Positions 1 through 64,000 of a stretch of 64,000 nucleotides of DNA are shown in pieces. The position numbers and the translations under genes are program-made. The first letter of the stretch is position 1. Each line of letters starts with the position of its first letter. The notes below the pieces were generated by a model that saw only the letters and a program-made list of their open reading frames with translations, had not been told where the DNA came from and did no database searches. Origin of the DNA: Clostridiales bacterium (GTDB taxonomy: Bacteria; Bacillota; Clostridia; Lachnospirales; Lachnospiraceae); NCBI GenBank assembly GCA_021204085.1, contig JAJPZY010000090.1:1-64000 (forward strand), in the 5' to 3' direction.

Positions 1-14
1 ATTTGGAAAGACTT

Positions 15-36
15 AATTCCACCCCAAGGTGGAATT
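15..36. other. Short perfect hairpin at window start
   Basis: AATTCCACC and GGTGGAATT form a 9-bp perfect stem with a CCAA loop. No T-run follows on either strand within a few bases, so it is not a convincing terminator. It lies upstream of the degV promoter; its parent gene, if any, is outside the window. Confidence 0.3.
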
Positions 37-99
37 TGAGATTGCAAGCGAGAGAAGCGCCGTAGCTTTTATTTTTTTCTTCTCTTTATCGATTAAGTA

Positions 100-108
100 T
101 GCTATAAT
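100..108 (+). promoter_or_regulatory. Extended -10 promoter of degV operon
   Basis: TGCTATAAT is a full extended -10 element (TGnTATAAT). The -35 position at 17-bp spacing (TTCTCT) is poor, which an extended -10 can offset. It sits about 40 bases before the degV ribosome binding site. Confidence 0.6.
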
Positions 109-150
109 CTATTCGTATGGCTTTCTGCCATTCGAGGAAGGGGTTTTTTT

Positions 151-1032
151 ATGAGCAGAGTAGCGATTGTTACTGACAGCAACAGCGGTATCACTCAGAT
201 GGAGGCAAAGCAGCTTGGCGTTTACGTCATGCCGATGCCTTTCTATATTAATGAAGAATTGTTCCTGGAGGATATCACATTGACACAGGAGCAGTTTTAT
301 GAGAAGCTGACTGCCGGTGCGGACATTAAGACTTCGGCGCCTGTTGTTGGCGATTTTATTGAGCTCTGGGACAGATTGCTGACGGCTTACGATGAGATCA
401 TTCATATACCCATGTCCAGCGGACTCTCCAGCACCTGTTCCACGGCGCAGATGATTGCTCAGGATTATGACGGCAAGGTATTTGTGGTGGACAATCAGCG
501 GATCTCGGTGACACAGCGCCAATCGGTACTCGATGCCAAAATGCTTGCAGATGCCGGAAAGAGCGGGCGTGAGATTTCCGAGATTCTTATGGCGAACAAG
601 ATGGAGTCAAGTATTTACATTATGCTGGATACGCTGTATTATCTGAAAAAAGGCGGACGGATTACGCCGGCAGCGGCAGCATTGGGGACACTTCTAAAGC
701 TGAAACCGGTACTGCAGATTCAGGGGGAAAAGCTGGATGCCTTCGCAAAAGCGCGGACCTCAAAGCAGGGGAAGAATATCATGATTAAGCAGATCGTGGA
801 CGACTGTCGGGATCGCTTTGGATCTGAGGCGGGGGAGGGAATTCACATATCCATGGCTTATACACATGATCTGGAACCGGCGGAGGAGTTTAAAAAGGAA
901 GTGCAGGCGGTGTTCCCAAACCATGATATTGTTATGCAGCCGCTGTCTTTAAGTGTTTCCTGCCACATTGGTCCCGGAGCTTTGGCAGTGACGGCGACAA
1001 AAGCAATATCAAAAGAAGAAATGAGTTGTTAG
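151..1032 (+). CDS. DegV family fatty-acid-binding protein
   Basis: DegV (FakB-type) proteins bind a fatty acid and in Firmicutes can present it to the FakA kinase for phosphorylation and entry into phospholipid synthesis. The 293-aa length is normal for the family. Visible signatures are the N-terminal TDS motif (residues 8-10), TSAP near 61, the SSGLSST loop near 89-95, and a C-terminal HIGPGALAV segment that closes the binding tunnel. The start is set by GAGGAAGGGG seven bases upstream. It is first in a tight run with the thioesterase (3-base gap) and purA. Which fatty acid it binds, and whether a FakA partner exists, cannot be told here. The 62-aa-plus antisense ORFs over it are shadows. 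Confidence 0.9.
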   Translation: MSRVAIVTDSNSGITQMEAKQLGVYVMPMPFYINEELFLEDITLTQEQFYEKLTAGADIKTSAPVVGDFIELWDRLLTAYDEIIHIPMSSGLSSTCSTAQMIAQDYDGKVFVVDNQRISVTQRQSVLDAKMLADAGKSGREISEILMANKMESSIYIMLDTLYYLKKGGRITPAAAALGTLLKLKPVLQIQGEKLDAFAKARTSKQGKNIMIKQIVDDCRDRFGSEAGEGIHISMAYTHDLEPAEEFKKEVQAVFPNHDIVMQPLSLSVSCHIGPGALAVTATKAISKEEMSC

Positions 1033-1035
1033 GAT

Positions 1036-1437
1036 ATGGATTTTGAAAAACTGAAAGAAATCAGAAACACGGGCTTTATCCGGGAGGTCGGTTTTGATAC
1101 TACAGAGATTCATGAGGGCTATGCCAGAGGCGAGATGACGCTTGCTTCAAAACACGGTAACCCGATCGGATCTATTCATGGCGGTGTGATTTTTACAATT
1201 GCGGATACGATCGGAGGAGCTGCGGCAACCAGCCGGGGACGGTATGTTACAACGCTCTCCGGCAATATCAATTACCTGCGGCCGGCCATGAATTGTAAAA
1301 AGCTGATCGGGGAATCCCGGGAGATAAAAGTGGGAAAGAATGTCTGTGTATATGATGTGATGATCACAGACGAAACCGGGCGGGAAATCGCCATGGCCAC
1401 CATGACATATTATTATTTGAAAGAAACTGAATTTTAA
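1036..1437 (+). CDS. PaaI-family hotdog thioesterase
   Basis: A 133-aa single hotdog-fold protein of the PaaI/YdiI acyl-CoA thioesterase group. The diagnostic HGG motif is at residues 48-50, followed by the helix that carries the catalytic acidic residue (TIADTIGGAA). These enzymes hydrolyse acyl- or aryl-CoA esters; the substrate cannot be inferred from sequence. The gene begins three bases after the degV stop with TTAGGAT as ribosome binding site, so it is almost certainly cotranscribed with and possibly coupled to degV. The pairing of a fatty-acid carrier with a thioesterase makes a role in acyl-group housekeeping plausible, but that is inference. Confidence 0.85.
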   Translation: MDFEKLKEIRNTGFIREVGFDTTEIHEGYARGEMTLASKHGNPIGSIHGGVIFTIADTIGGAAATSRGRYVTTLSGNINYLRPAMNCKKLIGESREIKVGKNVCVYDVMITDETGREIAMATMTYYYLKETEF

Positions 1438-1473
1438 AGTAAATATATCAGGGAGAACAAGGAGGATAACACA

Positions 1474-2748
1474 ATGGTAAAGGCAGTAGTGGGAGCGAAC
1501 TGGGGTGATGAAGGAAAGGGCAAGATCACCGATATGCTTGCGAAGGAAGCGGATATCATCGTTCGTTTTCAGGGAGGCGCCAATGCGGGTCATACAATTG
1601 TGAATGATTATGGAAAGTTTGCATTGCACACACTCCCGTCCGGATGCTTTTATGGACATACCACCAGTGTCATAGGAAACGGTGTGGCGCTGAACATTCC
1701 GATTCTCTTTCAGGAGATTCAGAGTATTGTTGAAAAGGGTGTTCCGATGCCGAAGATCCTGGTCAGTGACCGTGCACAGATGGTGATGCCGTATCATGTA
1801 TTGTTTGATCAGTATGAAGAGGAGCGGTTGGGTGGAAAGTCCTTTGGCTCGACAAAGTCCGGAATTGCGCCGTTTTATTCTGACAAATACGCAAAGATCG
1901 GCTTTCAGGTCAGCGAACTTTTTGATGAGGAACTGTTAAAAGAAAAGGCAGTCCGTGTCTGTGAAACGAAGAATGTTTTGCTGGAGCATCTTTATCATAA
2001 GCCGCTGCTGGATCCGGAGGAGCTTCTTGAAACACTGCATCAGTATAAAGAGATGGTAGAACCTTATGTCTGTGATGTATCCTCTTATCTCTGGAATGCG
2101 CTGAAAGAGGGAAAACAGATTCTTCTGGAGGGTCAGCTCGGAACATTAAAGGATCCGGATCATGGGATTTATCCGATGGTAACTTCTTCGTCTACTCTGG
2201 CGGCCTATGGCGCAATCGGCGCCGGAATTCCGCCGTATGAGATTCAGAAAGTAATCGTTGTCTGCAAGGCATATTCCAGTGCGGTGGGCGCAGGTGCTTT
2301 TGTCAGTGAGATTTTCGGTGATGAAGCGGATGAACTTCGGCGCCGCGGCGGCGACGGCGGTGAGTACGGCGCGACCACAGGCCGTCCGAGACGGATGGGA
2401 TGGTTTGACTGCGTAGCCAGCAAATACGGCTGCCGTCTTCAGGGAGCGACAGATGTAGCTTTCACAGTGCTGGATGTTCTGGGGTATTTAGATGAAATTC
2501 CGGTTTGTGTGGGCTATGAGATTGACGGCGAAGTGACTACGGATTTTCCTGTTACATCGAAACTGGAAAAAGCAAAGCCCGTACTTCAGGTTCTGCCGGG
2601 ATGGAAGACGGATATCCGCGGAATTAAAAAGTATGAGGATTTGCCGGAAAACTGTCGGAAATACGTGGAGTTTATTGAGAAACAGATTGGTTTCCCCATC
2701 ACGATGGTTTCCAACGGACCGGGACGGAATGACATTATTTACAGATAA
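1474..2748 (+). CDS. purA: Adenylosuccinate synthetase
   Basis: Condenses IMP and aspartate using GTP to give adenylosuccinate, the first committed step to AMP. At 424 aa it has the usual length. The N-terminal phosphate loop reads NWGDEGKGK (residues 9-17) with the catalytic Asp at 12, and NAGHTI supplies the catalytic His at 40. The GATTGRPRRMGW segment near residue 300 is the conserved IMP/aspartate loop. The first position of the usual QWGDEGKGK motif is Asn instead of Gln, a minor variation. An AGGAGG-like site (AAGGAGGATAACACA) sets the start. It closes the three-gene degV unit and is followed by a strong terminator. Confidence 0.97.
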   Translation: MVKAVVGANWGDEGKGKITDMLAKEADIIVRFQGGANAGHTIVNDYGKFALHTLPSGCFYGHTTSVIGNGVALNIPILFQEIQSIVEKGVPMPKILVSDRAQMVMPYHVLFDQYEEERLGGKSFGSTKSGIAPFYSDKYAKIGFQVSELFDEELLKEKAVRVCETKNVLLEHLYHKPLLDPEELLETLHQYKEMVEPYVCDVSSYLWNALKEGKQILLEGQLGTLKDPDHGIYPMVTSSSTLAAYGAIGAGIPPYEIQKVIVVCKAYSSAVGAGAFVSEIFGDEADELRRRGGDGGEYGATTGRPRRMGWFDCVASKYGCRLQGATDVAFTVLDVLGYLDEIPVCVGYEIDGEVTTDFPVTSKLEKAKPVLQVLPGWKTDIRGIKKYEDLPENCRKYVEFIEKQIGFPITMVSNGPGRNDIIYR

Positions 2749-2754
2749 AGAAGA

Positions 2755-2808
2755 CAAAAGCTTTCCGCTGTTCCTGAATGAGGACAGACGGAAAGCTTTT
2801 TGCTTTTT
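2755..2808 (+). terminator. Rho-independent terminator after purA
   Basis: AAAAGCTTTCCG pairs with CGGAAAGCTTTT, with an inner GTTCCT/AGGAC helix, and a T-rich tail follows. It lies just after the purA stop and separates it from glgC. Confidence 0.85.
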
Positions 2809-2850
2809 TGCTGAATTTTTACAAAAAACTGCTTTTCTATTTGTCTAATT

Positions 2851-2864
2851 TATAGTATACTATA
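2851..2864 (+). promoter_or_regulatory. Palindromic AT-rich element, likely glgC -10 region
   Basis: TATAGTATACTATA is a perfect 14-bp palindrome containing TATAGT and TATACT, either of which could serve as a -10. No good -35 is seen at standard spacing. It lies about 70 bases before glgC. Confidence 0.4.
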
Positions 2865-2932
2865 TGGGAGTTGTGATTATCCGATGGTAATTATGACCTG
2901 AAAATTAATACATGGAAAGAGGGGGCAAGGCA

Positions 2933-4141
2933 ATGGGCAAAGAAATAGTCGCTATGCTTCTCGCCGGCGGTCAGGGATCGCGTCTGTACGCACTGACACA
3001 AAAGCTGGCGAAACCGGCAGTTCCTTTTGGCGGAAAGTATCGTATCATCGATTTCCCAATTTCGAACTGCGTGAATTCCGGCATTGATACGGTAGGCGTC
3101 CTGACGCAGTATCAGCCGTTTGTACTGAATGAATATATCGGAAACGGACAGCCGTGGGATTTGGACCGCTTAAATGGCGGTATCCATGTCCTTCCGCCTT
3201 ATCAGAGAGCGAACGGGTCGGATTGGTATAAGGGGACGGCGAATGCCATCTATCAGAATATCTCCTTTATCGAGCGCTATGACCCGGAGTATGTGATTAT
3301 TCTCTCCGGAGATCAGATCTGCAAGCAGGATTATGCAGATTTCCTGCGTTTCCACAAGGAGAAGAACGCGGAGTTTTCCGTGGCGGTCAGAGAAGTACCC
3401 TGGGATGAGGCATCACGTTTCGGCATTATGGTAGCGGACGACGATGATCGGATTTCTGAGTTCCAGGAGAAGCCGAAGGAGTCAAAGTCGAATCTGGCTT
3501 CGATGGGTATCTATATTTTCAACTGGGATGTGCTACGCAAGTATCTGGAAGAAGATGAGGCGGATCCGGAGTCGGAAAATGACTTTGGTAACAATATCAT
3601 TCCGAACCTGCTGCGTGATAGCCGCCGTATGTATGCATATCATTTCAACGGTTACTGGAAGGATGTGGGAACCATTTCTTCCCTTTGGGAGGCAAATATG
3701 GAGGTTCTGGATCCGGAGCACAGCGGAATCAACCTCTTTGATGATGACTGGAAGATTTACAGCCGCAATGCAGGAATGACCGGACATAAGATTGGCGCAG
3801 ATGCCGTGATCGATAATTCCATGATCACAGATGGATGTCTTGTGGACGGCGAAGTTTCTCATTCCATTCTTTACTCCGGCGTAAAGGTGGCAAAAGGAGC
3901 TGTGGTTAAGGATGCGGTCATTATGGGCGGTTCCATTATTAAGGAGGGAGCTGTTGTAGAGCACTGCATCGTTGCGGAGAATGCCATTATTGATGAGAAT
4001 GCTGCAGTCGGTGTTGTAAAAGAGGGAGAGAAGCAGGGCGTTGCTACGATTGGCCCCGGCGTTTACATCGGCAGCGGGACGAAGATCGGTTCTAATGCGA
4101 TGGTGAGTGAAAATGTAAAGGATGGTGAAGAGATATGGTAA
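2933..4141 (+). CDS. glgC: Glucose-1-phosphate adenylyltransferase, catalytic subunit
   Basis: Makes ADP-glucose from ATP and glucose-1-phosphate, the committed step of bacterial glycogen synthesis. The nucleotidyltransferase signature GGQGSRL is at residues 12-18 of the chosen start, followed by [15 protein letters not shown]; the last ~110 residues form the left-handed beta-helix with hexapeptide repeats. I use the ATG at 2933 (402 aa) because GGGGG lies seven bases upstream; the ORF-track ATG at 2912 has no ribosome binding site and would put the Shine-Dalgarno sequence inside the gene. It overlaps glgD by seven bases, consistent with the heteromeric GlgC/GlgD enzyme of Firmicutes. Confidence 0.96.
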
Positions 4142-5265
4142 ACAGTGCACTCGGTATTATTTTTCCCAATCAGTATGATGAGCTCGTACCGGAACTGACC
4201 AGCGAGCGCCTGATGGCTTCCATTCCCTTTGCAAGCCGTTACCGTATGATTGACTTTGCCCTGTCCAGTATGGTAAACAGCGGCATTACGAATATTTCAG
4301 TTCTGGCCCGGCAGAATTATCATTCACTGATGGATCATCTGGGATCCGGACGTGAGTGGGATCTGTCCCGCAAAAACGGCGGTCTTACGATCTGGCCTCC
4401 GTTTGCGGAAAAGTCCATGAATGTTTACAGAGGCCGTATTGAGGCTTTAGAGCATATCCTCGGATTCCTGAAATCTCAGAAAGAGCAGTTTATCATTATC
4501 TCTGACACGAACATTGCTGCTTCCTTTGATTTTAAGGCGTTCATCCAGGCACATGTAGACAGCGGCGCGGATGTGACCTGTGCGTACACGCGTCAGCCTT
4601 TGCCGGAAAGCATTATGTCTGCGAGGCTGATGAACAAGGGGATGTACTATACATATGATATCGAAGACGGCATCGTGAAGAAGATGTATATCAATCCTCA
4701 GGAAGACGGGGATCAGAACTTCGGCATGAATATCTACTGCATCGACCGTGAGCTGATGATCAAACTGGTGCGGGAAGCTTATATGCAGGGCGGCGTCTAT
4801 TTTGAGCGCGATGTCCTCTTAAAGAAGCTGGATGAACTGAAGGTTGTCGCTTATCAGTTTACCGGATATTACGGCCGGATCAGCGATATGAAGTCCTATT
4901 TCGACGAGAATATGCGCCTTCTGGATGAGGATAATCTGGACGCGCTGTTCTCCCAGCCGGTTTATACAAAGCTTCGTGATGACAACCCGACGCGTTACTT
5001 TGACGGTGCGGTTGTTCGGAATGTTATGGCAGCTGACGGCTGCGTGATCGAGGGAAATGTAGAGAATTGTGTCCTCTTCAGAGGTGTGAAGATCGGCAAA
5101 GGTGCGACTGTGAAAAATTGTGTCCTGATGCAGGATACAGTTATCGAGGAAGGTGCGGTTCTGGAGCATATCATTACAGATAAGAACGCGTTGATTACTT
5201 CTGGTAAAGAAGTCAGAGGAACAGATTCCTTCCCGGTATTTGTCGCGAAATATCAGGTGATTTAG
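4135..5265 (+). CDS. glgD: Glucose-1-phosphate adenylyltransferase, GlgD subunit
   Basis: A 376-aa paralogue of GlgC that in Firmicutes pairs with GlgC and modulates its activity. The fold is the same ([28 protein letters not shown]), but the glycine-rich GGxGxRL phosphate loop is missing: the protein goes straight from ALGIIF to PNQYDEL. The loss of this loop is what defines GlgD as non-catalytic or weakly catalytic by family knowledge. The start ATG overlaps the glgC stop (ATGGTAA), indicating translational coupling. It is followed by a hairpin shared with the convergent small gene. glgA is about 21 kb away, so the glycogen genes are split. Confidence 0.95.
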
Positions 5266-5318
5266 GCCGGATGGAGTATGAATTGGCGTCAAAGATGGTT
5301 TTGATGGCACATTTAAGT

Positions 5319-5354
5319 AAAAACAGCGGGGATTTTTCAATCCCCGCTGTTTTT
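5319..5354. terminator. Bidirectional terminator, glgD / small membrane gene
   Basis: A perfect 15-bp stem (AAAAACAGCGGGGAT / ATCCCCGCTGTTTTT) with a 6-base loop. A-run on one side and T-run on the other make it work for both strands. The stop codon of the minus-strand gene lies in the loop. Confidence 0.9.
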
Positions 5355-5615
5355 GACGTCATTATTATTGTCCTGAGCGTTCGAAATGGTTTCTTTGTTG
5401 TCTTTGGCGTCTGCTGAGTAATGATCTTTCAGAAGTTTATAAATCATAGTATAGGCCCAGAGCAGTGCCGGCAATACTACCGTTGAGTAAATGGATGCCC
5501 GCAGGAGATTCATTGCCTGCTCGCTGCCGATAATTGCCAGAACCAGCGTCGATATATAGAGTGCAACTAATGCGATCGCGCCGATCAGCGCTATGATGCG
5601 CTTGACTTTTTTCAT
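5337..5615 (-). CDS. Small two-helix membrane protein, unknown
   Basis: A 92-aa protein I do not recognise. Residues about 6-28 and 38-62 are two hydrophobic segments, preceded by a lysine/arginine-rich start (MKKVKR), so the N-terminus is probably cytoplasmic. The last 27 residues are polar and rich in Asp, Asn and Lys. The ribosome binding site is weak (AAAGCGGTGATTTACT upstream), but the hydrophobic pattern, a convincing terminator and the lack of any competing plus-strand gene make it a likely real gene. The stop codon lies within the loop of the shared terminator hairpin. No function can be assigned. Confidence 0.65.
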   Translation of the reverse strand: MKKVKRIIALIGAIALVALYISTLVLAIIGSEQAMNLLRASIYSTVVLPALLWAYTMIYKLLKDHYSADAKDNKETISNAQDNNNDVKNSGD

Positions 5616-5660
5616 AGTAAATCACCGCTTTTGAATCAGATATATAAATCAGGAATTGCG

Positions 5661-5707
5661 AAAAAGAAAAGCGTCAAACCGGAGATAAAACAACGGGTGA
5701 CGCTTTT
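5661..5707 (-). terminator. Terminator of tRNA-Thr
   Basis: On the minus strand AAAAGCGTCA pairs with TGACGCTTTT (10 bp), with a small inner CCG/CGG helix, followed by TTTTCTTTTT. It begins two bases after the tRNA end. Confidence 0.85.
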
Positions 5708-5708
5708 A

Positions 5709-5780
5709 AGCTGATGACGAGATTTGAACTCGTGACCCCTTCCTTACCAAGGAAGTGCTCTACCCCTGAGCCACATCAGC
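5709..5780 (-). tRNA. tRNA-Thr (anticodon GGT)
   Basis: Reads GCTGATG...CATCAGC on the minus strand with a perfect 7-bp acceptor stem, D-stem GCTC/GAGC, anticodon stem CTTCC/GGAAG around TTGGTAA (anticodon GGT, reading ACC/ACT), and T-stem ACGAG/CTCGT. The discriminator is U. CCA is not encoded (TAA follows), so the terminal CCA must be added enzymatically. Confidence 0.96.
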
Positions 5781-5804
5781 ATGTCAGTTTTCGCTGACTT
5801 ATGT

Positions 5805-5833
5805 ACTATACTACAGGACATTCAAAAAGTCAA
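5805..5833 (-). promoter_or_regulatory. Promoter of tRNA-Thr
   Basis: On the minus strand TTGACT, a 17-bp spacer and TATAGT. The short leader between it and the tRNA holds a GTCAG/CTGAC hairpin (5783-5798). Confidence 0.8.
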
Positions 5834-5883
5834 ATACTTTTTCATTAAAAAAATTGTTGCGCAAAAATATTTTTAAGTTTCTC

Positions 5884-5912
5884 TTGCAATCTGTTCAGTT
5901 TTTGTATATTAT
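5884..5912 (+). promoter_or_regulatory. Promoter of tRNA-Val
   Basis: TTGCAA, 17-bp spacer, TATTAT. The predicted start is only a few bases before the tRNA, as is common for single tRNA genes. Confidence 0.75.
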
Positions 5913-5922
5913 AGTTTTCGAT

Positions 5923-5995
5923 GGAGATATAGCTCAGCTGGGAGAGCATCTGCTTGACGTGTAGAGGGTCACAGGTTCGAGTCCTGCTATCTCCA
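5923..5995 (+). tRNA. tRNA-Val (anticodon GAC)
   Basis: Acceptor GGAGATA/TATCTCC, D-stem GCTC/GAGC, anticodon stem TCTGC/GTAGA around TTGACGT (anticodon GAC), T-loop TTCGAGT. The outermost T-stem pair is an A-C mismatch. Discriminator A; CCA is not encoded. Confidence 0.94.
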
Positions 5996-6001
5996 TTGAT
6001 G

Positions 6002-6030
6002 AAAGCCGGGAAGTTGTATTCCCGGCTTTT
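6002..6030 (+). terminator. Terminator of tRNA-Val
   Basis: AAAGCCGGG/CCCGGCTTT stem directly after the tRNA with a T tract on the plus strand. It could also stop transcripts coming from tyrA on the minus strand, where its tail is a shorter T-run. Confidence 0.8.
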
Positions 6031-6145
6031 ACTTTGCCTTTCCGGCGGTTTGCTTTTTCAAATTTTTCATACGGTTTTTAGACTATCCGATTGTTTATCT
6101 TACCAAAGCCCTTTATATTTGAAACTGAGAAATCGACAGCGAAAA

Positions 6146-7243
6146 TTACTTTTCATATACAGTATAGTGATGCCGTTTCAGCAATGTCACAGCTTTGTCA
6201 TAGGACTGATGGTCGTAAAACTCCACCTGCAGGACGCCCTGTTGGAACTCCCGGTTATGGATGATACCGATGTTTTTAATGCTGATGCTGTTGGTTGCCA
6301 GAATTGTGGCAATTGTCGCGATTCCGCCCGCTTCATCGATCAGGTCAAGGAACAGCCGGTAAATCGGACGGAGCGCACCGCGGTTGATGTTGAAGGAATC
6401 GCGGTATTCTTTGGCGGAACTGAAAAAATTACGGATTTCCGCCTGGTCTCCGTGCGCGATGGTTTCTTTTGTCTCCTGAAACTTGTCGATAAAATCGTCG
6501 ATCAGTTCAAGTATCTGGTCTTTGTTGGCCACACAGATATTTTCCCACATGCAGGGATCGGAAGAAGCTACACGCGTAATATCCTTGAACCCGCCGGCTG
6601 CGATCGTCCGCAGCGTTTCGCTTTCGTCATCCAGACCTTTTACCAGATTCACCAGGGTACAGGCGATGACAGTCGGAAGATGGCTGATGGAACCCACGGA
6701 AAAATCATGCTTCTTATAATCAAGAATCAGAGGAATCGCGCCGATGCTCTTGATAAATAACTCGAATTCGATGACTTTTGAGTGGGAAACCGTGGGCGTC
6801 GGAGTCAGGACATAATAGGCGTTTTCCAGCATGTAAGGCGTGGAATTCTCATAACCGGTGTGTTCCGTGCCGCACATGGGATGTCCGCCGATGAAATGCT
6901 TCTCCAGATCCGGAAACAGGTGGATGTTTTCGTGAATTTTATTTTTTACACTTCCGACATCAGTTAACAGCATGTTTGCATGCAGAAGATCGGAAAGCTT
7001 CTGTACATACTCATTATTATCCAATACCGGTGCGCACAGGTAGATGTAATCACAGTCCGCAAATGCGTCTGTTACGCCGTCGCAGGCTTCTGTGATCACG
7101 CCGTCTTCCATTGCGGCCGCGAGGGTCTTAGCGCATGTGTCGTATGCGATCAGCGGAATATCCGGATAAATGCGGTGGATCGTTTTTGCGACAGAACCGC
7201 CGATATGTCCGAGACCGATAAAGCCAATTTTCTTTGGATTCAT
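6146..7243 (-). CDS. tyrA: Prephenate dehydrogenase with ACT domain
   Basis: Oxidatively decarboxylates prephenate to 4-hydroxyphenylpyruvate with NAD(P)+, giving the tyrosine branch of aromatic synthesis. The Rossmann motif GLGHIG is at residues 10-15; GGHPMCGTEHTG holds the catalytic His region typical of TyrA; the last ~75 residues (IATIATILATNSISIKNIGI...) form an ACT domain, probably the tyrosine feedback site. I place the start at 7243 (365 aa), which has GGAGG upstream; the track start 11 codons earlier has none. It is monocistronic and divergent from the EF-G-like gene. The matching AroQ protein is 43 kb away. Confidence 0.94.
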   Translation of the reverse strand: MNPKKIGFIGLGHIGGSVAKTIHRIYPDIPLIAYDTCAKTLAAAMEDGVITEACDGVTDAFADCDYIYLCAPVLDNNEYVQKLSDLLHANMLLTDVGSVKNKIHENIHLFPDLEKHFIGGHPMCGTEHTGYENSTPYMLENAYYVLTPTPTVSHSKVIEFELFIKSIGAIPLILDYKKHDFSVGSISHLPTVIACTLVNLVKGLDDESETLRTIAAGGFKDITRVASSDPCMWENICVANKDQILELIDDFIDKFQETKETIAHGDQAEIRNFFSSAKEYRDSFNINRGALRPIYRLFLDLIDEAGGIATIATILATNSISIKNIGIIHNREFQQGVLQVEFYDHQSYDKAVTLLKRHHYTVYEK

Positions 7244-7287
7244 TTGTTTTTTGTCCTCCAAAACAGTGAATTGCATAATCGGTATAG

Positions 7288-7316
7288 ATTTTAATACTTT
7301 TACGTGGGAAAGTCAA
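7288..7316 (-). promoter_or_regulatory. Promoter of tyrA
   Basis: On the minus strand TTGACT, 17-bp spacer, TAAAAT, about 35 bases before the GGAGG of tyrA. Confidence 0.75.
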
Positions 7317-7439
7317 TGATATGATTTTTGACCGGAAGAGAATCTTCTGTGATATGCATCGAACTGTTTTATATGTGCAAAAATATCTGCTGTTTGTCAG
7401 CCTTTGCGATTCCGCCTTGCCGAAATTGCATAAAAATAG

Positions 7440-7468
7440 TTGCAAAAACGGATAAAGTTTAGTAGAAT
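7440..7468 (+). promoter_or_regulatory. Promoter of EF-G-like gene
   Basis: TTGCAA, 17-bp spacer, TAGAAT, about 60 bases before the ribosome binding site. The divergent region 7317-7439 between the two promoters shows no further clear element. Confidence 0.7.
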
Positions 7469-7541
7469 GTAACCAGAGTGCGGTTGTGCGGTTCTGAAAT
7501 TGCCGACGAGCGCGAAGAATTTTAAATTGGAGGATACGTTT

Positions 7542-9614
7542 ATGAAGATTTACACCACGGACAAAATCCGTAACGTTGTTGTTTTGGGTCATGGCGGAGC
7601 CGGCAAGACGACACTGGTGGAGGCGATGGCCTACCTTGCGGGCGTTACGACCCGTATGGGAAAGGTAAATGACGGCAATACCATCAGCGATTTTGATAAA
7701 GAGGAGATTAAGAGGGGATTTTCTATCAGCACTTCCGTAGTTCCGGTTGAATGGGGCGACACCAAGATTAACCTTCTGGATACCCCCGGTTTTTTTGATT
7801 TCGTGGGTGAAGTCGAGGAGGCTGCTGCGGCGGCGGATGCTGCGATCATCGTTATCAATGGAAAGTCCGGTGTTGAAGTCGGTACACAGAAAGCGTGGGA
7901 GATTTGCGAGCGGTATCATCTTCCCAGACTGATCTGTGTAACCGGGATGGACGATGACAATGCAAGTTTCCGTCAGGTGGTTCAGGATATGCAGGAGCTC
8001 TACGGAAAGAAGATTGCGCCGTTTCATATTCCTCTTCGCGCGAATGAGAAGCTGGTCGGCCTGATCAATCTGATCACACAGGAAGCGTTTAAGTGGGATC
8101 GAAACGGCAATACGGTTCCGACAGAAGTTCCGGATTATTCCCATGCAAATATTGAACTTCTCCGTGAGGCGCTGATCGAAGCTGTCGCTGAGACCAGCGA
8201 GGAATATATGGAGCGCTATTTTGAGGGCGACGAGTTTTCTGAGAACGAGATTCGTCAGGCGCTTCGTGTCAGCGTGATCGACGGGTCGATTGTTCCGATC
8301 TCGGTTGCGGCCGGGATTGAAGCGCACGGCGTTTTTACCCTGCTGGATGATATCCTGAAGTACCTTCCCAGCCCGGATAAAAAAGAGTGCAAAGCGATCA
8401 ATACAAAGTCAAATGAAGTATTTAACGCGGACTTTAATTTTGCAAAGCCCAAGAGTGCATATATTTTTAAGACGATTGTGGATCCGTTTATCGGTAAATA
8501 TTCCCTGATAAAAGTCACCTCCGGCGTTATTAAGACGGATGATGTTCTTTACAATGAGGAACGGGGTATGGATGATAAGATCGGCAAAGTATATGTGCTT
8601 CGCGGCAATAAGCCGGAAGAAGTATCTGAGCTTCATGCCGGAGATATCGGAGCGCTGGCGAAGCTGAATAAAGTTGTTACGACAGATACACTGTCTACAA
8701 AATCGACTCCCGTCGTCTTTATCCGGACAGCCATTTCCAAGCCGTATACTTACATGAGCTTCAAACCGGTGAACAAGGCGGATGTGGATAAGGTTTCCCA
8801 GTCCCTGCAGAAGATCATGCAGGAAGATCTGACTCTGAAGGTTGTCAATGACAGTGAGAATCATCAGACCCTGCTTTACGGCATCGGCGATCAGCAGCTG
8901 GATGTTGTGGTCAGCAAACTGCAGGAGAAGTATAAAGTACAGATCACACTGGAACAGCCGCGTGTGGCATTCCGTGAGACCATTCGGAAAAAATCAGACG
9001 TGGAAGCCAAGTATAAGAAGCAGTCCGGCGGACATGGTCAGTATGGTCATGTAAAGATGACCTTCGAGCCGTCCGGGGATCTTGAATCTCCGTACGTATT
9101 TGAACAGATTGTTGTCGGCGGTACCGTTCCGAAAAACTACTTCCCGGCAGTTGAGAAGGGAATTCAGGATGCGGTTGAAAAGGGACCTCTGGCCGGATAT
9201 CCGGTTGTCGGTGTAAAGGCAGTTCTCTATGACGGATCTTATCATCCGGTAGATTCCTCCGAGATGGCATTCAAGACCGCATCTATTCAGGCATTTAAGA
9301 AAGGATTTATAGAAGCCTCCCCGGTACTCTTAGAGCCTATTTCCTCTCTTAAAGTTCTGGTTCCGGACGCATACACCGGCGACGTCATGGGCGACCTGAA
9401 CAAGCGCCGCGGCCGTGTGCTCGGCATGAATCCGGTTGACGGCGGAAAGCAGGAGATCATCGCTGATGTACCGACAGCTTCTCTCTTCGGGTACAACACA
9501 GACCTTCGCTCCATGACCGGCGGCAGCGGCACCTACTCCTACGAGTTCGCTCGCTACAAGCAGGCACCGGCTGATATTCAGGAGAAAGAGATCGCTGCGA
9601 GAGCAGAAGAGTAA
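7542..9614 (+). CDS. Elongation factor G-like GTPase (FusA paralogue)
   Basis: A 690-aa member of the EF-G superfamily with all five domains, but of the paralogous EF-G-like group rather than canonical FusA. G1 reads GHGGAGKT (16-23) in place of AHIDAGKT; G3 is DTPG (80-83); the G4 position reads TGMD (134-137), so the Asn-Lys of NKxD that confers guanine specificity is missing. The C-terminal EF-G domain IV/V motifs (GGTVPKNYFPAVEKGI; DAYTGDVMGDLNKRRGRVLGM) are intact. GGAGG eight bases upstream fixes the start at 7542, not 7500. Monocistronic with own promoter and terminator. A role in stress or ribosome recycling is possible; the family's function is poorly defined. Confidence 0.88.
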   Translation: MKIYTTDKIRNVVVLGHGGAGKTTLVEAMAYLAGVTTRMGKVNDGNTISDFDKEEIKRGFSISTSVVPVEWGDTKINLLDTPGFFDFVGEVEEAAAAADAAIIVINGKSGVEVGTQKAWEICERYHLPRLICVTGMDDDNASFRQVVQDMQELYGKKIAPFHIPLRANEKLVGLINLITQEAFKWDRNGNTVPTEVPDYSHANIELLREALIEAVAETSEEYMERYFEGDEFSENEIRQALRVSVIDGSIVPISVAAGIEAHGVFTLLDDILKYLPSPDKKECKAINTKSNEVFNADFNFAKPKSAYIFKTIVDPFIGKYSLIKVTSGVIKTDDVLYNEERGMDDKIGKVYVLRGNKPEEVSELHAGDIGALAKLNKVVTTDTLSTKSTPVVFIRTAISKPYTYMSFKPVNKADVDKVSQSLQKIMQEDLTLKVVNDSENHQTLLYGIGDQQLDVVVSKLQEKYKVQITLEQPRVAFRETIRKKSDVEAKYKKQSGGHGQYGHVKMTFEPSGDLESPYVFEQIVVGGTVPKNYFPAVEKGIQDAVEKGPLAGYPVVGVKAVLYDGSYHPVDSSEMAFKTASIQAFKKGFIEASPVLLEPISSLKVLVPDAYTGDVMGDLNKRRGRVLGMNPVDGGKQEIIADVPTASLFGYNTDLRSMTGGSGTYSYEFARYKQAPADIQEKEIAARAEE

Positions 9615-9650
9615 ATACTGTTTTTCAGGATAAAATATGAGTAATAAAGG

Positions 9651-9694
9651 CGGGTATCACATACACAGTGCTGTGTATTGTGATACCCGTTTTT
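9651..9694 (+). terminator. Terminator after EF-G-like gene
   Basis: Long hairpin: CGGGTATCACATACACAG pairs with CTGTGTATTGTGATACCCG (one bulged T), followed by five Ts. The 60-72 codon ORF drawn across it in the track is not a gene. Confidence 0.9.
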
Positions 9695-9768
9695 CCTTCA
9701 GCTGTCCAAATTGTTCGCTCAGGATGAGGCAGGCACAAAACAGAATCACATTCTTTTTCGCACCCTTG

Positions 9769-9797
9769 TTGATTTCATCGGAATCTTGTGATACACT
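9769..9797 (+). promoter_or_regulatory. Promoter of leuS operon
   Basis: TTGATT, 17-bp spacer, TACACT. The leader of about 70 bases contains one small hairpin (GCGCAG/CTGCGC, 9830-9850) but no T-box sequence, so leuS is not under classical T-box control here. Confidence 0.6.
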
Positions 9798-9876
9798 TTC
9801 TGAATGGATAAATAGATTCGCAAATAGAAGCGCAGATTTTCACACTGCGCCCTAAGTATACAGGAGGAAATGAGTC

Positions 9877-12294
9877 ATGGCAGTACCTTATAATCACAAA
9901 GTAGTGGAGCCGAAGTGGCAGAAAGTCTGGGATGATGAAAAAGCTTTTGCCGCAACCGATGATTATTCAAAACCGAAATATTATGCTTTGGTGGAGTTCC
10001 CCTATCCGTCCGGACAGGGGCTTCATGTGGGTCATCCGAGGCCGTATACAGCCCTGGATATTGTGGCAAGAAAGCGCCGGATGCAGGGATACAATGTCCT
10101 TTATCCTATGGGGTGGGATGCTTTTGGCCTTCCCACAGAGAATTACGCGATCAAAAATAAAATTCATCCGGCGGTTGTGACGGAGAATAACGTGGCGCGT
10201 TTCAAGAACCAGCTGCATTCCCTTGGTTATTCTTTTGACTGGGACCGCGAAATCAATACGACAGATCCGGAATACTATAAGTGGACGCAGTGGATTTTTC
10301 TTCAGCTGTTTAAGAAGGGACTCGCATACAAGAAGGAAATGCCGATTAACTGGTGTACTTCCTGTAAGGTCGGTCTTGCCAACGAGGAGGTTGTAAACGG
10401 CGTCTGTGAGCGCTGCGGTTCTCCGGTTGTCCGCAAGGTAAAGAGCGAGTGGATGCTCAAGATTACGGACTATGCGGATAAGCTGATCGAGGGACTTGAT
10501 GATGTGGATTACATTGAGCGTGTAAAGGTTTCCCAAAAGAACTGGATCGGCCGTTCCACCGGTGCGGAAGTAGATTTCCCAATCAAGGGGAAGGAAGAGA
10601 AGCTTCGGATTTATACGACCCGCGCGGATACGCTGTTCGGTGTTACCTACATGGTAGTTTCCCCGGAGCATCCGTATCTTGATAAATATAAGGATGAGAT
10701 CAAAAACTGGGATGAGATTGCCGCATACCGCGAGATGGCTTCCCGGAAGTCCGATTTTGAACGTGCGGAACTGGCGAAAGATAAGACCGGTGTGGCGATT
10801 GACGGTCTGACCGCGATTAACCCGGTGAATCAGCAGGAGGTGCCGATCTGGGTATCGGATTATGTGCTGATGAGTTACGGTACCGGCGCGATCATGGCAG
10901 TCCCGGCGCATGACAGCAGAGACTGGGAGTTCGCGAAAAAGTTTGATCTTCCGATCATTCAGGTTGTCGCGAAGAACGGGGAAGAAGTGGATGTGAATGA
11001 AGCTGCGTTTACCGACGTGGCTACCGGTGTACTGGTAAATTCCGGTTTTCTGAATGGCCTGGAGGTTCGTGAAGCTAAGAATAAAATGATCGCTTATCTT
11101 GAGGAAAACGGCATTGGTACGGCGAAAGTTAATTACAAGCTCCGTGACTGGGTGTTTTCCCGCCAGAGATACTGGGGGGAGCCGATTCCCATTGTGGAGT
11201 GTGAGAAGTGCGGCTATGTTCCGATTGACGAGAGTGAATTGCCGCTGCTTTTGCCGGAAGTAGACAGTTATATGCCGACAGACAACGGAGAATCTCCGCT
11301 GGCTGCTATGACTGACTGGGTCAACACGACCTGTCCCTGCTGCGGCGGACCGGCAAAGCGAGAGACAGATACCATGCCTCAGTGGGCGGGTTCTTCCTGG
11401 TACTTCCTCCGGTATACAGATCCGAAAAATAAGGAAGCGCTTGCAAGCAAAGAAGCTCTGGAATACTGGATGCCGGTGGACTGGTATAACGGCGGCATGG
11501 AGCACACGACGCTCCACCTTCTGTATTCCCGGTTCTGGCATAAATTCCTTTATGATGAGGACGTTGTGCCTTGCCCGGAGCCGTATCAGAAGCGGACGTC
11601 TCACGGTATGATTCTCGGTGAGAATGGGGAGAAGATGTCCAAATCCCGCGGAAATGTAGTAAATCCGGATGATATAGTCCGTGAATACGGGGCGGATACT
11701 TTGCGTACCTACGAGATGTTTATCGGCGCATTTGATCTGGCTGCTTCCTGGTCGGAGGACGGCGTGAAGGGCTGCCGCAGATTCCTCGAGCGTGTGTGGA
11801 GGCTTCAGGATATCGTAACGGATGAGATCGGTTATTCGAAGGATCTGGAGACGAAGATGCATCAGACAATTAAGAAGGTTTCCAATGATTTTGAAAATCT
11901 CAAATACAATACGGCAATTGCCGCAATGATGGCGCTTCTGAATGATTTCTATACGAAGGGGAGCATTACAAAAGATGAATTAAAGACACTGGTTGTTCTT
12001 CTGAATCCCGTGGCGCCCCATATTACGGAGGAGATCTGGAGTCAGATCGGCAGTGAGGGCAGAGTCTACCAGCAGTCCTGGCCGGAGTATGATGAGGCGA
12101 AGACCGTGGAGTCTACGGTAGAGATTGCGGTTCAGATTAACGGCAAGATGCGGGCAACGATTTCAATCGCGAAGGATGAAGCGAAGGAAGCAGTGCTCGC
12201 CAAAGCGAAGGAAGCGGTAGCCGCAAAACTTACAGGGAATGTTGTAAAAGAAATCTATGTTCCCGGCAGGATTGTTAACCTCGTGATGAAATGA
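9877..12294 (+). CDS. leuS: Leucyl-tRNA synthetase
   Basis: Charges tRNA-Leu with leucine in the cytoplasm. 805 aa, standard for bacterial LeuRS. The class I HIGH motif appears as HVGH in the [16 protein letters not shown] segment (residues ~43-50), and KMSKS is present in EKMSKSRGN near residue 588. The zinc-binding CTSC/CERC pair is near 155-185, and the CP1 editing domain with the [11 protein letters not shown] stretch spans about 220-410. AGGAGG nine bases before the ATG sets the start. It heads a run with lgt (23-base gap), mnmA and hydE. Confidence 0.98.
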
Positions 12295-12317
12295 TCGAGA
12301 TGAGGTAAGGAGTTCGT

Positions 12318-13106
12318 ATGAGAGTTGATCTGTTTTCCATCGGTAATTTTACGATTCATACCTATGGGCTGATGATTGCCGTCGGGATTATCCTGGCGGT
12401 GATTATCGCCATGCGCCGGGCAGATAAGCTCGGGCTGGATGGTGAGGAAGCGCTGAACCTGGCGATCATCTGTGTCGTAATCGGTTTCCTGGGGGCGAAG
12501 CTCCTCTTTGTACTGGAAAATTTTCGGGCATTTCTGGAAAATCCGCTTGCTGTACTGGGATCCTCCGGTTTTGTTGTCTACGGCGGTATTGTCATCGGGA
12601 TTCTTGCGGTTCTGATTTACTGCAAAGCGATAAAGAAAATCAGCTTCTTTCGATATACGGATCTGCTGTTCCCATCCGTTGCACTGGCACAGGCATTCGG
12701 ACGGATCGGGTGTTTTTTTGCCGGCTGTTGTTACGGAAAGGAAACGGATGCCTGGTGGGGCGTGGTCTTTCCGGCGGGGAGTTTTGCCCCTGCCGGTGTA
12801 TCTTTAATCCCGACACAGCTGATTTCATCTGCGGGTGATTTTGCTATCTGTGTGATCCTGCTGTTATACAGTAAGCGGGCAAAAAAGGTGGGCGATGTTT
12901 CGGCTCTCTATCTTTTGTTATACGGAATCGGGCGGTTTTGTGTTGAAATCCTGAGAGAAAATACGCAGGGCGGTATCGGTATCTTTACTACCGCACAGGT
13001 TTTTTCGTTTGTCTTTATCGGTGCGTCGATCATTCTTTTTATCCGCAACCGTGTGAGCAGACACTCTGAAAATTATCATGAAAAGGTATATTCCATCTGG
13101 ATGTAG
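12318..13106 (+). CDS. lgt: Prolipoprotein diacylglyceryl transferase
   Basis: Transfers diacylglycerol from phosphatidylglycerol to the lipobox cysteine of prolipoproteins, the first step of lipoprotein maturation. A 262-aa polytopic membrane protein with about seven hydrophobic segments. The signature is GRIGCFFAGCCYG (near residue 129), the Firmicute version of the Lgt GRxGN motif; YGLMIAVG near the N-terminus and the C-terminal GIGRFCVEILRE stretch are also conserved. It lies between leuS and mnmA with short gaps, so it is probably cotranscribed. One clear client in this window is the solute-binding lipoprotein at 57.3 kb. Confidence 0.96.
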   Translation: MRVDLFSIGNFTIHTYGLMIAVGIILAVIIAMRRADKLGLDGEEALNLAIICVVIGFLGAKLLFVLENFRAFLENPLAVLGSSGFVVYGGIVIGILAVLIYCKAIKKISFFRYTDLLFPSVALAQAFGRIGCFFAGCCYGKETDAWWGVVFPAGSFAPAGVSLIPTQLISSAGDFAICVILLLYSKRAKKVGDVSALYLLLYGIGRFCVEILRENTQGGIGIFTTAQVFSFVFIGASIILFIRNRVSRHSENYHEKVYSIWM

Positions 13107-13133
13107 CGGCTGATTAAGACGGGAGGATGTATT

Positions 13134-14207
13134 GTGAGCAAAAAGGCTCTGATTGCGATGAGCGGCGGTGTGGATTCCAGCGTGGCTGCTTTTCTGATGA
13201 GAGAAGCCGGATATGACTGCATCGGAACAACGATGAAACTGTTTCATAATGAGGATGTGGGAATTCCGCGGGAGCACAGCTGCTGTTCCCTGGATGATGT
13301 GGAGGATGCGCGGAGTGTCGCGTACTCTCTCGGAATGCCTTATTATGTTTTTAATTTTGCGGAACGGTTTGAGGAGGCCGTGATTTCCGGCTTTATCGCT
13401 GCATATGAGAATGGGAGAACGCCCAATCCGTGCATTGACTGCAACCGTTATCTGAAGTTTGAAAAGCTGTTTTTGCGCGCACAGGAATTATGCTGTGATT
13501 ATGTTGTGACCGGACACTACGCCCGCATTGAACGGGATGAGTATACGGGGCGGTATCTTTTAAAAAAAGGCGCAGATGCCTCAAAAGACCAGAGCTATGT
13601 CCTGTATTCTCTGACGCAGGAGCAGCTGGCGCACGTGCAGTTTCCTCTGGGAGATCTGTCAAAAAGTGAGGTGCGCCGTATCGCGCAGGAACAGGGATTT
13701 ATCAATGCAAAAAAACTGGACAGCCAGGATATCTGTTTTGTTCAGAACGGAAAATACAGTGATTTTATTGAGTCCTATACGGGGAAACATTATCCGGAAG
13801 GGGATTTCATTGATAAGGACGGTAATGTCCTGGGACGGCATAAGGGAATTATCCGATATACCGTCGGGCAGAGAAAAGGGCTGGGAATTGCATTTTCCCA
13901 ACCGATGTATGTAGTAAAGGTTAACCCATTGGATAATACAGTAACTTTGGGAACCAATGAAGAACTTTTTTCTTCGGTACTGACGGCAAAAGATATCAAT
14001 CTGATTTCTGCGGAGCATCTGGAAGCGCCCATGCGTGTAAAAGCGAAAGTCCGCTATCGCCACGCAGAGCAGTGGGCGACGGTGACGCAGACGGATGAGG
14101 ATACGATTCGTGTGGTTTTTGACGAGCCGCAGCGGGCGATCACAGCCGGACAGGCTGTTGTGCTTTATGACGGAGATGCGGTAGTCGGCGGCGGGACGAT
14201 CGTATGA
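13134..14207 (+). CDS. mnmA: tRNA-specific 2-thiouridylase
   Basis: Thiolates the wobble uridine (U34) of tRNA-Lys, -Glu and -Gln. 357 aa with the PP-loop motif MSGGVDSSV near residues 9-17. The two catalytic cysteines appear in TPNPCIDCNR (near 100) and in DSQDICFV (near 200). The translation starts with GTG at 13134; GGGAGGATGTATT upstream gives good spacing. It follows lgt by 27 bases and precedes hydE by 19. Sulphur would come from a cysteine desulphurase encoded elsewhere. Confidence 0.96.
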   Translation: MSKKALIAMSGGVDSSVAAFLMREAGYDCIGTTMKLFHNEDVGIPREHSCCSLDDVEDARSVAYSLGMPYYVFNFAERFEEAVISGFIAAYENGRTPNPCIDCNRYLKFEKLFLRAQELCCDYVVTGHYARIERDEYTGRYLLKKGADASKDQSYVLYSLTQEQLAHVQFPLGDLSKSEVRRIAQEQGFINAKKLDSQDICFVQNGKYSDFIESYTGKHYPEGDFIDKDGNVLGRHKGIIRYTVGQRKGLGIAFSQPMYVVKVNPLDNTVTLGTNEELFSSVLTAKDINLISAEHLEAPMRVKAKVRYRHAEQWATVTQTDEDTIRVVFDEPQRAITAGQAVVLYDGDAVVGGGTIV

Positions 14208-14226
14208 GACAGGATAAGGAAAATAT

Positions 14227-15264
14227 ATGGACATAGCAGATAAGCTGATTCGAGAGCATCGACTCACAAAAGAAGAATATGCTGAGCTGATCAGGGCGTA
14301 TGAAGATGAAAATCTTGCGAAAAGACTCGCGGATGAGGCGGTCCGTCTTCGGCGGGAGATTTACGGTGATGCTGTCTATGTCCGCGGCCTGATTGAGTTT
14401 ACAAATATCTGTAAAAATGATTGTTTATACTGCGGAATTCGAAAGAGCAATCCGAATGCGGAGCGTTATCGCCTGACAAAAGAGGAAATCCTGGATTGCT
14501 GTGTTCAGGGATATCATTTGGGGTATCGTACTTTTGTCCTGCAGGGCGGTGAGGACGGGTATTATACGGATGAACGTCTCGCGGACATTGTATCTGCGAT
14601 AAAAAGTAAATATCCGGACTGCGCGGTTACTCTTTCTGTCGGGGAACGCTCTTTTGAAAGCTATCGTCTGCTGAAAAGCGCAGGGGCGGATCGTTATCTG
14701 CTGCGTCATGAAACAGCAAATGTGCAGCACTATCAGAGGCTGCATCCGCCGGAACTTACCCTGGAAAATCGAATGCGGTGTCTGCGCGATTTAAAACAGC
14801 TGGGGTATCAGGTGGGCGCAGGATTTATGGTTGGAAGCCCTTATCAGACCGCAGAATGTCTGGCAGATGATCTTCTGCTTTTACAGGAGTTTCAGCCGGA
14901 GATGGCGGGGATCGGGCCGTTTATTCCGCATCATGATACGGAGTTTGCCAATGAACCGGCCGGCAGTGTGGAACTGACGCTGTTTTTACTTTCGATTATC
15001 CGGATTATGCTGCCGCATGTGCTTCTTCCCGCAACAACAGCTCTCGGAACACTGAATCCGGTCGGCCGCGAACGCGGTATGTTGTGCGGGGCGAACGTAG
15101 TCATGCCCAATCTGTCACCGGTAGAGAACCGGAAAAAATATGAGTTATATGATAATAAGATCTGTACCGGCGAGGAGGCGGCGGAGTGTCGCGGCTGCCT
15201 TGCCAACCGAATGAAATCGGTGGGCTTTCGGCTGGTAACAGACAGAGGAGATTACTGTCCGTGA
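14227..15264 (+). CDS. hydE: [FeFe]-hydrogenase maturation radical SAM protein HydE
   Basis: One of three maturases (HydE, HydF, HydG) that build the diiron subcluster of [FeFe]-hydrogenase. The radical SAM cluster motif CKNDCLYC (Cys62, 66, 69) matches the CxxxCxxC spacing, and the segment before it (VRGLIEFTNIC) is typical of HydE. Three further cysteines close to the C-terminus (CTGEEAAECRGC) could hold the accessory FeS cluster seen in some HydE proteins. 345 aa is normal. HydF, HydG and the hydrogenase are not in this window; the gene sits in a tRNA/lipoprotein run, so its context does not reveal its partners. It implies an anaerobe that makes or consumes hydrogen. Confidence 0.93.
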   Translation: MDIADKLIREHRLTKEEYAELIRAYEDENLAKRLADEAVRLRREIYGDAVYVRGLIEFTNICKNDCLYCGIRKSNPNAERYRLTKEEILDCCVQGYHLGYRTFVLQGGEDGYYTDERLADIVSAIKSKYPDCAVTLSVGERSFESYRLLKSAGADRYLLRHETANVQHYQRLHPPELTLENRMRCLRDLKQLGYQVGAGFMVGSPYQTAECLADDLLLLQEFQPEMAGIGPFIPHHDTEFANEPAGSVELTLFLLSIIRIMLPHVLLPATTALGTLNPVGRERGMLCGANVVMPNLSPVENRKKYELYDNKICTGEEAAECRGCLANRMKSVGFRLVTDRGDYCP

Positions 15265-15302
15265 CGTCAATTCGGCATCAGGTACCTCGTCAGAACAGTC
15301 AA

Positions 15303-15330
15303 TTGCCAAATGAATTGAATATATTATATT
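15303..15330 (+). promoter_or_regulatory. Possible cysE promoter
   Basis: TTGCCA, 16-bp spacer, TATATT in the 110-base gap after hydE, about 35 bases before the cysE ribosome binding site. Confidence 0.5.
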
Positions 15331-15374
15331 GTAACCCGTCAGCAGATTTGAAAAATGAACAGGAGCGAGGGAAA

Positions 15375-16343
15375 ATGAATACAGGAATCAGTTCGGGAAA
15401 AACCGTTGAGGATGCGGAAAATATTGTCAATCTGATCATGACTGATTATCAAAAGGGGCGCAATATTGATAAAAAGGACGACTTTTATGATCAGCCCAGC
15501 AAGGAAGTAATTATTGATATCATCAACAAACTGATGAAAATTGTTTATCCCGGTTATTTCCGCGACCGGGAGTACAAGAGTTATAATGCCGGGAACCATC
15601 TGGCTACGCTTATTGAAGACGTTATGTACCGCCTCCATAAGCAGATTGTCCGGGTCGGAAAGTTTTCTCCGCGTTATGAGAATGTATGTCAGGAAAAGAT
15701 AGAGCATGAGGCTTATCTGATCACGCTGGAGTTTTTTCATCGGATTCCAATGATCCGTGAATATCTCGAGGGAGATCTGGAAGCTGCTCTTGAGGGTGAT
15801 CCGGCTGCGCAGAATTATGATGAGATTATTCTTGCCTACCCCGGTTTGTACGCGATTACGGTGAATCGTCTGGCTCACGAACTGTTTCTGTTAAATGTCC
15901 CGCTGATTCCGCGTATCATGACGGAGCACGCGCACAGCCTTACGGGAATCGATATTCATCCGGGGGCGACGATCGGACATCATTTCTTCATTGATCACGG
16001 AACGGGAATCGTTGTGGGTGAGACAACTGTGATCGGCGATAATGTCAAAGTCTATCAGGGAGTGACCCTTGGCGCGCTTTCCACGAAGGGCGGGCAGAAA
16101 CTGCGTCATGTAAGGCGTCATCCGACGATTGAGGACAATGTAACCATTTACTCCGGTGCGTCAATCCTCGGCGGCGAGACGGTGATCGGCAGAGATTCTG
16201 TGATCGGTTCCAATGCGTTTATCACAAAGTCGATTCCGGCCGGGACGCGAGTCAGTATTCGGCAGCAGGAACTGCAGTTTTCCGGGAAGCAGAAGAGCTG
16301 CGGGAATGAATTTGAGGATGATACGTGGTTTTATATCATCTGA
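15375..16343 (+). CDS. cysE: Serine O-acetyltransferase (EpsC-type)
   Basis: Acetylates serine with acetyl-CoA to O-acetylserine, precursor of cysteine. The left-handed beta-helix is plain from about residue 190 (GIDIHPGATIGHHFFIDHG; VVGETTVIGDNVKVYQGVTLG). At 322 aa it belongs to the longer EpsC-like form with an extended N-terminal helical region rather than the ~220-aa CysE. The true start is the ATG at 15375 behind AGGAGCGAGGG; the 63 extra codons in the track run into hydE. No cysteine synthase gene is adjacent. The upstream gap holds a possible promoter. Confidence 0.92.
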   Translation: MNTGISSGKTVEDAENIVNLIMTDYQKGRNIDKKDDFYDQPSKEVIIDIINKLMKIVYPGYFRDREYKSYNAGNHLATLIEDVMYRLHKQIVRVGKFSPRYENVCQEKIEHEAYLITLEFFHRIPMIREYLEGDLEAALEGDPAAQNYDEIILAYPGLYAITVNRLAHELFLLNVPLIPRIMTEHAHSLTGIDIHPGATIGHHFFIDHGTGIVVGETTVIGDNVKVYQGVTLGALSTKGGQKLRHVRRHPTIEDNVTIYSGASILGGETVIGRDSVIGSNAFITKSIPAGTRVSIRQQELQFSGKQKSCGNEFEDDTWFYII

Positions 16344-16407
16344 TTCTGGCAATTTATTCATAATCTTTTAATCCTTTCTTTACGGAAAAGGCACGAATCC
16401 GTGTTAT

Positions 16408-16413
16408 TATAAT
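16408..16413 (+). promoter_or_regulatory. -10 element before alarmone synthetase
   Basis: TATAAT in GTTATTATAATTC, 120 bases before the gene. I find no good -35 at 16-18 bp, so the promoter call is tentative. Confidence 0.45.
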
Positions 16414-16450
16414 TCAGAGCCGGACAGGAAGGTATCAATATCAACTCATT

Positions 16451-16478
16451 GACAGCCGGCCGGATATGGCCGGCTGTC
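16451..16478 (+). other. GC-rich 11-bp hairpin in alarmone synthetase leader
   Basis: GACAGCCGGCC/GGCCGGCTGTC, perfect, 6-base loop, followed by TTATG rather than a T-run. It lies between the -10 at 16408 and the gene, or 107 bases after the cysE stop. It may be a poor terminator for cysE or a leader structure. Confidence 0.6.
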
Positions 16479-16529
16479 TTATGCCTGAAGGATCCGGTCT
16501 GAAGTACAATGACACAGGAGTGAACCATT

Positions 16530-17219
16530 TTGACAGAAATATGTGATATTTTAGACAATTGCAGCGTGGAAGGCGAAGTAGAACAGGTAACATTTTTGCC
16601 GCAGATCAACGATCAGATGGATGATAAGGCGCAGTTTGAACGTCTGATGTTTTTTTATGAGGCGGGAATTCGCCAGATGACTACAAAGCTGGAGATACTA
16701 GACCGCGAGTTCCAGCACGGCAAGGACAGAAATCCGATCGAGAATATTAAGGGAAGGCTGAAGTCGTTGGAGAGCATTGAAAAGAAGATGGAAAAACGCG
16801 GCTTGCCGATGACGATCAGCAGCATGGTGAATAACATTTATGATATCGCGGGGATCCGCGTGATCTGCCCTTTTATCACGGATGTTTACCAGATTGCACA
16901 GATGCTGATTTCTCAGACAGATGTAGAACTTGTCCAGATGAAAGACTATATCCGTAATCCAAAGGAAAACGGATACCGCAGTCTTCATCTGATCGTAAAG
17001 ATTACCGTCTTCTTTTCGGACACGGCGCATCAGGTACCGATTGAGATCCAGCTTCGTACGATAGCGATGAATTTCTGGGCAAGTACAGAGCACCAGCTTC
17101 GCTATAAGAAGGATAAGGAGTTCACTCCCGAGATGCACAAGCGCCTGAAAACCTGTGCGGAGCTTATGGCGGACGCGGATTACCAGATGCAGAAGCTCGC
17201 AGAGGAGATTCATTTTTAA
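16530..17219 (+). CDS. Small alarmone synthetase, (p)ppGpp synthetase
   Basis: A 229-aa RelA/SpoT synthetase-domain protein without HD hydrolase or TGS/ACT regions, i.e. the SAS (RelQ/YjbM-like) class that makes (p)ppGpp from ATP and GTP or GDP. Key segments are the MVNNIYDIAGIRVICPF strand (near 96-112), the MKDYIRNPKENGYRSLHLIV loop holding the GTP-binding residues, and VPIEIQLRTIAMNFWASTEHQLRYK with the catalytic Glu. The start codon is TTG at 16530, nine bases after AGGAG. The gene stands alone between cysE and a convergent pair, with a structured leader. Confidence 0.92.
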   Translation: MTEICDILDNCSVEGEVEQVTFLPQINDQMDDKAQFERLMFFYEAGIRQMTTKLEILDREFQHGKDRNPIENIKGRLKSLESIEKKMEKRGLPMTISSMVNNIYDIAGIRVICPFITDVYQIAQMLISQTDVELVQMKDYIRNPKENGYRSLHLIVKITVFFSDTAHQVPIEIQLRTIAMNFWASTEHQLRYKKDKEFTPEMHKRLKTCAELMADADYQMQKLAEEIHF

Positions 17220-17222
17220 CTG

Positions 17223-17495
17223 TCATCGTCTTTTTAACATTCTGAGAATCATCTTCGCCCGCTGTTTTTCGGCGGGCGGCATGGATTCCATCAGATGATC
17301 AATCACAAAGTCGGTTTCCTGTTCGGAAAACCGGATTCCCCGGTCTCTGGCTTTCCCGGAAAAAGCCGTAAGCATACGCATCATTTCCCGGGCGCTGCCT
17401 GTTTTTTCCTCACTCATAAAATTCATAAGAAACTCCAGCTTTTCCGGTGAAAGATTTTGAAAAGCCGGATTGTTTTGCATTTCGTCAGTTGTCAT
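17223..17495 (-). CDS. Unknown 90-aa protein, second of coupled pair
   Basis: I do not recognise it. It is polar and looks mostly helical, with no membrane segment or signal peptide and no cysteines. An NPAFQNLSPEKLEFLM stretch at the start and a basic tail (MILRMLKRR) stand out. Its ATG overlaps the stop of the upstream gene (ATGA), so the two are translationally coupled and probably made in a fixed ratio. It converges on the alarmone synthetase with only three bases between stops. Confidence 0.7.
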   Translation of the reverse strand: MTTDEMQNNPAFQNLSPEKLEFLMNFMSEEKTGSAREMMRMLTAFSGKARDRGIRFSEQETDFVIDHLMESMPPAEKQRAKMILRMLKRR

Positions 17496-17854
17496 AAATC
17501 AAACATCCCTTCTGTCCTCAGGGTTTCATAGGAAGATAACATATCCATTGTGTGAATCATATTATCGATATTATCTGCTTCCTGGGGCGTGCAAAATTCC
17601 TTTATTGCCTGTAGCATATGCAGGGTGCGGTCTGTTGGTGACTCATTTTCGCAGGTATGAAGTTCTGCGGTCTCCGTTTTTGCTTCCGGGTCAAAAAGCT
17701 GCATGGTTTTCTGCAGTTCAATCAGCCGTATCATAAGTGACAGGCCGCGCTGCCGGGTGCTGTCTAAGTATGGCACCATGGCTTTTAAAATTTGCAGATC
17801 CCTGCTCTGAATCAGGGTATCCAGGATCGGTTGTCTGGCTGTCTCATCGCTCAA
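17492..17854 (-). CDS. Unknown 120-aa protein, first of coupled pair
   Basis: Not recognised. I start it at a TTG (17854) that has GGAGGG five bases upstream, giving a 120-aa protein beginning with SDETARQP; the track start (143 aa) lacks a ribosome binding site. Predicted soluble and helical, with a Met/Leu-rich second half (MLQAIKEFCTPQEADNIDNM) and a conserved-looking MFDL end. The reading frame carries only one or two cysteines and no nucleotide-binding or catalytic motif I can see. It overlaps the next gene by four bases. A structural or adaptor role is more likely than an enzyme, but this is a guess. Confidence 0.65.
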   Translation of the reverse strand: MSDETARQPILDTLIQSRDLQILKAMVPYLDSTRQRGLSLMIRLIELQKTMQLFDPEAKTETAELHTCENESPTDRTLHMLQAIKEFCTPQEADNIDNMIHTMDMLSSYETLRTEGMFDL

Positions 17855-18107
17855 GTTATCCCTCCGTTCTGAAAAGACTGTTTGTTCAAAGATTCCCGCC
17901 GTAAAAACAGGCAGAATGTACATGAAATCAGGATACAGGCTGCTATATAATTATGCCTGTATGGCTGAAAATATGAAAAAAGGAGGAACCTTTTTAAAGA
18001 CTATGCGATAACCAATCGGATGAAGGTCAGTTTATAAGACGTTGGAAAACACAGATAAAATCTGAAATTCATAATATAATCAATGAATAAACAAAAAGGA
18101 AACAGCC
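17855..18107. other. Intergenic region, divergent, little content
   Basis: About 250 bases between the minus-strand pair and the 52-aa ORF. It holds an AAAAAGG/CCTTTTT mini-hairpin (17978-17995), a 12-codon ORF with a strong internal AGGAGG that I do not call, and a TATAAT at 18075-18080 without a matching -35. No other feature is seen. Confidence 0.4.
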
Positions 18108-18266
18108 ATGCGGCATATTGTATATGACGGCGAAAGCTTTTATGAACTGGATGAGGAGTGCCTGAAAAAGAAAGAAGAAGAAGAGCGCAGAAAAGAAACT
18201 GCCTGGCAGAGAAAACCGGAATCCGGAACAGATTACAGCGTAAAAAGAAGGAGAAAGCGCAAATAA
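18108..18266 (+). CDS. Small highly charged 52-aa protein, unknown
   Basis: Missing from the ORF track because it is short. It begins MRHIVYDGESFYELDEECLK and continues with runs of Lys, Glu and Arg, ending in KRRRKRK. AAAGGA lies seven bases before the ATG and a TATAAT 28 bases before it, so translation is plausible. The charge pattern suggests a helical, possibly nucleic-acid-binding micropeptide, but composition alone cannot prove it. The minus-strand 107-aa and plus-frame 62-aa ORFs overlapping it have no ribosome binding site. Confidence 0.45.
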   Translation: MRHIVYDGESFYELDEECLKKKEEEERRKETAWQRKPESGTDYSVKRRRKRK

Positions 18267-18310
18267 CGGTTTTTGTTAACCGGAAACGGCAGTTTTTAGT
18301 GAACCGCTGC

Positions 18311-18344
18311 AAAAACCCCGGCATCAGAAATGATACCGGGGTTT
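18311..18344 (-). terminator. Terminator of Cys-rich gene
   Basis: AAACCCCGG.ATCA/TGAT.CCGGGGTTT stem with a 4-base loop and, on the minus strand, a T-run of five. It begins 22 bases after the Cys-rich gene's stop. Confidence 0.8.
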
Positions 18345-18366
18345 AAGGAGGAAAAGAAGATACAGA

Positions 18367-18573
18367 CTAGAAACAGAAACCGTTGTTATTGTTTCCGCAG
18401 CAGCAGCACAACAGGCAGATCAAAAGCAGGGTTTCGCAGCTGTCGCCGTTGCCGGAAAGGCAGGAAGAGCCGTTGTTTCCGCAGCAGCAAAGCAGCAGAA
18501 TGATCCAGAGAATGGAAGAGCATCCTCCGCTCTCATTTCCGCACCCGCAGTTTGTAGCAGCCAAATCACTCAT
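18367..18573 (-). CDS. Cysteine-rich 68-aa repeat protein
   Basis: An unusual small protein with 14 cysteines in 68 residues and many Gly and Asn. Two halves resemble each other: [20 protein letters not shown] (19-38) and [21 protein letters not shown] (47-67), each a short hydrophobic stretch ending in CCC(C)GNN. GGAGG eight bases before the ATG and a strong terminator show it is expressed. The minus-strand upstream region has CATACTAT, close to the -10 of mother-cell sporulation promoters (CATACANT); this is weak evidence. Function unknown: possibilities are a crosslinked spore-coat or envelope component, or a metal-binding peptide. Confidence 0.75.
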
Positions 18574-18641
18574 GTTTTCAGCCTCCGAATAGATATTTAC
18601 ATTTCATAGTATGTGGAAGGCAGGTCCATGTTTCCGGATAC

Positions 18642-18670
18642 TTGACAAAAAAAGATGGGAAAGATATGAT
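18642..18670 (+). promoter_or_regulatory. Promoter of icd
   Basis: TTGACA, 17-bp spacer, TATGAT. It shows that the longer icd ORF in the track, whose first codon is the TTG of this -35, cannot be the real start. Confidence 0.85.
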
Positions 18671-18716
18671 ACTCGAAGGTGTTACTAAATTACAACGTGA
18701 AAGGAAGGAACGTCTT

Positions 18717-19925
18717 ATGGAAAAAATCAAAATGACTACTCCGCTTGTTGAAATGGATGGAGATGAGATGACGAGGATTCTCTGGCAGTATATCAAGGAT
18801 GAACTGCTTCTTCCGTTTGTCGATTTGAATACAGAATATTATGATCTCGGCCTTGTCCATCGGAATGAGACAGATGATCAGGTGACGATTGACGCTGCGA
18901 ATGCAACCGCTAAGTATGGTGTCGGCGTGAAGTGCGCAACCATTACACCCAATGCCGCGCGAGTGAAAGAGTACAATCTGAAAGAAATGTATAAAAGCCC
19001 GAACGGTACGATCCGGGCCATTTTGGACGGCACGGTTTTCCGGGCGCCGATTAAGGTAAAGGGGATTGAACCCTGTGTGAAGAATTGGAAAAAGCCCATC
19101 ACAATTGCCCGTCATGCGTATGGAGATGTTTATAAATGCAATGAGATGGTAATCCCGGGACCCGGGAAGGTAGAACTGGTGTATACGGCTGAGGACGGGA
19201 CGGAGAGCCGGGCGCTTGTCCATGATTTTACCTCTGCCGGTATCGTACAGGGACAGCATAACCTGAATCAGTCCATAGAGAGCTTTGCCAGAAGCTGTTT
19301 TAATTATGCGCTGGATACGAAGCAGGATCTGTGGTTTGCGACTAAGGATACGATTTCCAAAAAGTATGATCATACATTCAAGGATATCTTTGCGGAAATC
19401 TTTGCGGCGGAGTATGAGGAAAAGTTTAAAGAAGCGGGAATTACATATTTTTACACGCTGATTGACGATGCGGTTGCCCGTGTGATGAAGGCGGAAGGCG
19501 GTTTCATCTGGGCCTGCAAAAACTATGACGGCGACGTGATGAGCGATATGATTTCCTCCGCCTGCGGTTCTCTGGCCATGATGACTTCCGTTCTGGTTTC
19601 GCCGTCCGGAGTCTATGAATATGAGGCAGCTCACGGAACGGTGATGCGGCATTATTACAAACATCTGGCCGGTGAAGAGACTTCCACGAATTCTGTAGCT
19701 ACAATTTTTGCGTGGACCGGAGCGCTTCGGAAGCGCGGTGAGCTGGATCAGATTCCGGAGCTTATGCAGTTCGCGGACAATCTGGAAAAAGCCTGCATTG
19801 ACACGATTGAGTCCGGTCAGATGACCAAAGATCTGGCCCTGATCACAGAGATGCCGGATCCGACCGTGCTTAACAGCCTTGATTTTATTAAAGCAGTCAG
19901 AAAGACGTTAGAGAAGATGTTATGA
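18717..19925 (+). CDS. icd: Isocitrate dehydrogenase (NADP+), eukaryote-like type
   Basis: Converts isocitrate to 2-oxoglutarate with NADP+. The sequence is of the homodimeric subfamily shared with eukaryotic IDH ([17 protein letters not shown] at the start; [19 protein letters not shown] with the substrate Ser and Arg residues near 95-112; [11 protein letters not shown] near 308). The ATG at 18717 behind AGGAAGGAA gives 402 aa, the normal length. No citrate synthase or aconitase is adjacent. Its TGA overlaps the start of the ABC-F gene (ATGA), an unusual coupling of an oxidative enzyme to a ribosome-associated ATPase. In a fermenter it would mainly supply 2-oxoglutarate and NADPH for glutamate synthesis. 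Confidence 0.96.
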
Positions 19926-21841
19926 TCTTAGCATGTCAGTCCATAAGTAAATCATTCGGAACAGATGCAGTTTTAAAACAGGTTTCCTTCCATGTGGAGG
20001 AATATGAGAAGGTGGCAGTGGTCGGCATCAACGGTGCCGGCAAGTCTACCCTCTTAAAGATTATTATGAAGGAGCTTGCACCGGACGAAGGTATTGTGAC
20101 GCTGGAAAAAAATAAGACCATCGGCTATCTGGCGCAGCATCAGGAGATTGCCGGACACAGTACTGTTTATGAGGAAGTCCTGGAGGCGAAGCGGGAAATT
20201 ATTGATATGGAAGCCCGGATCCGGGCCATGGAAGAGGAGATGCAGACCCTTCCCGGCGAGGATGTGGATGCATTTATGACCCGTTACCACAGGCTTCTTG
20301 ATACATTTGAGGCGCGGGACGGTTACTCTTATGTCAGCGAAGTTACAGGCGTTTTAAAGGGACTCGACTTTTCGGAGTCCGAGTTTGACAAACCCTGCGG
20401 TACCCTTTCCGGCGGTCAGAAGACAAGAGTCTCACTTGCAAAACTGCTGGTGAGCCGTCCGGATATTATTTTGCTGGATGAGCCGACCAACCATCTGGAT
20501 ATCGAGTCGATCAGCTGGCTGGAGACTTTTCTGCAGAATTATAAAGGCGCGGTGATTCTTGTTTCTCATGACAGGTATTTCCTCGACCGGGTTGTGACAA
20601 AGGTAGTGGAGATCAGTCTGCATCGGTCCGCTGTCTATGTCGGAAATTATTCCGATTATGCGCAGAAAGCGGCGAAGGTCCGTGAGGACAGGCTTCGCGC
20701 TTATTATAATCAGCAAAGAGAGATTCACCGTCAGGAAGAAGTGATCGAAAAACTGAAGTCCTTCAACCGTGAAAAATCGATCAAGCGTGCGGAAAGCCGG
20801 GAGAAGCTGCTGGCAAAGGTTGAGGTGCTGGAAAAGCCGCAGGAAGAAAAGTCCGAGATGAATATGACTTTAAAGCCAGCGGTTGTCAGCGGAAAAGATG
20901 TGTTAATGGTTGAAGGCCTTTCGAAAGCATTCGGCTCAAAAGTTCTGTTTCGGGATATTTCCTTTGAGGTGAAACGCGGGGAGCGTGTAGCGCTGATCGG
21001 GCAGAACGGAACAGGAAAGACGACCATTTTAAAGATTCTCAATCAGATTGCGGATGCGGATGACGGATGCTTTCGGCTTGGGTCCAATGTAAAGATTGGT
21101 TATTATGATCAGGAACAGCAGCAGCTTCACATGGAAAAGACTCTGATGGAGGAAATCGCTGATGATTATCCGAATCTGACACAAACGAGGATCCGATCGG
21201 TGCTGACAGCGTTCCTGTTTACGGAGGATGATGTGTTCAAGAGGGTCGGAGACTTAAGCGGCGGCGAGCGCGGGCGCCTGTCTTTGGCGAAGCTGATGCT
21301 GTCAGAAGCGAATTTCCTGGTCCTGGATGAGCCTACCAATCACCTGGATATTCCCTCGAGGGAAATCCTGGAAGAGGCGCTGAACCGTTATGAGGGTACG
21401 GTGCTTTTTGTTTCCCACGATCGTTACTTTATCAACCGGGCGGCGACACGGATCCTGAATCTGACGGGCGGACAGGTGATCAATTATATCGGAAACTATG
21501 ATTATTATCTGGAGAAACGGGAAACCGCAGAAAAAGCATATTTGCTTTCGGGCGGGGATGCAGCTTTGACAGAAACCGCAGAAGATTCTTCGGGGAAGGC
21601 TGACTGGAAAGCGAGAAAAGAAGAGCAGTCCAGGCTTCGGAAAAGGGAAAATCAGATTCGGCAGACGGAAGAGAAAATTAATGATCTTGAGCAGCGCCTG
21701 GCTGAGATTGACAGGGAGTTTGCGAAGCCGGAAGTGGCGACAAATTCCGCACGTCTCGGTGAACTGCACCGTGAACAGACGAAGCTTTCGGCGGAGTTAG
21801 AAGAATTGTACATAAAATGGGAAAATTTATCGGAATCCTGA
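19922..21841 (+). CDS. ABC-F family ATPase
   Basis: A 639-aa protein with two ABC domains and no membrane segment, the ABC-F arrangement that acts on ribosomes rather than in transport. Walker A motifs GINGAGKST (near 36) and GQNGTGKTT (near 360), signatures [15 protein letters not shown] and [15 protein letters not shown], and two DEPTNHLD Walker B motifs are intact. The linker between domains holds a basic coiled coil, and the last ~85 residues form another ([21 protein letters not shown]), as in the YdiF-like subgroup. Antibiotic-resistance subgroups cannot be excluded but the general form fits housekeeping members. Coupled to icd by a 4-base overlap. Confidence 0.92.
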
Positions 21842-21889
21842 CGAAATCCGATGAAAAATCTGCGTAAACTCCATTTAATTGATAAATAT

Positions 21890-21918
21890 TTGACATATTT
21901 CCTCGCAGTTATTATAAT
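21890..21918 (+). promoter_or_regulatory. Consensus promoter of rex operon
   Basis: TTGACA, 17-bp spacer, TATAAT: a perfect sigma-A promoter about 75 bases before the rex ribosome binding site. I do not see a clear Rex operator (TTGTTAA...TTAACAA) overlapping it. Confidence 0.85.
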
Positions 21919-22006
21919 GTTTTTTGTAAATATTCGGGAATGATTGCCGGAGGACATTTTCCGTTTCGTTTTTCGAATATATTATTACTATAACAGGAGG
22001 AACAGA

Positions 22007-22642
22007 ATGGTGCAGAAAAAGATTTCACAGGCTGTGATTCGGCGGCTGCCCAGGTATTATCGTTATCTGAGAGATCTTCTGGATGAAGGCGTGGAACGGA
22101 TCTCGTCGAATGAGCTGAGTATAAGGATGAAAGTCACCGCTTCTCAGATTCGTCAGGACCTGAATAATTTTGGCGGCTTCGGACAGCAGGGGTACGGATA
22201 TAATGTCCAGTTTCTTTATGATGAGATTGGTAAGATTCTCGGATTGGATACGCATCATAATATTATTGTACTCGGCGCCGGGAATATGGGTCAGGCTCTC
22301 GCAAAATATGTTAATTTTGAAAAGCGGGGATTTATTATTATCGGGCTGTTTGATGTAAATCCCGAATTGATCGGAAAAGAGGTTCGGAGAATCCATATTT
22401 ACCATATGGATGAGATAGAGGAGTTCCTGAAAAGTCATCAGGTAGACATTGCCGTACTGACGCTTCCGAAGGGGCAGGCGGAAACCGCTGCGGACCAGGT
22501 GGTCCGTCTCGGGATTCATGCAATTTGGAATTTTGCTCATCTGGATCTGGCTCTGCCGAAAGACGTGGTAGTAGAGAATGTTCACCTTTCGGACAGCCTG
22601 ATGCAGTTATCATATAATATCGTAAAAAATAAAACACAGTGA
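22007..22642 (+). CDS. rex: Redox-sensing transcriptional repressor Rex
   Basis: Senses the NADH/NAD+ ratio and represses fermentation and hydrogen genes when NAD+ is high. 211 aa after choosing the ATG at 22007 behind AGGAGGAACAGA; the track ORF adds 21 unsupported codons over the leader. The N-terminal winged helix (AVIRRLPRYYRYLRDL; SNELSIRMKVTASQIRQDL) and the NAD-binding loop (LGAGNMGQAL) are standard. It heads a run with nnrDE and alr. HydE and related redox genes elsewhere are logical targets. Confidence 0.97.
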   Translation: MVQKKISQAVIRRLPRYYRYLRDLLDEGVERISSNELSIRMKVTASQIRQDLNNFGGFGQQGYGYNVQFLYDEIGKILGLDTHHNIIVLGAGNMGQALAKYVNFEKRGFIIIGLFDVNPELIGKEVRRIHIYHMDEIEEFLKSHQVDIAVLTLPKGQAETAADQVVRLGIHAIWNFAHLDLALPKDVVVENVHLSDSLMQLSYNIVKNKTQ

Positions 22643-22655
22643 TTCGAAGGATGTT

Positions 22656-24143
22656 ATGAAGTATATTTTAAACAGTTCCCAGATGCAGCAGTGTGACGCC
22701 AACACCATGGGAAAGTTTCAGATGTTATCAGCTGTTCTTATGGAGAGGGCGGCGATGGCTGCGGTTTCAGAGATAGAAAAGCGTTACCCGGAGCCGACGG
22801 CGCGGGTTCTGCTCGTTTGCGGCACAGGCAATAACGGCGGTGACGGGCTGGCGATGGCGCGCCTGCTTTTCCTGAAAGGCTATCCGGTGCAAATCCTTTT
22901 TCCGGGAAATGAGGAAAAATGCAGTGTCGAAGCGGCACGGCAGCTTGCGATTGCACGGGCCTACGGCATATCTGTCTGCACCCGATTTCCGGAAGAGGAA
23001 TATGATATTATTGTAGATGCTCTTTTCGGCATCGGGCTTTCGCGTGAGATCAGCGGTATTTACCGGACTGTGATTGAGCAGATGAATGCTGCCGAAGCGT
23101 GGAAGCTTGCGGTGGATATCGCGTCCGGCGTTTCAGCTGATGACGGCTCCGTTATGGGCATCGCGTTTCGGGCGGATGCGACGGTAACCTTTGGCTTTGC
23201 AAAGATCGGGCAGCTGCTGTATCCCGGTGCTGATTTAACCGGCGTATTATCCGTGAAGGATATTGGAATTGATACACACAGCCTGTCCGGGATTGAACCG
23301 GAGGTTCGTGTTCTGGAGAAAGCGGATCTTGTCTGTTTGCCGGAGCGCAGGAATGATTCCAATAAGGGAACATATGGGAAAATATTGATTTTTGCCGGAT
23401 CTTATAATATGGCCGGAGCCGCTGCGTTTTCAGCTAAGGCTGCATACCGCACCGGAGCCGGACTTGTCCGTGTAGTAACGGATGATTCCAACCGGGAGAT
23501 CATTCAGAATCTTGTCCCGGAAGCGATTCTTACAACCTATGATGACAGGACGGATCTGCGTGCTATGGCAAAAGAACAGCTGAGCTGGGCAGATGCCGTG
23601 ATTCTCGGACCCGGTATCGGTCGTTCTCCTCGGGCAGAGGAGCTGACAGAAAGTGTTCTTCTGGAATCAAAGGTTCCCTGTCTGGTGGATGCTGACGGAT
23701 TAAATATATTGTCAGAACACATGGATTGGATGATCGGATGCAGCGGGATCCTTGTGGTCACTCCTCATCTGGGTGAGATGTCGCGGCTTAGCGGGATGAC
23801 GATCGGGGAGATAAAAAAAGACCTGATTCGCGTTGCGAGAGATTTTTCTGATCGTTATGATATTGTGACTGTTTTAAAGGATGCGCGAACAGTTACCGCA
23901 GCTCCCGATGGCCGGGTTTTCATAAATGTGACAGGTAACCACGGGATGGCGACTGCAGGTTCCGGGGATGTGCTTACCGGGATTATCGGTGCTCTGCTGG
24001 GGCGCAGGATCCCGCCGGATCAGGCGGCTTCCCTGGGCGTGATGATACACGGTATGGCGGGCGATGCAGCTGCAGAAACGGTCGGAAAGACCCCGATGAC
24101 AGCCTCGGACATTATCAACGGGATTACAAAAGTATTGAAATGA
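22656..24143 (+). CDS. nnrDE: Bifunctional NAD(P)H-hydrate epimerase/dehydratase
   Basis: Repairs damaged NAD(P)HX: the N-terminal YjeF_N domain (about 1-215; GTGNNGGDGLAMARLL near 55) epimerises it and the C-terminal ribokinase-like domain (about 225-495; GNHGMATAGSGDVLTGII near 430, AVILGPGIG near 310) dehydrates it with ADP. 495 aa is the usual fused length. It starts 14 bases after rex stop; the linkage of a redox sensor with a redox-cofactor repair enzyme is sensible. No holo-ACP synthase gene is inserted beside it, though that neighbour is common in related genomes. Confidence 0.96.
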   Translation: MKYILNSSQMQQCDANTMGKFQMLSAVLMERAAMAAVSEIEKRYPEPTARVLLVCGTGNNGGDGLAMARLLFLKGYPVQILFPGNEEKCSVEAARQLAIARAYGISVCTRFPEEEYDIIVDALFGIGLSREISGIYRTVIEQMNAAEAWKLAVDIASGVSADDGSVMGIAFRADATVTFGFAKIGQLLYPGADLTGVLSVKDIGIDTHSLSGIEPEVRVLEKADLVCLPERRNDSNKGTYGKILIFAGSYNMAGAAAFSAKAAYRTGAGLVRVVTDDSNREIIQNLVPEAILTTYDDRTDLRAMAKEQLSWADAVILGPGIGRSPRAEELTESVLLESKVPCLVDADGLNILSEHMDWMIGCSGILVVTPHLGEMSRLSGMTIGEIKKDLIRVARDFSDRYDIVTVLKDARTVTAAPDGRVFINVTGNHGMATAGSGDVLTGIIGALLGRRIPPDQAASLGVMIHGMAGDAAAETVGKTPMTASDIINGITKVLK

Positions 24144-24225
24144 GATATCGGGAACGAAACCGGAACAATCCGGGAAGTTCCCGGTATTTTGTTCGAACTG
24201 GATGGAAAGAAGGATTTGCATATAT

Positions 24226-25395
24226 ATGGAAAAACACAGCAGAATCTGTGCATATATTAATCTGGATGATTTTGAGCATAATCTGGATGAAATCAGGCGT
24301 ATGATTGCTCCGGGAACGAAGATCTGCGCTGTTATTAAAACCGATGGTTACGGGCACGGCGCCGCCGTTCTTGCCGAAGTAATGGAGAAAAGGGAAGAAA
24401 TCTGGGGCTATGCGGTGGCGACGGCAGAGGAGGCGGAGGCTCTTCGCTGTCGTGGACTCAAAAAGCCTGTTTTAATTCTCGGATATGTTTTTGAAGAAGA
24501 TCTGCATACGCTTGTGGAACAGGAGATTCGCCCGACGGTTTTTTCTCTTGCCTCGGCAAAGGAGATATCCGATACGGCAGTACGGCAAAATCGAATTGCA
24601 AGAATCCATATAAAGCTGGATACCGGCATGGGACGGATCGGGTTTCCCTGCAATGGGGAAACTGTCGATACAATTGCGCAGATTGCGGGCCTGCCGAATA
24701 TTATGATAGAGGGGATTTTTACTCATTTTGCAAGAGCGGATGAGACAGATAAGTCCTATACGCAGGAGCAGGCACAGCGGTTTTTCTCGGTGGTAAAAGG
24801 ATTGGAGGCAAAGAATATCCATATTCCGATCCGCCATATTTCAAATAGTGCGGGGATCATTGACCTTCCGCAGTATAATCTTGATATGGTGCGTGCCGGA
24901 ATTATTCTGTATGGTCTTTGGCCGTCTGACGAGGTGCACAGGGAGCGGATTGCTCTCAAGCCGATTTTATCTCTGAAAAGCCATGTAGTACATGTAAAAA
25001 CAATGAGTGAAGGGGAGACCGTCAGCTATGGCGGTACCTATCAGGTACATGGTGTACAGCGGATTGCAACGATCCCGGCTGGCTACGGAGACGGATATCC
25101 GCGTGCGCTTTCCAACTGCGGGTATGTGCTGATTCACGGACAGAAAGCTTCCATCTGCGGCCGTGTCTGTATGGATCAGTTTATGGTAAATGTGACTGAC
25201 ATTCCGAATGTATGTCCGGGAGATGAGGTCACTCTTGTCGGCCGGCAGGGAAAAGAAAAGATTACCATGGATGATATCGGAGCACTTTCCGGGCGGTTTA
25301 ACTATGAGTTTGCTTGCGATCTGGGGAAACGGATTCCGCGGCTTTATTGCAAAGGAGGAAATCTTTTCTCTCCGGAGTCTGAAGAATCGTTTTAA
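24226..25395 (+). CDS. alr: Alanine racemase
   Basis: PLP enzyme that interconverts L- and D-alanine for peptidoglycan. The lysine that binds PLP sits in AVIKTDGYGHG (near 41), a slight departure from the usual KADAYGHG. The catalytic Tyr is in EGETVSYGGTY (near 265), and CMDQFMVNVTD is near 312. The start at 24226 (389 aa) has AAGGA 11 bases upstream; the track start eight codons earlier lacks one. The next gene is mazF, as in the alr-ndoAI-ndoA arrangement of bacilli, but no antitoxin lies between. Confidence 0.95.
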   Translation: MEKHSRICAYINLDDFEHNLDEIRRMIAPGTKICAVIKTDGYGHGAAVLAEVMEKREEIWGYAVATAEEAEALRCRGLKKPVLILGYVFEEDLHTLVEQEIRPTVFSLASAKEISDTAVRQNRIARIHIKLDTGMGRIGFPCNGETVDTIAQIAGLPNIMIEGIFTHFARADETDKSYTQEQAQRFFSVVKGLEAKNIHIPIRHISNSAGIIDLPQYNLDMVRAGIILYGLWPSDEVHRERIALKPILSLKSHVVHVKTMSEGETVSYGGTYQVHGVQRIATIPAGYGDGYPRALSNCGYVLIHGQKASICGRVCMDQFMVNVTDIPNVCPGDEVTLVGRQGKEKITMDDIGALSGRFNYEFACDLGKRIPRLYCKGGNLFSPESEESF

Positions 25396-25488
25396 ACAGA
25401 TTTCTTTTTGAATACATTCTCGGATATCTGGAAATAATACATATAGAATATATCTGAGATATTCTGAAAATAAACCGGAGAGTGTATG

Positions 25489-25836
25489 ATGTTAATTCGA
25501 AGAGGAGATATTTATTATGCGGATCTGCGTCCCGTAGTGGGATCGGAACAGGGCGGCGTGCGGCCGGTCCTTATCATACAGAATGATGTGGGAAATCGTC
25601 ACAGCCCCACGGTCATCTGTGCAGCCGTCACATCAAGGATGAACAAGGCGAAGCTTCCGACACATATTGAGCTTTCCGCAGCCCGTTATCACATGGTTAA
25701 AGACTCTGTGATCCTTTTGGAACAACTGCGGACGATTGACAAAATTCGCCTGAAGGATAAAATCTGCCATCTGGACGGAGAAATTATGCGAAAAGTCAAC
25801 CGGGTGCTTATGATCAGTCTTGAGCTGGATACATAG
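25489..25836 (+). CDS. MazF/EndoA-type mRNA interferase
   Basis: A PemK/MazF toxin that cleaves single-stranded RNA. Signatures are [26 protein letters not shown] and AAVTSR; numbering from the second ATG (25489, 115 aa) puts the catalytic Arg at 25 and Thr at 48, exactly as in Bacillus EndoA, and GGAG is eight bases upstream, so I prefer it to the ATG at 25486. In bacilli the antitoxin EndoAI precedes the toxin; here only 90 bases separate it from alr, too few to encode one, so the toxin gene stands alone. Possible explanations are an antitoxin elsewhere or a tolerated housekeeping role. Confidence 0.93.
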
Positions 25837-25837
25837 C

Positions 25838-25866
25838 TTGACTATTTCGAAGAGAACTGCTATCAT
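25838..25866 (+). promoter_or_regulatory. Promoter of yebC
   Basis: TTGACT, 17-bp spacer, TATCAT, starting two bases after the mazF stop. Confidence 0.75.
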
Positions 25867-25930
25867 AATTATAAGTATGTTTGAAGATAATTTCATACAT
25901 TTCAGACTTGAACAACAGGGAGGAATGAGA

Positions 25931-26659
25931 ATGTCAGGACATTCAAAGTTTGCCAACATCAAGCATAAGAAAGAGAAAAACGATGCGGCAAAAGGAAAGA
26001 TATTTACGGTTATCGGACGTGAGATTGCTGTTGCAGTGAAAGAGGGCGGCCCGGATCCTGCGAACAACAGCAGACTTCGCGATGTGATTGCCAAAGCAAA
26101 AGCGAACAATATGCCGAATGACACGATTGAGCGCGGAATTAAAAAAGCTGCCGGAGATGCAGCTTCCGTCAATTATGTGAGCGCTACATATGAAGGATAC
26201 GGACCCGGAGGAACTGCAATTATTGTCGATACGCTGACGGACAACAAGAACCGTACTGCGGCGAACGTGCGCAGCGCATTTACGAAAGGAAAGGGAAATA
26301 TCGGGACACAGGGATGCGTGTCCTTTATGTTCGACCGGAAAGGCGAGATCATCATTGATAAAGAAGAGTGTGAGATGGATGCAGATGATCTGATGATGGC
26401 GGCTCTTGACGCAGGCGCGGAGGATTTTACGGAGGAAGAGGACAGCTATACCGTGATAACGGATCCGGATTCCTTCAGTGAAGTACGCCAGGCGTTAGAA
26501 GACGGCGGAATTCCTATGGCCAGCGCGGATATAACGATGATTCCGCAGAATTATGTAGAATTGTCCGATGAACAGGATATCAACAATATCAACCGTATTC
26601 TTGATCTTCTGGATGCGGATGACGATGTGCAGCAGGTCTATCATAACTGGGATGAGTAA
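25931..26659 (+). CDS. YebC/TACO1-family protein
   Basis: A 242-aa member of the YebC/PmpR family, linked in other bacteria to transcription regulation and to translation of difficult proline stretches. [25 protein letters not shown] at the start is the hallmark of the family, and GYGPGG near 110 is conserved. The ATG at 25931 follows AGGAATGAG and removes a 37-codon extension in the track that overlaps mazF. It has its own promoter and is followed after 57 bases by glgA. Confidence 0.95.
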
Positions 26660-26716
26660 TTGTCTGACCGTTTTGTGGGGTTAACCGATATTATATATTC
26701 AGGAGGAAAAGGTTTT

Positions 26717-28168
26717 ATGAAGAAGGTATTATTTGCAGCGTCCGAGTGTGTGCCGTTTATCAAGACCGGCGGTCTTGCCGATGTTTGCGGCGCTCTTCCG
26801 AAGATGTTTGACAAGGAGGAGTGGGATATCCGGGTTGTGATCCCGAATTATTCCTGTATCCCGGAACAGTACCGCCATGAGTTTAAGTATGTGACTCATT
26901 TTTATATGGGCACCGGTTCTTATGTCCCTTATAAGTATGTAGGTGTGCTCACCTATGAACTGGACGGTATTACTTATTACTTTATTGACAATGAGGAGTA
27001 TTTTAACTGCTTCCTTCCGTATGGCAATATCCGCTTTGACATTGAGAAGTTCTGCTTTTTCGATAAGGCTGTATTGTCCATGCTTCCGCTGATCGGATTC
27101 CAGCCGGACCTGATCCACTGTCATGACTGGCAGACCGGACTGATCCCGGTTTATCTGAAAACAGAGTTCCAGGGCGATATGTTTTTCTGGGGCATGAAGT
27201 CCATGATGACGATCCATAACCTGAAGTTCCAGGGCATCTGGGATGTGAAGACGATGATCGGTCTTACCGGTCTGCCGAAATCTCTGTTTACACCGGATAA
27301 GCTGGAGTTTAAGAAAGACGCGAATATGTTAAAGGGCGGTCTGGTTTATGCAGACTACATCACCACTGTGAGTGATACATATGCCGGTGAGATTCAGACT
27401 CCGTTCTATGGCGAGGGTCTGGACGGACTGCTGTCGGCAAGACACTTTGACATGCAGGGAATTGTCAACGGAATTGATTATGATATCTATGATCCCGCTA
27501 AGGATCCCAGACTTTATGTGAACTATGACGCAGATTCATTCCGCAAGAAGAAAGTTCAGAATAAGCTGAAACTGCAGGAACAGCTCGGCTTAGCGGTTGA
27601 TAAACATATGTATATGATCGGCCTGGTTTCCAGACTGACGGATCAGAAGGGGCTGGATCTTATTGATCAGTGCTTTGAGCGTATTGTAGATGAATTCACG
27701 CAGTTTGTAGTGATCGGCACTGGCTCTGAACAGTATGAGAATATGTTTAAATACTATGCATGGAAGTATCCTGACAGGGTTTCCGCAAATATCTGTTATG
27801 ATGCTGATCTGGCGCAGAAGCTTTACGCTTCGGCGGATGCGTTCCTGATGCCGTCTCAGTTTGAGCCGTGCGGGCTGACACAGCTGATGGCTTTCCGCTA
27901 TGGTACGGTGCCGATCGTTCGTGAGACCGGCGGCCTGAAGGATACCGTGGAGCCTTACAATGAGTATGAGAATACCGGCACAGGCTTCTCCTTTACGGAT
28001 TATAATGCGGAGGATATGCTTCATGTGATCAATTACTCCAAGCAGATTTACTTTGACAAAAAGCGTCAGTGGAATCAGATGGTGGAGCGCGGGATGAAGA
28101 AAGACTTTTCATGGAATAATTCTGCGGGAAAATACCGCGATCTCTATAATTTCCTGATCGGGGATTGA
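26717..28168 (+). CDS. glgA: Glycogen synthase (ADP-glucose)
   Basis: Transfers glucose from ADP-glucose to the growing alpha-1,4-glucan; it uses the product of GlgC/GlgD 22 kb upstream. The N-terminal KTGGLADVCGALP loop (near 15-27) binds ADP-glucose, and the C-terminal GT5 region carries the PSQFEPCGLTQ motif with the catalytic Glu near 380. 483 aa, typical. The ATG at 26717 behind AGGAGGAAAAGG is the clear start. It ends in a strong terminator. No glgB or glgP lies near. Confidence 0.96.
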   Translation: MKKVLFAASECVPFIKTGGLADVCGALPKMFDKEEWDIRVVIPNYSCIPEQYRHEFKYVTHFYMGTGSYVPYKYVGVLTYELDGITYYFIDNEEYFNCFLPYGNIRFDIEKFCFFDKAVLSMLPLIGFQPDLIHCHDWQTGLIPVYLKTEFQGDMFFWGMKSMMTIHNLKFQGIWDVKTMIGLTGLPKSLFTPDKLEFKKDANMLKGGLVYADYITTVSDTYAGEIQTPFYGEGLDGLLSARHFDMQGIVNGIDYDIYDPAKDPRLYVNYDADSFRKKKVQNKLKLQEQLGLAVDKHMYMIGLVSRLTDQKGLDLIDQCFERIVDEFTQFVVIGTGSEQYENMFKYYAWKYPDRVSANICYDADLAQKLYASADAFLMPSQFEPCGLTQLMAFRYGTVPIVRETGGLKDTVEPYNEYENTGTGFSFTDYNAEDMLHVINYSKQIYFDKKRQWNQMVERGMKKDFSWNNSAGKYRDLYNFLIGD

Positions 28169-28226
28169 GACCGGTGAGGGTTTTTGCCTGAACAAAGTAT
28201 AATAATATTTTCGGTGATTGATTTTA

Positions 28227-28272
28227 AGCCGCCTGTTTTCTGATGAGAATCAGTTCAGGCGGCTGAATTTTT
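28227..28272 (+). terminator. Terminator after glgA
   Basis: AGCCGCCTG/CAGGCGGCT stem with an inner CTGAT/ATCAG helix and a T-run (five Ts). It lies about 60 bases after the glgA stop. The rest of the gap to 28391 shows no convincing promoter. Confidence 0.85.
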
Positions 28273-28391
28273 GCTGTTGTACTCTGATTTCCTGTATATA
28301 AAATATAATCGGAAAGATACTATATATATCGCAGAAAAACGAATGGATCTTATAACTGCTGAGAAATTATATACGGATTGGAGCAAATGAA

Positions 28392-29084
28392 ATGGGAAAA
28401 GAAGAGGAAATGAGAGAAACCAGTGCAGAGCAGCTTGAGGACTTCGGGCAGATTCGGCTGGATCACAACCGTCAGGATCACAGCATATACCTTTTGTCAA
28501 TCATTGGTGAAATAGAGGGGCATGAGTGCCTGGCATCAACGTCTAAGACGACGAAATATGAGCATGTGCTGCCGAAGCTGGCTGAAGTAGAGGACGACGC
28601 CGGCGTGGATGGAGTGTTGGTTTTGTTAAACACCATGGGAGGGGATGTGGAATCCGGCCTGGCGATCGCAGAGATGATCGCTTCCTTAAGCAAACCAACC
28701 GTTTCGCTTGTACTCGGAGGAAGTCATTCGATCGGCGTGCCGCTGGCGGTTTCGACGGATTATTCTTATATTGTTCCGACCGGAACCATGGTCATTCATC
28801 CGGTGCGCCTGTCCGGAACCGTGATCGGTGCGCCCCAGACATATGATTATTTTAAACAGATGCAGGCGCGGATCGCGGGATTTATAGAATCGCATTGCGC
28901 GGTCAAAGCGGAGCGTATTGAGGAAATGATGATGAATACCAGTATGCTGACGAAAGACCTGGGGACGATCCTGGTCGGCCATGAGGCCGTGGCGGAAGGA
29001 ATCATCAATGAAGTGGGCGGTATTACTGATGCGGTTAAGAGGCTGCACTTTATGATAAATGAAGATGTTACGATTCGCGGTTAA
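28392..29084 (+). CDS. ClpP-like serine protease, TepA family
   Basis: A 230-aa cytoplasmic protein of the ClpP/crotonase fold close to Bacillus TepA, described there as a translocation-enhancing peptidase. The proposed nucleophile is the Ser in GGSHSIGVPLA; a His occurs in GTMVIHPVR, and LLNTMGGDVESGLAIAEM is the conserved helix/loop before the active site. No ClpX partner or signal peptide is seen. It precedes uppP and ftsK, a placement also found in related Clostridia. Confidence 0.88.
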   Translation: MGKEEEMRETSAEQLEDFGQIRLDHNRQDHSIYLLSIIGEIEGHECLASTSKTTKYEHVLPKLAEVEDDAGVDGVLVLLNTMGGDVESGLAIAEMIASLSKPTVSLVLGGSHSIGVPLAVSTDYSYIVPTGTMVIHPVRLSGTVIGAPQTYDYFKQMQARIAGFIESHCAVKAERIEEMMMNTSMLTKDLGTILVGHEAVAEGIINEVGGITDAVKRLHFMINEDVTIRG

Positions 29085-29218
29085 GCGAAAAAGATAGATG
29101 ACATAACTTCGAAAGTGTGTTAAGATACTCTGTGATATGGATATTTACAGCAGATTTGCCAGCACACAGGTATGGCAGCGCGTTTTTTTCACTCCATGCC
29201 GACGATAAAGGGGATATT

Positions 29219-30094
29219 ATGTCATTATTACAGTCGATATTGATGGGGTTGATTCAGGGGTTGACAGAGTTTTTACCGGTGAGCAGTTCCGGACACCTGG
29301 CCTTATTCAAGATTCTGTTTAATGTTGAAACAGACACCGGCCTTCTGTTTGATGTACTCCTCCACGTGGGGACGCTGGCAGCCGTCTGCCTCATCTATTA
29401 CAAAGATATTATCCGGCTGATCAAAGAGACGGTTTGCATCATTATTGATATTATATATAATATTCGTGTTTTTATTATCAAATTGCGCCATAGGGAGGCG
29501 AAATACCGCCGGATTGTGCGCAACAGCTATCGTAAATTTGTACTGATGATCATTGTTTCGACGATTCCCACGGGAATCATCGGTTATGTGGCTGCGGATT
29601 TTGTTGAGATGGCATCTGAGATTTTACTAATCCCGGGAATCTGTCTTGTGGTCACCGCAGTTCTTCTCTTTGTCAGTGATTTTCTTCCGGACGGTTCCAA
29701 GAAGCCGAAAGAGGCTTCCTGGGCAAATGCGTTTATCATCGGCATCTGCCAGGGGATTGCCACGCTTCCGGGGATTTCCCGTTCCGGGACGACGATCACT
29801 GCCTGTGTCGCCAGCGGTTTTGACCGGAAGTTTGCGGTAAAATATTCGTTTATTTTATCTATCCCGGCGATACTGGGAGCGATGGTTCTTGAGTTGAAGG
29901 ATGCAGGATCTTTGAGTGTTTCTGCTTCGCAGGCCGGGATTTATGTGGTCGGTATGATCGTTGCTGCGGTTGTAGGGTATATCTGTATTAAGACAATGCT
30001 TGTTGTCGTCCGCAACAAAAAGTTTAAGTATTTCGCAGTTTATTGTCTGGCAGTAGGAATTCTCTCTATCGGGGGATATTTTTACCTGGCATAG
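29219..30094 (+). CDS. uppP: Undecaprenyl-diphosphatase UppP
   Basis: Dephosphorylates undecaprenyl diphosphate to recycle the cell-wall lipid carrier; overproduction gives bacitracin resistance in other species. 292 aa with about eight membrane segments. The two active-site loops are GLTEFLPVSSSGHL near residue 14 and GIATLPGISRSGTTI near 175. The ATG at 29219 behind AAAGGGGATATT replaces the 34-codon extension in the track. A cytoplasmic insertion with many basic residues lies near 85-105. Works with uppS further down. Confidence 0.95.
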   Translation: MSLLQSILMGLIQGLTEFLPVSSSGHLALFKILFNVETDTGLLFDVLLHVGTLAAVCLIYYKDIIRLIKETVCIIIDIIYNIRVFIIKLRHREAKYRRIVRNSYRKFVLMIIVSTIPTGIIGYVAADFVEMASEILLIPGICLVVTAVLLFVSDFLPDGSKKPKEASWANAFIIGICQGIATLPGISRSGTTITACVASGFDRKFAVKYSFILSIPAILGAMVLELKDAGSLSVSASQAGIYVVGMIVAAVVGYICIKTMLVVVRNKKFKYFAVYCLAVGILSIGGYFYLA

Positions 30095-30160
30095 CGTTTC
30101 ATGTACATCGGCGCTATTCGGAGACAGGAGTGCCCGGCAGTTTCGTATAGTGAGGATTAT

Positions 30161-32680
30161 ATGGCATCGAAAAAAACTTCTTCCCGAAAAAAGTCATCGG
30201 GAAAAAAAAGAACTTCAGGCGCGAGAAAGAAGACAGCGTCTTCCTCTTTTTCCTGGAAGAGTGAGGCGCTATTATTTCTTGTACTTATTTTTTGTGTGAT
30301 CTTATTTATTGCGAATATCGGAAAGGGAGGAGTCGTTGGCAATGCTGTCAGCAACTTCTTTTTTGGCTTGTTCGGGATTCTTTCCTTTGCGTTCCCGGTT
30401 GTTTTATTTCTTGTAGCTGCCTTTTTGATTTCGAATCGCCTGTCGGGACGCGGGAGTAATAGGCGCAAGTATTCCGGGCGTGCGATCATGAAATCTGCGG
30501 CGGCAGTCGTGTTTTTCATTTTCCTGTGTGTATTTTCGCATATGGTATATGTTGGCGGAGCTTCAGATAATCTGCGTGCTGTTTTTGAAAATTGTGCTGT
30601 TCAGAAAACAGGCGGAGGAATCGTAGGGGCAGCGATCGCCTCGGTGCTGGTTCTTGCATTCGGGCTTGCCGCTACATATATCATAGTTTTTTGCGTGCTG
30701 ATTTTCTGTGTGGTACTGATTACCGAAAAATCCCTGTTTAAGGGGATTTCGACAGGAGGCCGGAAAGTACGTGAAAAAGGGAAACGGGACGCCGAAAGAC
30801 GGCGGGAAGCTGCCGCGCAGCGAAAAGCGAAAAAGGAAAAAGAGGAAGCGCAGTCCGCTGCAGGGCAGGCAGGCTTACGACGCGGAAGAAAAGTCTCCGG
30901 CGTATCAACGGATACCGGGCTGAAAAAAACCGGTTCCAATACAGAATCAGACCGTGTCAGTGAGGTGGATATGTCGCAGATGTCTTCCGGAGAAGAGGAT
31001 TCCTGGGGCGGTCATGCGGAGCCGGTGATTCAGATGCCGGGAGAAACTGCAGCCGGTGAGCAGGAGGCTGCGGTGTCTGAGCCGGAAATTACAGAAAAGA
31101 AACGTCGGAGCAGAAAGACGAAACCGTCTTCGCGGGAGGTCGCGGCGTCGGTTTCGGATGTTCGGGAAACCATCCGCGATACAGCTGCGAAAGAACCGTC
31201 GACGGCTTATGTTTATCCTGATATCGCCCTTCTTCAGAAGGGGGATCCGACGAAGACCGGGGATTCCCGGCAGCATTTGCAGCAGATGTCCATGAAGCTC
31301 CAGAAAACACTGGAAACATTCGGCGTCAATGCCAGAGTGACGAATGTCATCTGCGGACCGGCGGTAACGCAGTATGAGATTCAGCCGGAGATGGGGGTCA
31401 AAGTCAGTAAGATCCTGAGTCTGGCGGATGACATCAAGCTGAATCTGATGGTATCCGATATCCGTATCGAGGCGCCGATTCCGGGGAAAGCAGCAATCGG
31501 CATTGAGGTGCCGAATAAGGAAAACGTGCCGGTAGCGTTCCGCGACCTGGTTGAATCCCGTGAGTTTCAGGATCATCCGTCGAAGATTGCGTTTTGTACC
31601 GGAAAAGATATTGCCGGGCATGTGATCGTTGCGGATATTGCAAAGATGCCGCACCTGCTGATCGCCGGCGCAACCGGTTCCGGAAAGTCTGTCTGCATCA
31701 ATACGATTATTATGAGTATTTTATATAAGGCGGACCCGAGCGAGGTAAAGCTGATCATGATTGATCCGAAGGTCGTAGAGCTGAGCGTATATAACAGTAT
31801 TCCTCATCTTCTGATCCCGGTTGTTACGGATCCGAAAAAAGCTGCGGGGGCGCTGAACTGGGCAGTCGCGGAGATGACGGATCGATATAATAAGTTTGCG
31901 GAATACGGCGTCCGGGACATGCAGGGGTACAATAAAAAAGTTGAGTCAATCAGGGATATTGAGGATGAGAATAAACCGCAGAAGATGCCGCAGATTGTAG
32001 TGATTGTCGATGAGCTGGCGGATCTGATGATGGTTGCCGCAGGGGATGTGGAGGATGCGATCTGCCGTCTGGCACAGCTGGCCAGGGCGGCGGGGATTCA
32101 TCTGGTTATCGCGACGCAGCGTCCTTCTGTTAACGTCATTACCGGTCTGATTAAGGCGAATATGCCGTCGCGGATTGCTTTTTCCGTGACATCCGGTGTG
32201 GATTCCAGAACAATACTGGATATGAACGGAGCGGAAAAACTTCTGGGAAAAGGAGATATGCTCTTTTATCCGCAGGGATATGCAAAACCTTTGCGTGTGC
32301 AGGGGTCTTTTGTCTCTGATGCGGAGATTTCACGGGTTGTAAATGACATTGTAGAGAAAAACGGACAGGTTTCGTACAGCTCTGAAATTGAGGAAAAAGT
32401 AAAGTCTTCCGGTTCTTCGATTGGAAGCAGCGGAGGCGGATTTCCTTCTGCGGATGAGGGGAATGACGTATATTTTGAGGATGCGGCCCGGTTCCTTATT
32501 GAAAAAGAAAAGGGATCCATCGGTATGCTTCAGCGCAACTTTAAGATCGGTTTTAACCGGGCGGCCCGTATTATGGATCAGCTGGAGGAAGCCGGTGTTG
32601 TCGGACCGGAGGAGGGCACAAAACCCCGGCGGGTACTGATGACGATGGAGGAGTTTGAGGCTGCCAACAGTGAAGCATGA
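30161..32680 (+). CDS. ftsK: DNA translocase FtsK/SpoIIIE
   Basis: Pumps chromosomal DNA through the division or sporulation septum. The ATG at 30161 behind GTGAGGA gives 839 aa. The first 25 residues are Lys/Ser/Arg-rich, followed by four membrane segments up to about 190, then a basic and Ser/Glu-rich linker (about 200-380). The motor domain has Walker [11 protein letters not shown] near 510 and DELADLMM near 620; the C-terminal gamma winged helix ([24 protein letters not shown]) that reads polar DNA motifs is intact. I cannot tell which of FtsK or SpoIIIE is meant, because most Clostridia carry both. Confidence 0.95.
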
Positions 32681-32780
32681 AAACGCACAGCGTATTTCAG
32701 ATAGAATATTATTTACTGCGGGGAATGATGATGGGTATTGCCATTTCCTGTAAAGCACTTCAAAGAGGAGGAAAGAGAAA

Positions 32781-34451
32781 ATGAAAACAGACATTGAGAT
32801 TGCACAGGAAGCTGTCATGGAGCCAATCGTCAAGGTGGCGGAACAGTTGGGAATCGGGGAAGATGACCTTGAATTATACGGAAAGTATAAGGCAAAATTA
32901 TCAGATGATCTGATGAAACGGGTAAAAGATAATCCGGACGGGAAGCTGGTTCTGGTTACAGCGATTAATCCGACCCCGGCAGGTGAAGGAAAGACGACCA
33001 CGAGTATCGGTTTGGCACAGGCAATGCCTAAATTAAATAAAAAGGCGATTCTCGCCCTTCGTGAACCGTCGCTTGGTCCGTGCTTCGGCATTAAGGGAGG
33101 AGCGGCCGGCGGCGGATATGCACAGGTAGTTCCGATGGAAGATCTGAATCTCCATTTTACCGGTGATTTTCATGCGATCACTTCAGCGAACAATCTTCTG
33201 GCTGCCATGGTGGATAACCACATCCAGCAGGGAAATGCCCTTGGAATTGATCCGAGGCAGGTAGTCTGGAAGCGTTGTCTGGATATGAATGACAGGGTGC
33301 TGAGAAATGTCGTTGTCGGACTCGGAAATAAGACAGACGGTATGGTTCGTGAGGATCATTTTGTGATTACGGTTGCATCTGAAATCATGGCCGTGCTCTG
33401 TCTGGCGGATGATATGGAAGATCTGAAGCGCCGCCTCGGCAGGATGATCGTGGGATATTCTTTCGCAGGGAAACCCGTGACCGCGTCGGACGTTCAGGCG
33501 GTCGGCGCGATGGCTGCTCTTTTAAAGGATGCGTTAAAGCCGAATCTTATTCAGACACTCGAGCACACGCCGGCAATCGTTCACGGCGGACCGTTTGCGA
33601 ATATTGCTCACGGATGCAACAGTGTGCGTGCAACCAAAATGGCGATGAAACTTGCTGATATCACGATTACAGAGGCAGGATTTGGTGCGGATCTCGGCGC
33701 TGAGAAATTTTTTGATATTAAGTGCCGGATGGCAGGATTAAAACCGGATGCGGTGGTACTTGTTGCAACCGTCCGGGCTTTAAAGTATAATGGCGGTGTG
33801 CCGAAGAATGAGTTGTCCGAAGAGAATCTTGAAGCACTGAAAAAAGGGATCGTGAACCTGGAAAAGCATATTGAAAATTTGCAGAAATATAAGGTGCCTG
33901 TTGTGGTGACGCTTAACTCCTTCCTGACGGATACAGAAGCGGAAGTGTCATACATCGAGAACTTCTGTCGGGAGAGAGGATGCGAGTTCGCTCTTTCCGA
34001 AGTCTGGGAGAAAGGCGGAGAAGGCGGTATTGCACTGGCAGAGAAAGTCCTGTATTCTCTGGAGCATAAAAAGAGTGAATTTGAGGTGCTTTACGGCGAT
34101 GAGCTATCCCTGAAAGAAAAAATCGAGACAATCGCAAAAGAAATCTATGGTGCGGATGGCGTTTCGTATTCAGGCGCAGCCGCGAGGGAATTAAAACGGA
34201 TTGAAGAGATGGGCATGGGCAGTTTCCCCGTCTGTATGGCGAAGACTCAGTATTCTTTGTCGGATGATCAGAATAAACTCGGACGTCCGACCGGATTCAC
34301 GCTGAATGTACGTGAAGTTTATGTCAGTGCAGGAGCCGGATTTGTCGTCGCTATTACCGGCGCCATCATGACGATGCCGGGACTTCCCAAAAAGCCTGCG
34401 GCGAATAATATTGATGTGAACGAGGATGGAATGATCACCGGATTATTCTGA
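32781..34451 (+). CDS. fhs: Formate--tetrahydrofolate ligase
   Basis: ATP-dependent formylation of tetrahydrofolate, part of one-carbon metabolism and of the methyl branch of the Wood-Ljungdahl pathway in acetogens. 556 aa, standard. The ATP-binding [15 protein letters not shown] stretch (near 63) and the [22 protein letters not shown] region are diagnostic. The gene is preceded by AAAGAGGAGG. No folD, metF or acs genes are in the window, so an acetogenic lifestyle cannot be concluded. Confidence 0.98.
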
Positions 34452-34477
34452 TTTTCAAAGAACAGGAATCGTAGATT

Positions 34478-35728
34478 ATGGTTTGCTCTAAATGCGGTGC
34501 GGAACTGAAAGATGGTTATGTTTATTGTCCCATCTGCGGACAGGAAGCACAGATTGTTTCGGATGTCAGTATTCTGGAGGATGAACTGCTGCAGGATCTG
34601 ATGGATGAACAGCTTCATCCGGACACAGATAAGGAAAAAAAGAACGACCCGGGACAGGATATATCGCCGGAGAAAAAACAGGCTCAAAAGAGAGAGGAAA
34701 GGAAACGCGAAAAGAGACGGAAAAAGCGGATCCGCATGCTGGTTACTCTTTTTGCAGTTCTTGCTGCTGCTTTGATCGGAGTTTTTTTGGCAGTTCGCTA
34801 CAGGCAGAATCATTCCGCTGACTACCTGCTGACAAAAGCGCAGGAGGCATATACGCAGAAAAACTATCAGAGTGCCCAAAACTGGCTGGAGAAGCTGCTT
34901 GATCTGGACGCGGACAATATCGACGGACTGCTGCTGTCTGCCTGCATTGATGCGGCCGGGAAAGACTATGATGAGTCGGAGATGCTTTATTTACAGGTGC
35001 TTGATCTGGACGCGGACAATTATGAGGCTTATGAGGGATTGATCGCAATCTATGATGCGCAGGACAGGACAGATCTCATTCTCGCTCTGATGGAAGATGT
35101 TACTGACCCGGAGATTCTGGCGTTATTTGAGGATTATATTATTCCGACACCGGAGATTTCTGTTGAGAGCGGTTCATATTCGGAATTTTTTACTGTAAGG
35201 ATCACTGCTGAAAAGAAGACACTGAGCATCTATTATACCTTGGATGGTTCTACGCCTTCCGCAGATGATACGCTGTATACAGAACCAATAGAAATCAATG
35301 AGCAGGGTACGATCACGCTTACTGCGGTATGCGCGGACGAAGACGGCAATCTGAGTGAGCCTGTGACGGCGGTTTATGAGGTGGCGCTTGATTCTCCGGA
35401 TACGCCGACGGTTTCCCCGGACAGCGGGCAGTTTACGTCTCCGGTCTCGATTACGGTCACCGTTCCGTCCGGGATAACCGTATACTATACATGGGATAAT
35501 TCCACACCGACGACAAGTTCAAGCAAATATACCGGGCCGCTTTCCATGCCGGAGGGGAATAATATCCTGTCTCTGATTGCGGTCGATGAATACGGAATGA
35601 CAAGTGATGTGTTAAAATGTAATTATATCTATTATCCCGAGGTATCGGATGATACAGTGTCCGAAGATGATACAGTGTCCGAAGATGATACGGATACTGA
35701 TACCTCGGAGAATCAGGGGAGCAACTGA
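34478..35728 (+). CDS. Zinc-ribbon, TPR, beta-sandwich membrane protein
   Basis: A 416-aa protein with an unusual series of modules. Residues 1-20 form a zinc ribbon (Cys3, 6, 17, 20: CSKCG...CPICG). A very basic stretch (about 65-86) leads into one membrane segment (87-107). Residues 112-220 hold TPR-like repeats (LDLDADNIDGLLL; LDLDADNYEAYEG). Two repeats resembling CHB_HEX_C_1 chitobiase-type sandwich domains follow (IYYTLDGSTPS; VYYTWDNSTPT). The end is an acidic Asp/Ser/Thr tail with an 18-bp tandem DNA repeat. Orientation suggests the zinc ribbon is inside and the sandwich domains outside. Function unknown; an envelope-associated scaffold or polymer-binding sensor is an inference. ATG follows AGGAATCGTAGATT. 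Confidence 0.85.
   Translation: MVCSKCGAELKDGYVYCPICGQEAQIVSDVSILEDELLQDLMDEQLHPDTDKEKKNDPGQDISPEKKQAQKREERKREKRRKKRIRMLVTLFAVLAAALIGVFLAVRYRQNHSADYLLTKAQEAYTQKNYQSAQNWLEKLLDLDADNIDGLLLSACIDAAGKDYDESEMLYLQVLDLDADNYEAYEGLIAIYDAQDRTDLILALMEDVTDPEILALFEDYIIPTPEISVESGSYSEFFTVRITAEKKTLSIYYTLDGSTPSADDTLYTEPIEINEQGTITLTAVCADEDGNLSEPVTAVYEVALDSPDTPTVSPDSGQFTSPVSITVTVPSGITVYYTWDNSTPTTSSSKYTGPLSMPEGNNILSLIAVDEYGMTSDVLKCNYIYYPEVSDDTVSEDDTVSEDDTDTDTSENQGSN
35648..35683 (+). repeat. 18-bp tandem repeat in acidic tail
   Basis: GATGATACAGTGTCCGAA occurs twice head to tail, followed by a partial third copy (GATGATACGGAT). It encodes DDTVSE repeats and keeps the frame, so copy number could change by slippage without breaking the protein. 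Confidence 0.85.
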
Positions 35729-35755
35729 GTTATATAAAGTGAAAGGAGTAAATTC

Positions 35756-36604
35756 ATGAAGTTTACAAAGATGCATGGGTGCGGCAACGACTATGTATAT
35801 GTGAATTGCTTTGAGGAGAATATACAGAACCCGTCAGCGGTCTCTGAATATGTCAGTGACCGTCATTTCGGCATCGGTTCTGACGGGCTGATCCTGATAT
35901 GCCCTTCCGAGCTTGCTGACTTTCGGATGGCTATGTATAATGCTGACGGTTCCGAAGGAAGTATGTGCGGAAACGGCATTCGCTGTGTGGCCAAATATGT
36001 GTACGACCACAAAATGACAGAGAAAAAGGAAATATCTGTAGAGACGAAGTCCGGGATTAAATATCTGTCATTGACGGTGGAGGATGGGAAAGTCAGCCTT
36101 GTGAAAGTAAATATGGGGGCGCCGATTCTGACTCCGGCTCAGATACCGGTTCGCGTTGCAGGGGAACAGGCGGTAAACGTACCGATTCAGGTATGCGGAA
36201 AAGAGTACCGTATGACCTGCGTTTCGATGGGAAATCCTCACGCGGTTGTGTTTGTTGATGATACGGAGAAGTTTCCGCTGGAGCAGGTGGGACCGTATTT
36301 TGAAAACCATGAATTGTTCCCGGATCGGGTAAATACAGAGTTCGTCCAGTTCATCAGCCGCAGCGAGATTAATATGCGCGTCTGGGAGAGGGGAGCCGGC
36401 GAGACCTGGGCCTGCGGCACAGGTACCTGTGCGTCCGTTGTTGCCTGTGTTTTGAACGGGTATACGGATGAGGACGTTCTTGTGCATCTTCGGGGCGGAG
36501 ATCTTCGGATTTCATATGATCAGGCGGCAGATACAGTCTGGATGACCGGGCCGGCAGCTACCGTCTTTGAAGGCGAGATCGACATCAGCGAAATTGACAG
36601 ATGA
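35756..36604 (+). CDS. dapF: Diaminopimelate epimerase
   Basis: Interconverts LL- and meso-diaminopimelate, giving mDAP for peptidoglycan and lysine. Its two catalytic cysteines appear in SMCGNGIRC (near 74) and WACGTGTCAS (near 220). 282 aa, standard. GAAAGGAG upstream; the next gene murE follows by 18 bases and uses mDAP, so the pairing is functionally coherent. Confidence 0.97.
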   Translation: MKFTKMHGCGNDYVYVNCFEENIQNPSAVSEYVSDRHFGIGSDGLILICPSELADFRMAMYNADGSEGSMCGNGIRCVAKYVYDHKMTEKKEISVETKSGIKYLSLTVEDGKVSLVKVNMGAPILTPAQIPVRVAGEQAVNVPIQVCGKEYRMTCVSMGNPHAVVFVDDTEKFPLEQVGPYFENHELFPDRVNTEFVQFISRSEINMRVWERGAGETWACGTGTCASVVACVLNGYTDEDVLVHLRGGDLRISYDQAADTVWMTGPAATVFEGEIDISEIDR

Positions 36605-36622
36605 GTTTGAGGAAGGTTATCC

Positions 36623-38092
36623 ATGAAATTATCAGATTTACTTAAAAAAACAGATTACAGATGTATACAGGGAACGACAGACTGTGAGATTACGACACTG
36701 GTCTATGATTCCAGAAAAATAGAGGCAGGTTCTGTATTTGTCTGCATTACAGGGGCAGTCAGCGACGGGCATCAGTACATCGCGCAGGCTGCGGCTAACG
36801 GCGCAGCGGCGATTATTGCGGAGAAAGATGTACAGGCACCGGATACGGTGACGCTGATCCGCGTGGAAGATACCAGAGCTGCACTGGCGGAGATGGCAGC
36901 CGCCTATTTCGGATATCCGGCTGAAAAGCTGACGACGATAGGTATTACCGGTACCAAGGGGAAAACCACGGCTACCTATATGGTGAAGTCCATCCTGGAG
37001 CATTCCGGCTATCGATGCGGGCTCATTGGAACGATTGAGATTCTCATTGGTGATGAAGCAATACCGGCATCCAACACGACTCCGGAGTCCTATCTTGTTC
37101 AGGAGTATTTTCGAAAGATGGTGGATGCCGGCTGTGATTGCGTGGCCATGGAGGTGTCTTCCCAGGGGCTGATGCTGCACAGAGTCGGAGGCTTTATCTT
37201 TGATTACGGCATCTTTACCAATCTCGAGCCGGATCACATCGGCCCTAATGAACACAAAGACCTGGATGATTATATTCATTGTAAAAGCCTGCTGTTTCAG
37301 CAGTGCCGCCACGGTATTTTCAACGCGGATGACGCACATCTGGAGAAGATTCTGGAGGGTCATACCTGTGAAGTGGAGACCTACGGCTTTTCGAAGGATG
37401 CGGATCTTGTCGCAGAGGATGTTCATCTCTTCGATAAAGGGGGCAGCCTCGGTGTGGCCTATCACATGAGCGGAAAGCTGGATATGGATGTGGAGATTGA
37501 TATCCCTGGCAAGTTCAGCGTATATAATTCCATGACGGCAATATCCATCTGCCGGCATTTTGGAGTGAAGACTGATACGATTCGCCGGTCTCTTTCGCAG
37601 ATTCATGTAAAGGGCAGAGTGGAAATTCTGCCGGTTTCTTCCAGATTTACATTGATGATTGACTACGCGCATAATGCCATGAGCCTGGAAAGTCTGCTTA
37701 CGACTTTAAAGGAATATCATCCGAAACGTCTGGTATGTCTGTTTGGCTGCGGCGGCAACCGTTCCCGCGACCGCCGTTTTCAGATGGGAGAGGTGTCTTC
37801 CCGGCTGGCGGATTTGACGATCGTGACTTCGGACAATCCGAGAAATGAGGAACCGGAGGCGATTATTGAGGATATCATCACAGGTGTCAAAAAGGCCGAC
37901 GGCAGATACATTTCTATTGTTGACCGTGCAGAGGCCATTCGTTATGCGATCGAGCATGCCGAAGAGGGGGATGTGATCGTTCTGGCCGGAAAAGGGCATG
38001 AGGATTATCAGGAAATCTGCGGGAAAAAGCACCATATGGATGAACGCGAACTGGTGGCGGACGTGGTGAAAGACGGGAATTTCATAAAATAA
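36623..38092 (+). CDS. murE: UDP-MurNAc-tripeptide synthetase
   Basis: Adds the third peptide residue to UDP-MurNAc-L-Ala-D-Glu. 489 aa with the ATP loop GTKGKTTATYM (near 112). The specificity motif is DNPR (SDNPRNEEPE near 407), which by family knowledge indicates meso-diaminopimelate rather than lysine. This agrees with dapF upstream. Other mur genes are not in the window. The gene is followed by about 170 bases before pyrH. Confidence 0.96.
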   Translation: MKLSDLLKKTDYRCIQGTTDCEITTLVYDSRKIEAGSVFVCITGAVSDGHQYIAQAAANGAAAIIAEKDVQAPDTVTLIRVEDTRAALAEMAAAYFGYPAEKLTTIGITGTKGKTTATYMVKSILEHSGYRCGLIGTIEILIGDEAIPASNTTPESYLVQEYFRKMVDAGCDCVAMEVSSQGLMLHRVGGFIFDYGIFTNLEPDHIGPNEHKDLDDYIHCKSLLFQQCRHGIFNADDAHLEKILEGHTCEVETYGFSKDADLVAEDVHLFDKGGSLGVAYHMSGKLDMDVEIDIPGKFSVYNSMTAISICRHFGVKTDTIRRSLSQIHVKGRVEILPVSSRFTLMIDYAHNAMSLESLLTTLKEYHPKRLVCLFGCGGNRSRDRRFQMGEVSSRLADLTIVTSDNPRNEEPEAIIEDIITGVKKADGRYISIVDRAEAIRYAIEHAEEGDVIVLAGKGHEDYQEICGKKHHMDERELVADVVKDGNFIK

Positions 38093-38260
38093 ATGATGTT
38101 GAAAAAGAGTACTTATGCGATTCTTAAGTAAAAGTTTATTGCTTTGGGGCTAGGTTTTTTGAATCTGATGTGATATGCTGTAATACAGCATCTGAACGAT
38201 TGAAGACTGCTCAAAATATTTTTAAAACCTTTGAATTGTCAAAGAGGAGGATATGTCCTG
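38093..38260 (+). promoter_or_regulatory. Leader before pyrH with 17-bp palindrome
   Basis: ATGCTGTAATACAGCAT (38175-38191) is a perfect palindrome with 8-bp arms and one central base. TTGAAT (38159) and TAATAC (38181), 16 bp apart, could be a weak promoter overlapping it. No terminator for murE is clear. Confidence 0.45.
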
Positions 38261-38956
38261 ATGAAGCGAGTATTATTAAAACTAAGCGGCGAAGCCCTGG
38301 CGGGCGATAAGAAGACAGGATTTGATGAAAAAACCGTGCTTATGGTTGCAGGCCAGGTCAAACAGCTGGTTGACAGGGGAATCGAAGTCGGCATTGTGAT
38401 CGGCGGAGGTAATTTCTGGCGGGGCCGTACAAGTGAGAACATCGACCGGACAAAGGCTGACCAGATCGGCATGCTGGCGACGGTCATGAACTGCATTTAT
38501 GTGTCTGAAGTTTTCCGGTCGGTGGGCATGATGACGAATATACTGACACCGTTTGAATGCGGCTCTTTTACCAAACTGTTCTCAAAGGATCGGGCAAATA
38601 AGTACTTTGCAAAGAATATGGTTGTCTTTTTCGCGGGCGGCACCGGACATCCTTATTTTTCAACAGATACAGCGACGGTTCTGCGTGCGATCGAGATTGA
38701 GGCGGACGGTATTCTGCTGGCAAAGTCGATTGACGGAGTGTACGACAGCGACCCGAAGCAGAACCCGGACGCAAAACGGTATGACGAGATCTCTATCCGC
38801 GAGGTGATTAATCAGAAGCTGGAAGTGGTGGATCTGGCTGCTTCCATTCTCTGCATGGAAAATCATATGCCTATGTATGTGTTTGCGCTGAATGAGGAGA
38901 ACAGCATTGTGAAAGCGCTTTCCGGGGAATTTAACGGAACCGTGGTAACGGTCTGA
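38261..38956 (+). CDS. pyrH: UMP kinase
   Basis: Phosphorylates UMP to UDP; hexameric amino-acid-kinase-fold enzyme regulated by UTP and GTP. KRVLLKLSGEALAG opens the protein; IGGGNFWRG near 48 and the C-terminal NEENSIVKAL stretch are typical. The ATG at 38261 behind AGAGGAGGATATG gives 231 aa and replaces a 10-codon extension. It starts the pyrH-frr-uppS-cdsA-dxr-rseP-ispG-polC run; rpsB and tsf, which usually precede it, are not upstream here. Confidence 0.96.
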   Translation: MKRVLLKLSGEALAGDKKTGFDEKTVLMVAGQVKQLVDRGIEVGIVIGGGNFWRGRTSENIDRTKADQIGMLATVMNCIYVSEVFRSVGMMTNILTPFECGSFTKLFSKDRANKYFAKNMVVFFAGGTGHPYFSTDTATVLRAIEIEADGILLAKSIDGVYDSDPKQNPDAKRYDEISIREVINQKLEVVDLAASILCMENHMPMYVFALNEENSIVKALSGEFNGTVVTV

Positions 38957-39012
38957 AATGAATGGTAAACAGAAATATTTCAAATAAAATACATATAACG
39001 GAGGTTTACAAG

Positions 39013-39567
39013 ATGAATGAAAAAATAAAACCCTATGAGGATAAGATGCAGAAATCCTATCAGAGTCTGCTGAATGAGTTCGGTTCCATTCGCGCGGGAC
39101 GCGCGAACCCCCATGTGCTCGACCAGCTTCGCGTGGATTATTATGGTTCTCCGATGCCGATCCAGCAGGTGGCGAATGTATCTGTTCCGGAGCCTCGGAT
39201 GATCATGATTCAGCCGTGGGAGGCTTCCATGGTAAAGGCAATCGAGAAAGCAATCCTGACTTCTGATCTCGGCTTAAATCCTACGAATGACGGCAAGTCA
39301 ATTCGCCTGATCTTCCCGGAACTGACGGAGGAAAGACGTAAAAGCTTATCGAAAGATGTGCGGAAAAAGGGCGAGGGTGCAAAGGTTGCAGTCCGCAACA
39401 TCCGCCGGGACGGCAATGATGCGATGAAGAAGCAGGGAAAGGCGGAAGGCATTTCCGAAGACGGAATCAAGGATCTGCAGAACGAGGTTCAGAAGCTGAC
39501 GGATAAGTATATCGCGATGGTTGACGACGCGGTAGAGGAAAAAGTCAAAGAGATTATGACCGTGTAA
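39013..39567 (+). CDS. frr: Ribosome recycling factor
   Basis: Splits post-termination ribosomes together with EF-G. 184 aa after starting at the ATG at 39013 behind GGAGGTTTACAAG. Typical stretches are FGSIRAGRANPHVLD near 22 and EERRKSLSKDVRKKGEGAKVAVRNIRRD near 112. Fifty-six bases separate it from pyrH. Confidence 0.97.
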   Translation: MNEKIKPYEDKMQKSYQSLLNEFGSIRAGRANPHVLDQLRVDYYGSPMPIQQVANVSVPEPRMIMIQPWEASMVKAIEKAILTSDLGLNPTNDGKSIRLIFPELTEERRKSLSKDVRKKGEGAKVAVRNIRRDGNDAMKKQGKAEGISEDGIKDLQNEVQKLTDKYIAMVDDAVEEKVKEIMTV

Positions 39568-39599
39568 TCTGATATATTTTATTGAAAAGATAAAACAAA

Positions 39600-39629
39600 G
39601 GGAAAATCCACCGTATGGTGGGTTTTCCC
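39600..39629 (+). other. 13-bp hairpin between frr and uppS
   Basis: GGGAAAATCCACC/GGTGGGTTTTCCC with one G-T pair and a 4-base loop. There is no T tract after it, so it may attenuate or stabilise rather than terminate. Confidence 0.6.
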
Positions 39630-39684
39630 ATATATAATGAGACCGTTTGTCTCTTTGATCAAATGATGGAAAGGTAAACTGTCA

Positions 39685-40407
39685 ATGAATATAGAGGACT
39701 TGAAAATTCCCACCCATGTCTCAATTATTATGGACGGAAACGGAAGATGGGCGAAAAAGCGCGGGATGCCGCGGACATATGGGCACAGGAAGGGTGCGGA
39801 AGTCGTGATAGATATCTGTCGGGATGCGGGGAATCTGGGTATTAAATATCTGACGATCTACGCTTTTTCGACTGAAAACTGGAGCAGGCCGGAGCCGGAA
39901 GTAAAGACACTCATGCTCTTATTTGGAAAGTATCTGAAAATCTGTTATGATGAGGCGCAGGAGAACCATATGCGTGTCCGGGTGATCGGTGACAGGTCCG
40001 GGCTCTCTCGGGAGCTTCAGGAAAAAATTCGTGTGCTGGAGGAGGATACAAAAGATTTTACGAATTTTTATCTTCAGATTGCCATTAACTACGGAAGCCG
40101 GGATGAGATGATCCGTGCGATGAAGCGGATGATAGCCGATTACAGAGACGGACGGATTACGCTGGATGAGTTGGATGAGAGCCGTTTCGGAAGCTACCTG
40201 GATACGGCGGATATCCCGGATCCGGATCTGATGATCCGTACCAGCGGGGAACTGCGGCTGTCGAATTATCTGATGTGGCAGCATGCTTACAGTGAATTTT
40301 ATTTCACCGATACGCCGTGGCCGGATTTTAATAAGGCAGAGCTGGTGAAGGCGATTGAGGCATATACGATGCGGGACAGAAGATATGGGAAGGTAAAGGA
40401 AGCGTAG
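39685..40407 (+). CDS. uppS: Isoprenyl transferase (undecaprenyl diphosphate synthase)
   Basis: Condenses isopentenyl units onto farnesyl diphosphate in cis to make the C55 carrier for the cell wall. 240 aa. The N-terminal MDGNGRWAKKRG motif (near 14) has the catalytic Asp; SNYLMWQHAYSEFYF is near 192. GGAAAGGTAAAC lies upstream. It shares this cluster with dxr and ispG, which supply the isoprenoid units. Confidence 0.96.
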   Translation: MNIEDLKIPTHVSIIMDGNGRWAKKRGMPRTYGHRKGAEVVIDICRDAGNLGIKYLTIYAFSTENWSRPEPEVKTLMLLFGKYLKICYDEAQENHMRVRVIGDRSGLSRELQEKIRVLEEDTKDFTNFYLQIAINYGSRDEMIRAMKRMIADYRDGRITLDELDESRFGSYLDTADIPDPDLMIRTSGELRLSNYLMWQHAYSEFYFTDTPWPDFNKAELVKAIEAYTMRDRRYGKVKEA

Positions 40408-40514
40408 CCCGCTTAAGCAGAGAAAGAAGCGCGCAGAAAGTATAGTATACGCAACGGGCAATGAGAGGTGCAGAATTTTCGAAATTGCCCGACGGATAAT
40501 GAAAGGGAAAAGCG

Positions 40515-41315
40515 ATGTTTAAGACGAGACTGGCAAGCGGTGCAGTGCTTGTCGTACTGGCATTATTGTTTATTATACATGGAGGGTACCTGCTTCTGGC
40601 GGTTATGGGAATCATTTCATTGATCGGCATGTACGAGCTCTACCGTGTTCTTAAAGTGGAAAAAACCCTCGGGATTGCCGGATACGCGGCGGCGGTTATT
40701 TATTATCTGAATCTGGCGTTTGATTTTATGCCGGATACGATGGCGCTGATCATGGGTTTTCTGGTCGTCTGTATGTGTATTTTTGTTTTCGGATATCCCC
40801 GGTTTCACGCGTCACAGGTCTTTGGTACATTTTTCGGATTCTTTTATGTGGCAATCATGCTGTCCTGTATATACCTGACCCGGTCACTGACCGGCGGCGT
40901 GTATCTGGTCTGGCTGATTTTCCTGTGCTCCTGGGGCTGCGATACCTGCGCGTACTGTTTCGGGATGCTTTTCGGCAAACACAAGATGTCGCCGAAGCTG
41001 AGCCCGAAGAAATCGGTGGAGGGCGCGGTCGGCGGTGTGTTCGGAGCCGTTGTCCTGACTTTGATCTACGGATTTTTATTCCGGAGTTCTATGGGCGCGG
41101 ATGTGGCGTATATAATGATGATGGCCGGAATCTGCGCGGCAGGCGCGCTGATCTCCATGGTAGGCGATCTGGCGGCTTCGGCAATCAAGCGGAATTATGA
41201 GATCAAGGATTACGGCAAGCTGATCCCGGGCCACGGCGGAATATTGGACCGCTTTGACAGTGTGATTTTCACGGCGCCGATCATCTATTTTCTCTCATTG
41301 TATCTGATCTGCTGA
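40515..41315 (+). CDS. cdsA: Phosphatidate cytidylyltransferase
   Basis: Makes CDP-diacylglycerol from CTP and phosphatidate, the branch point for phospholipids. A 266-aa membrane protein with about seven segments. The C-terminal signature SPKKSVEGAVGG...HGGILDRFDSV is complete. AAAGGGAAAAGCG precedes the ATG. Tight 43-base gap to dxr. Confidence 0.95.
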   Translation: MFKTRLASGAVLVVLALLFIIHGGYLLLAVMGIISLIGMYELYRVLKVEKTLGIAGYAAAVIYYLNLAFDFMPDTMALIMGFLVVCMCIFVFGYPRFHASQVFGTFFGFFYVAIMLSCIYLTRSLTGGVYLVWLIFLCSWGCDTCAYCFGMLFGKHKMSPKLSPKKSVEGAVGGVFGAVVLTLIYGFLFRSSMGADVAYIMMMAGICAAGALISMVGDLAASAIKRNYEIKDYGKLIPGHGGILDRFDSVIFTAPIIYFLSLYLIC

Positions 41316-41358
41316 GAGTGTTTTTCTAAAATATGTTAAAAATGGATGGAGATATCAG

Positions 41359-42522
41359 ATGAAGACAATAGCGATTCTCGGATCAACAGGATCCATCGGG
41401 ACACAGACGCTGGACGTCATCCGTCAGCATAAGGAGGATTTTTGCGTAAGCGCCCTCTCCGCAGGCGGCAATGTGGCGCTGCTTGAGAAGCAGATACGGG
41501 AGTTTCATCCGGCACTGGTTTCGGTTGCATCGGAAAAGAAAGCAAAAGAGCTGCGGATTCTGACCGCAGACCTGGATATTGAGATTTTATACGGCATGGA
41601 GGGGCTCCTGGCTGTGGCGACGCAGGAGCAGTCAGAGATACTGGTGACGGCTGTCGTCGGTATGATGGGAATACGCCCCACGATGGCGGCTATCAAAGCC
41701 GGTAAGGATATTGCGCTGGCGAACAAGGAGACGCTGGTCACGGCCGGGCATCTGATCATGCCGATGGCAGAAGCGTGCGGCGTAAAAATCCTGCCGGTAG
41801 ACAGTGAACATTCCGCAATCTTCCAGTCCTGGCACGGGGAGAAAGCCTGCGGCAACCGTATTGATAAAATCCTCCTGACCGCTTCCGGAGGGCCGTTCCG
41901 CGGGAAAAAACGGGGGGACCTGGAGACCGTGATATTGGCGGACGCTCTCCATCATCCAAACTGGTCCATGGGAAGAAAAATCACCGTGGATTCCGCGACG
42001 ATGGTAAACAAAGGGCTGGAAGTGATGGAGGCGAAGTGGCTGTTTGGCGTGGAGCTGGATCAGATTCAGGTGGTGGTTCACCCGCAGAGTGTGATTCATT
42101 CGATGGTGCAGTATGAGGACGGCGCGGTCATCGCACAGCTCGGCACACCGGATATGCGGCTGCCAATTCAGTATGCGCTTTATTATCCGGAAAGAAGATA
42201 TCTGAATGAGGAAAGACTGGATTTCTATAAGCTGGCCTCGCTGACTTTTGAAAAACCGGATGCGGAGACATTTACCGGACTGCATCTCGCTCTTGAGGCG
42301 ATGCGCCGCGGCGGGAATATGCCGACTGTCTTTAACGCTGCCAATGAAAAAGCAGTTGCCCTGTTTCTGGATCAGAAAATCCGCTTCCTTGAGATCGCAG
42401 ATCTGATCGCGGAATCTATGGCAAATGTGCCATTTAAAGAACATCCTGATCTGGATGATATCCTGAACACAGAAAAAGCAGTATATGAATATATTGACCG
42501 GGGAGAGAAAGGAATAAGGTAG
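41359..42522 (+). CDS. dxr: 1-deoxy-D-xylulose-5-phosphate reductoisomerase
   Basis: First committed step of the MEP isoprenoid pathway, NADPH-dependent. 387 aa. The NADPH loop GSTGSIGTQTLDV is at residues 8-20; LANKETLVTAGH and SEHSAIFQ contain substrate and metal ligands, and VDSATMVNKGLEVMEAKWLF is conserved. It precedes rseP by four bases. Confidence 0.97.
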   Translation: MKTIAILGSTGSIGTQTLDVIRQHKEDFCVSALSAGGNVALLEKQIREFHPALVSVASEKKAKELRILTADLDIEILYGMEGLLAVATQEQSEILVTAVVGMMGIRPTMAAIKAGKDIALANKETLVTAGHLIMPMAEACGVKILPVDSEHSAIFQSWHGEKACGNRIDKILLTASGGPFRGKKRGDLETVILADALHHPNWSMGRKITVDSATMVNKGLEVMEAKWLFGVELDQIQVVVHPQSVIHSMVQYEDGAVIAQLGTPDMRLPIQYALYYPERRYLNEERLDFYKLASLTFEKPDAETFTGLHLALEAMRRGGNMPTVFNAANEKAVALFLDQKIRFLEIADLIAESMANVPFKEHPDLDDILNTEKAVYEYIDRGEKGIR

Positions 42523-42526
42523 CATT

Positions 42527-43567
42527 TTGATTGTAAGATATATAGTTGCGATTGTCCTCTTCAGCGTCATCATTCTTTTTCATGAACTGGGGCATTTCCT
42601 TCTTGCGAAGGCGAACAATATCCGCGTGAACGAGTTTTGCCTCGGATTCGGACCGACCATCGTCGGATTCACTAGGGGAGAGACGAAGTATTCCCTTAAG
42701 CTGCTTCCTTTCGGCGGCGCCTGCATGATGGAGGGAGAAGACAGCGAGAGTGACGATGAACGTTCTTTCCAGAAAAAATCGGTCTGGGCGAGAATCAGCG
42801 TGGTCGCCGCCGGACCCATTTTTAATTTCATCATGGCGCTGGTCTTCTCGGTTATCATTATTGCCAGCCTGGGTGTGATGAAGCCGGTGGTCGGAGACGT
42901 TATGGAGGGATATTCGGCGGCGGAAGCCGGACTGCAGGCCGGAGATGAGATTGTAAAACTCGGCAGCAAGAATATCCACTTTTATAAGGAAGTCAGCATG
43001 TACTCCCTGTTTCATGAAGGGGAAACGACCGAGGTAACTTTCGTGCGTGACGGCGAGACTTTGACGGCAACATTGACGCCAACCTATGATGAGGAAAGCG
43101 GACGGTATCTCTATGGGATTTATGCGGAGGGCTCTTACACCAGGATGGGCCCGGCCCAAACAATTCTGTATGGGGTCTATGATGTCAAATACTGGATTCA
43201 ATACACGTTTAAGAGCCTCGGTATGCTGGTCACGGGGCAGGTTACCGTAAATGACCTCTCCGGACCGGTCGGAATCGTAAAAACCATCGGGGATACCTAT
43301 GAAGAGAGCATGGCGGACGGGTATTTTTATGTGTTTTTAAATATGCTGAATATCGGAATCCTTTTGTCAGCAAACCTGGGGGTCATGAATCTGCTCCCGC
43401 TGCCTGCGCTGGACGGCGGACGGCTGGTTTTCCTCTTTATTGAGGCAATACGCGGGAAACGCATCAGCGAAAACAAAGAGGGCATGGTACACTTTATCGG
43501 TCTGATGTGTCTGTTTGCGCTGATGATCTTTGTGATGTTCAATGATGTCCGGAAGCTGTTTTTGTAA
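42527..43567 (+). CDS. rseP: RIP metalloprotease RseP
   Basis: Membrane-embedded site-2 zinc protease that cleaves anti-sigma factors or signal peptides inside the bilayer. The zinc motif HELGH lies at residues 19-23 in the first membrane helix; one PDZ domain spans about 120-195; the third ligand is in PALDGGRL near 290. The start is a TTG at 42527, four bases after the dxr stop; no ATG is available near the conserved N-terminus. 346 aa. The gene runs into ispG, whose true start lies downstream of its stop. Confidence 0.94.
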   Translation: MIVRYIVAIVLFSVIILFHELGHFLLAKANNIRVNEFCLGFGPTIVGFTRGETKYSLKLLPFGGACMMEGEDSESDDERSFQKKSVWARISVVAAGPIFNFIMALVFSVIIIASLGVMKPVVGDVMEGYSAAEAGLQAGDEIVKLGSKNIHFYKEVSMYSLFHEGETTEVTFVRDGETLTATLTPTYDEESGRYLYGIYAEGSYTRMGPAQTILYGVYDVKYWIQYTFKSLGMLVTGQVTVNDLSGPVGIVKTIGDTYEESMADGYFYVFLNMLNIGILLSANLGVMNLLPLPALDGGRLVFLFIEAIRGKRISENKEGMVHFIGLMCLFALMIFVMFNDVRKLFL

Positions 43568-43598
43568 TTTTGGTAATTCGGGAAAATCAGGTGATGTT

Positions 43599-44660
43599 AT
43601 GAGAATGAAAACAAGAGAAATTAAAATCGGCGATGTTGCCATTGGCGGGAATCATCCCATCGCCATCCAGTCCATGACGAACACAAAGACGCAGGATGTG
43701 GAGGCGACGGTTGCGCAGATTCTCCGGCTGGAACGGGCGGGATGCCAGATCATCCGCTGCACGGTGCCGGATATGGAGGCCGCGCGGGCATTTGCTGAGA
43801 TCAAAAAACAGATTCACATTCCTCTGGTGGCGGATATCCATTTTGATTACCGTCTGGCAATCGCTGCTATGGAAAACGGTGCAGATAAAATCCGTATTAA
43901 CCCCGGGAATATCGGCTCGCCCGAAAAGCTGAAAGCCGTGGTGGATGCGGCGCGGGAGCGCAATATCCCGATCCGTGTTGGTGTCAACAGCGGTTCGCTG
44001 GAAAAAGAACTGCTGGAGAAATACGGCGGCGTGACAGCGGAGGGTCTGGTGGAGAGTGCGCTGGACAAGGTGCGTATGATCGAGGAATACGGGTATCATA
44101 ACCTGGTTATCAGTATTAAGTCTTCGGATGTGCTGATGTGCGTCCGCGCCCATGAGCTGATTTCCACGCAGACGGATTATCCTCTCCATGTGGGAATCAC
44201 GGAGGCAGGAACGGTTTTCAGCGGCAATATTAAGTCGGCCATCGGTCTGGGGCTGATCTTGCATCAGGGAATCGGCGACACGATCCGGGTATCCCTGACC
44301 GGAGACCCGGCGGAGGAAATCCGTTCCGCAAAGCAGATCCTGCGGACACTGGGGCTGCGAAAGGGAGGCGTCGAGGTGGTTTCGTGTCCGACCTGCGGGC
44401 GGACCAGCATTGACCTGATTTCTTTGGCAAATCAGGTGGAGACCATGGTGATGGAATTTCCGCTGGATATCAAAGTGGCGGTCATGGGCTGCGTGGTCAA
44501 CGGACCGGGCGAAGCGCGAGAGGCCGATATCGGCATCTGCGGCGGGCAGGGCGAAGGGCTGCTCATCCACCGGGGCGAGGTGATCCGCCGTGTGCCGGAA
44601 GACCAGCTGCTGGATGCGCTGCGCGGAGAACTGATGAACTGGAAAGAAAGTGCGTTGTAA
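43599..44660 (+). CDS. ispG: HMB-PP synthase (GcpE)
   Basis: Fe-S enzyme that reductively opens the cyclodiphosphate MEcPP to HMBPP, late in the MEP pathway. Cysteine ligands of the [4Fe-4S] cluster are in SCPTCGRTS (near 265) and GCVVNGPGEA (near 305). I start at 43599 (353 aa) five bases after AGGTG; the track ORF overlaps rseP with no ribosome binding site. An ATG two codons later (43605) is an alternative. Confidence 0.95.
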   Translation: MRMKTREIKIGDVAIGGNHPIAIQSMTNTKTQDVEATVAQILRLERAGCQIIRCTVPDMEAARAFAEIKKQIHIPLVADIHFDYRLAIAAMENGADKIRINPGNIGSPEKLKAVVDAARERNIPIRVGVNSGSLEKELLEKYGGVTAEGLVESALDKVRMIEEYGYHNLVISIKSSDVLMCVRAHELISTQTDYPLHVGITEAGTVFSGNIKSAIGLGLILHQGIGDTIRVSLTGDPAEEIRSAKQILRTLGLRKGGVEVVSCPTCGRTSIDLISLANQVETMVMEFPLDIKVAVMGCVVNGPGEAREADIGICGGQGEGLLIHRGEVIRRVPEDQLLDALRGELMNWKESAL

Positions 44661-44743
44661 TTTGCTGCGCCCTGAGGAAAGCGTGAAGGGTGTCTGAGGC
44701 GTACATTGGATAAAGGGAACGATAAGGGAGATACGGCAGCGGC

Positions 44744-47700
44744 ATGGCAAAGAATTTTTTTGAGGTGTTTCCTCAGTTAAAACTGAATGGCGATCTGGCA
44801 GGGATGCTCGAGGACACTACGGTGTCGCGGGTTTCCACGACCTCGCGCCGGGATTTTCTGCGCATCTACCTCTCCAGCAGCCGCCTGATTCCCAAACAGA
44901 AGGTATTTGTTCTGGAGCAGGAGATTAAGTGTCAGCTTTTTGCAAAGAAAAAAATCCGCATCTGTGTCATGGAAAAATTCTGCCTTTCCGAACAGTATAC
45001 GCTGCCGAATCTGATGGAGGCTTACTGGCCGTCTATCTTAAAAGAGTTTCAGAATTACAGCCAGGTGGAGTACAACCTGCTCCGCCATGCGAAATATGAA
45101 TGCACGGATCCGGGACATCTGGTCCTGACGCTGGAGGATTCTCTTCTGGCGCATCAGAAAGAGGATGAGATTTATCATATTATCGAAAAAATCCTTAATG
45201 AGCGCTGCGGAATGTCCGCACAAGTGATGATTCGTTTCTGTGAGAAAAAAGAATCTAAACTGAAACGAAACGCTGAGATTCAGATAAAGAATGAGGTGGA
45301 AAACATCATCCGTCAGTCTTCCTTCGGCAGGAATGACAGGGAAGAGTATCTGTCCGATGAGACAGTCTCGGAGGCTCCGTGGGAGGAGCCGGCGAAAGAA
45401 GGAAAACAAAAGCACAGTTACGGCTCAGGTGCGGAGCGGCCTGAAAAGAAACAAAAGGCGGGGAAAACAGGGAGTACTGCAGCCGGAACGCGAAGAGCAG
45501 ATTCCGGATTCAATCCGCAGGATGGAAATTCCGCTGAAAAAAGACAATACAGCGGCGGAAAAAATCGTTTTAATGGTCAGAATCGGGATGGCGCGGGAAG
45601 AGGCAGTTATCGCCGCAGCGACAATCCGGATGTAATTTATGGGCGTGATTTTGAAGAGGAATCAATCCGCATCGAACAGATCGCCGGTGAGATGGGCGAT
45701 GTCGTCATTCGCGGACAGGTACTCTCAGTGGAAGACCGTCCGATCCGAAATGAGAAGACCATTCTGATGTTTGCGGTTACAGACTTTACAGACACAATAA
45801 AAGTAAAGATGTTCTGCAGAAATGACATTCTCCCGGAAATCAAAGAGGGGGTAAAAGAAGGAGCATTTTTAAAAATCAAAGGCGTGACGACCATCGATCG
45901 CTTTGATCATGAGCTGACGATCGGTTCTGTCCTTGGAATGAAAAAAATTCCTTCCTTTGTGACGACACGGATGGATACCAGCCCGGAGAAACGGGTGGAA
46001 CTTCACTGTCATACGAAGATGAGTGACATGGACGGTGTCTCCGATGTAAAGGATATCATCAAACGGGCCATGAAATGGGGACATAAGGCAATCGCCATCA
46101 CAGATCATGGCGATGTGCAGGCGTTTACGGACGCTGCTCATATGTTGGGAAAAGGGGATGATTTCAAGATCCTGTATGGAATGGAGGCTTATCTCGTTGA
46201 TGATCTTAAAGGTCTGGTAGAAAACCCGCACGGACAGAAGCTGGATCATACATTTGTTGTCTTTGACCTGGAAACAACGGGATTTTCTCCTGAGAAGAAT
46301 AAGATCATTGAGATCGGGGCGGTAAAAGTGGAGGACGGAAAAATCACGGAGCGGTTTTCCACTTTTGTAAACCCTCAGACGCCGATCCCCTATGATATTG
46401 AGAAACTGACGGACATCAATGATGAGATGGTTCTTGACGCGCCGCTGATCGATCAGGCACTGCCGGAATTTATGGAGTTTTCAAAAGATGCGGTAATGGT
46501 GGCGCATAACGCGGATTTTGACATGAGTTTTATCAGAAAAAACTGTGAGCTTCTGGAAATCCCCTGTGAGAAAACCGTGCTCGATACGGTTTCGCTGGCG
46601 CGCGCGCTTCTTCCTCAGCTGAACCGCTATAAGCTGGATACGGTGGCGAAGGCTTTGCAGATTCCGCTGAACCATCATCACAGAGCGGTGGATGACGCGG
46701 GTTGTACCGCAGAGATTTTTGTGAAATTTATTGAGATGCTCCGTGCCCGGGATATTGAGAACCTGGATCAGCTGGAGATGATGGATGCATCTTCGGAGGA
46801 AAGTGTCCGCAAGCTTCCTACATACCATGCCATTATGATTGCGCAGAATGATATCGGCAGAGTGAATTTATACAAGCTTGTATCCGATTCCCATATTAAA
46901 TATTTTAACCGGCGTCCGCGCGTGCCGAAAAGTGAATTTGCACAGTGCAGGGAGGGAATTCTTCTCGGCTCCGCCTGTGAGGCCGGCGAGCTGTACCGGG
47001 CGATTTTAAATGGGCGTCCGGCGGAGGAGATTACACGGATTGCCGCATTTTACGATTATCTGGAGATTCAGCCGCTCGGAAACAATGCCTTCATGCTCCG
47101 TGATGAGAAGAGTCCGGTGGATTCGATGGAGGATATTCAGGATATCAACCGCAGAATTGTTGACCTCGGAGAACAGTTAAATAAGCCGGTGGTGGCGACC
47201 TGCGACGTGCATTTCCTGGATCCGGAGGATGAGATTTACCGGCGTATTATCATGGCCGGTAAGGGATTTAAGGACGCGGACGACCAGGCGCCGCTTTATT
47301 TGCGGACGACGGAAGAGATGCTGGAGGAGTTTTCTTATCTCGGAAGTGAGAAAGCGGAAGAGGTGGTTATCACAAATACCAATAAAATCGCGGATATGTG
47401 TGAACGCATCGATCCGGTGCGGCCGGATAAGTGTCCGCCGGAGATTGAGAATTCCGATCAGATGCTGCGTAAGATCTGCTACAACCGGGCGCATGAGATA
47501 TACGGGGAAAAGCTGCCGGAAATCGTGGAAGAACGGCTGGAGCGGGAGCTGAACTCGATCATCTCCAATGGGTTTGCCGTGATGTATATCATCGCCCAGA
47601 AGCTGGTATGGAAGTCGAACGAGGATGGCTATCTGGTGGGATCCCGCGGTTCTGTCGGCTCCTCCCTGGTGGCGACGATGGCGGGAATTACGGAGGTAAA

Positions 47701-49342
47701 CCCGTTAAGTCCGCATTACATATGCCCGAATTGCCATTACGTGGATTTTGATTCGGAAGAGGTCAGGCAGTATGCCGGGCGTGCAGGCTGCGATATGCCG
47801 GATCGTGATTGTCCGGTCTGCGGGACAAAACTAAAGAAAGAGGGTTTCGATATTCCGTTTGAGACTTTTCTTGGATTTAAGGGGAATAAGGAGCCGGATA
47901 TCGACCTGAACTTTTCCGGCGAGTATCAGAGCAAAGCGCACAAATACACAGAGGTTATTTTCGGAGACGGCCAGACCTTCCGTGCGGGAACCATCGGAAC
48001 GCTGGCAGACAAGACTGCTTTCGGATATGTGAAAAACTATTTTGAAGAGCGGGATATTCATAAGCGTAACTGTGAGATTGACCGTATTCTTCAGGGATGT
48101 GTCGGGGTGCGCCGGACGACAGGGCAGCATCCGGGCGGTATTATCGTTTTGCCCCGGGGGGAAAATATCTATTCCTTTACTCCGGTGCAGCATCCGGCCA
48201 ATGATATGGATACGGATATTATCACGACACACTTTGATTATCACTCCATTGATCATAACCTCCTAAAGCTTGATATACTGGGACACGATGATCCGACCAT
48301 GATCCGTATGCTGCAGGATCTGACGGGGGTCGACCCGCAGGATATTCCGCTGGATTCGCCGGAGGTCATGTCGCTTTTCCAGAACACTTCTGCGCTCGGC
48401 ATTGAACCGGAGGACATCGGCGGCTGCCAGCTGGGAGCGCTCGGCATTCCGGAGTTCGGCACGGACTTTGCCATGCAGATGCTGATTGATACGAAGCCGA
48501 CGCAGTTTTCCGACCTGGTGCGGATCGCGGGACTTTCCCACGGAACAGATGTGTGGCTTGACAACGCGCAGACACTGATCCAGGAGGGAAAGGCAACTAT
48601 CTCAACGGCAATCTGTACCCGTGATGATATCATGATATATCTCATCGGAAAAGGAATGGATTCCGAGGAGTCTTTTAACATCATGGAAAAAGTCCGGAAG
48701 GGTGTGGTTGCCAAGGGCAAATGCGCAGAATGGCCGCAGTGGAAGCAGGATATGATCGACCACGACGTGCCGGACTGGTATATCTGGTCCTGTGAGAAGA
48801 TCAAATATATGTTCCCGAAAGCCCATGCGGCGGCTTATGTTATGATGGCGTGGCGGATTGCCTGGTGCAAGGTATTTTATCCCCTGGCTTACTATGCGGC
48901 GTTTTTCAGTATTCGTGCTACCGCTTTTAACTACGAGCTCATGTGTCAGGGGCGCGACCGCCTGGAGTATTATCTGGAGGATTACCGGAAGCGGAAGGAT
49001 ACCCTGACAAAAAAGGAGCAGGATACGCTCCGCGACATGCGTGTTGTCGAGGAAATGTATGCGCGGGGATTTGAATTCTGGCCGCTGGATATCTATAAAG
49101 CGAAGGCCCGCCATTTTCAGATCATTGACGGAAAGCTGATGCCGGCGATCAATACCATCGACGGGATGGGCGATAAGGCGGCGGAGGGAGTCGTTGAGGC
49201 GGCGAAGGACGGACCTTTCCTTTCGCGGGATGATTTTCGGGAACGTTCGAAAGTCAGTAAGACAGTGGTAGATCTTATGGGTGACCTGGGATTGCTCGGA
49301 GATCTGCCGGAATCCAATCAGCTGTCACTGTTTGATCTTTAA
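44744..49342 (+). CDS. polC: DNA polymerase III alpha subunit, PolC type
   Basis: Gram-positive replicative polymerase. In order: N-terminal domain (1-~190), a low-complexity charged insert (~200-300), OB domain (~310-400), PHP domain (ELHCHTKMSDMDG near 420) interrupted by a DnaQ-type 3'-5' exonuclease (VVFDLETTGF near 505 to ~675), zinc cysteines (CPNCHYVDF; CPVCG near 995-1030), the catalytic PDIDLNFSG near 1052, then tRNA-binding and helix-hairpin-helix parts. 1532 aa is longer than the usual ~1440-1470, mainly because of the insert (EDRNGQNRDGAG-like Gly/Arg/Asn-rich run). Good proofreading residues are visible. It ends the pyrH run; the AroQ gene follows closely. Confidence 0.97.
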   Translation: MAKNFFEVFPQLKLNGDLAGMLEDTTVSRVSTTSRRDFLRIYLSSSRLIPKQKVFVLEQEIKCQLFAKKKIRICVMEKFCLSEQYTLPNLMEAYWPSILKEFQNYSQVEYNLLRHAKYECTDPGHLVLTLEDSLLAHQKEDEIYHIIEKILNERCGMSAQVMIRFCEKKESKLKRNAEIQIKNEVENIIRQSSFGRNDREEYLSDETVSEAPWEEPAKEGKQKHSYGSGAERPEKKQKAGKTGSTAAGTRRADSGFNPQDGNSAEKRQYSGGKNRFNGQNRDGAGRGSYRRSDNPDVIYGRDFEEESIRIEQIAGEMGDVVIRGQVLSVEDRPIRNEKTILMFAVTDFTDTIKVKMFCRNDILPEIKEGVKEGAFLKIKGVTTIDRFDHELTIGSVLGMKKIPSFVTTRMDTSPEKRVELHCHTKMSDMDGVSDVKDIIKRAMKWGHKAIAITDHGDVQAFTDAAHMLGKGDDFKILYGMEAYLVDDLKGLVENPHGQKLDHTFVVFDLETTGFSPEKNKIIEIGAVKVEDGKITERFSTFVNPQTPIPYDIEKLTDINDEMVLDAPLIDQALPEFMEFSKDAVMVAHNADFDMSFIRKNCELLEIPCEKTVLDTVSLARALLPQLNRYKLDTVAKALQIPLNHHHRAVDDAGCTAEIFVKFIEMLRARDIENLDQLEMMDASSEESVRKLPTYHAIMIAQNDIGRVNLYKLVSDSHIKYFNRRPRVPKSEFAQCREGILLGSACEAGELYRAILNGRPAEEITRIAAFYDYLEIQPLGNNAFMLRDEKSPVDSMEDIQDINRRIVDLGEQLNKPVVATCDVHFLDPEDEIYRRIIMAGKGFKDADDQAPLYLRTTEEMLEEFSYLGSEKAEEVVITNTNKIADMCERIDPVRPDKCPPEIENSDQMLRKICYNRAHEIYGEKLPEIVEERLERELNSIISNGFAVMYIIAQKLVWKSNEDGYLVGSRGSVGSSLVATMAGITEVNPLSPHYICPNCHYVDFDSEEVRQYAGRAGCDMPDRDCPVCGTKLKKEGFDIPFETFLGFKGNKEPDIDLNFSGEYQSKAHKYTEVIFGDGQTFRAGTIGTLADKTAFGYVKNYFEERDIHKRNCEIDRILQGCVGVRRTTGQHPGGIIVLPRGENIYSFTPVQHPANDMDTDIITTHFDYHSIDHNLLKLDILGHDDPTMIRMLQDLTGVDPQDIPLDSPEVMSLFQNTSALGIEPEDIGGCQLGALGIPEFGTDFAMQMLIDTKPTQFSDLVRIAGLSHGTDVWLDNAQTLIQEGKATISTAICTRDDIMIYLIGKGMDSEESFNIMEKVRKGVVAKGKCAEWPQWKQDMIDHDVPDWYIWSCEKIKYMFPKAHAAAYVMMAWRIAWCKVFYPLAYYAAFFSIRATAFNYELMCQGRDRLEYYLEDYRKRKDTLTKKEQDTLRDMRVVEEMYARGFEFWPLDIYKAKARHFQIIDGKLMPAINTIDGMGDKAAEGVVEAAKDGPFLSRDDFRERSKVSKTVVDLMGDLGLLGDLPESNQLSLFDL

Positions 49343-49367
49343 AAAAATGAAAGGGGTTGACGGTATT

Positions 49368-50303
49368 ATGAAGGATTTACAGGAGATCCGTAAGGATATT
49401 GATGCGATTGACCGACAGATTGTAGAATTGTATGAGGAACGGATGGAACTGACTACACAGGTGGCGGATTACAAAATCTCTACCGGGAAACAGGTGTTTG
49501 ACGCGGAGCGGGAGGTCTCGAAGCTGAATACGGTGGCGCAGATGGCGCACTCGGATTTTACCAGCCACGGAGTTCGCGAACTCTTTGAGCATATCATGTC
49601 GATGAGCCGGAAGAAACAGTACCAGCTTCTGACGGAACACGGAAAATTTGCTCCGACCGGTTTCGTGGAAGTCAGTGAACTGGATTTTTCCCACGCTGCC
49701 GCCGCGTGTATTGAAGCTTCTCAGGCTGCGGCGAAGAGCTATTTTTCCTCGGAAAGAAAAACAGGCATGCTTCCTGAGACGAAGGATATGAAGCCGGGAA
49801 AATCAGCCGATAGCGGGGAGGGTTTATGCGGACTTCTTCTTTGCGAAGACTGGCGGGAAGCCTGCGAAACATTGAAAAAGGGGGAGGTCAATTATCTCTT
49901 CCTTCCGGTTCAGGATCCGAAGTCCGGGTATGTATCATCCAATTATAACCTGGTAGCGGAATATGGGTTTTATATATTGGAAGAATACCGTACCAGCCCG
50001 GAGCCGAAGGATCGGTATGCGCTGATTTCACGGGACAAGCTTTCCTTAAGCGGCGCGGATAAGATCACCATTTGTTTTGAGGCGCCGGACGTCTGCGGCT
50101 CCCTTTACCACCTGATGTCGCATCTGACTTATAACAACCTGAATATGAATCGTATTGAATCAATCGTGATCTCCAGGGAACCGCTGGATTATCGGTTTTT
50201 TATGGATTTAAGCGGAAACTTAAATGACAGTGCGATCAAAAATGCGATTCTCGGCCTGGGAGGCGAAGCGCGGAATTTCAAGATTCTGGGAAATTATCGA
50301 TAG
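49368..50303 (+). CDS. Chorismate mutase with degenerate prephenate dehydratase and ACT
   Basis: A 311-aa protein. Residues 1-88 are an AroQ chorismate mutase with all catalytic positions visible: Arg8, Arg25, Lys36, Asp45, Arg48, Glu49, Ser80, Gln84. The next part (~95-215) matches only fragments of the dehydratase first lobe (CETLKKGEVNYLFLPVQDPKSGYVSSNYNLV), and the second lobe with HxQ and TRF catalytic motifs is absent; the protein jumps to KDRYALIS. Residues ~225-311 are a P-protein-like ACT domain, with ESIV where ESRP is normal. The usual fused P-protein is ~375 aa. So it should make prephenate but not phenylpyruvate. No frameshift or stop is seen. Start ATG at 49368 behind AAAGGGG; next gene is a HAD hydrolase 15 bases on. 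Confidence 0.85.
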   Translation: MKDLQEIRKDIDAIDRQIVELYEERMELTTQVADYKISTGKQVFDAEREVSKLNTVAQMAHSDFTSHGVRELFEHIMSMSRKKQYQLLTEHGKFAPTGFVEVSELDFSHAAAACIEASQAAAKSYFSSERKTGMLPETKDMKPGKSADSGEGLCGLLLCEDWREACETLKKGEVNYLFLPVQDPKSGYVSSNYNLVAEYGFYILEEYRTSPEPKDRYALISRDKLSLSGADKITICFEAPDVCGSLYHLMSHLTYNNLNMNRIESIVISREPLDYRFFMDLSGNLNDSAIKNAILGLGGEARNFKILGNYR

Positions 50304-50318
50304 GGAGGCAAATGAGTT

Positions 50319-51128
50319 ATGGACAGGAAAATGTTTTTCCTGGATATGGACGGGACGACGCTGCGCGATGACAAATCCATCCCGGAGGAGAATATTGAGG
50401 CGATTCAGGCAGCGCTTGCTCTCGGAAATTTTATTACGATTGCTACCGGTAGGACGTATGTCAGCATGCAGCCTCTCATCCGTAAGCTTGGCATGCAGCG
50501 GGAAGGATGTTTTCTGATTGCCTGTAACGGTGCGCTCCTGTATGATCTGAAAACCGGGGAAATCCTGTACGAGAGAAATCTGCCGGATGCTTACGCGGCA
50601 TATCTGTTCGCAGAAGCGGAGAAGTATGATCTGTACATGCAGTCGTTTGACGGCAGTGGTTTCCTCGCGCGGCAGGTTTGTCCGGAGGCGGAGCTTTATA
50701 CGCGGACATCCTTTCTGAATTACCGCATTGTTCCGGATCTCTGCCATTTGGAAAAATACAATACGCCGAAGGTGATGCTGATCTCCGTGGATGACCGCGC
50801 CGCTCTGCAAAAGTTTCAGGATGATCACCGTGCGTGGGAGAACGGCAGATGCATCAGTTTCTTCACATCCCCGCAGTATCTGGAATATTGCCCTGCGGGC
50901 TGTACCAAGGCCTCCGGTATTCCGTTTTTTGAGCAGCGCTTCGGTATTGCGCATGAAAACACCATTGCGGTCGGCGATGAGGAAAACGACCTGCCGATGA
51001 TCCAGGCGGCCGGCATCGGAATCGCCATGAAAAATGCCGGGGAAAACATCCGTAAATATGCGGATGAAGTCACGGAAAGAGACAATAATCATGGCGGGGT
51101 CGCCGATGTGATCCGGCGGTATATGTGA
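50319..51128 (+). CDS. Cof-type HAD-IIB phosphatase
   Basis: A 269-aa haloacid dehalogenase-like phosphatase. Motif I DMDGTT has the nucleophile Asp9 and acid Asp11; the type IIB cap lies between ~85 and 190; GDEENDLPMI near 210 is motif IV with metal-binding Asp residues. These proteins dephosphorylate sugar phosphates, nucleotides or cofactors; the substrate cannot be told. It begins 15 bases after the AroQ-ACT gene and is likely cotranscribed. It converges on the PHP gene. Confidence 0.9.
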   Translation: MDRKMFFLDMDGTTLRDDKSIPEENIEAIQAALALGNFITIATGRTYVSMQPLIRKLGMQREGCFLIACNGALLYDLKTGEILYERNLPDAYAAYLFAEAEKYDLYMQSFDGSGFLARQVCPEAELYTRTSFLNYRIVPDLCHLEKYNTPKVMLISVDDRAALQKFQDDHRAWENGRCISFFTSPQYLEYCPAGCTKASGIPFFEQRFGIAHENTIAVGDEENDLPMIQAAGIGIAMKNAGENIRKYADEVTERDNNHGGVADVIRRYM

Positions 51129-51139
51129 TAAAACTCCGG

Positions 51140-51991
51140 TTATTCCGCAGTGAAATGCCGGCGCTTCAATTCTTCTAAAAACTCATAGGGGACGGACAGA
51201 TTGCCTTTTCCGCTTCCGAGCTTTATCTGAGGCTTGTTGGAACCGTGAAAGTCGGAACCGCCGGAGAGGAGAAGGCCGAAATCCGCGGCGATGCGGCGGT
51301 ATTTCTGCTCGTCATCCCCTTCATTGCAGGAGTAGACCGCCTCAATTCCGTCCAGCCCGACGGCTTTCATTTCGGTAATCATCTGAAGCAGGGTTTCGTC
51401 TGAGAGTTTGTACAGGCACGGATGCGCCAGAACCGCAAGACCGCCTGCTTCATGGATCAGTTCCACCGCCCGCATGGGAGTAATCTTGTATCTCTCAACG
51501 TAACAGATGCAGCCGCTGCCGATATAGCGGTCAAAGGCGGTCTGTATATCGGGAATCTGATGGGTATCGGCCAGATAGCGGGCGATGTGCGGCCGCGCCA
51601 CGACAGAGTCCGGGTTTCGCTCGTAGATCGCTTCCGCGGTGATGTCAAATCCTTCCTCCCGCAGCCGGTCGATCATTTTCAGGTTCCGGTTGTCCCGGTT
51701 GTCCCGAAAGATTCGAAGCTGCTCACGCAAAGATTCGTTATCCGGATCGATAAAGAGACCGACCACATGGATTTCTTCCTCTGCGTATTCGGTAGAAAGC
51801 TCTACGCCGGGAATCGTTTCAATTCCGTATTTTTGTCCGGCAGCCATCAGCTCGGCAATCCCATCTGTGGAATCGTGGTCCGTAAGGGCAATAGCGGAAA
51901 GGCCGGTTTTTTTGGCTTCCGTCACCAGCTCGGCCGGCGTGAATGTTCCGTCAGAACCGGTGGAATGCGTATGCAGGTCGATTTGTTTCAT
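51140..51991 (-). CDS. PHP-domain phosphoesterase (RNase AM / YciV-like)
   Basis: A 283-aa member of the PHP phosphoesterase family. The N-terminal DLHTHSTGSDGTFTPAEL supplies metal-binding His7 and His9; HPCLYKLSD and SGGSDFHGSN give the later ligands. Relatives (YciV, TrpH) hydrolyse 3',5'-nucleotides or RNA 5' ends. I use the ATG at 51991 behind AAAGGAACCTCTC; the 61 preceding codons in the track are the divergent leader toward infC. It is single on the minus strand. Confidence 0.88.
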   Translation of the reverse strand: MKQIDLHTHSTGSDGTFTPAELVTEAKKTGLSAIALTDHDSTDGIAELMAAGQKYGIETIPGVELSTEYAEEEIHVVGLFIDPDNESLREQLRIFRDNRDNRNLKMIDRLREEGFDITAEAIYERNPDSVVARPHIARYLADTHQIPDIQTAFDRYIGSGCICYVERYKITPMRAVELIHEAGGLAVLAHPCLYKLSDETLLQMITEMKAVGLDGIEAVYSCNEGDDEQKYRRIAADFGLLLSGGSDFHGSNKPQIKLGSGKGNLSVPYEFLEELKRRHFTAE

Positions 51992-52106
51992 GAGAGGTTC
52001 CTTTCTGTATTTATAATGATGCCGAAGATTCATTTTTATGATTGTTTGCTTTTTACGGTCTTTTATTGTATTCGGTTTTTTTGTGTTTGTAAAGTAAAAA
52101 AAGTAC

Positions 52107-52135
52107 TTGACGAATGGGATGCTCTGTGCCATAAT
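52107..52135 (+). promoter_or_regulatory. Promoter of infC operon
   Basis: TTGACG, 17-bp spacer, CATAAT; about 180 bases before the infC start, leaving room for the leader RNA. Confidence 0.75.
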
Positions 52136-52136
52136 A

Positions 52137-52291
52137 GCGATGTTGCGAAAACAAAGCAGAGTATCCACTCTCACCCCGGCACAAGCAAGTGACCTGCGGT
52201 TAATACTTCAATCTTTTTGCCTGACAGGTATCTCTTGTCTGTCGGACAGAGATGTTTGATTTGTGTGGATAATCTGTTATCCACATTTTTT
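52137..52291 (+). promoter_or_regulatory. L20-type ribosomal leader with terminator
   Basis: A structured leader of ~155 bases before infC-rpmI-rplT. Features are GAGTATCCACTCTCACC, the GACAGGTATCTCTTGTCTGTC region, and an intrinsic terminator (TGTGGATAA/TTATCCACA followed by TTTTTT, 52264-52291). This matches the known L20 autoregulatory leader of Firmicutes, in which L20 binding favours termination. I infer the family from layout and sequence, not by a model search. Confidence 0.75.
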
Positions 52292-52312
52292 AGTTTACGG
52301 AGGTAAAGAACC

Positions 52313-52834
52313 ATTAGCGAATTGCAGATTAATGAACAGATCAGAGACCGGGAGGTTCGGGTAGTTTCCGCAGACGGAGCTCAGTTGGGCATCATGTCAG
52401 CGAGAGATGCGTACAAACTGGCGCAGGAGGCGGAGCTTGACCTGGTGAAGATCGCGCCGGGCGCGAAGCCGCCGGTAGTAAAGATTATTGACTACGGCAA
52501 GTACCGTTACGAGCAGAATCGCCGTGAGAAAGAGGCGCGCAAAAAGCAGAAGACCGTTGAGATCAAGGAAGTACGGCTTTCTCCCAATATTGACACGAAT
52601 GATCTGAATACCAAAGTAAGCGCTGCCAGAAAGTTTCTCTCCAAGGGCGACAGGGTGAAAGTATCCCTTCGGTTTCGCGGCAGAGAGATGGCGCATGTGC
52701 AGAACAGCAAGCATATCCTTACAGATTTTGCAGAGGCTCTTGCTGATGTTGCCGTTGTGGAGAAGCCGCCGAAGATGGAAGGGCGCAGCATGACGATGGT
52801 GTTGGGTCAGAAACGTCAGGGCGGGAAATCGTGA
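52313..52834 (+). CDS. infC: Translation initiation factor IF-3
   Basis: Binds the 30S subunit and tests start codons. The track begins at TTG (52322), but AUU at 52313 lies nine bases after a perfect GGAGG and gives ISELQINEQIRDREV, the expected N-terminus. infC starting with a rare AUU-type codon is a known autoregulation device, as IF-3 discriminates against such starts. 173 aa. Both IF-3 domains are present (YKLAQEAELDLVKIAPGAKPPVVKIIDYGKY; VSLRFRGREMAH). First gene after the L20-type leader. Confidence 0.93.
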   Translation: MSELQINEQIRDREVRVVSADGAQLGIMSARDAYKLAQEAELDLVKIAPGAKPPVVKIIDYGKYRYEQNRREKEARKKQKTVEIKEVRLSPNIDTNDLNTKVSAARKFLSKGDRVKVSLRFRGREMAHVQNSKHILTDFAEALADVAVVEKPPKMEGRSMTMVLGQKRQGGKS

Positions 52835-52865
52835 GACACATTTTTAGATACAGGAGGAATTTATT

Positions 52866-53063
52866 ATGCCGAAAATGAAAACAAAAAGAGCTGCCGCAAA
52901 GCGTTTTTCCAAAACAGGATCCGGTCAGTTAAAGAGACACAAAGCTTATAAGAGCCACATCTTAACCAAGAAGACGACAAAGAGGAAGAGAAACCTTCGC
53001 AAAGCTACGATGACGGATGCTTCGAATGTAAAGAATATGAAGAAGATCATGCCGTATCTGTAA
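52866..53063 (+). CDS. rpmI: 50S ribosomal protein L35
   Basis: 65 aa, highly basic, starting [21 protein letters not shown], standard for L35. ACAGGAGGAATTT lies before the ATG. It sits 31 bases after infC and 51 before rplT, in the conserved infC-rpmI-rplT order. No unusual features. Confidence 0.98.
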
Positions 53064-53114
53064 GCAGTCTGACGGTGAGCGAAAAGGCAGAATAAAGTTT
53101 AGGAGGTAGATGAA

Positions 53115-53483
53115 ATGGCAAGAATTAAAGGCGGATATAACGCAAAGAAAAAACATAAGAGAGTGTTAAAACTGGCAAAGGGTTACAGAGGAGCCAGATC
53201 AAAGCAGTACAGAGTGGCCAAGCAGTCCGTGATGCGCGCACTGACCAGCGCATATGCAGGACGGAAGCAGAAGAAGAGACAGTTCCGTCAGCTCTGGATC
53301 GCACGTATCAATGCAGCTGCACGTATCAACGGTCTTTCTTACAGCAGGTTTATGTATGGGCTGAAGCTGGCTGATATCGAGATCAACCGCAAGATGCTGG
53401 CAGAGATGGCTGTAAATGATGCGGATGGATTTGCTGCACTGGTTGAGACGGCAAAGACAAAGCTGGCTGAAAAAGCAGCATAA
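53115..53483 (+). CDS. rplT: 50S ribosomal protein L20
   Basis: 122 aa, opening with [27 protein letters not shown] and carrying the helical [20 protein letters not shown] stretch. It is a few residues longer than the usual 117-119 at the Ala/Lys-rich end. In Firmicutes L20 also represses its own operon by binding the leader. AGGAGGTAGATGAA lies upstream. A weak AT-rich hairpin (53512-53529) follows before the tRNA promoter. Confidence 0.98.
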
Positions 53484-53535
53484 GTTGTCAGAAAAATCAG
53501 TAAAAAATCATTCAAAATATTTTTTGAAAAAATAG

Positions 53536-53564
53536 TTGACAAGAACAAGACTTGTCTGTATAAT
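53536..53564 (+). promoter_or_regulatory. Consensus promoter of tRNA-Glu
   Basis: TTGACA, 17-bp spacer, TATAAT, 16 bases before the tRNA. Confidence 0.9.
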
Positions 53565-53579
53565 GAGTCTTGTTGTTGC

Positions 53580-53651
53580 GGTTCGTTGGTCAAGCGGCTA
53601 AGACGCCGCCCTCTCACGGCGGAAACAGGGGTTCGATTCCCCTACGAACTA
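53580..53651 (+). tRNA. tRNA-Glu (anticodon CTC)
   Basis: Acceptor GGTTCGT/ACGAACT (first pair is G-U), D-arm GTCAAGCGGCTAAGAC, anticodon stem CCGCC/GGCGG around CTCTCAC (anticodon CTC), T-arm AGGGG/CCCCT with TTCGATT. Discriminator A; CCA is not encoded. Confidence 0.95.
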
Positions 53652-53689
53652 CTGACTGTTAAGTGAACAGCCCAACCCAAAGAAGTCTG

Positions 53690-53730
53690 AAAAGTTTGCA
53701 TTTTAGCAGCTTTGCAGGCTTTTTCTTTTT
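53690..53730 (+). terminator. Terminator of tRNA-Glu
   Basis: AAAAGTTTGCA/TGCAGGCTTTT hairpin and a T-rich tail, placed between the tRNA and the yesN ribosome binding site (AGGAGG at 53731). It would stop tRNA transcripts from entering yesN. Confidence 0.7.
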
Positions 53731-53742
53731 AGGAGGAAGCTT

Positions 53743-55320
53743 ATGTTTCGTTTACTGTTATTGGACGATGAGCGGGTCGTGTTAAACGGCATACAAAAGG
53801 TTTTTTCTCTTAGAGATTACGGCTTTGAAGTAGTGGGTGCCCTGCAACAGCCGCTGGAAGCCCTGGCACAGCTAGAGGCTTTGCGGCCGGATCTGATCAT
53901 TACGGATGTAAAGATGCCGAAGATGGACGGACTGGAGTTTTCAACCAGGGTAAAGCAAATTCTGCCGGAAGTGGAGATCGTCATTCTTTCCGGGTACAGT
54001 GATTTTTCCTATGCGCAGACCGCAGTTCGCCTGGGCGTGCGGGATTATCTGCTGAAACCGATCAAGAAAGACGATTTTTCGAAGATGCTTAAGCGTATGT
54101 ATGCCAGAATCGAAGCAAAACAGTCGAGAGAATCATACTTTCAATCCCTGCACAAGCTATTCTTAAACAATTACGAGGAGCTGCGAAATCAGTTTTTTGT
54201 CTCGCTGACGGAGGAGGGAAGCTACGACCGGAATCTGTATCAGCTTGTTATGAAAGAATATCCGAAGGATCTGTTTGATTCCGACTTTATCCTGGTGCGT
54301 ATGGATATTTATCAGATGTCTTTTTCCAATGACTTTGTCTCGGAGATCGGCCGACTGACGGAGCAGGTTACCCGGGCGCTGAACATTTACGGCAGGGTGG
54401 AGAGCTATTTTACGGATGAATGTCTCTATCTGGTTTTGTTTTATGTGAAACCGGAGGACGAGCAGCGGATTCGGACCGTCTTTCATGTTTTCATGGAATC
54501 GAAGACGCAGGAAGGGTACACGCTTCCGGCAGGCATCAGCCGTATCCATCGAAATATAGAGTCGTTATACCTGGCATATAACGAGTGCCTGCAGCAGATT
54601 TTTATGGCAGAGGCAAACATTGACGCGGACTCCGAGCACAATCCGGTCAGAAGCCGTGAGATGGGCGTACAGATTCCTTATGCGGAGCTGGATGAGCTGT
54701 TTCACCGAATCGCCCTCGGAATTACGGAGGGGATGGGAGAACTGGTTGAGAAGATATATAAGAAACCGAAAAATGGAAATCTTCTTTATCGTGATTTCAG
54801 CTACAGCATAACTTTTCTGATTTTGCTGCGGATTTATCAGCTTCAGGATAAGTATGACACGAAGGCAGATATTATTCAGCCTTCCTGTCTTGACCTGAGG
54901 TATCTGACAAGGCAGTATCCTACCCTGGACAGCCAGAAACATATGGTTCAGGAGAGACTGACACAGCTTTCTGCCCTGAGTGCTGACCAGGGAACATCTC
55001 AGGCTTCAAAGATGGTCCATGCCGCCGTGGATTATACAAACCGTCATTTTTGCGAGAATATTTCCCTTCAGGATGTGGCGGATGAGATCGGCATCAGCAA
55101 GAATTATCTCTGTGATATCTTTAAAAAAGAGCTGGGAATGACTTTTATCAGTTATGTGACTAATCTGCGCATTGAGAAAGCGAAAGAGCTGTTGACAGGT
55201 TCGGATATGAAAATGTATGAGATATCGGATGCTGTCGGATATAATGATTACGCGTATTTTTCGCAGCTGTTTAAAAAACATACCGGGCAGACGCTGTCTG
55301 CCTGGCGGGGAAAAGCGTAA
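53743..55320 (+). CDS. AraC-type response regulator (YesN-like)
   Basis: 525 aa. The receiver domain (1-~125) has Asp8-Asp9, phospho-acceptor Asp55 (IITDVKMPKMDG) and the conserved Lys near 105 (YLLKPIKKDDF). The middle (~150-390) is an uncharacterised linker. The C-terminal AraC double helix-turn-helix is complete (DVADEIGISKNYLCDIFKKELGMTF; EISDAVGYNDYAYFSQLFKKHTG). AGGAGG before the ATG. It converges with its probable kinase YesM at 55351, an arrangement that differs from the usual tandem yesM-yesN. Such regulators commonly control sugar or oligosaccharide uptake. Confidence 0.93.
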   Translation: MFRLLLLDDERVVLNGIQKVFSLRDYGFEVVGALQQPLEALAQLEALRPDLIITDVKMPKMDGLEFSTRVKQILPEVEIVILSGYSDFSYAQTAVRLGVRDYLLKPIKKDDFSKMLKRMYARIEAKQSRESYFQSLHKLFLNNYEELRNQFFVSLTEEGSYDRNLYQLVMKEYPKDLFDSDFILVRMDIYQMSFSNDFVSEIGRLTEQVTRALNIYGRVESYFTDECLYLVLFYVKPEDEQRIRTVFHVFMESKTQEGYTLPAGISRIHRNIESLYLAYNECLQQIFMAEANIDADSEHNPVRSREMGVQIPYAELDELFHRIALGITEGMGELVEKIYKKPKNGNLLYRDFSYSITFLILLRIYQLQDKYDTKADIIQPSCLDLRYLTRQYPTLDSQKHMVQERLTQLSALSADQGTSQASKMVHAAVDYTNRHFCENISLQDVADEIGISKNYLCDIFKKELGMTFISYVTNLRIEKAKELLTGSDMKMYEISDAVGYNDYAYFSQLFKKHTGQTLSAWRGKA

Positions 55321-55352
55321 GGTTCGCTTAAAAAAAGCAAAAACCTTGCGCT
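55314..55352. terminator. Shared hairpin between convergent yesN and yesM
   Basis: AGCGTAAGGTT/AACCTTGCGCT (one T-G pair) with an inner GCTT/AAGC helix. It spans the yesN stop and abuts the yesM stop. No long T-run is present, so termination strength is uncertain. Confidence 0.5.
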
Positions 55353-57192
55353 ATAGAGAGGTTTTGATCGGCAGAGTGATGGTGCAGATCGTCTGCGAGT
55401 CGGTTTTGCTGTAGGACATCCCGTATTCATCCCCGCAGATGATTTTGATCCGGCGATAGATGTTCTGCACACCATAGCCGTCTTTTTTGAAATTAAGCAG
55501 GTCGCTCGCGGCAGGATCAAATGTGAGTATTTCCGCCATTTTGTCCAGGTCGATATCATTGCCGTCGTTCGTGACGGTGAATACCACCCGGCTGTCGATC
55601 GAAAGGGTGATTTTGATCGTTCCGCCGTCGTTTAACTGATCAATGCCGTGTTTTAATGCGTTCTCTGCAACCGGTTGCAGAATAAACCGCGGAATATACA
55701 GGTCCGGCAGCGGATCCGGCAGGTCAAAAATGCTGCGGAGGCGTTCCCCGTAACGGAACTGCTGCAGCGTCAGATAACTCTGTACATACCGGATTTCCTG
55801 GGAAAGCTCAGTGAATGAACTGCTGTTTTTCATCAGGCTCAGCCGGAACATATCCGCCAGAGCAGTGATCATATCACTGATCTCATCCTGATCATTGGCC
55901 AGTGCGATCCAGTTGATGGAGTCGAGCGTATTATAAAGAAAATGCGGGTCGATCTGGCTTTGGATCAGCGCCAGCTCTGCGTCTTTTTTCTCCAGATTTT
56001 TTACGTAGATTTCCTGAATCAGTGTGTTGATACGGTCTTCCAGCTGATAGTAGGAGCGATACATCTGCCCGATTTCATCTGTCCGTTTCTGATAGATCGC
56101 GAGTGATTCTGCGTCGATGTCTTTGTCTTCGCCATGATAGGTGTCCATCAGGCGGGACAGCGTGACAATGGGAAGCGCCATGTTGATGGAGTTAAATCGG
56201 GCGATCAGGAAGAGAATCAGGATAACCGCAGACATCATGATCACCAGCTGCAGGACCAGGTTCGTCACACTGCTGTTTACTTCGTTATAAGGCGTGATCA
56301 TACACAGCGTCCACCTGTTTTGTGAAAAGTCGGAGAAGGTAAATACATATCTTTTTCCCTCTGCGCGCAGGGTGGAGCTTCCGGATTTCTCTGACATAAT
56401 CTCTTCCAACAGGGATGCCTGCGCGGACGTGTGGTTCCCGGCAAAGATCTGTCCGTTTTTGTCCAGCATACAGATGGCAGAGGTCTCACCGTACGTTACG
56501 CTCCCGAGGATATCATTTAAGTAGTCTTCATCCAGATAAATCATCATATAACCGAGCAGAGTCGTGTAATCAGACATATCATAGATCGGGCGCGCAAGCA
56601 TAAGCGCGTTCTGACTGTTATTTTCCGTTGATTCGGCAAGAAGGTAATCTTCGCTGTCGAGGTGGGAATAAGAATACCAGCTGTAGGAACGGGTGCCGGA
56701 AATCATATCCGGATACCACCATTTATTCTCAATATTATCAAAGGCCGAGAGGTTGGTGTACGCGCGTTTCGTTGAAAAAACGGTATGGTCAATCCCGCAC
56801 AGCACGACACAGTCTACAAAATCCCGGTTGGCGAGGAAACTGTTGACATAGTAAGTGACATCGCTGTCTTCCGGATAATTCTCTCTCTGATAACTTTCTA
56901 TCATAATTTCCTGAACAGCGTCATTGAAAATAAGCTCTCTGGAAAGATTTTCGGTATCGCTGATGACATACAGAAGCTGTGCGCTGACGCGTTCCAGCTC
57001 GGTAGCCTGCGACTTCTGGATGCTTTCGCGGGTGCTGACCTGAAAAACAGCGAGAAAACCGATACAAACCGTCAGGAGAATGGGGACGGCAATCAGAAAG
57101 AAGGACAGAAAAAGACGGGTTTTAAAGTCCATCGAATCTTTCATCCTGTTAAAAATCTGAAATAACGGTTTTTTCGGGGTGTTTTTTTTCAT
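55351..57192 (-). CDS. Sensor histidine kinase (YesM-like)
   Basis: A 613-aa membrane kinase of the LytS/YesM class. Two membrane segments (about 27-50 and 292-315) frame a large extracellular Cache-like region; the HAMP-like linker and the phospho-acceptor segment SQIDPHFLYNTLDSI follow, then the HATPase domain (NALKHGIDQLNDGG; GYGVQNIYRRI). I use ATG 57192 (GGGAGG four bases upstream); the track start 16 codons earlier lacks one. It is divergent from the solute-binding lipoprotein, with overlapping promoters. Partner of the convergent YesN. Confidence 0.93.
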   Translation of the reverse strand: MKKNTPKKPLFQIFNRMKDSMDFKTRLFLSFFLIAVPILLTVCIGFLAVFQVSTRESIQKSQATELERVSAQLLYVISDTENLSRELIFNDAVQEIMIESYQRENYPEDSDVTYYVNSFLANRDFVDCVVLCGIDHTVFSTKRAYTNLSAFDNIENKWWYPDMISGTRSYSWYSYSHLDSEDYLLAESTENNSQNALMLARPIYDMSDYTTLLGYMMIYLDEDYLNDILGSVTYGETSAICMLDKNGQIFAGNHTSAQASLLEEIMSEKSGSSTLRAEGKRYVFTFSDFSQNRWTLCMITPYNEVNSSVTNLVLQLVIMMSAVILILFLIARFNSINMALPIVTLSRLMDTYHGEDKDIDAESLAIYQKRTDEIGQMYRSYYQLEDRINTLIQEIYVKNLEKKDAELALIQSQIDPHFLYNTLDSINWIALANDQDEISDMITALADMFRLSLMKNSSSFTELSQEIRYVQSYLTLQQFRYGERLRSIFDLPDPLPDLYIPRFILQPVAENALKHGIDQLNDGGTIKITLSIDSRVVFTVTNDGNDIDLDKMAEILTFDPAASDLLNFKKDGYGVQNIYRRIKIICGDEYGMSYSKTDSQTICTITLPIKTSL

Positions 57193-57246
57193 GAGTCCTC
57201 CCGGAGTGAATGGATTGAAAAAATTTATGCTGGAAGCCATGATTTA

Positions 57247-57297
57247 ACTATACAATAAAGAGTGGTTTTTGTAAAATAGAAAGAAATCGTGTATACT
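57247..57297. promoter_or_regulatory. Overlapping divergent promoters, yesM and lipoprotein
   Basis: Plus strand: TTGTAA (57269), 17-bp spacer, TATACT (57292). Minus strand: TTTACA (57270-57275), 17-bp spacer, TATAGT (57247-57252). The two -35 boxes share five bases, so polymerase cannot sit on both promoters at once. Confidence 0.7.
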
Positions 57298-57323
57298 TTA
57301 AAAAAGCGCTTTGGGAGGAATAT

Positions 57324-58643
57324 ATGAGGGGAAAAATTCGAAGAATAGTATCGGTTCTGCTCCTGGCAGGATTACTCGGTGTCCTGTGTTCCGGCTGCAC
57401 CGAATCACAGAAGCAGGAAGAAACGGAAACAGAGACCAGTGAGGTGGAACTGGAAATCTGGACGTTTTTTGATATGAATACTCCGGAAACACATTATCAG
57501 GACCTATGGGATACGCTGGCGGAGGAATACGGGTACTCGATCGATGTAAAGTTTTATTCGACGCAGCAGATCAAGGACAAGCTGCGGATCGCCCTGGCGT
57601 GTAATGAGCTGCCGGATGTTTTCCTTGTCTGGGGCGGCAGGTATCCGGATTATTTGTTTGACGCGGGAGCCTGTGTGCCGGTGCAGGATTACCTGGAGAG
57701 TGCGGACTTTCGATTCAGAGATCAGTATATTCAGACTTACACGGACGGCAATAATTATATTATCCCCTGTCTGGTAGAGGCTTACGCAGTGAATTATTGC
57801 AATACAGAGCTGATGGAGGAGATGGGCCTGACGGTTCCCGAGACCTGGGAAGACCTGGTGGCTCTGGTGGAGCAGGTAAACGCCTATAATGAGGCAAACG
57901 GCACGGATTACGCTGCCATTGAGACCGGAGTAAAAGACAGCTGGCTGGGAGAACTTCTGTATTGTATGATCGTCAATCGTATGGATCCTTACGCCTATGA
58001 CCGACTTTCTTCCGGTGAGTCTGATTTTTCGGAGGAAGTCTATGCGGATGCGGCTGAAAAGATTCGGGAACTGGTGGATATGGGGGCGTTTCCCGATGAT
58101 TATATGGAAACCGGTGAAGTGGAAGCGGTAGAAAATTTCATCGATGGAGAAGCCGTTCTTTTTCCTCATCAGTCAACGATCGTTTTTTATCTGATGGAAA
58201 ATATGGGAGAAGATGCTTTTGAGATGGTGCAGTTTCCCTGCTGTGCGAAAGAATTTGATGCGGACTATGCCGCGTACCTGATGGATATCAATCATACCTT
58301 AACGCCGGGATTGTGCATCAGTTCGCAGACGGAGTATCAGGATGAAGCGGCTGAACTATGCCTTGAGTTTGCACAGAGGGTGAATGAGATTAATGTTACG
58401 GAATACGGATACCTGAATATGACGGAGGAGGATCTGGAGCCCGCGTCTGATCTGGCGCTTCCGGTTCGGCAGTTCCGCCGGATGATTGAGGAATCGCAGA
58501 AGGTTACGGCGTACTGGTACGCGGAGCTTTCCAGAGAAAACGGAGAAAACTGGCGGAATCTGACGAAAAAGCTGTTTGCGGGAGAAGTCGAGGTAAGTGA
58601 ATTCATCGAGAGAGGATCTGACTACTTAAAATTTGATGAATAA
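57324..58643 (+). CDS. Extracellular solute-binding lipoprotein, family 1-like
   Basis: A 439-aa periplasmic-binding-fold protein of the type used by carbohydrate ABC importers. The signal peptide ends in a lipobox (LCSGC, Cys25), so it is a substrate of Lgt in this window. After a Glu/Thr-rich linker the mature part starts with VELEIWTFFDMNTPETHY, typical of sugar-binding family 1 members; DVFLVWGGRYPDYLFDAGA is conserved. GGGAGG precedes the ATG. No permease or ATPase gene accompanies it, so it may present ligand to YesM or use a transporter elsewhere. Confidence 0.9.
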   Translation: MRGKIRRIVSVLLLAGLLGVLCSGCTESQKQEETETETSEVELEIWTFFDMNTPETHYQDLWDTLAEEYGYSIDVKFYSTQQIKDKLRIALACNELPDVFLVWGGRYPDYLFDAGACVPVQDYLESADFRFRDQYIQTYTDGNNYIIPCLVEAYAVNYCNTELMEEMGLTVPETWEDLVALVEQVNAYNEANGTDYAAIETGVKDSWLGELLYCMIVNRMDPYAYDRLSSGESDFSEEVYADAAEKIRELVDMGAFPDDYMETGEVEAVENFIDGEAVLFPHQSTIVFYLMENMGEDAFEMVQFPCCAKEFDADYAAYLMDINHTLTPGLCISSQTEYQDEAAELCLEFAQRVNEINVTEYGYLNMTEEDLEPASDLALPVRQFRRMIEESQKVTAYWYAELSRENGENWRNLTKKLFAGEVEVSEFIERGSDYLKFDE

Positions 58644-58694
58644 ATGTTAGAAAAAATATTCCGAAGAAAATAAATAAAATAAGAATTCTTCCTC

Positions 58695-58724
58695 ATATTT
58701 TTCGAAAAATATTTCCGATACAAT
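58695..58724 (+). promoter_or_regulatory. Palindromic operator and -10 before MFS gene
   Basis: ATATTTTTCGAAAAATAT (58695-58712) is a perfect 18-bp palindrome; TACAAT (58719-58724) is a likely -10. The palindrome sits where the -35 should be, and the underlying -35 is poor (TATTTT), which suggests control by a bound regulator. Confidence 0.6.
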
Positions 58725-58783
58725 ACTTCCTGGAAAAATATCAGCGGTTTATCTGCAAAAGGAAAGGGAGGAAAACAGGAAAT

Positions 58784-60103
58784 ATGAGCAGTAAGAAGAA
58801 GGATAACAGAGATTCTGTTGTGGACTTTGGAGGGTATGGATGGTTTACCATTATCTATATGCTCCTGATGTTCTGGTTTTACGTGGGGATGATCAATGAC
58901 GGCAGCAACAACATTGCTTCCTATATCGCGGAGCGGATGTTGGGTAGTACGGAGTATGTAGGGCAGATTTCTAACTGTAACTCAATCGCCGGCATCCTCG
59001 GCGTATTGATTTTCCTTGTAATTGGTGTGCTGAACAGAAAAATCGGACCGCGAAAGATGTCCGGTATTAACTGCATTATTGCGGGCTTCACATATATCGG
59101 AGTGTTAAACGCAATGAATCTTGTTCTTTACACGATCATGATGGCGATTACCTGCGGCACGATCATGTCCGCCGGCTATCTTTGCGGCGGAGTGCTGGTG
59201 GCGAACTGGTTCCCGAAGAAGAAAGGTATCGTTATGGGTTATACCACGATGGGACATAACCTGGCAACAGCAGTCTATGTGCCGATCATCGTAGCGCTTG
59301 TTACTTCGCTCGGCGTAAACAGAGCCTGCTACCCGATTTCGATCGCCTGCATTATCCTCGGAATTCTCGGTATCCTCTTTATCCGCGATACGCCGTTCGA
59401 GCGGAATATGTATCCGGATAATGCTTCAAAGGAAGTATATGAAAAGTATTATGACACCTCCGACGATGAGGGAGACGCGGACGGCGGCTGGACAGTAAAG
59501 AAGCTGTTAAAATGCGACCAGGTCTGGTGCGCGGCGATCAGCACCGGAATTTTCCAGATCTGTTCCGTAGGAACCATGTCCCAGATGCTGAACCGTACGA
59601 CAAACGGATTCGGGTTTTCCACGGCAACAGCAGTTACGATCATGTCAGTCTGCGCGGTTGTCGGTGTGGTCGGTTCGTTTCTGATCGGTGTTCTGGATCA
59701 GAAAATCGGTACAAAGCGCGCAATGATCGTGTTCGGATGCTGGTATGCAACGGCTCTGCTTTGTAATTTTACAAATACGATGGTTGGATTCTGGATCTCC
59801 ATTGTGATGATCGGTATCGGCATCGGCGGAAGCGCAAACTTCACAACATCGCTGCCCACCTCCATTTTCGGACGTCAGGGTTACGACAAAGTAAACTCCG
59901 TACTTTTCCCGATTCAGGGAATTATCACTGCGTTGACGTTTGCGATTAACGGCATGGTAATGAATATGACCGGCGGCAATATCCGGATGGCTTATCTGAT
60001 CGATGCCTGCCTGGCATTGCTGAATGTTCTGTTTATCTTTATCTGTGTAAAAGATCATAAGTATAACAGAGACTGGATTGCGGAGCATGGTAAAAAACAG
60101 TAA
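58784..60103 (+). CDS. MFS transporter, oxalate/formate antiporter-like
   Basis: A 439-aa membrane protein with about twelve helices and a soluble central loop (residues ~210-245, rich in Asp and Lys). Resemblance to the OFA (oxalate/formate antiporter) group is suggested by YLCGGVLVANWFPKKKGIVMGYTTMGHNLA and GIGIGGSANFTTSLPTSIFGRQGY. GGGAGGAAAACAGGAAAT precedes the ATG. The substrate is unknown; carboxylates are plausible from the family only. It follows the lipoprotein gene by 140 bases with a palindromic element in between. Its relation to the two-component pair is inference. Confidence 0.85.
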   Translation: MSSKKKDNRDSVVDFGGYGWFTIIYMLLMFWFYVGMINDGSNNIASYIAERMLGSTEYVGQISNCNSIAGILGVLIFLVIGVLNRKIGPRKMSGINCIIAGFTYIGVLNAMNLVLYTIMMAITCGTIMSAGYLCGGVLVANWFPKKKGIVMGYTTMGHNLATAVYVPIIVALVTSLGVNRACYPISIACIILGILGILFIRDTPFERNMYPDNASKEVYEKYYDTSDDEGDADGGWTVKKLLKCDQVWCAAISTGIFQICSVGTMSQMLNRTTNGFGFSTATAVTIMSVCAVVGVVGSFLIGVLDQKIGTKRAMIVFGCWYATALLCNFTNTMVGFWISIVMIGIGIGGSANFTTSLPTSIFGRQGYDKVNSVLFPIQGIITALTFAINGMVMNMTGGNIRMAYLIDACLALLNVLFIFICVKDHKYNRDWIAEHGKKQ

Positions 60104-60134
60104 ATTACGTAGTATGAAGGCAGAAAATCCGAGG

Positions 60135-60163
60135 TTGACAGATACCCGGAATGATGGTAGTAT
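60135..60163 (+). promoter_or_regulatory. Promoter of trp operon
   Basis: TTGACA, 17-bp spacer, TAGTAT; the transcript would start near 60170, ahead of the T-box. The 31 bases before it hold no terminator for the MFS gene. Confidence 0.75.
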
Positions 60164-60169
60164 TAAAAA

Positions 60170-60504
60170 AGTTTAACAGGTAAAGTCGATGAGCAAAAAG
60201 AGTACTTTTACAGACTGTTCTACAGAGAGCCGGAGGAGCTGAGATTCCGGAGTACAAGTGTAAAGGGAATGGGTTTGTGAGACGTGACTGCGAAAGGTTT
60301 CTCAGTTTAGTAGCAGCCGCCGTGTTCCTCACGTTACAGAGGGCAGATATCGAATCGAAGCTGATGATATACGTTTTATTGAATGAGCAGCAGATGATTC
60401 TGTATCGGTTGAGGTTGACATGTCCTTCTGACATTGTCGATGAACAAGGGTGGCATCACGATGATTCGTCCCTGATTGTGATTTTTCACAATCAGGGATT
60501 TTTT
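60170..60504 (+). promoter_or_regulatory. T-box riboswitch specific for tRNA-Trp
   Basis: Stem I shows the usual AGTA, AGAGAGCCGGAGG...CCGG and GAA-TGG-G specifier context, so the specifier codon is TGG (60270-60272). The T-box AAGGGTGGCATCACG (60446-60460) is followed by antiterminator partner TCGTCCCT and the intrinsic terminator TCCCTGATTGTG/CACAATCAGGGA plus six Ts. The variable base of TGGN is C, which pairs with G73, the normal discriminator of bacterial tRNA-Trp. Uncharged tRNA-Trp should therefore turn the operon on. The 83-aa track ORF across it is spurious. Confidence 0.93.
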
Positions 60505-60524
60505 AGTATTGAGAGGATTATCAT

Positions 60525-61940
60525 ATGAAGCGCATTTTAAAACTCTATAAAAAGACGGTAAGCGTAATCAACGAGACTCCCATTGAGATGTATGAGAATC
60601 TTGTCGGAACGAAAAAAGGATTCCTTCTGGAAAGCTATGACAAGAACTATGATATGTTTACGATTTTCGGTGCGGAACCGGAGGAAATCATCACTTCACG
60701 CGGGAATGCGCTGGTCATACAGAAGGCGGACGGCTCTGAGGAGGTGCGGGAAGGGAATCCTCATGAGCGGCTGAAGGAGTATTACAGTGAGTTTGAGATC
60801 CGTAAGGATAATCATGAGATCAGCTTCAGCGGCGGCCTGGTCGGAAACCTTGGCTATGATTATATCAGATATACCGAGGAACTTCCGGATGAGAACCCGG
60901 ACGATATCGGCATTGAGACCATTCAGATGATGCTGATGACCCGGTTTATCGTGGTCGACCATGTGTCTGAGACCATGACGGCAGTGGTTCTGGACGAGGA
61001 CAGTGAGGCCGGAAAGGCACATGCGCTGGCGCTAGCGGCCGACATGCTGAATACAGCCCGGACAGACCGGCCGGGGAACCATAAAAATACTCCGTTTATC
61101 CGCGACGGCAGGATTGTTCATAAGACGGACACATTGGAGGAGTATAGTAAAAAAGTTGAAAAAATTCGCCACTATATCAGAGAAGGACATATTTTCCAGA
61201 CCGTCCTTTCCCAGCGGTGGACGATTGAGACCGGACAGGATGGATTTACGCTCTATAAGCATCTGCGGGAGATCAATCCGTCGCCTTACCTGTACTATTA
61301 TAATTACGGGGACTTTGAGGTGATCGGGAGTTCGCCGGAGATGATCGTAAAGCAGCAGGGGAACCGTGTTTATACCTGCCCGATCGCCGGCAGCCGTCCG
61401 CGCGGGAAGTCCAAAGAGGAAGACATCGCCCTGACGGAGGAACTGCTGGCGGATGAAAAAGAGCAGGCGGAACATGTCATGCTGGTCGACCTGGCACGAA
61501 ATGATATGGGCCGTATTTCCGAATTCGGAACCGTAAAGGTTACGGATTTTATGAAAGTTCAGTACTATTCCCACGTGATGCATATTGTGTCTCTGGTAGA
61601 GGGGCGGAAAAAGGGCGTCTATCACCCGCTGGATCTCATTGCATCCTTCCTGCCGGCCGGAACCTTAAGCGGCGCACCGAAGATCCGGGCCATGGAGATT
61701 ATCGACGAACTGGAGACGACGCGCCGCGGACTCTACGGCGGAGCGACCGGTTATGTGGACTTTTCCGGGGACATGGATTTCTGCATCACGATCCGCACCA
61801 TGGTGAAGCAGGGGAAGAAGGTATACCTGCAGGCGGGAGCCGGTATTGTGGCGGATTCCGTGCCTGCGAATGAATATCAGGAGTGCTGCAATAAGGTGAT
61901 GGCGCTGGCAAAAACACTGGTGACGGAGGAGAACTTATGA
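60525..61940 (+). CDS. trpE: Anthranilate synthase component I
   Basis: With TrpG converts chorismate and glutamine to anthranilate. 471 aa, standard. The tryptophan feedback motif LLES is seen in GFLLESYDKN near residue 34; the chorismate-binding region has PEMIVKQQGN, CPIAGSRPRGK, HVMLVDLARNDMGR, GTLSGAPKIRAMEI and YGGATGYVDFSGDMDF. The ATG is preceded by a Shine-Dalgarno-like GAGAGGATTATC. Stop overlaps trpG by four bases (ATGA). Controlled by the T-box. Confidence 0.97.
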   Translation: MKRILKLYKKTVSVINETPIEMYENLVGTKKGFLLESYDKNYDMFTIFGAEPEEIITSRGNALVIQKADGSEEVREGNPHERLKEYYSEFEIRKDNHEISFSGGLVGNLGYDYIRYTEELPDENPDDIGIETIQMMLMTRFIVVDHVSETMTAVVLDEDSEAGKAHALALAADMLNTARTDRPGNHKNTPFIRDGRIVHKTDTLEEYSKKVEKIRHYIREGHIFQTVLSQRWTIETGQDGFTLYKHLREINPSPYLYYYNYGDFEVIGSSPEMIVKQQGNRVYTCPIAGSRPRGKSKEEDIALTEELLADEKEQAEHVMLVDLARNDMGRISEFGTVKVTDFMKVQYYSHVMHIVSLVEGRKKGVYHPLDLIASFLPAGTLSGAPKIRAMEIIDELETTRRGLYGGATGYVDFSGDMDFCITIRTMVKQGKKVYLQAGAGIVADSVPANEYQECCNKVMALAKTLVTEENL

Positions 61941-62536
61941 TTTTACTGATTGATAATTACGATTCATTTACTTACAATCTGTACCAGTTTATGGGGATTT
62001 TCAACGATGATATCCGGGTTGTGCGGAATGACAGGATTACACTTGAAGACATTCATGCATTGCATCCGGAAAAAATTGTTCTCTCGCCGGGACCGAAAAG
62101 CCCGAAAGAGGCCGGTATCTGCATGGACGTGATTCGGGAGTTTTACGATAAAGTACCGCTTCTCGGCATCTGTCTCGGACATCAGTGCATCGGGGAAGCG
62201 CTTGGCGGAAAAGTTTCTTATGCAAAAAAGCTGCTTCACGGAAAACAGTCCGTGATCGAGCATTCCGGAACCGGCATCTTTGAGGGAGTTCCGTCGCCGC
62301 TGAAAGTGGCGCGGTATCACTCGCTGGCGGTGCTCGAGGAGGGGCTTCCGGACTGTCTGGAGATTCTGGCTCAAACGGAGGACGGAGAAATCATGGCGAT
62401 CCGGCATCGGGAGTATCCGTTGTTCGGGATGCAGTTTCACCCGGAATCCATTTATACGGAGCACGGGAAAAAAATAATTGAAAATTTTCTTTCTATGTCG
62501 AATTTCCCATTTACGGTTGAAGAGGGAAACGGATGA
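61937..62536 (+). CDS. trpG: Anthranilate synthase component II (glutamine amidotransferase)
   Basis: Supplies ammonia from glutamine to TrpE. 199 aa, class I amidotransferase with the nucleophile Cys in LLGICLGHQCIGEALGG (near 80) and the His-Glu pair in GMQFHPESIYTEHG. It is not fused to TrpD. The start overlaps the trpE stop, implying translational coupling and balanced subunit amounts. Confidence 0.96.
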   Translation: MILLIDNYDSFTYNLYQFMGIFNDDIRVVRNDRITLEDIHALHPEKIVLSPGPKSPKEAGICMDVIREFYDKVPLLGICLGHQCIGEALGGKVSYAKKLLHGKQSVIEHSGTGIFEGVPSPLKVARYHSLAVLEEGLPDCLEILAQTEDGEIMAIRHREYPLFGMQFHPESIYTEHGKKIIENFLSMSNFPFTVEEGNG

Positions 62537-62623
62537 TGGATTTCCTTCTGACACTTGAATCTGAAAAATGAATGTTTGATATGCTTTATTGGATTGCAGA
62601 ATAAAAACAGGATGGTAAAAAAG

Positions 62624-63421
62624 ATGATTCTTGATGAAATTGTGAAAGATAAGAAAATACGCCTGGCGGAGTACAAGGCGCGCATCGGTTTCGCAGAGAT
62701 GCGCCGCATGGCGGAGGAGTATGACGGCATTTCCCCGAGTTTTAAAGAGGGGCTTGCGAGACCGGGGATTTCGATTATCGGGGAGTTTAAGAAAGCGTCG
62801 CCGAGCCTCGGAAATATCACGAGTAAGATTTCTCTGACGGATCGGATTGATGAATATAATGATTCCGTGGACTGCATTTCCTGCCTGACAGAGGAGGACC
62901 ATTTCCACGGGAATGTGGATTATTTAAAAGAGATCCGGGCCATTTCTCCCTTGCCGATCCTGCGGAAGGATTTTATGATCGATGAGTATCAGTTTTATGA
63001 GGCGAAGGCGATCGGAGCCAACGCAATCCTGCTGATCACGGGAATTTTAGATGATGTACAGCTCCGTGATTTTTATCAGCTGACGAAGGAATTGGGGTTG
63101 GACGCGCTCTTTGAGGCGCATGACGAGGAGCAGATGGACCGCGCGTTAAACTGCGAAGCGGAGATTGTCGGTGTGAACAACCGGGATCTGCGGGATTTTA
63201 CCATTCATCTTGAGACCACAAAGCGTCTCTCGAACATGGTGCCGCAGGATCGGCTTTTTGTGGCTGAGAGCGGAATCGTGGCAGACGCGGATGTGGAATT
63301 CCTGGCCGAATGCCGCGTGGATGCTTTCCTGATCGGGAGAGCATTTATGGAATCGGATAATCCGCGGGCGCTTGCAAAGCACTGGAAGGATGTTTATCAG
63401 GCGAAACGTGTATGCAGGTGA
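62624..63421 (+). CDS. trpC: Indole-3-glycerol phosphate synthase
   Basis: Closes the indole ring from CdRP. TIM barrel with FKKASPSLGNI (near 52, Lys at the active site), PILRKDFMIDEYQFYEAKAIGA (near 108) and the GVNNRDLRDFTI loop (near 183). The ATG at 62624 gives 265 aa and the usual MILDEIV N-terminus; 62612 (four codons earlier) is also possible because the ribosome binding site is weak. The track start is a TTG inside the spacer. trpD, which often lies between trpG and trpC, is absent. Confidence 0.94.
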   Translation: MILDEIVKDKKIRLAEYKARIGFAEMRRMAEEYDGISPSFKEGLARPGISIIGEFKKASPSLGNITSKISLTDRIDEYNDSVDCISCLTEEDHFHGNVDYLKEIRAISPLPILRKDFMIDEYQFYEAKAIGANAILLITGILDDVQLRDFYQLTKELGLDALFEAHDEEQMDRALNCEAEIVGVNNRDLRDFTIHLETTKRLSNMVPQDRLFVAESGIVADADVEFLAECRVDAFLIGRAFMESDNPRALAKHWKDVYQAKRVCR

Positions 63422-63530
63422 TGTCAGAATTTATGGAATCGCAAAACTTCGAGAAGATATCATACCTGTTTATAAGCCTGTTCATATTGTAAGGTGAAAC
63501 CAAATGAAGTGACTGAAAGGAGAATATTTC

Positions 63531-64000
63531 ATGTCTGTAAAAGTGAAAATCTGCGGCTTAAAACGTCCGGAAGATATCCTCGCGGTGAATGAAGCGAAAG
63601 CGGATTATGCGGGATTTGTCTTTTTTGAGAAAAGCAGGCGAAATATCAGTTTTGACACAGCCGAAAAATTGCTGCGGCTGTTGGCTCCGGGGATAGAGTC
63701 TGTTGCCGTCTGTGTAAGTCCGACAGAGGAATTTATCCATGAGATTTCGAAACTCGGCTTCGACCGAATCCAGATTCACGGAGACATCTCTCCGGAAATC
63801 CTGGATCAGATTCAGACTCCTGTCTGGCAGGCGGTGAATGTAAAAGACGGCCTGGCTCCGGCGCTGTTTTTAAAGCATGAAAGCATCGACGGGTATGTGG
63901 TAGACGGAGCGGATTACGGAGGCGGCAAGACCTTCGGATGGGAAGATGACAGTATCGGCTCCTCCGCAGCGGCAGCCGTCCGGGAGACTCTGGAAGGAAA
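63531..64000 (+). CDS. trpF: Phosphoribosylanthranilate isomerase (cut by window end)
   Basis: Not in the ORF track because its stop lies outside. The frame opens MSVKVKICGLKRPEDI, the canonical TrpF start with catalytic Cys8, and has GFVFFEKSRRNIS and IQIHGDISPE as expected. About 156 residues are visible of a usual ~200. GAAAGGAGAATATTTC precedes the ATG. The 109-base gap after trpC shows no clear feature. Confidence 0.95.
   Translation, partial: MSVKVKICGLKRPEDILAVNEAKADYAGFVFFEKSRRNISFDTAEKLLRLLAPGIESVAVCVSPTEEFIHEISKLGFDRIQIHGDISPEILDQIQTPVWQAVNVKDGLAPALFLKHESIDGYVVDGADYGGGKTFGWEDDSIGSSAAAAVRETLEG

Follow-up and report, generated by a model that had tools for sequence, protein, structure and literature searches.

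Within the window, by which we mean the whole stretch of 64,000 nucleotides analysed here, a small cysteine-rich open reading frame at 18367-18573 (minus strand) is the founding sequence of a protein family that accompanies sporulation across the Lachnospiraceae. From its promoter and its distribution we conclude that its product is likely to be specific to sporulation, a mother-cell protein of the sigma-K type. Taken as a whole, our preferred reading goes further, and we hold it to be probable: a protein made late in the mother cell under sigma-K, which would self-assemble and be cross-linked by disulfides as a component of the spore coat or exosporium.

The gene, its product and its family

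The 68-residue product contains 14 cysteines, and has no lysine, arginine, histidine, proline, glutamine, tyrosine or valine. Its residues 18-36 (18466-18522, minus strand) align to residues 46-64 (18382-18438, minus strand) with p about 0.0005 against shuffles of the second half, the repeat unit, present in two copies, being a hydrophobic stretch followed by CCC(C)GNN. An earlier note on this DNA had pointed to that very number of cysteines, to an internal repeat, to a strong ribosome binding site and to a terminator of its own, seeing in them a real gene of an unusual kind, to which it gave no strand. This description holds well. The ATG is preceded at 8 nt by GGAGG (18582-18586, minus strand), a sequence that nearly every relative's upstream region has too, and a 14-bp hairpin followed by a U-run makes an intrinsic terminator at 18311-18344 (minus strand; -24.7 kcal/mol, z -6.2). 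Codon changes with respect to near relatives are partly synonymous (17 synonymous and 6 nonsynonymous against L002), which is the pattern expected of a coding gene, and repeat, start, promoter and ribosome binding site are conserved in more than 100 relatives. The open reading frame is a real gene.

The gene is divergent from that of the NADP isocitrate dehydrogenase, icd (18717-19925, plus strand). On its other side an open reading frame for 52 residues at 18108-18266 (plus strand), rich in lysine, arginine and glutamate and with no family match, converges on the shared terminator region. Further downstream, 17492-17923 and 17223-17495 (both minus strand) code for uncharacterised proteins of 143 and 90 residues that belong to no Pfam or NCBIfam family. 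A relative of the 143-residue gene was found in 84 loci, and it comes after the cysteine-rich gene, on the same strand, in 58 of 89 distinct loci; a CATA-type -10 stands upstream of some copies of these downstream genes, and both may be sporulation genes too. Elsewhere in the window, a T-box leader scores above the Rfam gathering score at 60180-60476 (plus strand).

When public genomes were scanned for the family, 208 places were returned at E<=1e-3, and among the best 80 of these 208, which were taken, nearly all were labelled as Lachnospiraceae genera or as Clostridiales/Eubacteriales bins. The search of the Clostridia that the earlier note had proposed yields homologues across Lachnospiraceae and Clostridia, with the repeat kept. 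We aligned 104 gene copies, which amount to 89 distinct proteins of 64-106 residues with 9-22 cysteines (median 14 cysteines in 73 residues). The N-terminus, residues 1-11 (18541-18573, minus strand), is near-invariant in this alignment, with M, S, D, L, A6 and C9 in all 104 copies, N8 in 103, T7 in 102, G10 in 101, A5 in 99 and C11 in 92, although these counts are inflated, as the set was selected by the start MSDL[AT]A[ATG][NG]C, that is, by the first nine residues. A start of the MSDLAATNC type is also found in most of the Lachnospiraceae homologues retrieved by profile without that filter. Exactly two hydrophobic/cysteine runs, of 8-16 residues per unit, are seen in 104 of 104 members, and the same shuffle test finds the internal repeat significant at p<0.05 in 88 of the 89 distinct proteins. 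The number of cysteines varies while the overall character is kept, only C9, C11, C31 and C59 being near-invariant (alignment A2). Lysine and arginine are both missing from 73 of the 89 distinct members, and the gene is nearly always present as a single copy per genome.

In other families of the same order, the start of the two-unit relatives is shorter (MCGFGCGN or MGCGNNN, for instance). Other clostridial orders have single-unit peptides (L182, L185, L180 and L186), rich in glycine and cysteine, whose core resembles W-I-I-I-L-L-CCCGN and whose promoters are similar; a distant relationship is possible, the matches to L182 and L185 being weak and prone to composition effects.

No Pfam or NCBIfam model scored over its cut-off for the family, homology to ExsY/CotY included, and lowering the bar to E<=10 gave the 68-residue protein no Pfam match either. 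The PDB sequence search returned no related solved structure, the plasmid collection gave no match to the family, and the MSDLAATNC start motif is absent from the literature searched. In some databases such Lachnospiraceae proteins may go under the automatic name of 'chorion class high-cysteine HCB protein', which would be based on composition and come from the silkmoth eggshell; in the literature searched this phrase was met only in a Bombyx mori paper. Among the libraries and papers searched, we did not find the family, its two-unit anatomy or its near-universality in spore-forming Lachnospiraceae described, while the kind of protein, cysteine-rich and located at the spore surface, is already known.

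The promoter and its sigma factor

Aligned over the family, the upstream regions read GG(a)AAC - 16 nt - CATAnnAT[AG]nAnTGTAA - GGAGG - ATG. In the window the -10 element is CATACTAT (18606-18613, minus strand; family consensus CATAnnAT[AG]), which the earlier note had compared to the -10 of a mother-cell sporulation promoter. This proposal gains considerably from the comparison: of the 69 non-redundant upstream regions, 67 have CATAnnnT[AG] at a distance of 32-46 nt ahead of the start, while shuffled sequences contain it in 4% of cases. Sixteen nucleotides before it, AAAC (18630-18633, minus strand) makes a -35 element of the AC form reported for sigma-K (PMC3789822). In Clostridioides difficile, sigma-E and sigma-K share a common -10 and differ by their -35, ATA for the former and AC for the latter (PMC3789822). 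Where the -10 is present in our family, an AC -35 lies at 15-17 nt in 62 of 67 regions, and ATA in 2 of 67. As a sigma-E control we used spoIVA, a sigma-E gene in Bacillus, whose promoters were collected from 20 Lachnospiraceae genomes; among the 17 with a clear -10, 14 had ATA and none AC. It is this difference that allows the CATACTAT promoter to be refined to the sigma-K type: judged by its elements, an AC -35 at 15-17 nt and a CATAnnnT[AG] -10, the predicted family promoter follows the consensus published for C. difficile, which has an AC -35, a spacing of 16-17 nt and a -10 resembling CATAnnnTA. The spore protease YabG (TIGR02855) was unusable as a sigma-K control because it went undetected in 149 of 150 Lachnospiraceae genomes, spore formers included (there was a partial match in G341, and the Bacillus subtilis control was positive), hence the use of spoIVA as a sigma-E control instead.

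The source genome possesses spoIVA together with two genes of the sigma-E/K type, one on contig C91, beside another sporulation-type sigma gene, and one on contig C72; the candidate sigma-K gene falls just below the cut-off of the sigma-K model TIGR02846 (278.8 vs 298.65 bits). When this genome was searched with the extended motif CATAnnATRnAnTGTAA, the cysteine-rich gene was the sole exact match; with one mismatch allowed, the matches did not outnumber those of the reversed control. The conserved TGTAA block (18597-18601, minus strand) follows the -10 closely, near where transcription is expected to begin, and across relatives its conservation almost equals that of the promoter. In some of these, L065 and L057 for example, AACACTT(AC) at the -35 mirrors the block, which might be the site of a regulator or reflect a constraint on the start site.

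A conserved start leading into a variable, cysteine-rich body would also suit a peptide that is made as a precursor and then modified or secreted, MSDLAATN being the leader. Here the surroundings argue in the opposite direction: no conserved processing enzyme adjoins the gene, which has icd on its upstream side and, downstream, an uncharacterised gene on the same strand, separated from it by the terminator; and its promoter belongs to the mother-cell type. We regard such a precursor as extremely improbable. The modified-peptide (RiPP) version was rejected because there is no processing gene.

Co-occurrence with sporulation

Sporulation has been lost in part of the Lachnospiraceae (PMC8340488). 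We assembled a panel of 150 genomes of this family, from 149 genera and with a completeness of at least 95% requested, and took spoIVA (TIGR02836) as the marker of sporulation. The profile matched 104 of the 150 genomes and spoIVA was found in 107, all 104 lying within the 107. A further spoIVA-positive genome, G315, has a divergent copy of 99 residues, with the start MSDLTATNC and a ribosome binding site, that the profile had missed. Counting it, the family is present in 105 of 107 genomes with spoIVA and in 0 of 43 without (Fisher p ~1e-35, uncorrected for kinship). Neither the profile nor a start-motif search gave any family match in these 43 genomes, and since rpoB was detected in 40 of them the absence is not a failure of detection. 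No copy was detected in G246 and G305, two drafts of 160-180 contigs that do have spoIVA, so that the family may be dispensable for forming spores.

To allow for kinship we used an rpoB tree covering 117 genomes of the 150, a quick tree of one gene, read by parsimony. Loss of sporulation is scattered over it, with 28 changes on the best tree. Supported branches provide at least 14 independent contrasts, and the family follows spoIVA in 13.5 of them on average and goes opposite in 0 (sign test, median p 1.2e-4), a conservative result because G315 was still scored as absent. At the level of the order, 196 genomes divide into 76 with both genes, 73 with spoIVA only, 4 with the family only and 43 with neither. 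Of the four family-only genomes, two have weak matches (E 0.002-0.009) and the other two are highly fragmented drafts; G184, counted among those with spoIVA only, carries a divergent family copy. With its 73 genomes having spoIVA only, this table indicates that the family is not universal outside the Lachnospiraceae. The co-occurrence with spoIVA strongly favours the reading that links the gene to sporulation.

This distribution bears on the nature of the product, for which the earlier note had offered two possibilities, coat material or a metal-handling peptide. The second would make it a metallothionein-like peptide, handling metals or redox in the sporulating mother cell or in the spore, and 14 cysteines in 68 residues, arranged in CxC and CCC groups, could well suggest it. 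However, the fixed set of ligands that a metal site would call for is not seen, as few cysteines are fixed (C9, C11, C31, C59) and their number ranges between 9 and 22; the protein is in large part hydrophobic; and the presence of the gene tracks sporulation, the gene vanishing with it. Cysteines that vary both in number and in place speak for structural material rather than for a metal site. We therefore find metal handling very unlikely, while coat material comes out as the better supported of the two.

A candidate component of the spore outer layers

A promoter of the sigma-K type and loss together with sporulation point to a late mother-cell protein, hence likely to a component of the coat or of the exosporium, and on these two grounds this is the role that we consider most likely. 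The process may be imagined as follows. In the source organism, sigma-K RNA polymerase would transcribe the gene late in the mother cell, giving a small hydrophobic peptide, rich in cysteine, glycine and asparagine and almost uncharged. Its two hydrophobic-CCC(C)-GNN units would pack together, driven by their hydrophobic stretches, and the clustered cysteines would then lock the packed units by disulfides, the glycine/asparagine linker between them giving flexibility. The cross-linked protein would add an insoluble layer to the coat or exosporium, with the invariant MSDLAATNC start as a possible docking or targeting tag. For packing, cross-linking, self-assembly and docking alike, we infer what we propose from the anatomy of the protein and from precedent. 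This precedent is strong: CsxA and ExsY/CotY, cysteine-rich proteins that are unrelated, form arrays linked by disulfides, and the same has been proposed for diverse cysteine-rich proteins of spore formers (PMC7333573).

Among the closest parallels is CsxA, from the exosporium of Clostridium sporogenes and of Clostridium botulinum group I, which is likewise cysteine-rich, and which stands at the spore surface with disulfide cross-linking as the proposed principle; it forms a two-dimensional hexagonal lattice by self-assembly, as established by experiment (PMC7333573). No sequence relation between CsxA and our family was detected. CotY/ExsY of the Bacillus cereus group are cysteine-rich, structural proteins of the cross-linked basal layer of the exosporium (PMC7333573, PMC8546674), and CdeC and CdeM of C. 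difficile are cysteine-rich exosporium proteins, of which CdeC self-assembles in Escherichia coli (PMC6101409, PMC7677010). No Pfam match connects CotY/ExsY to our family. CdeC and CdeM are much larger than its members, and are not known to have the two-unit hydrophobic-CCCGNN anatomy. By description, our proteins may also be likened to the YjcZ-type peptides of Bacillus, which are very short and linked to sporulation, with a glycine-rich start and one hydrophobic stretch; they are not known to have CCC clusters or a second unit.

Could the hydrophobic segments rather lie in a membrane? Structure prediction with AlphaFold, using 33 family members, gives two helices of 13 residues at low confidence (mean pLDDT 53.5, pTM 0.29), which gives no ground for arguing a fold or an assembly. 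A small membrane-associated peptide of the mother cell, with a role at the outer forespore membrane or in the late lysis of the mother cell, would agree with the run of 8-16 hydrophobic or cysteine residues in each unit, helical in that low-confidence model, and the single-unit L182 and L185 resemble one short membrane segment behind a glycine-rich start. The purely hydrophobic cores are, however, short for crossing a bilayer, flanking lysine or arginine is missing (73 of the 89 distinct members have none at all), and the heavy cysteine content of every member would be left unexplained. We see this as unlikely. A different alternative keeps the protein at the coat as a low-abundance morphogenetic or nucleating factor, a docking peptide that would recruit other coat proteins and not serve as bulk material. 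Such a role might be expected of a gene nearly always in one copy, whose product has an N-terminus far more conserved than the remainder, but the low-complexity, variable body of cysteine, glycine and asparagine looks more like structural material than like a specific scaffold, and we think it quite improbable.

We come back, then, to a cross-linked component of the coat or exosporium. Lachnospiraceae are among the dominant spore-forming commensals of the gut and spread as spores, the coat of which is little known in its make-up, and many of the Bacillus coat proteins are missing from clostridia (PMC3533761). Most members of the family have no lysine or arginine, so that standard tryptic spore proteomics would miss them, and this may explain why the family is undescribed. 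A bolder view, which we advance tentatively and would doubt sooner than assert, is that a two-unit hydrophobic and cysteine-rich peptide of 64-106 residues, nearly free of lysine and arginine, might be a principal structural element from which Lachnospiraceae build the outer layer of their spores, a solution unlike the larger cysteine-rich lattice proteins of Bacillus and Clostridium, and one that would have escaped notice because it offers trypsin no site and has no family model. At all events, the family marks sporulation almost perfectly in the genomes of Lachnospiraceae (105/107 vs 0/43); its upstream regions form a strong set of putative sigma-K-type promoters for these bacteria, and its members give a concrete candidate for a component of their spore coat.
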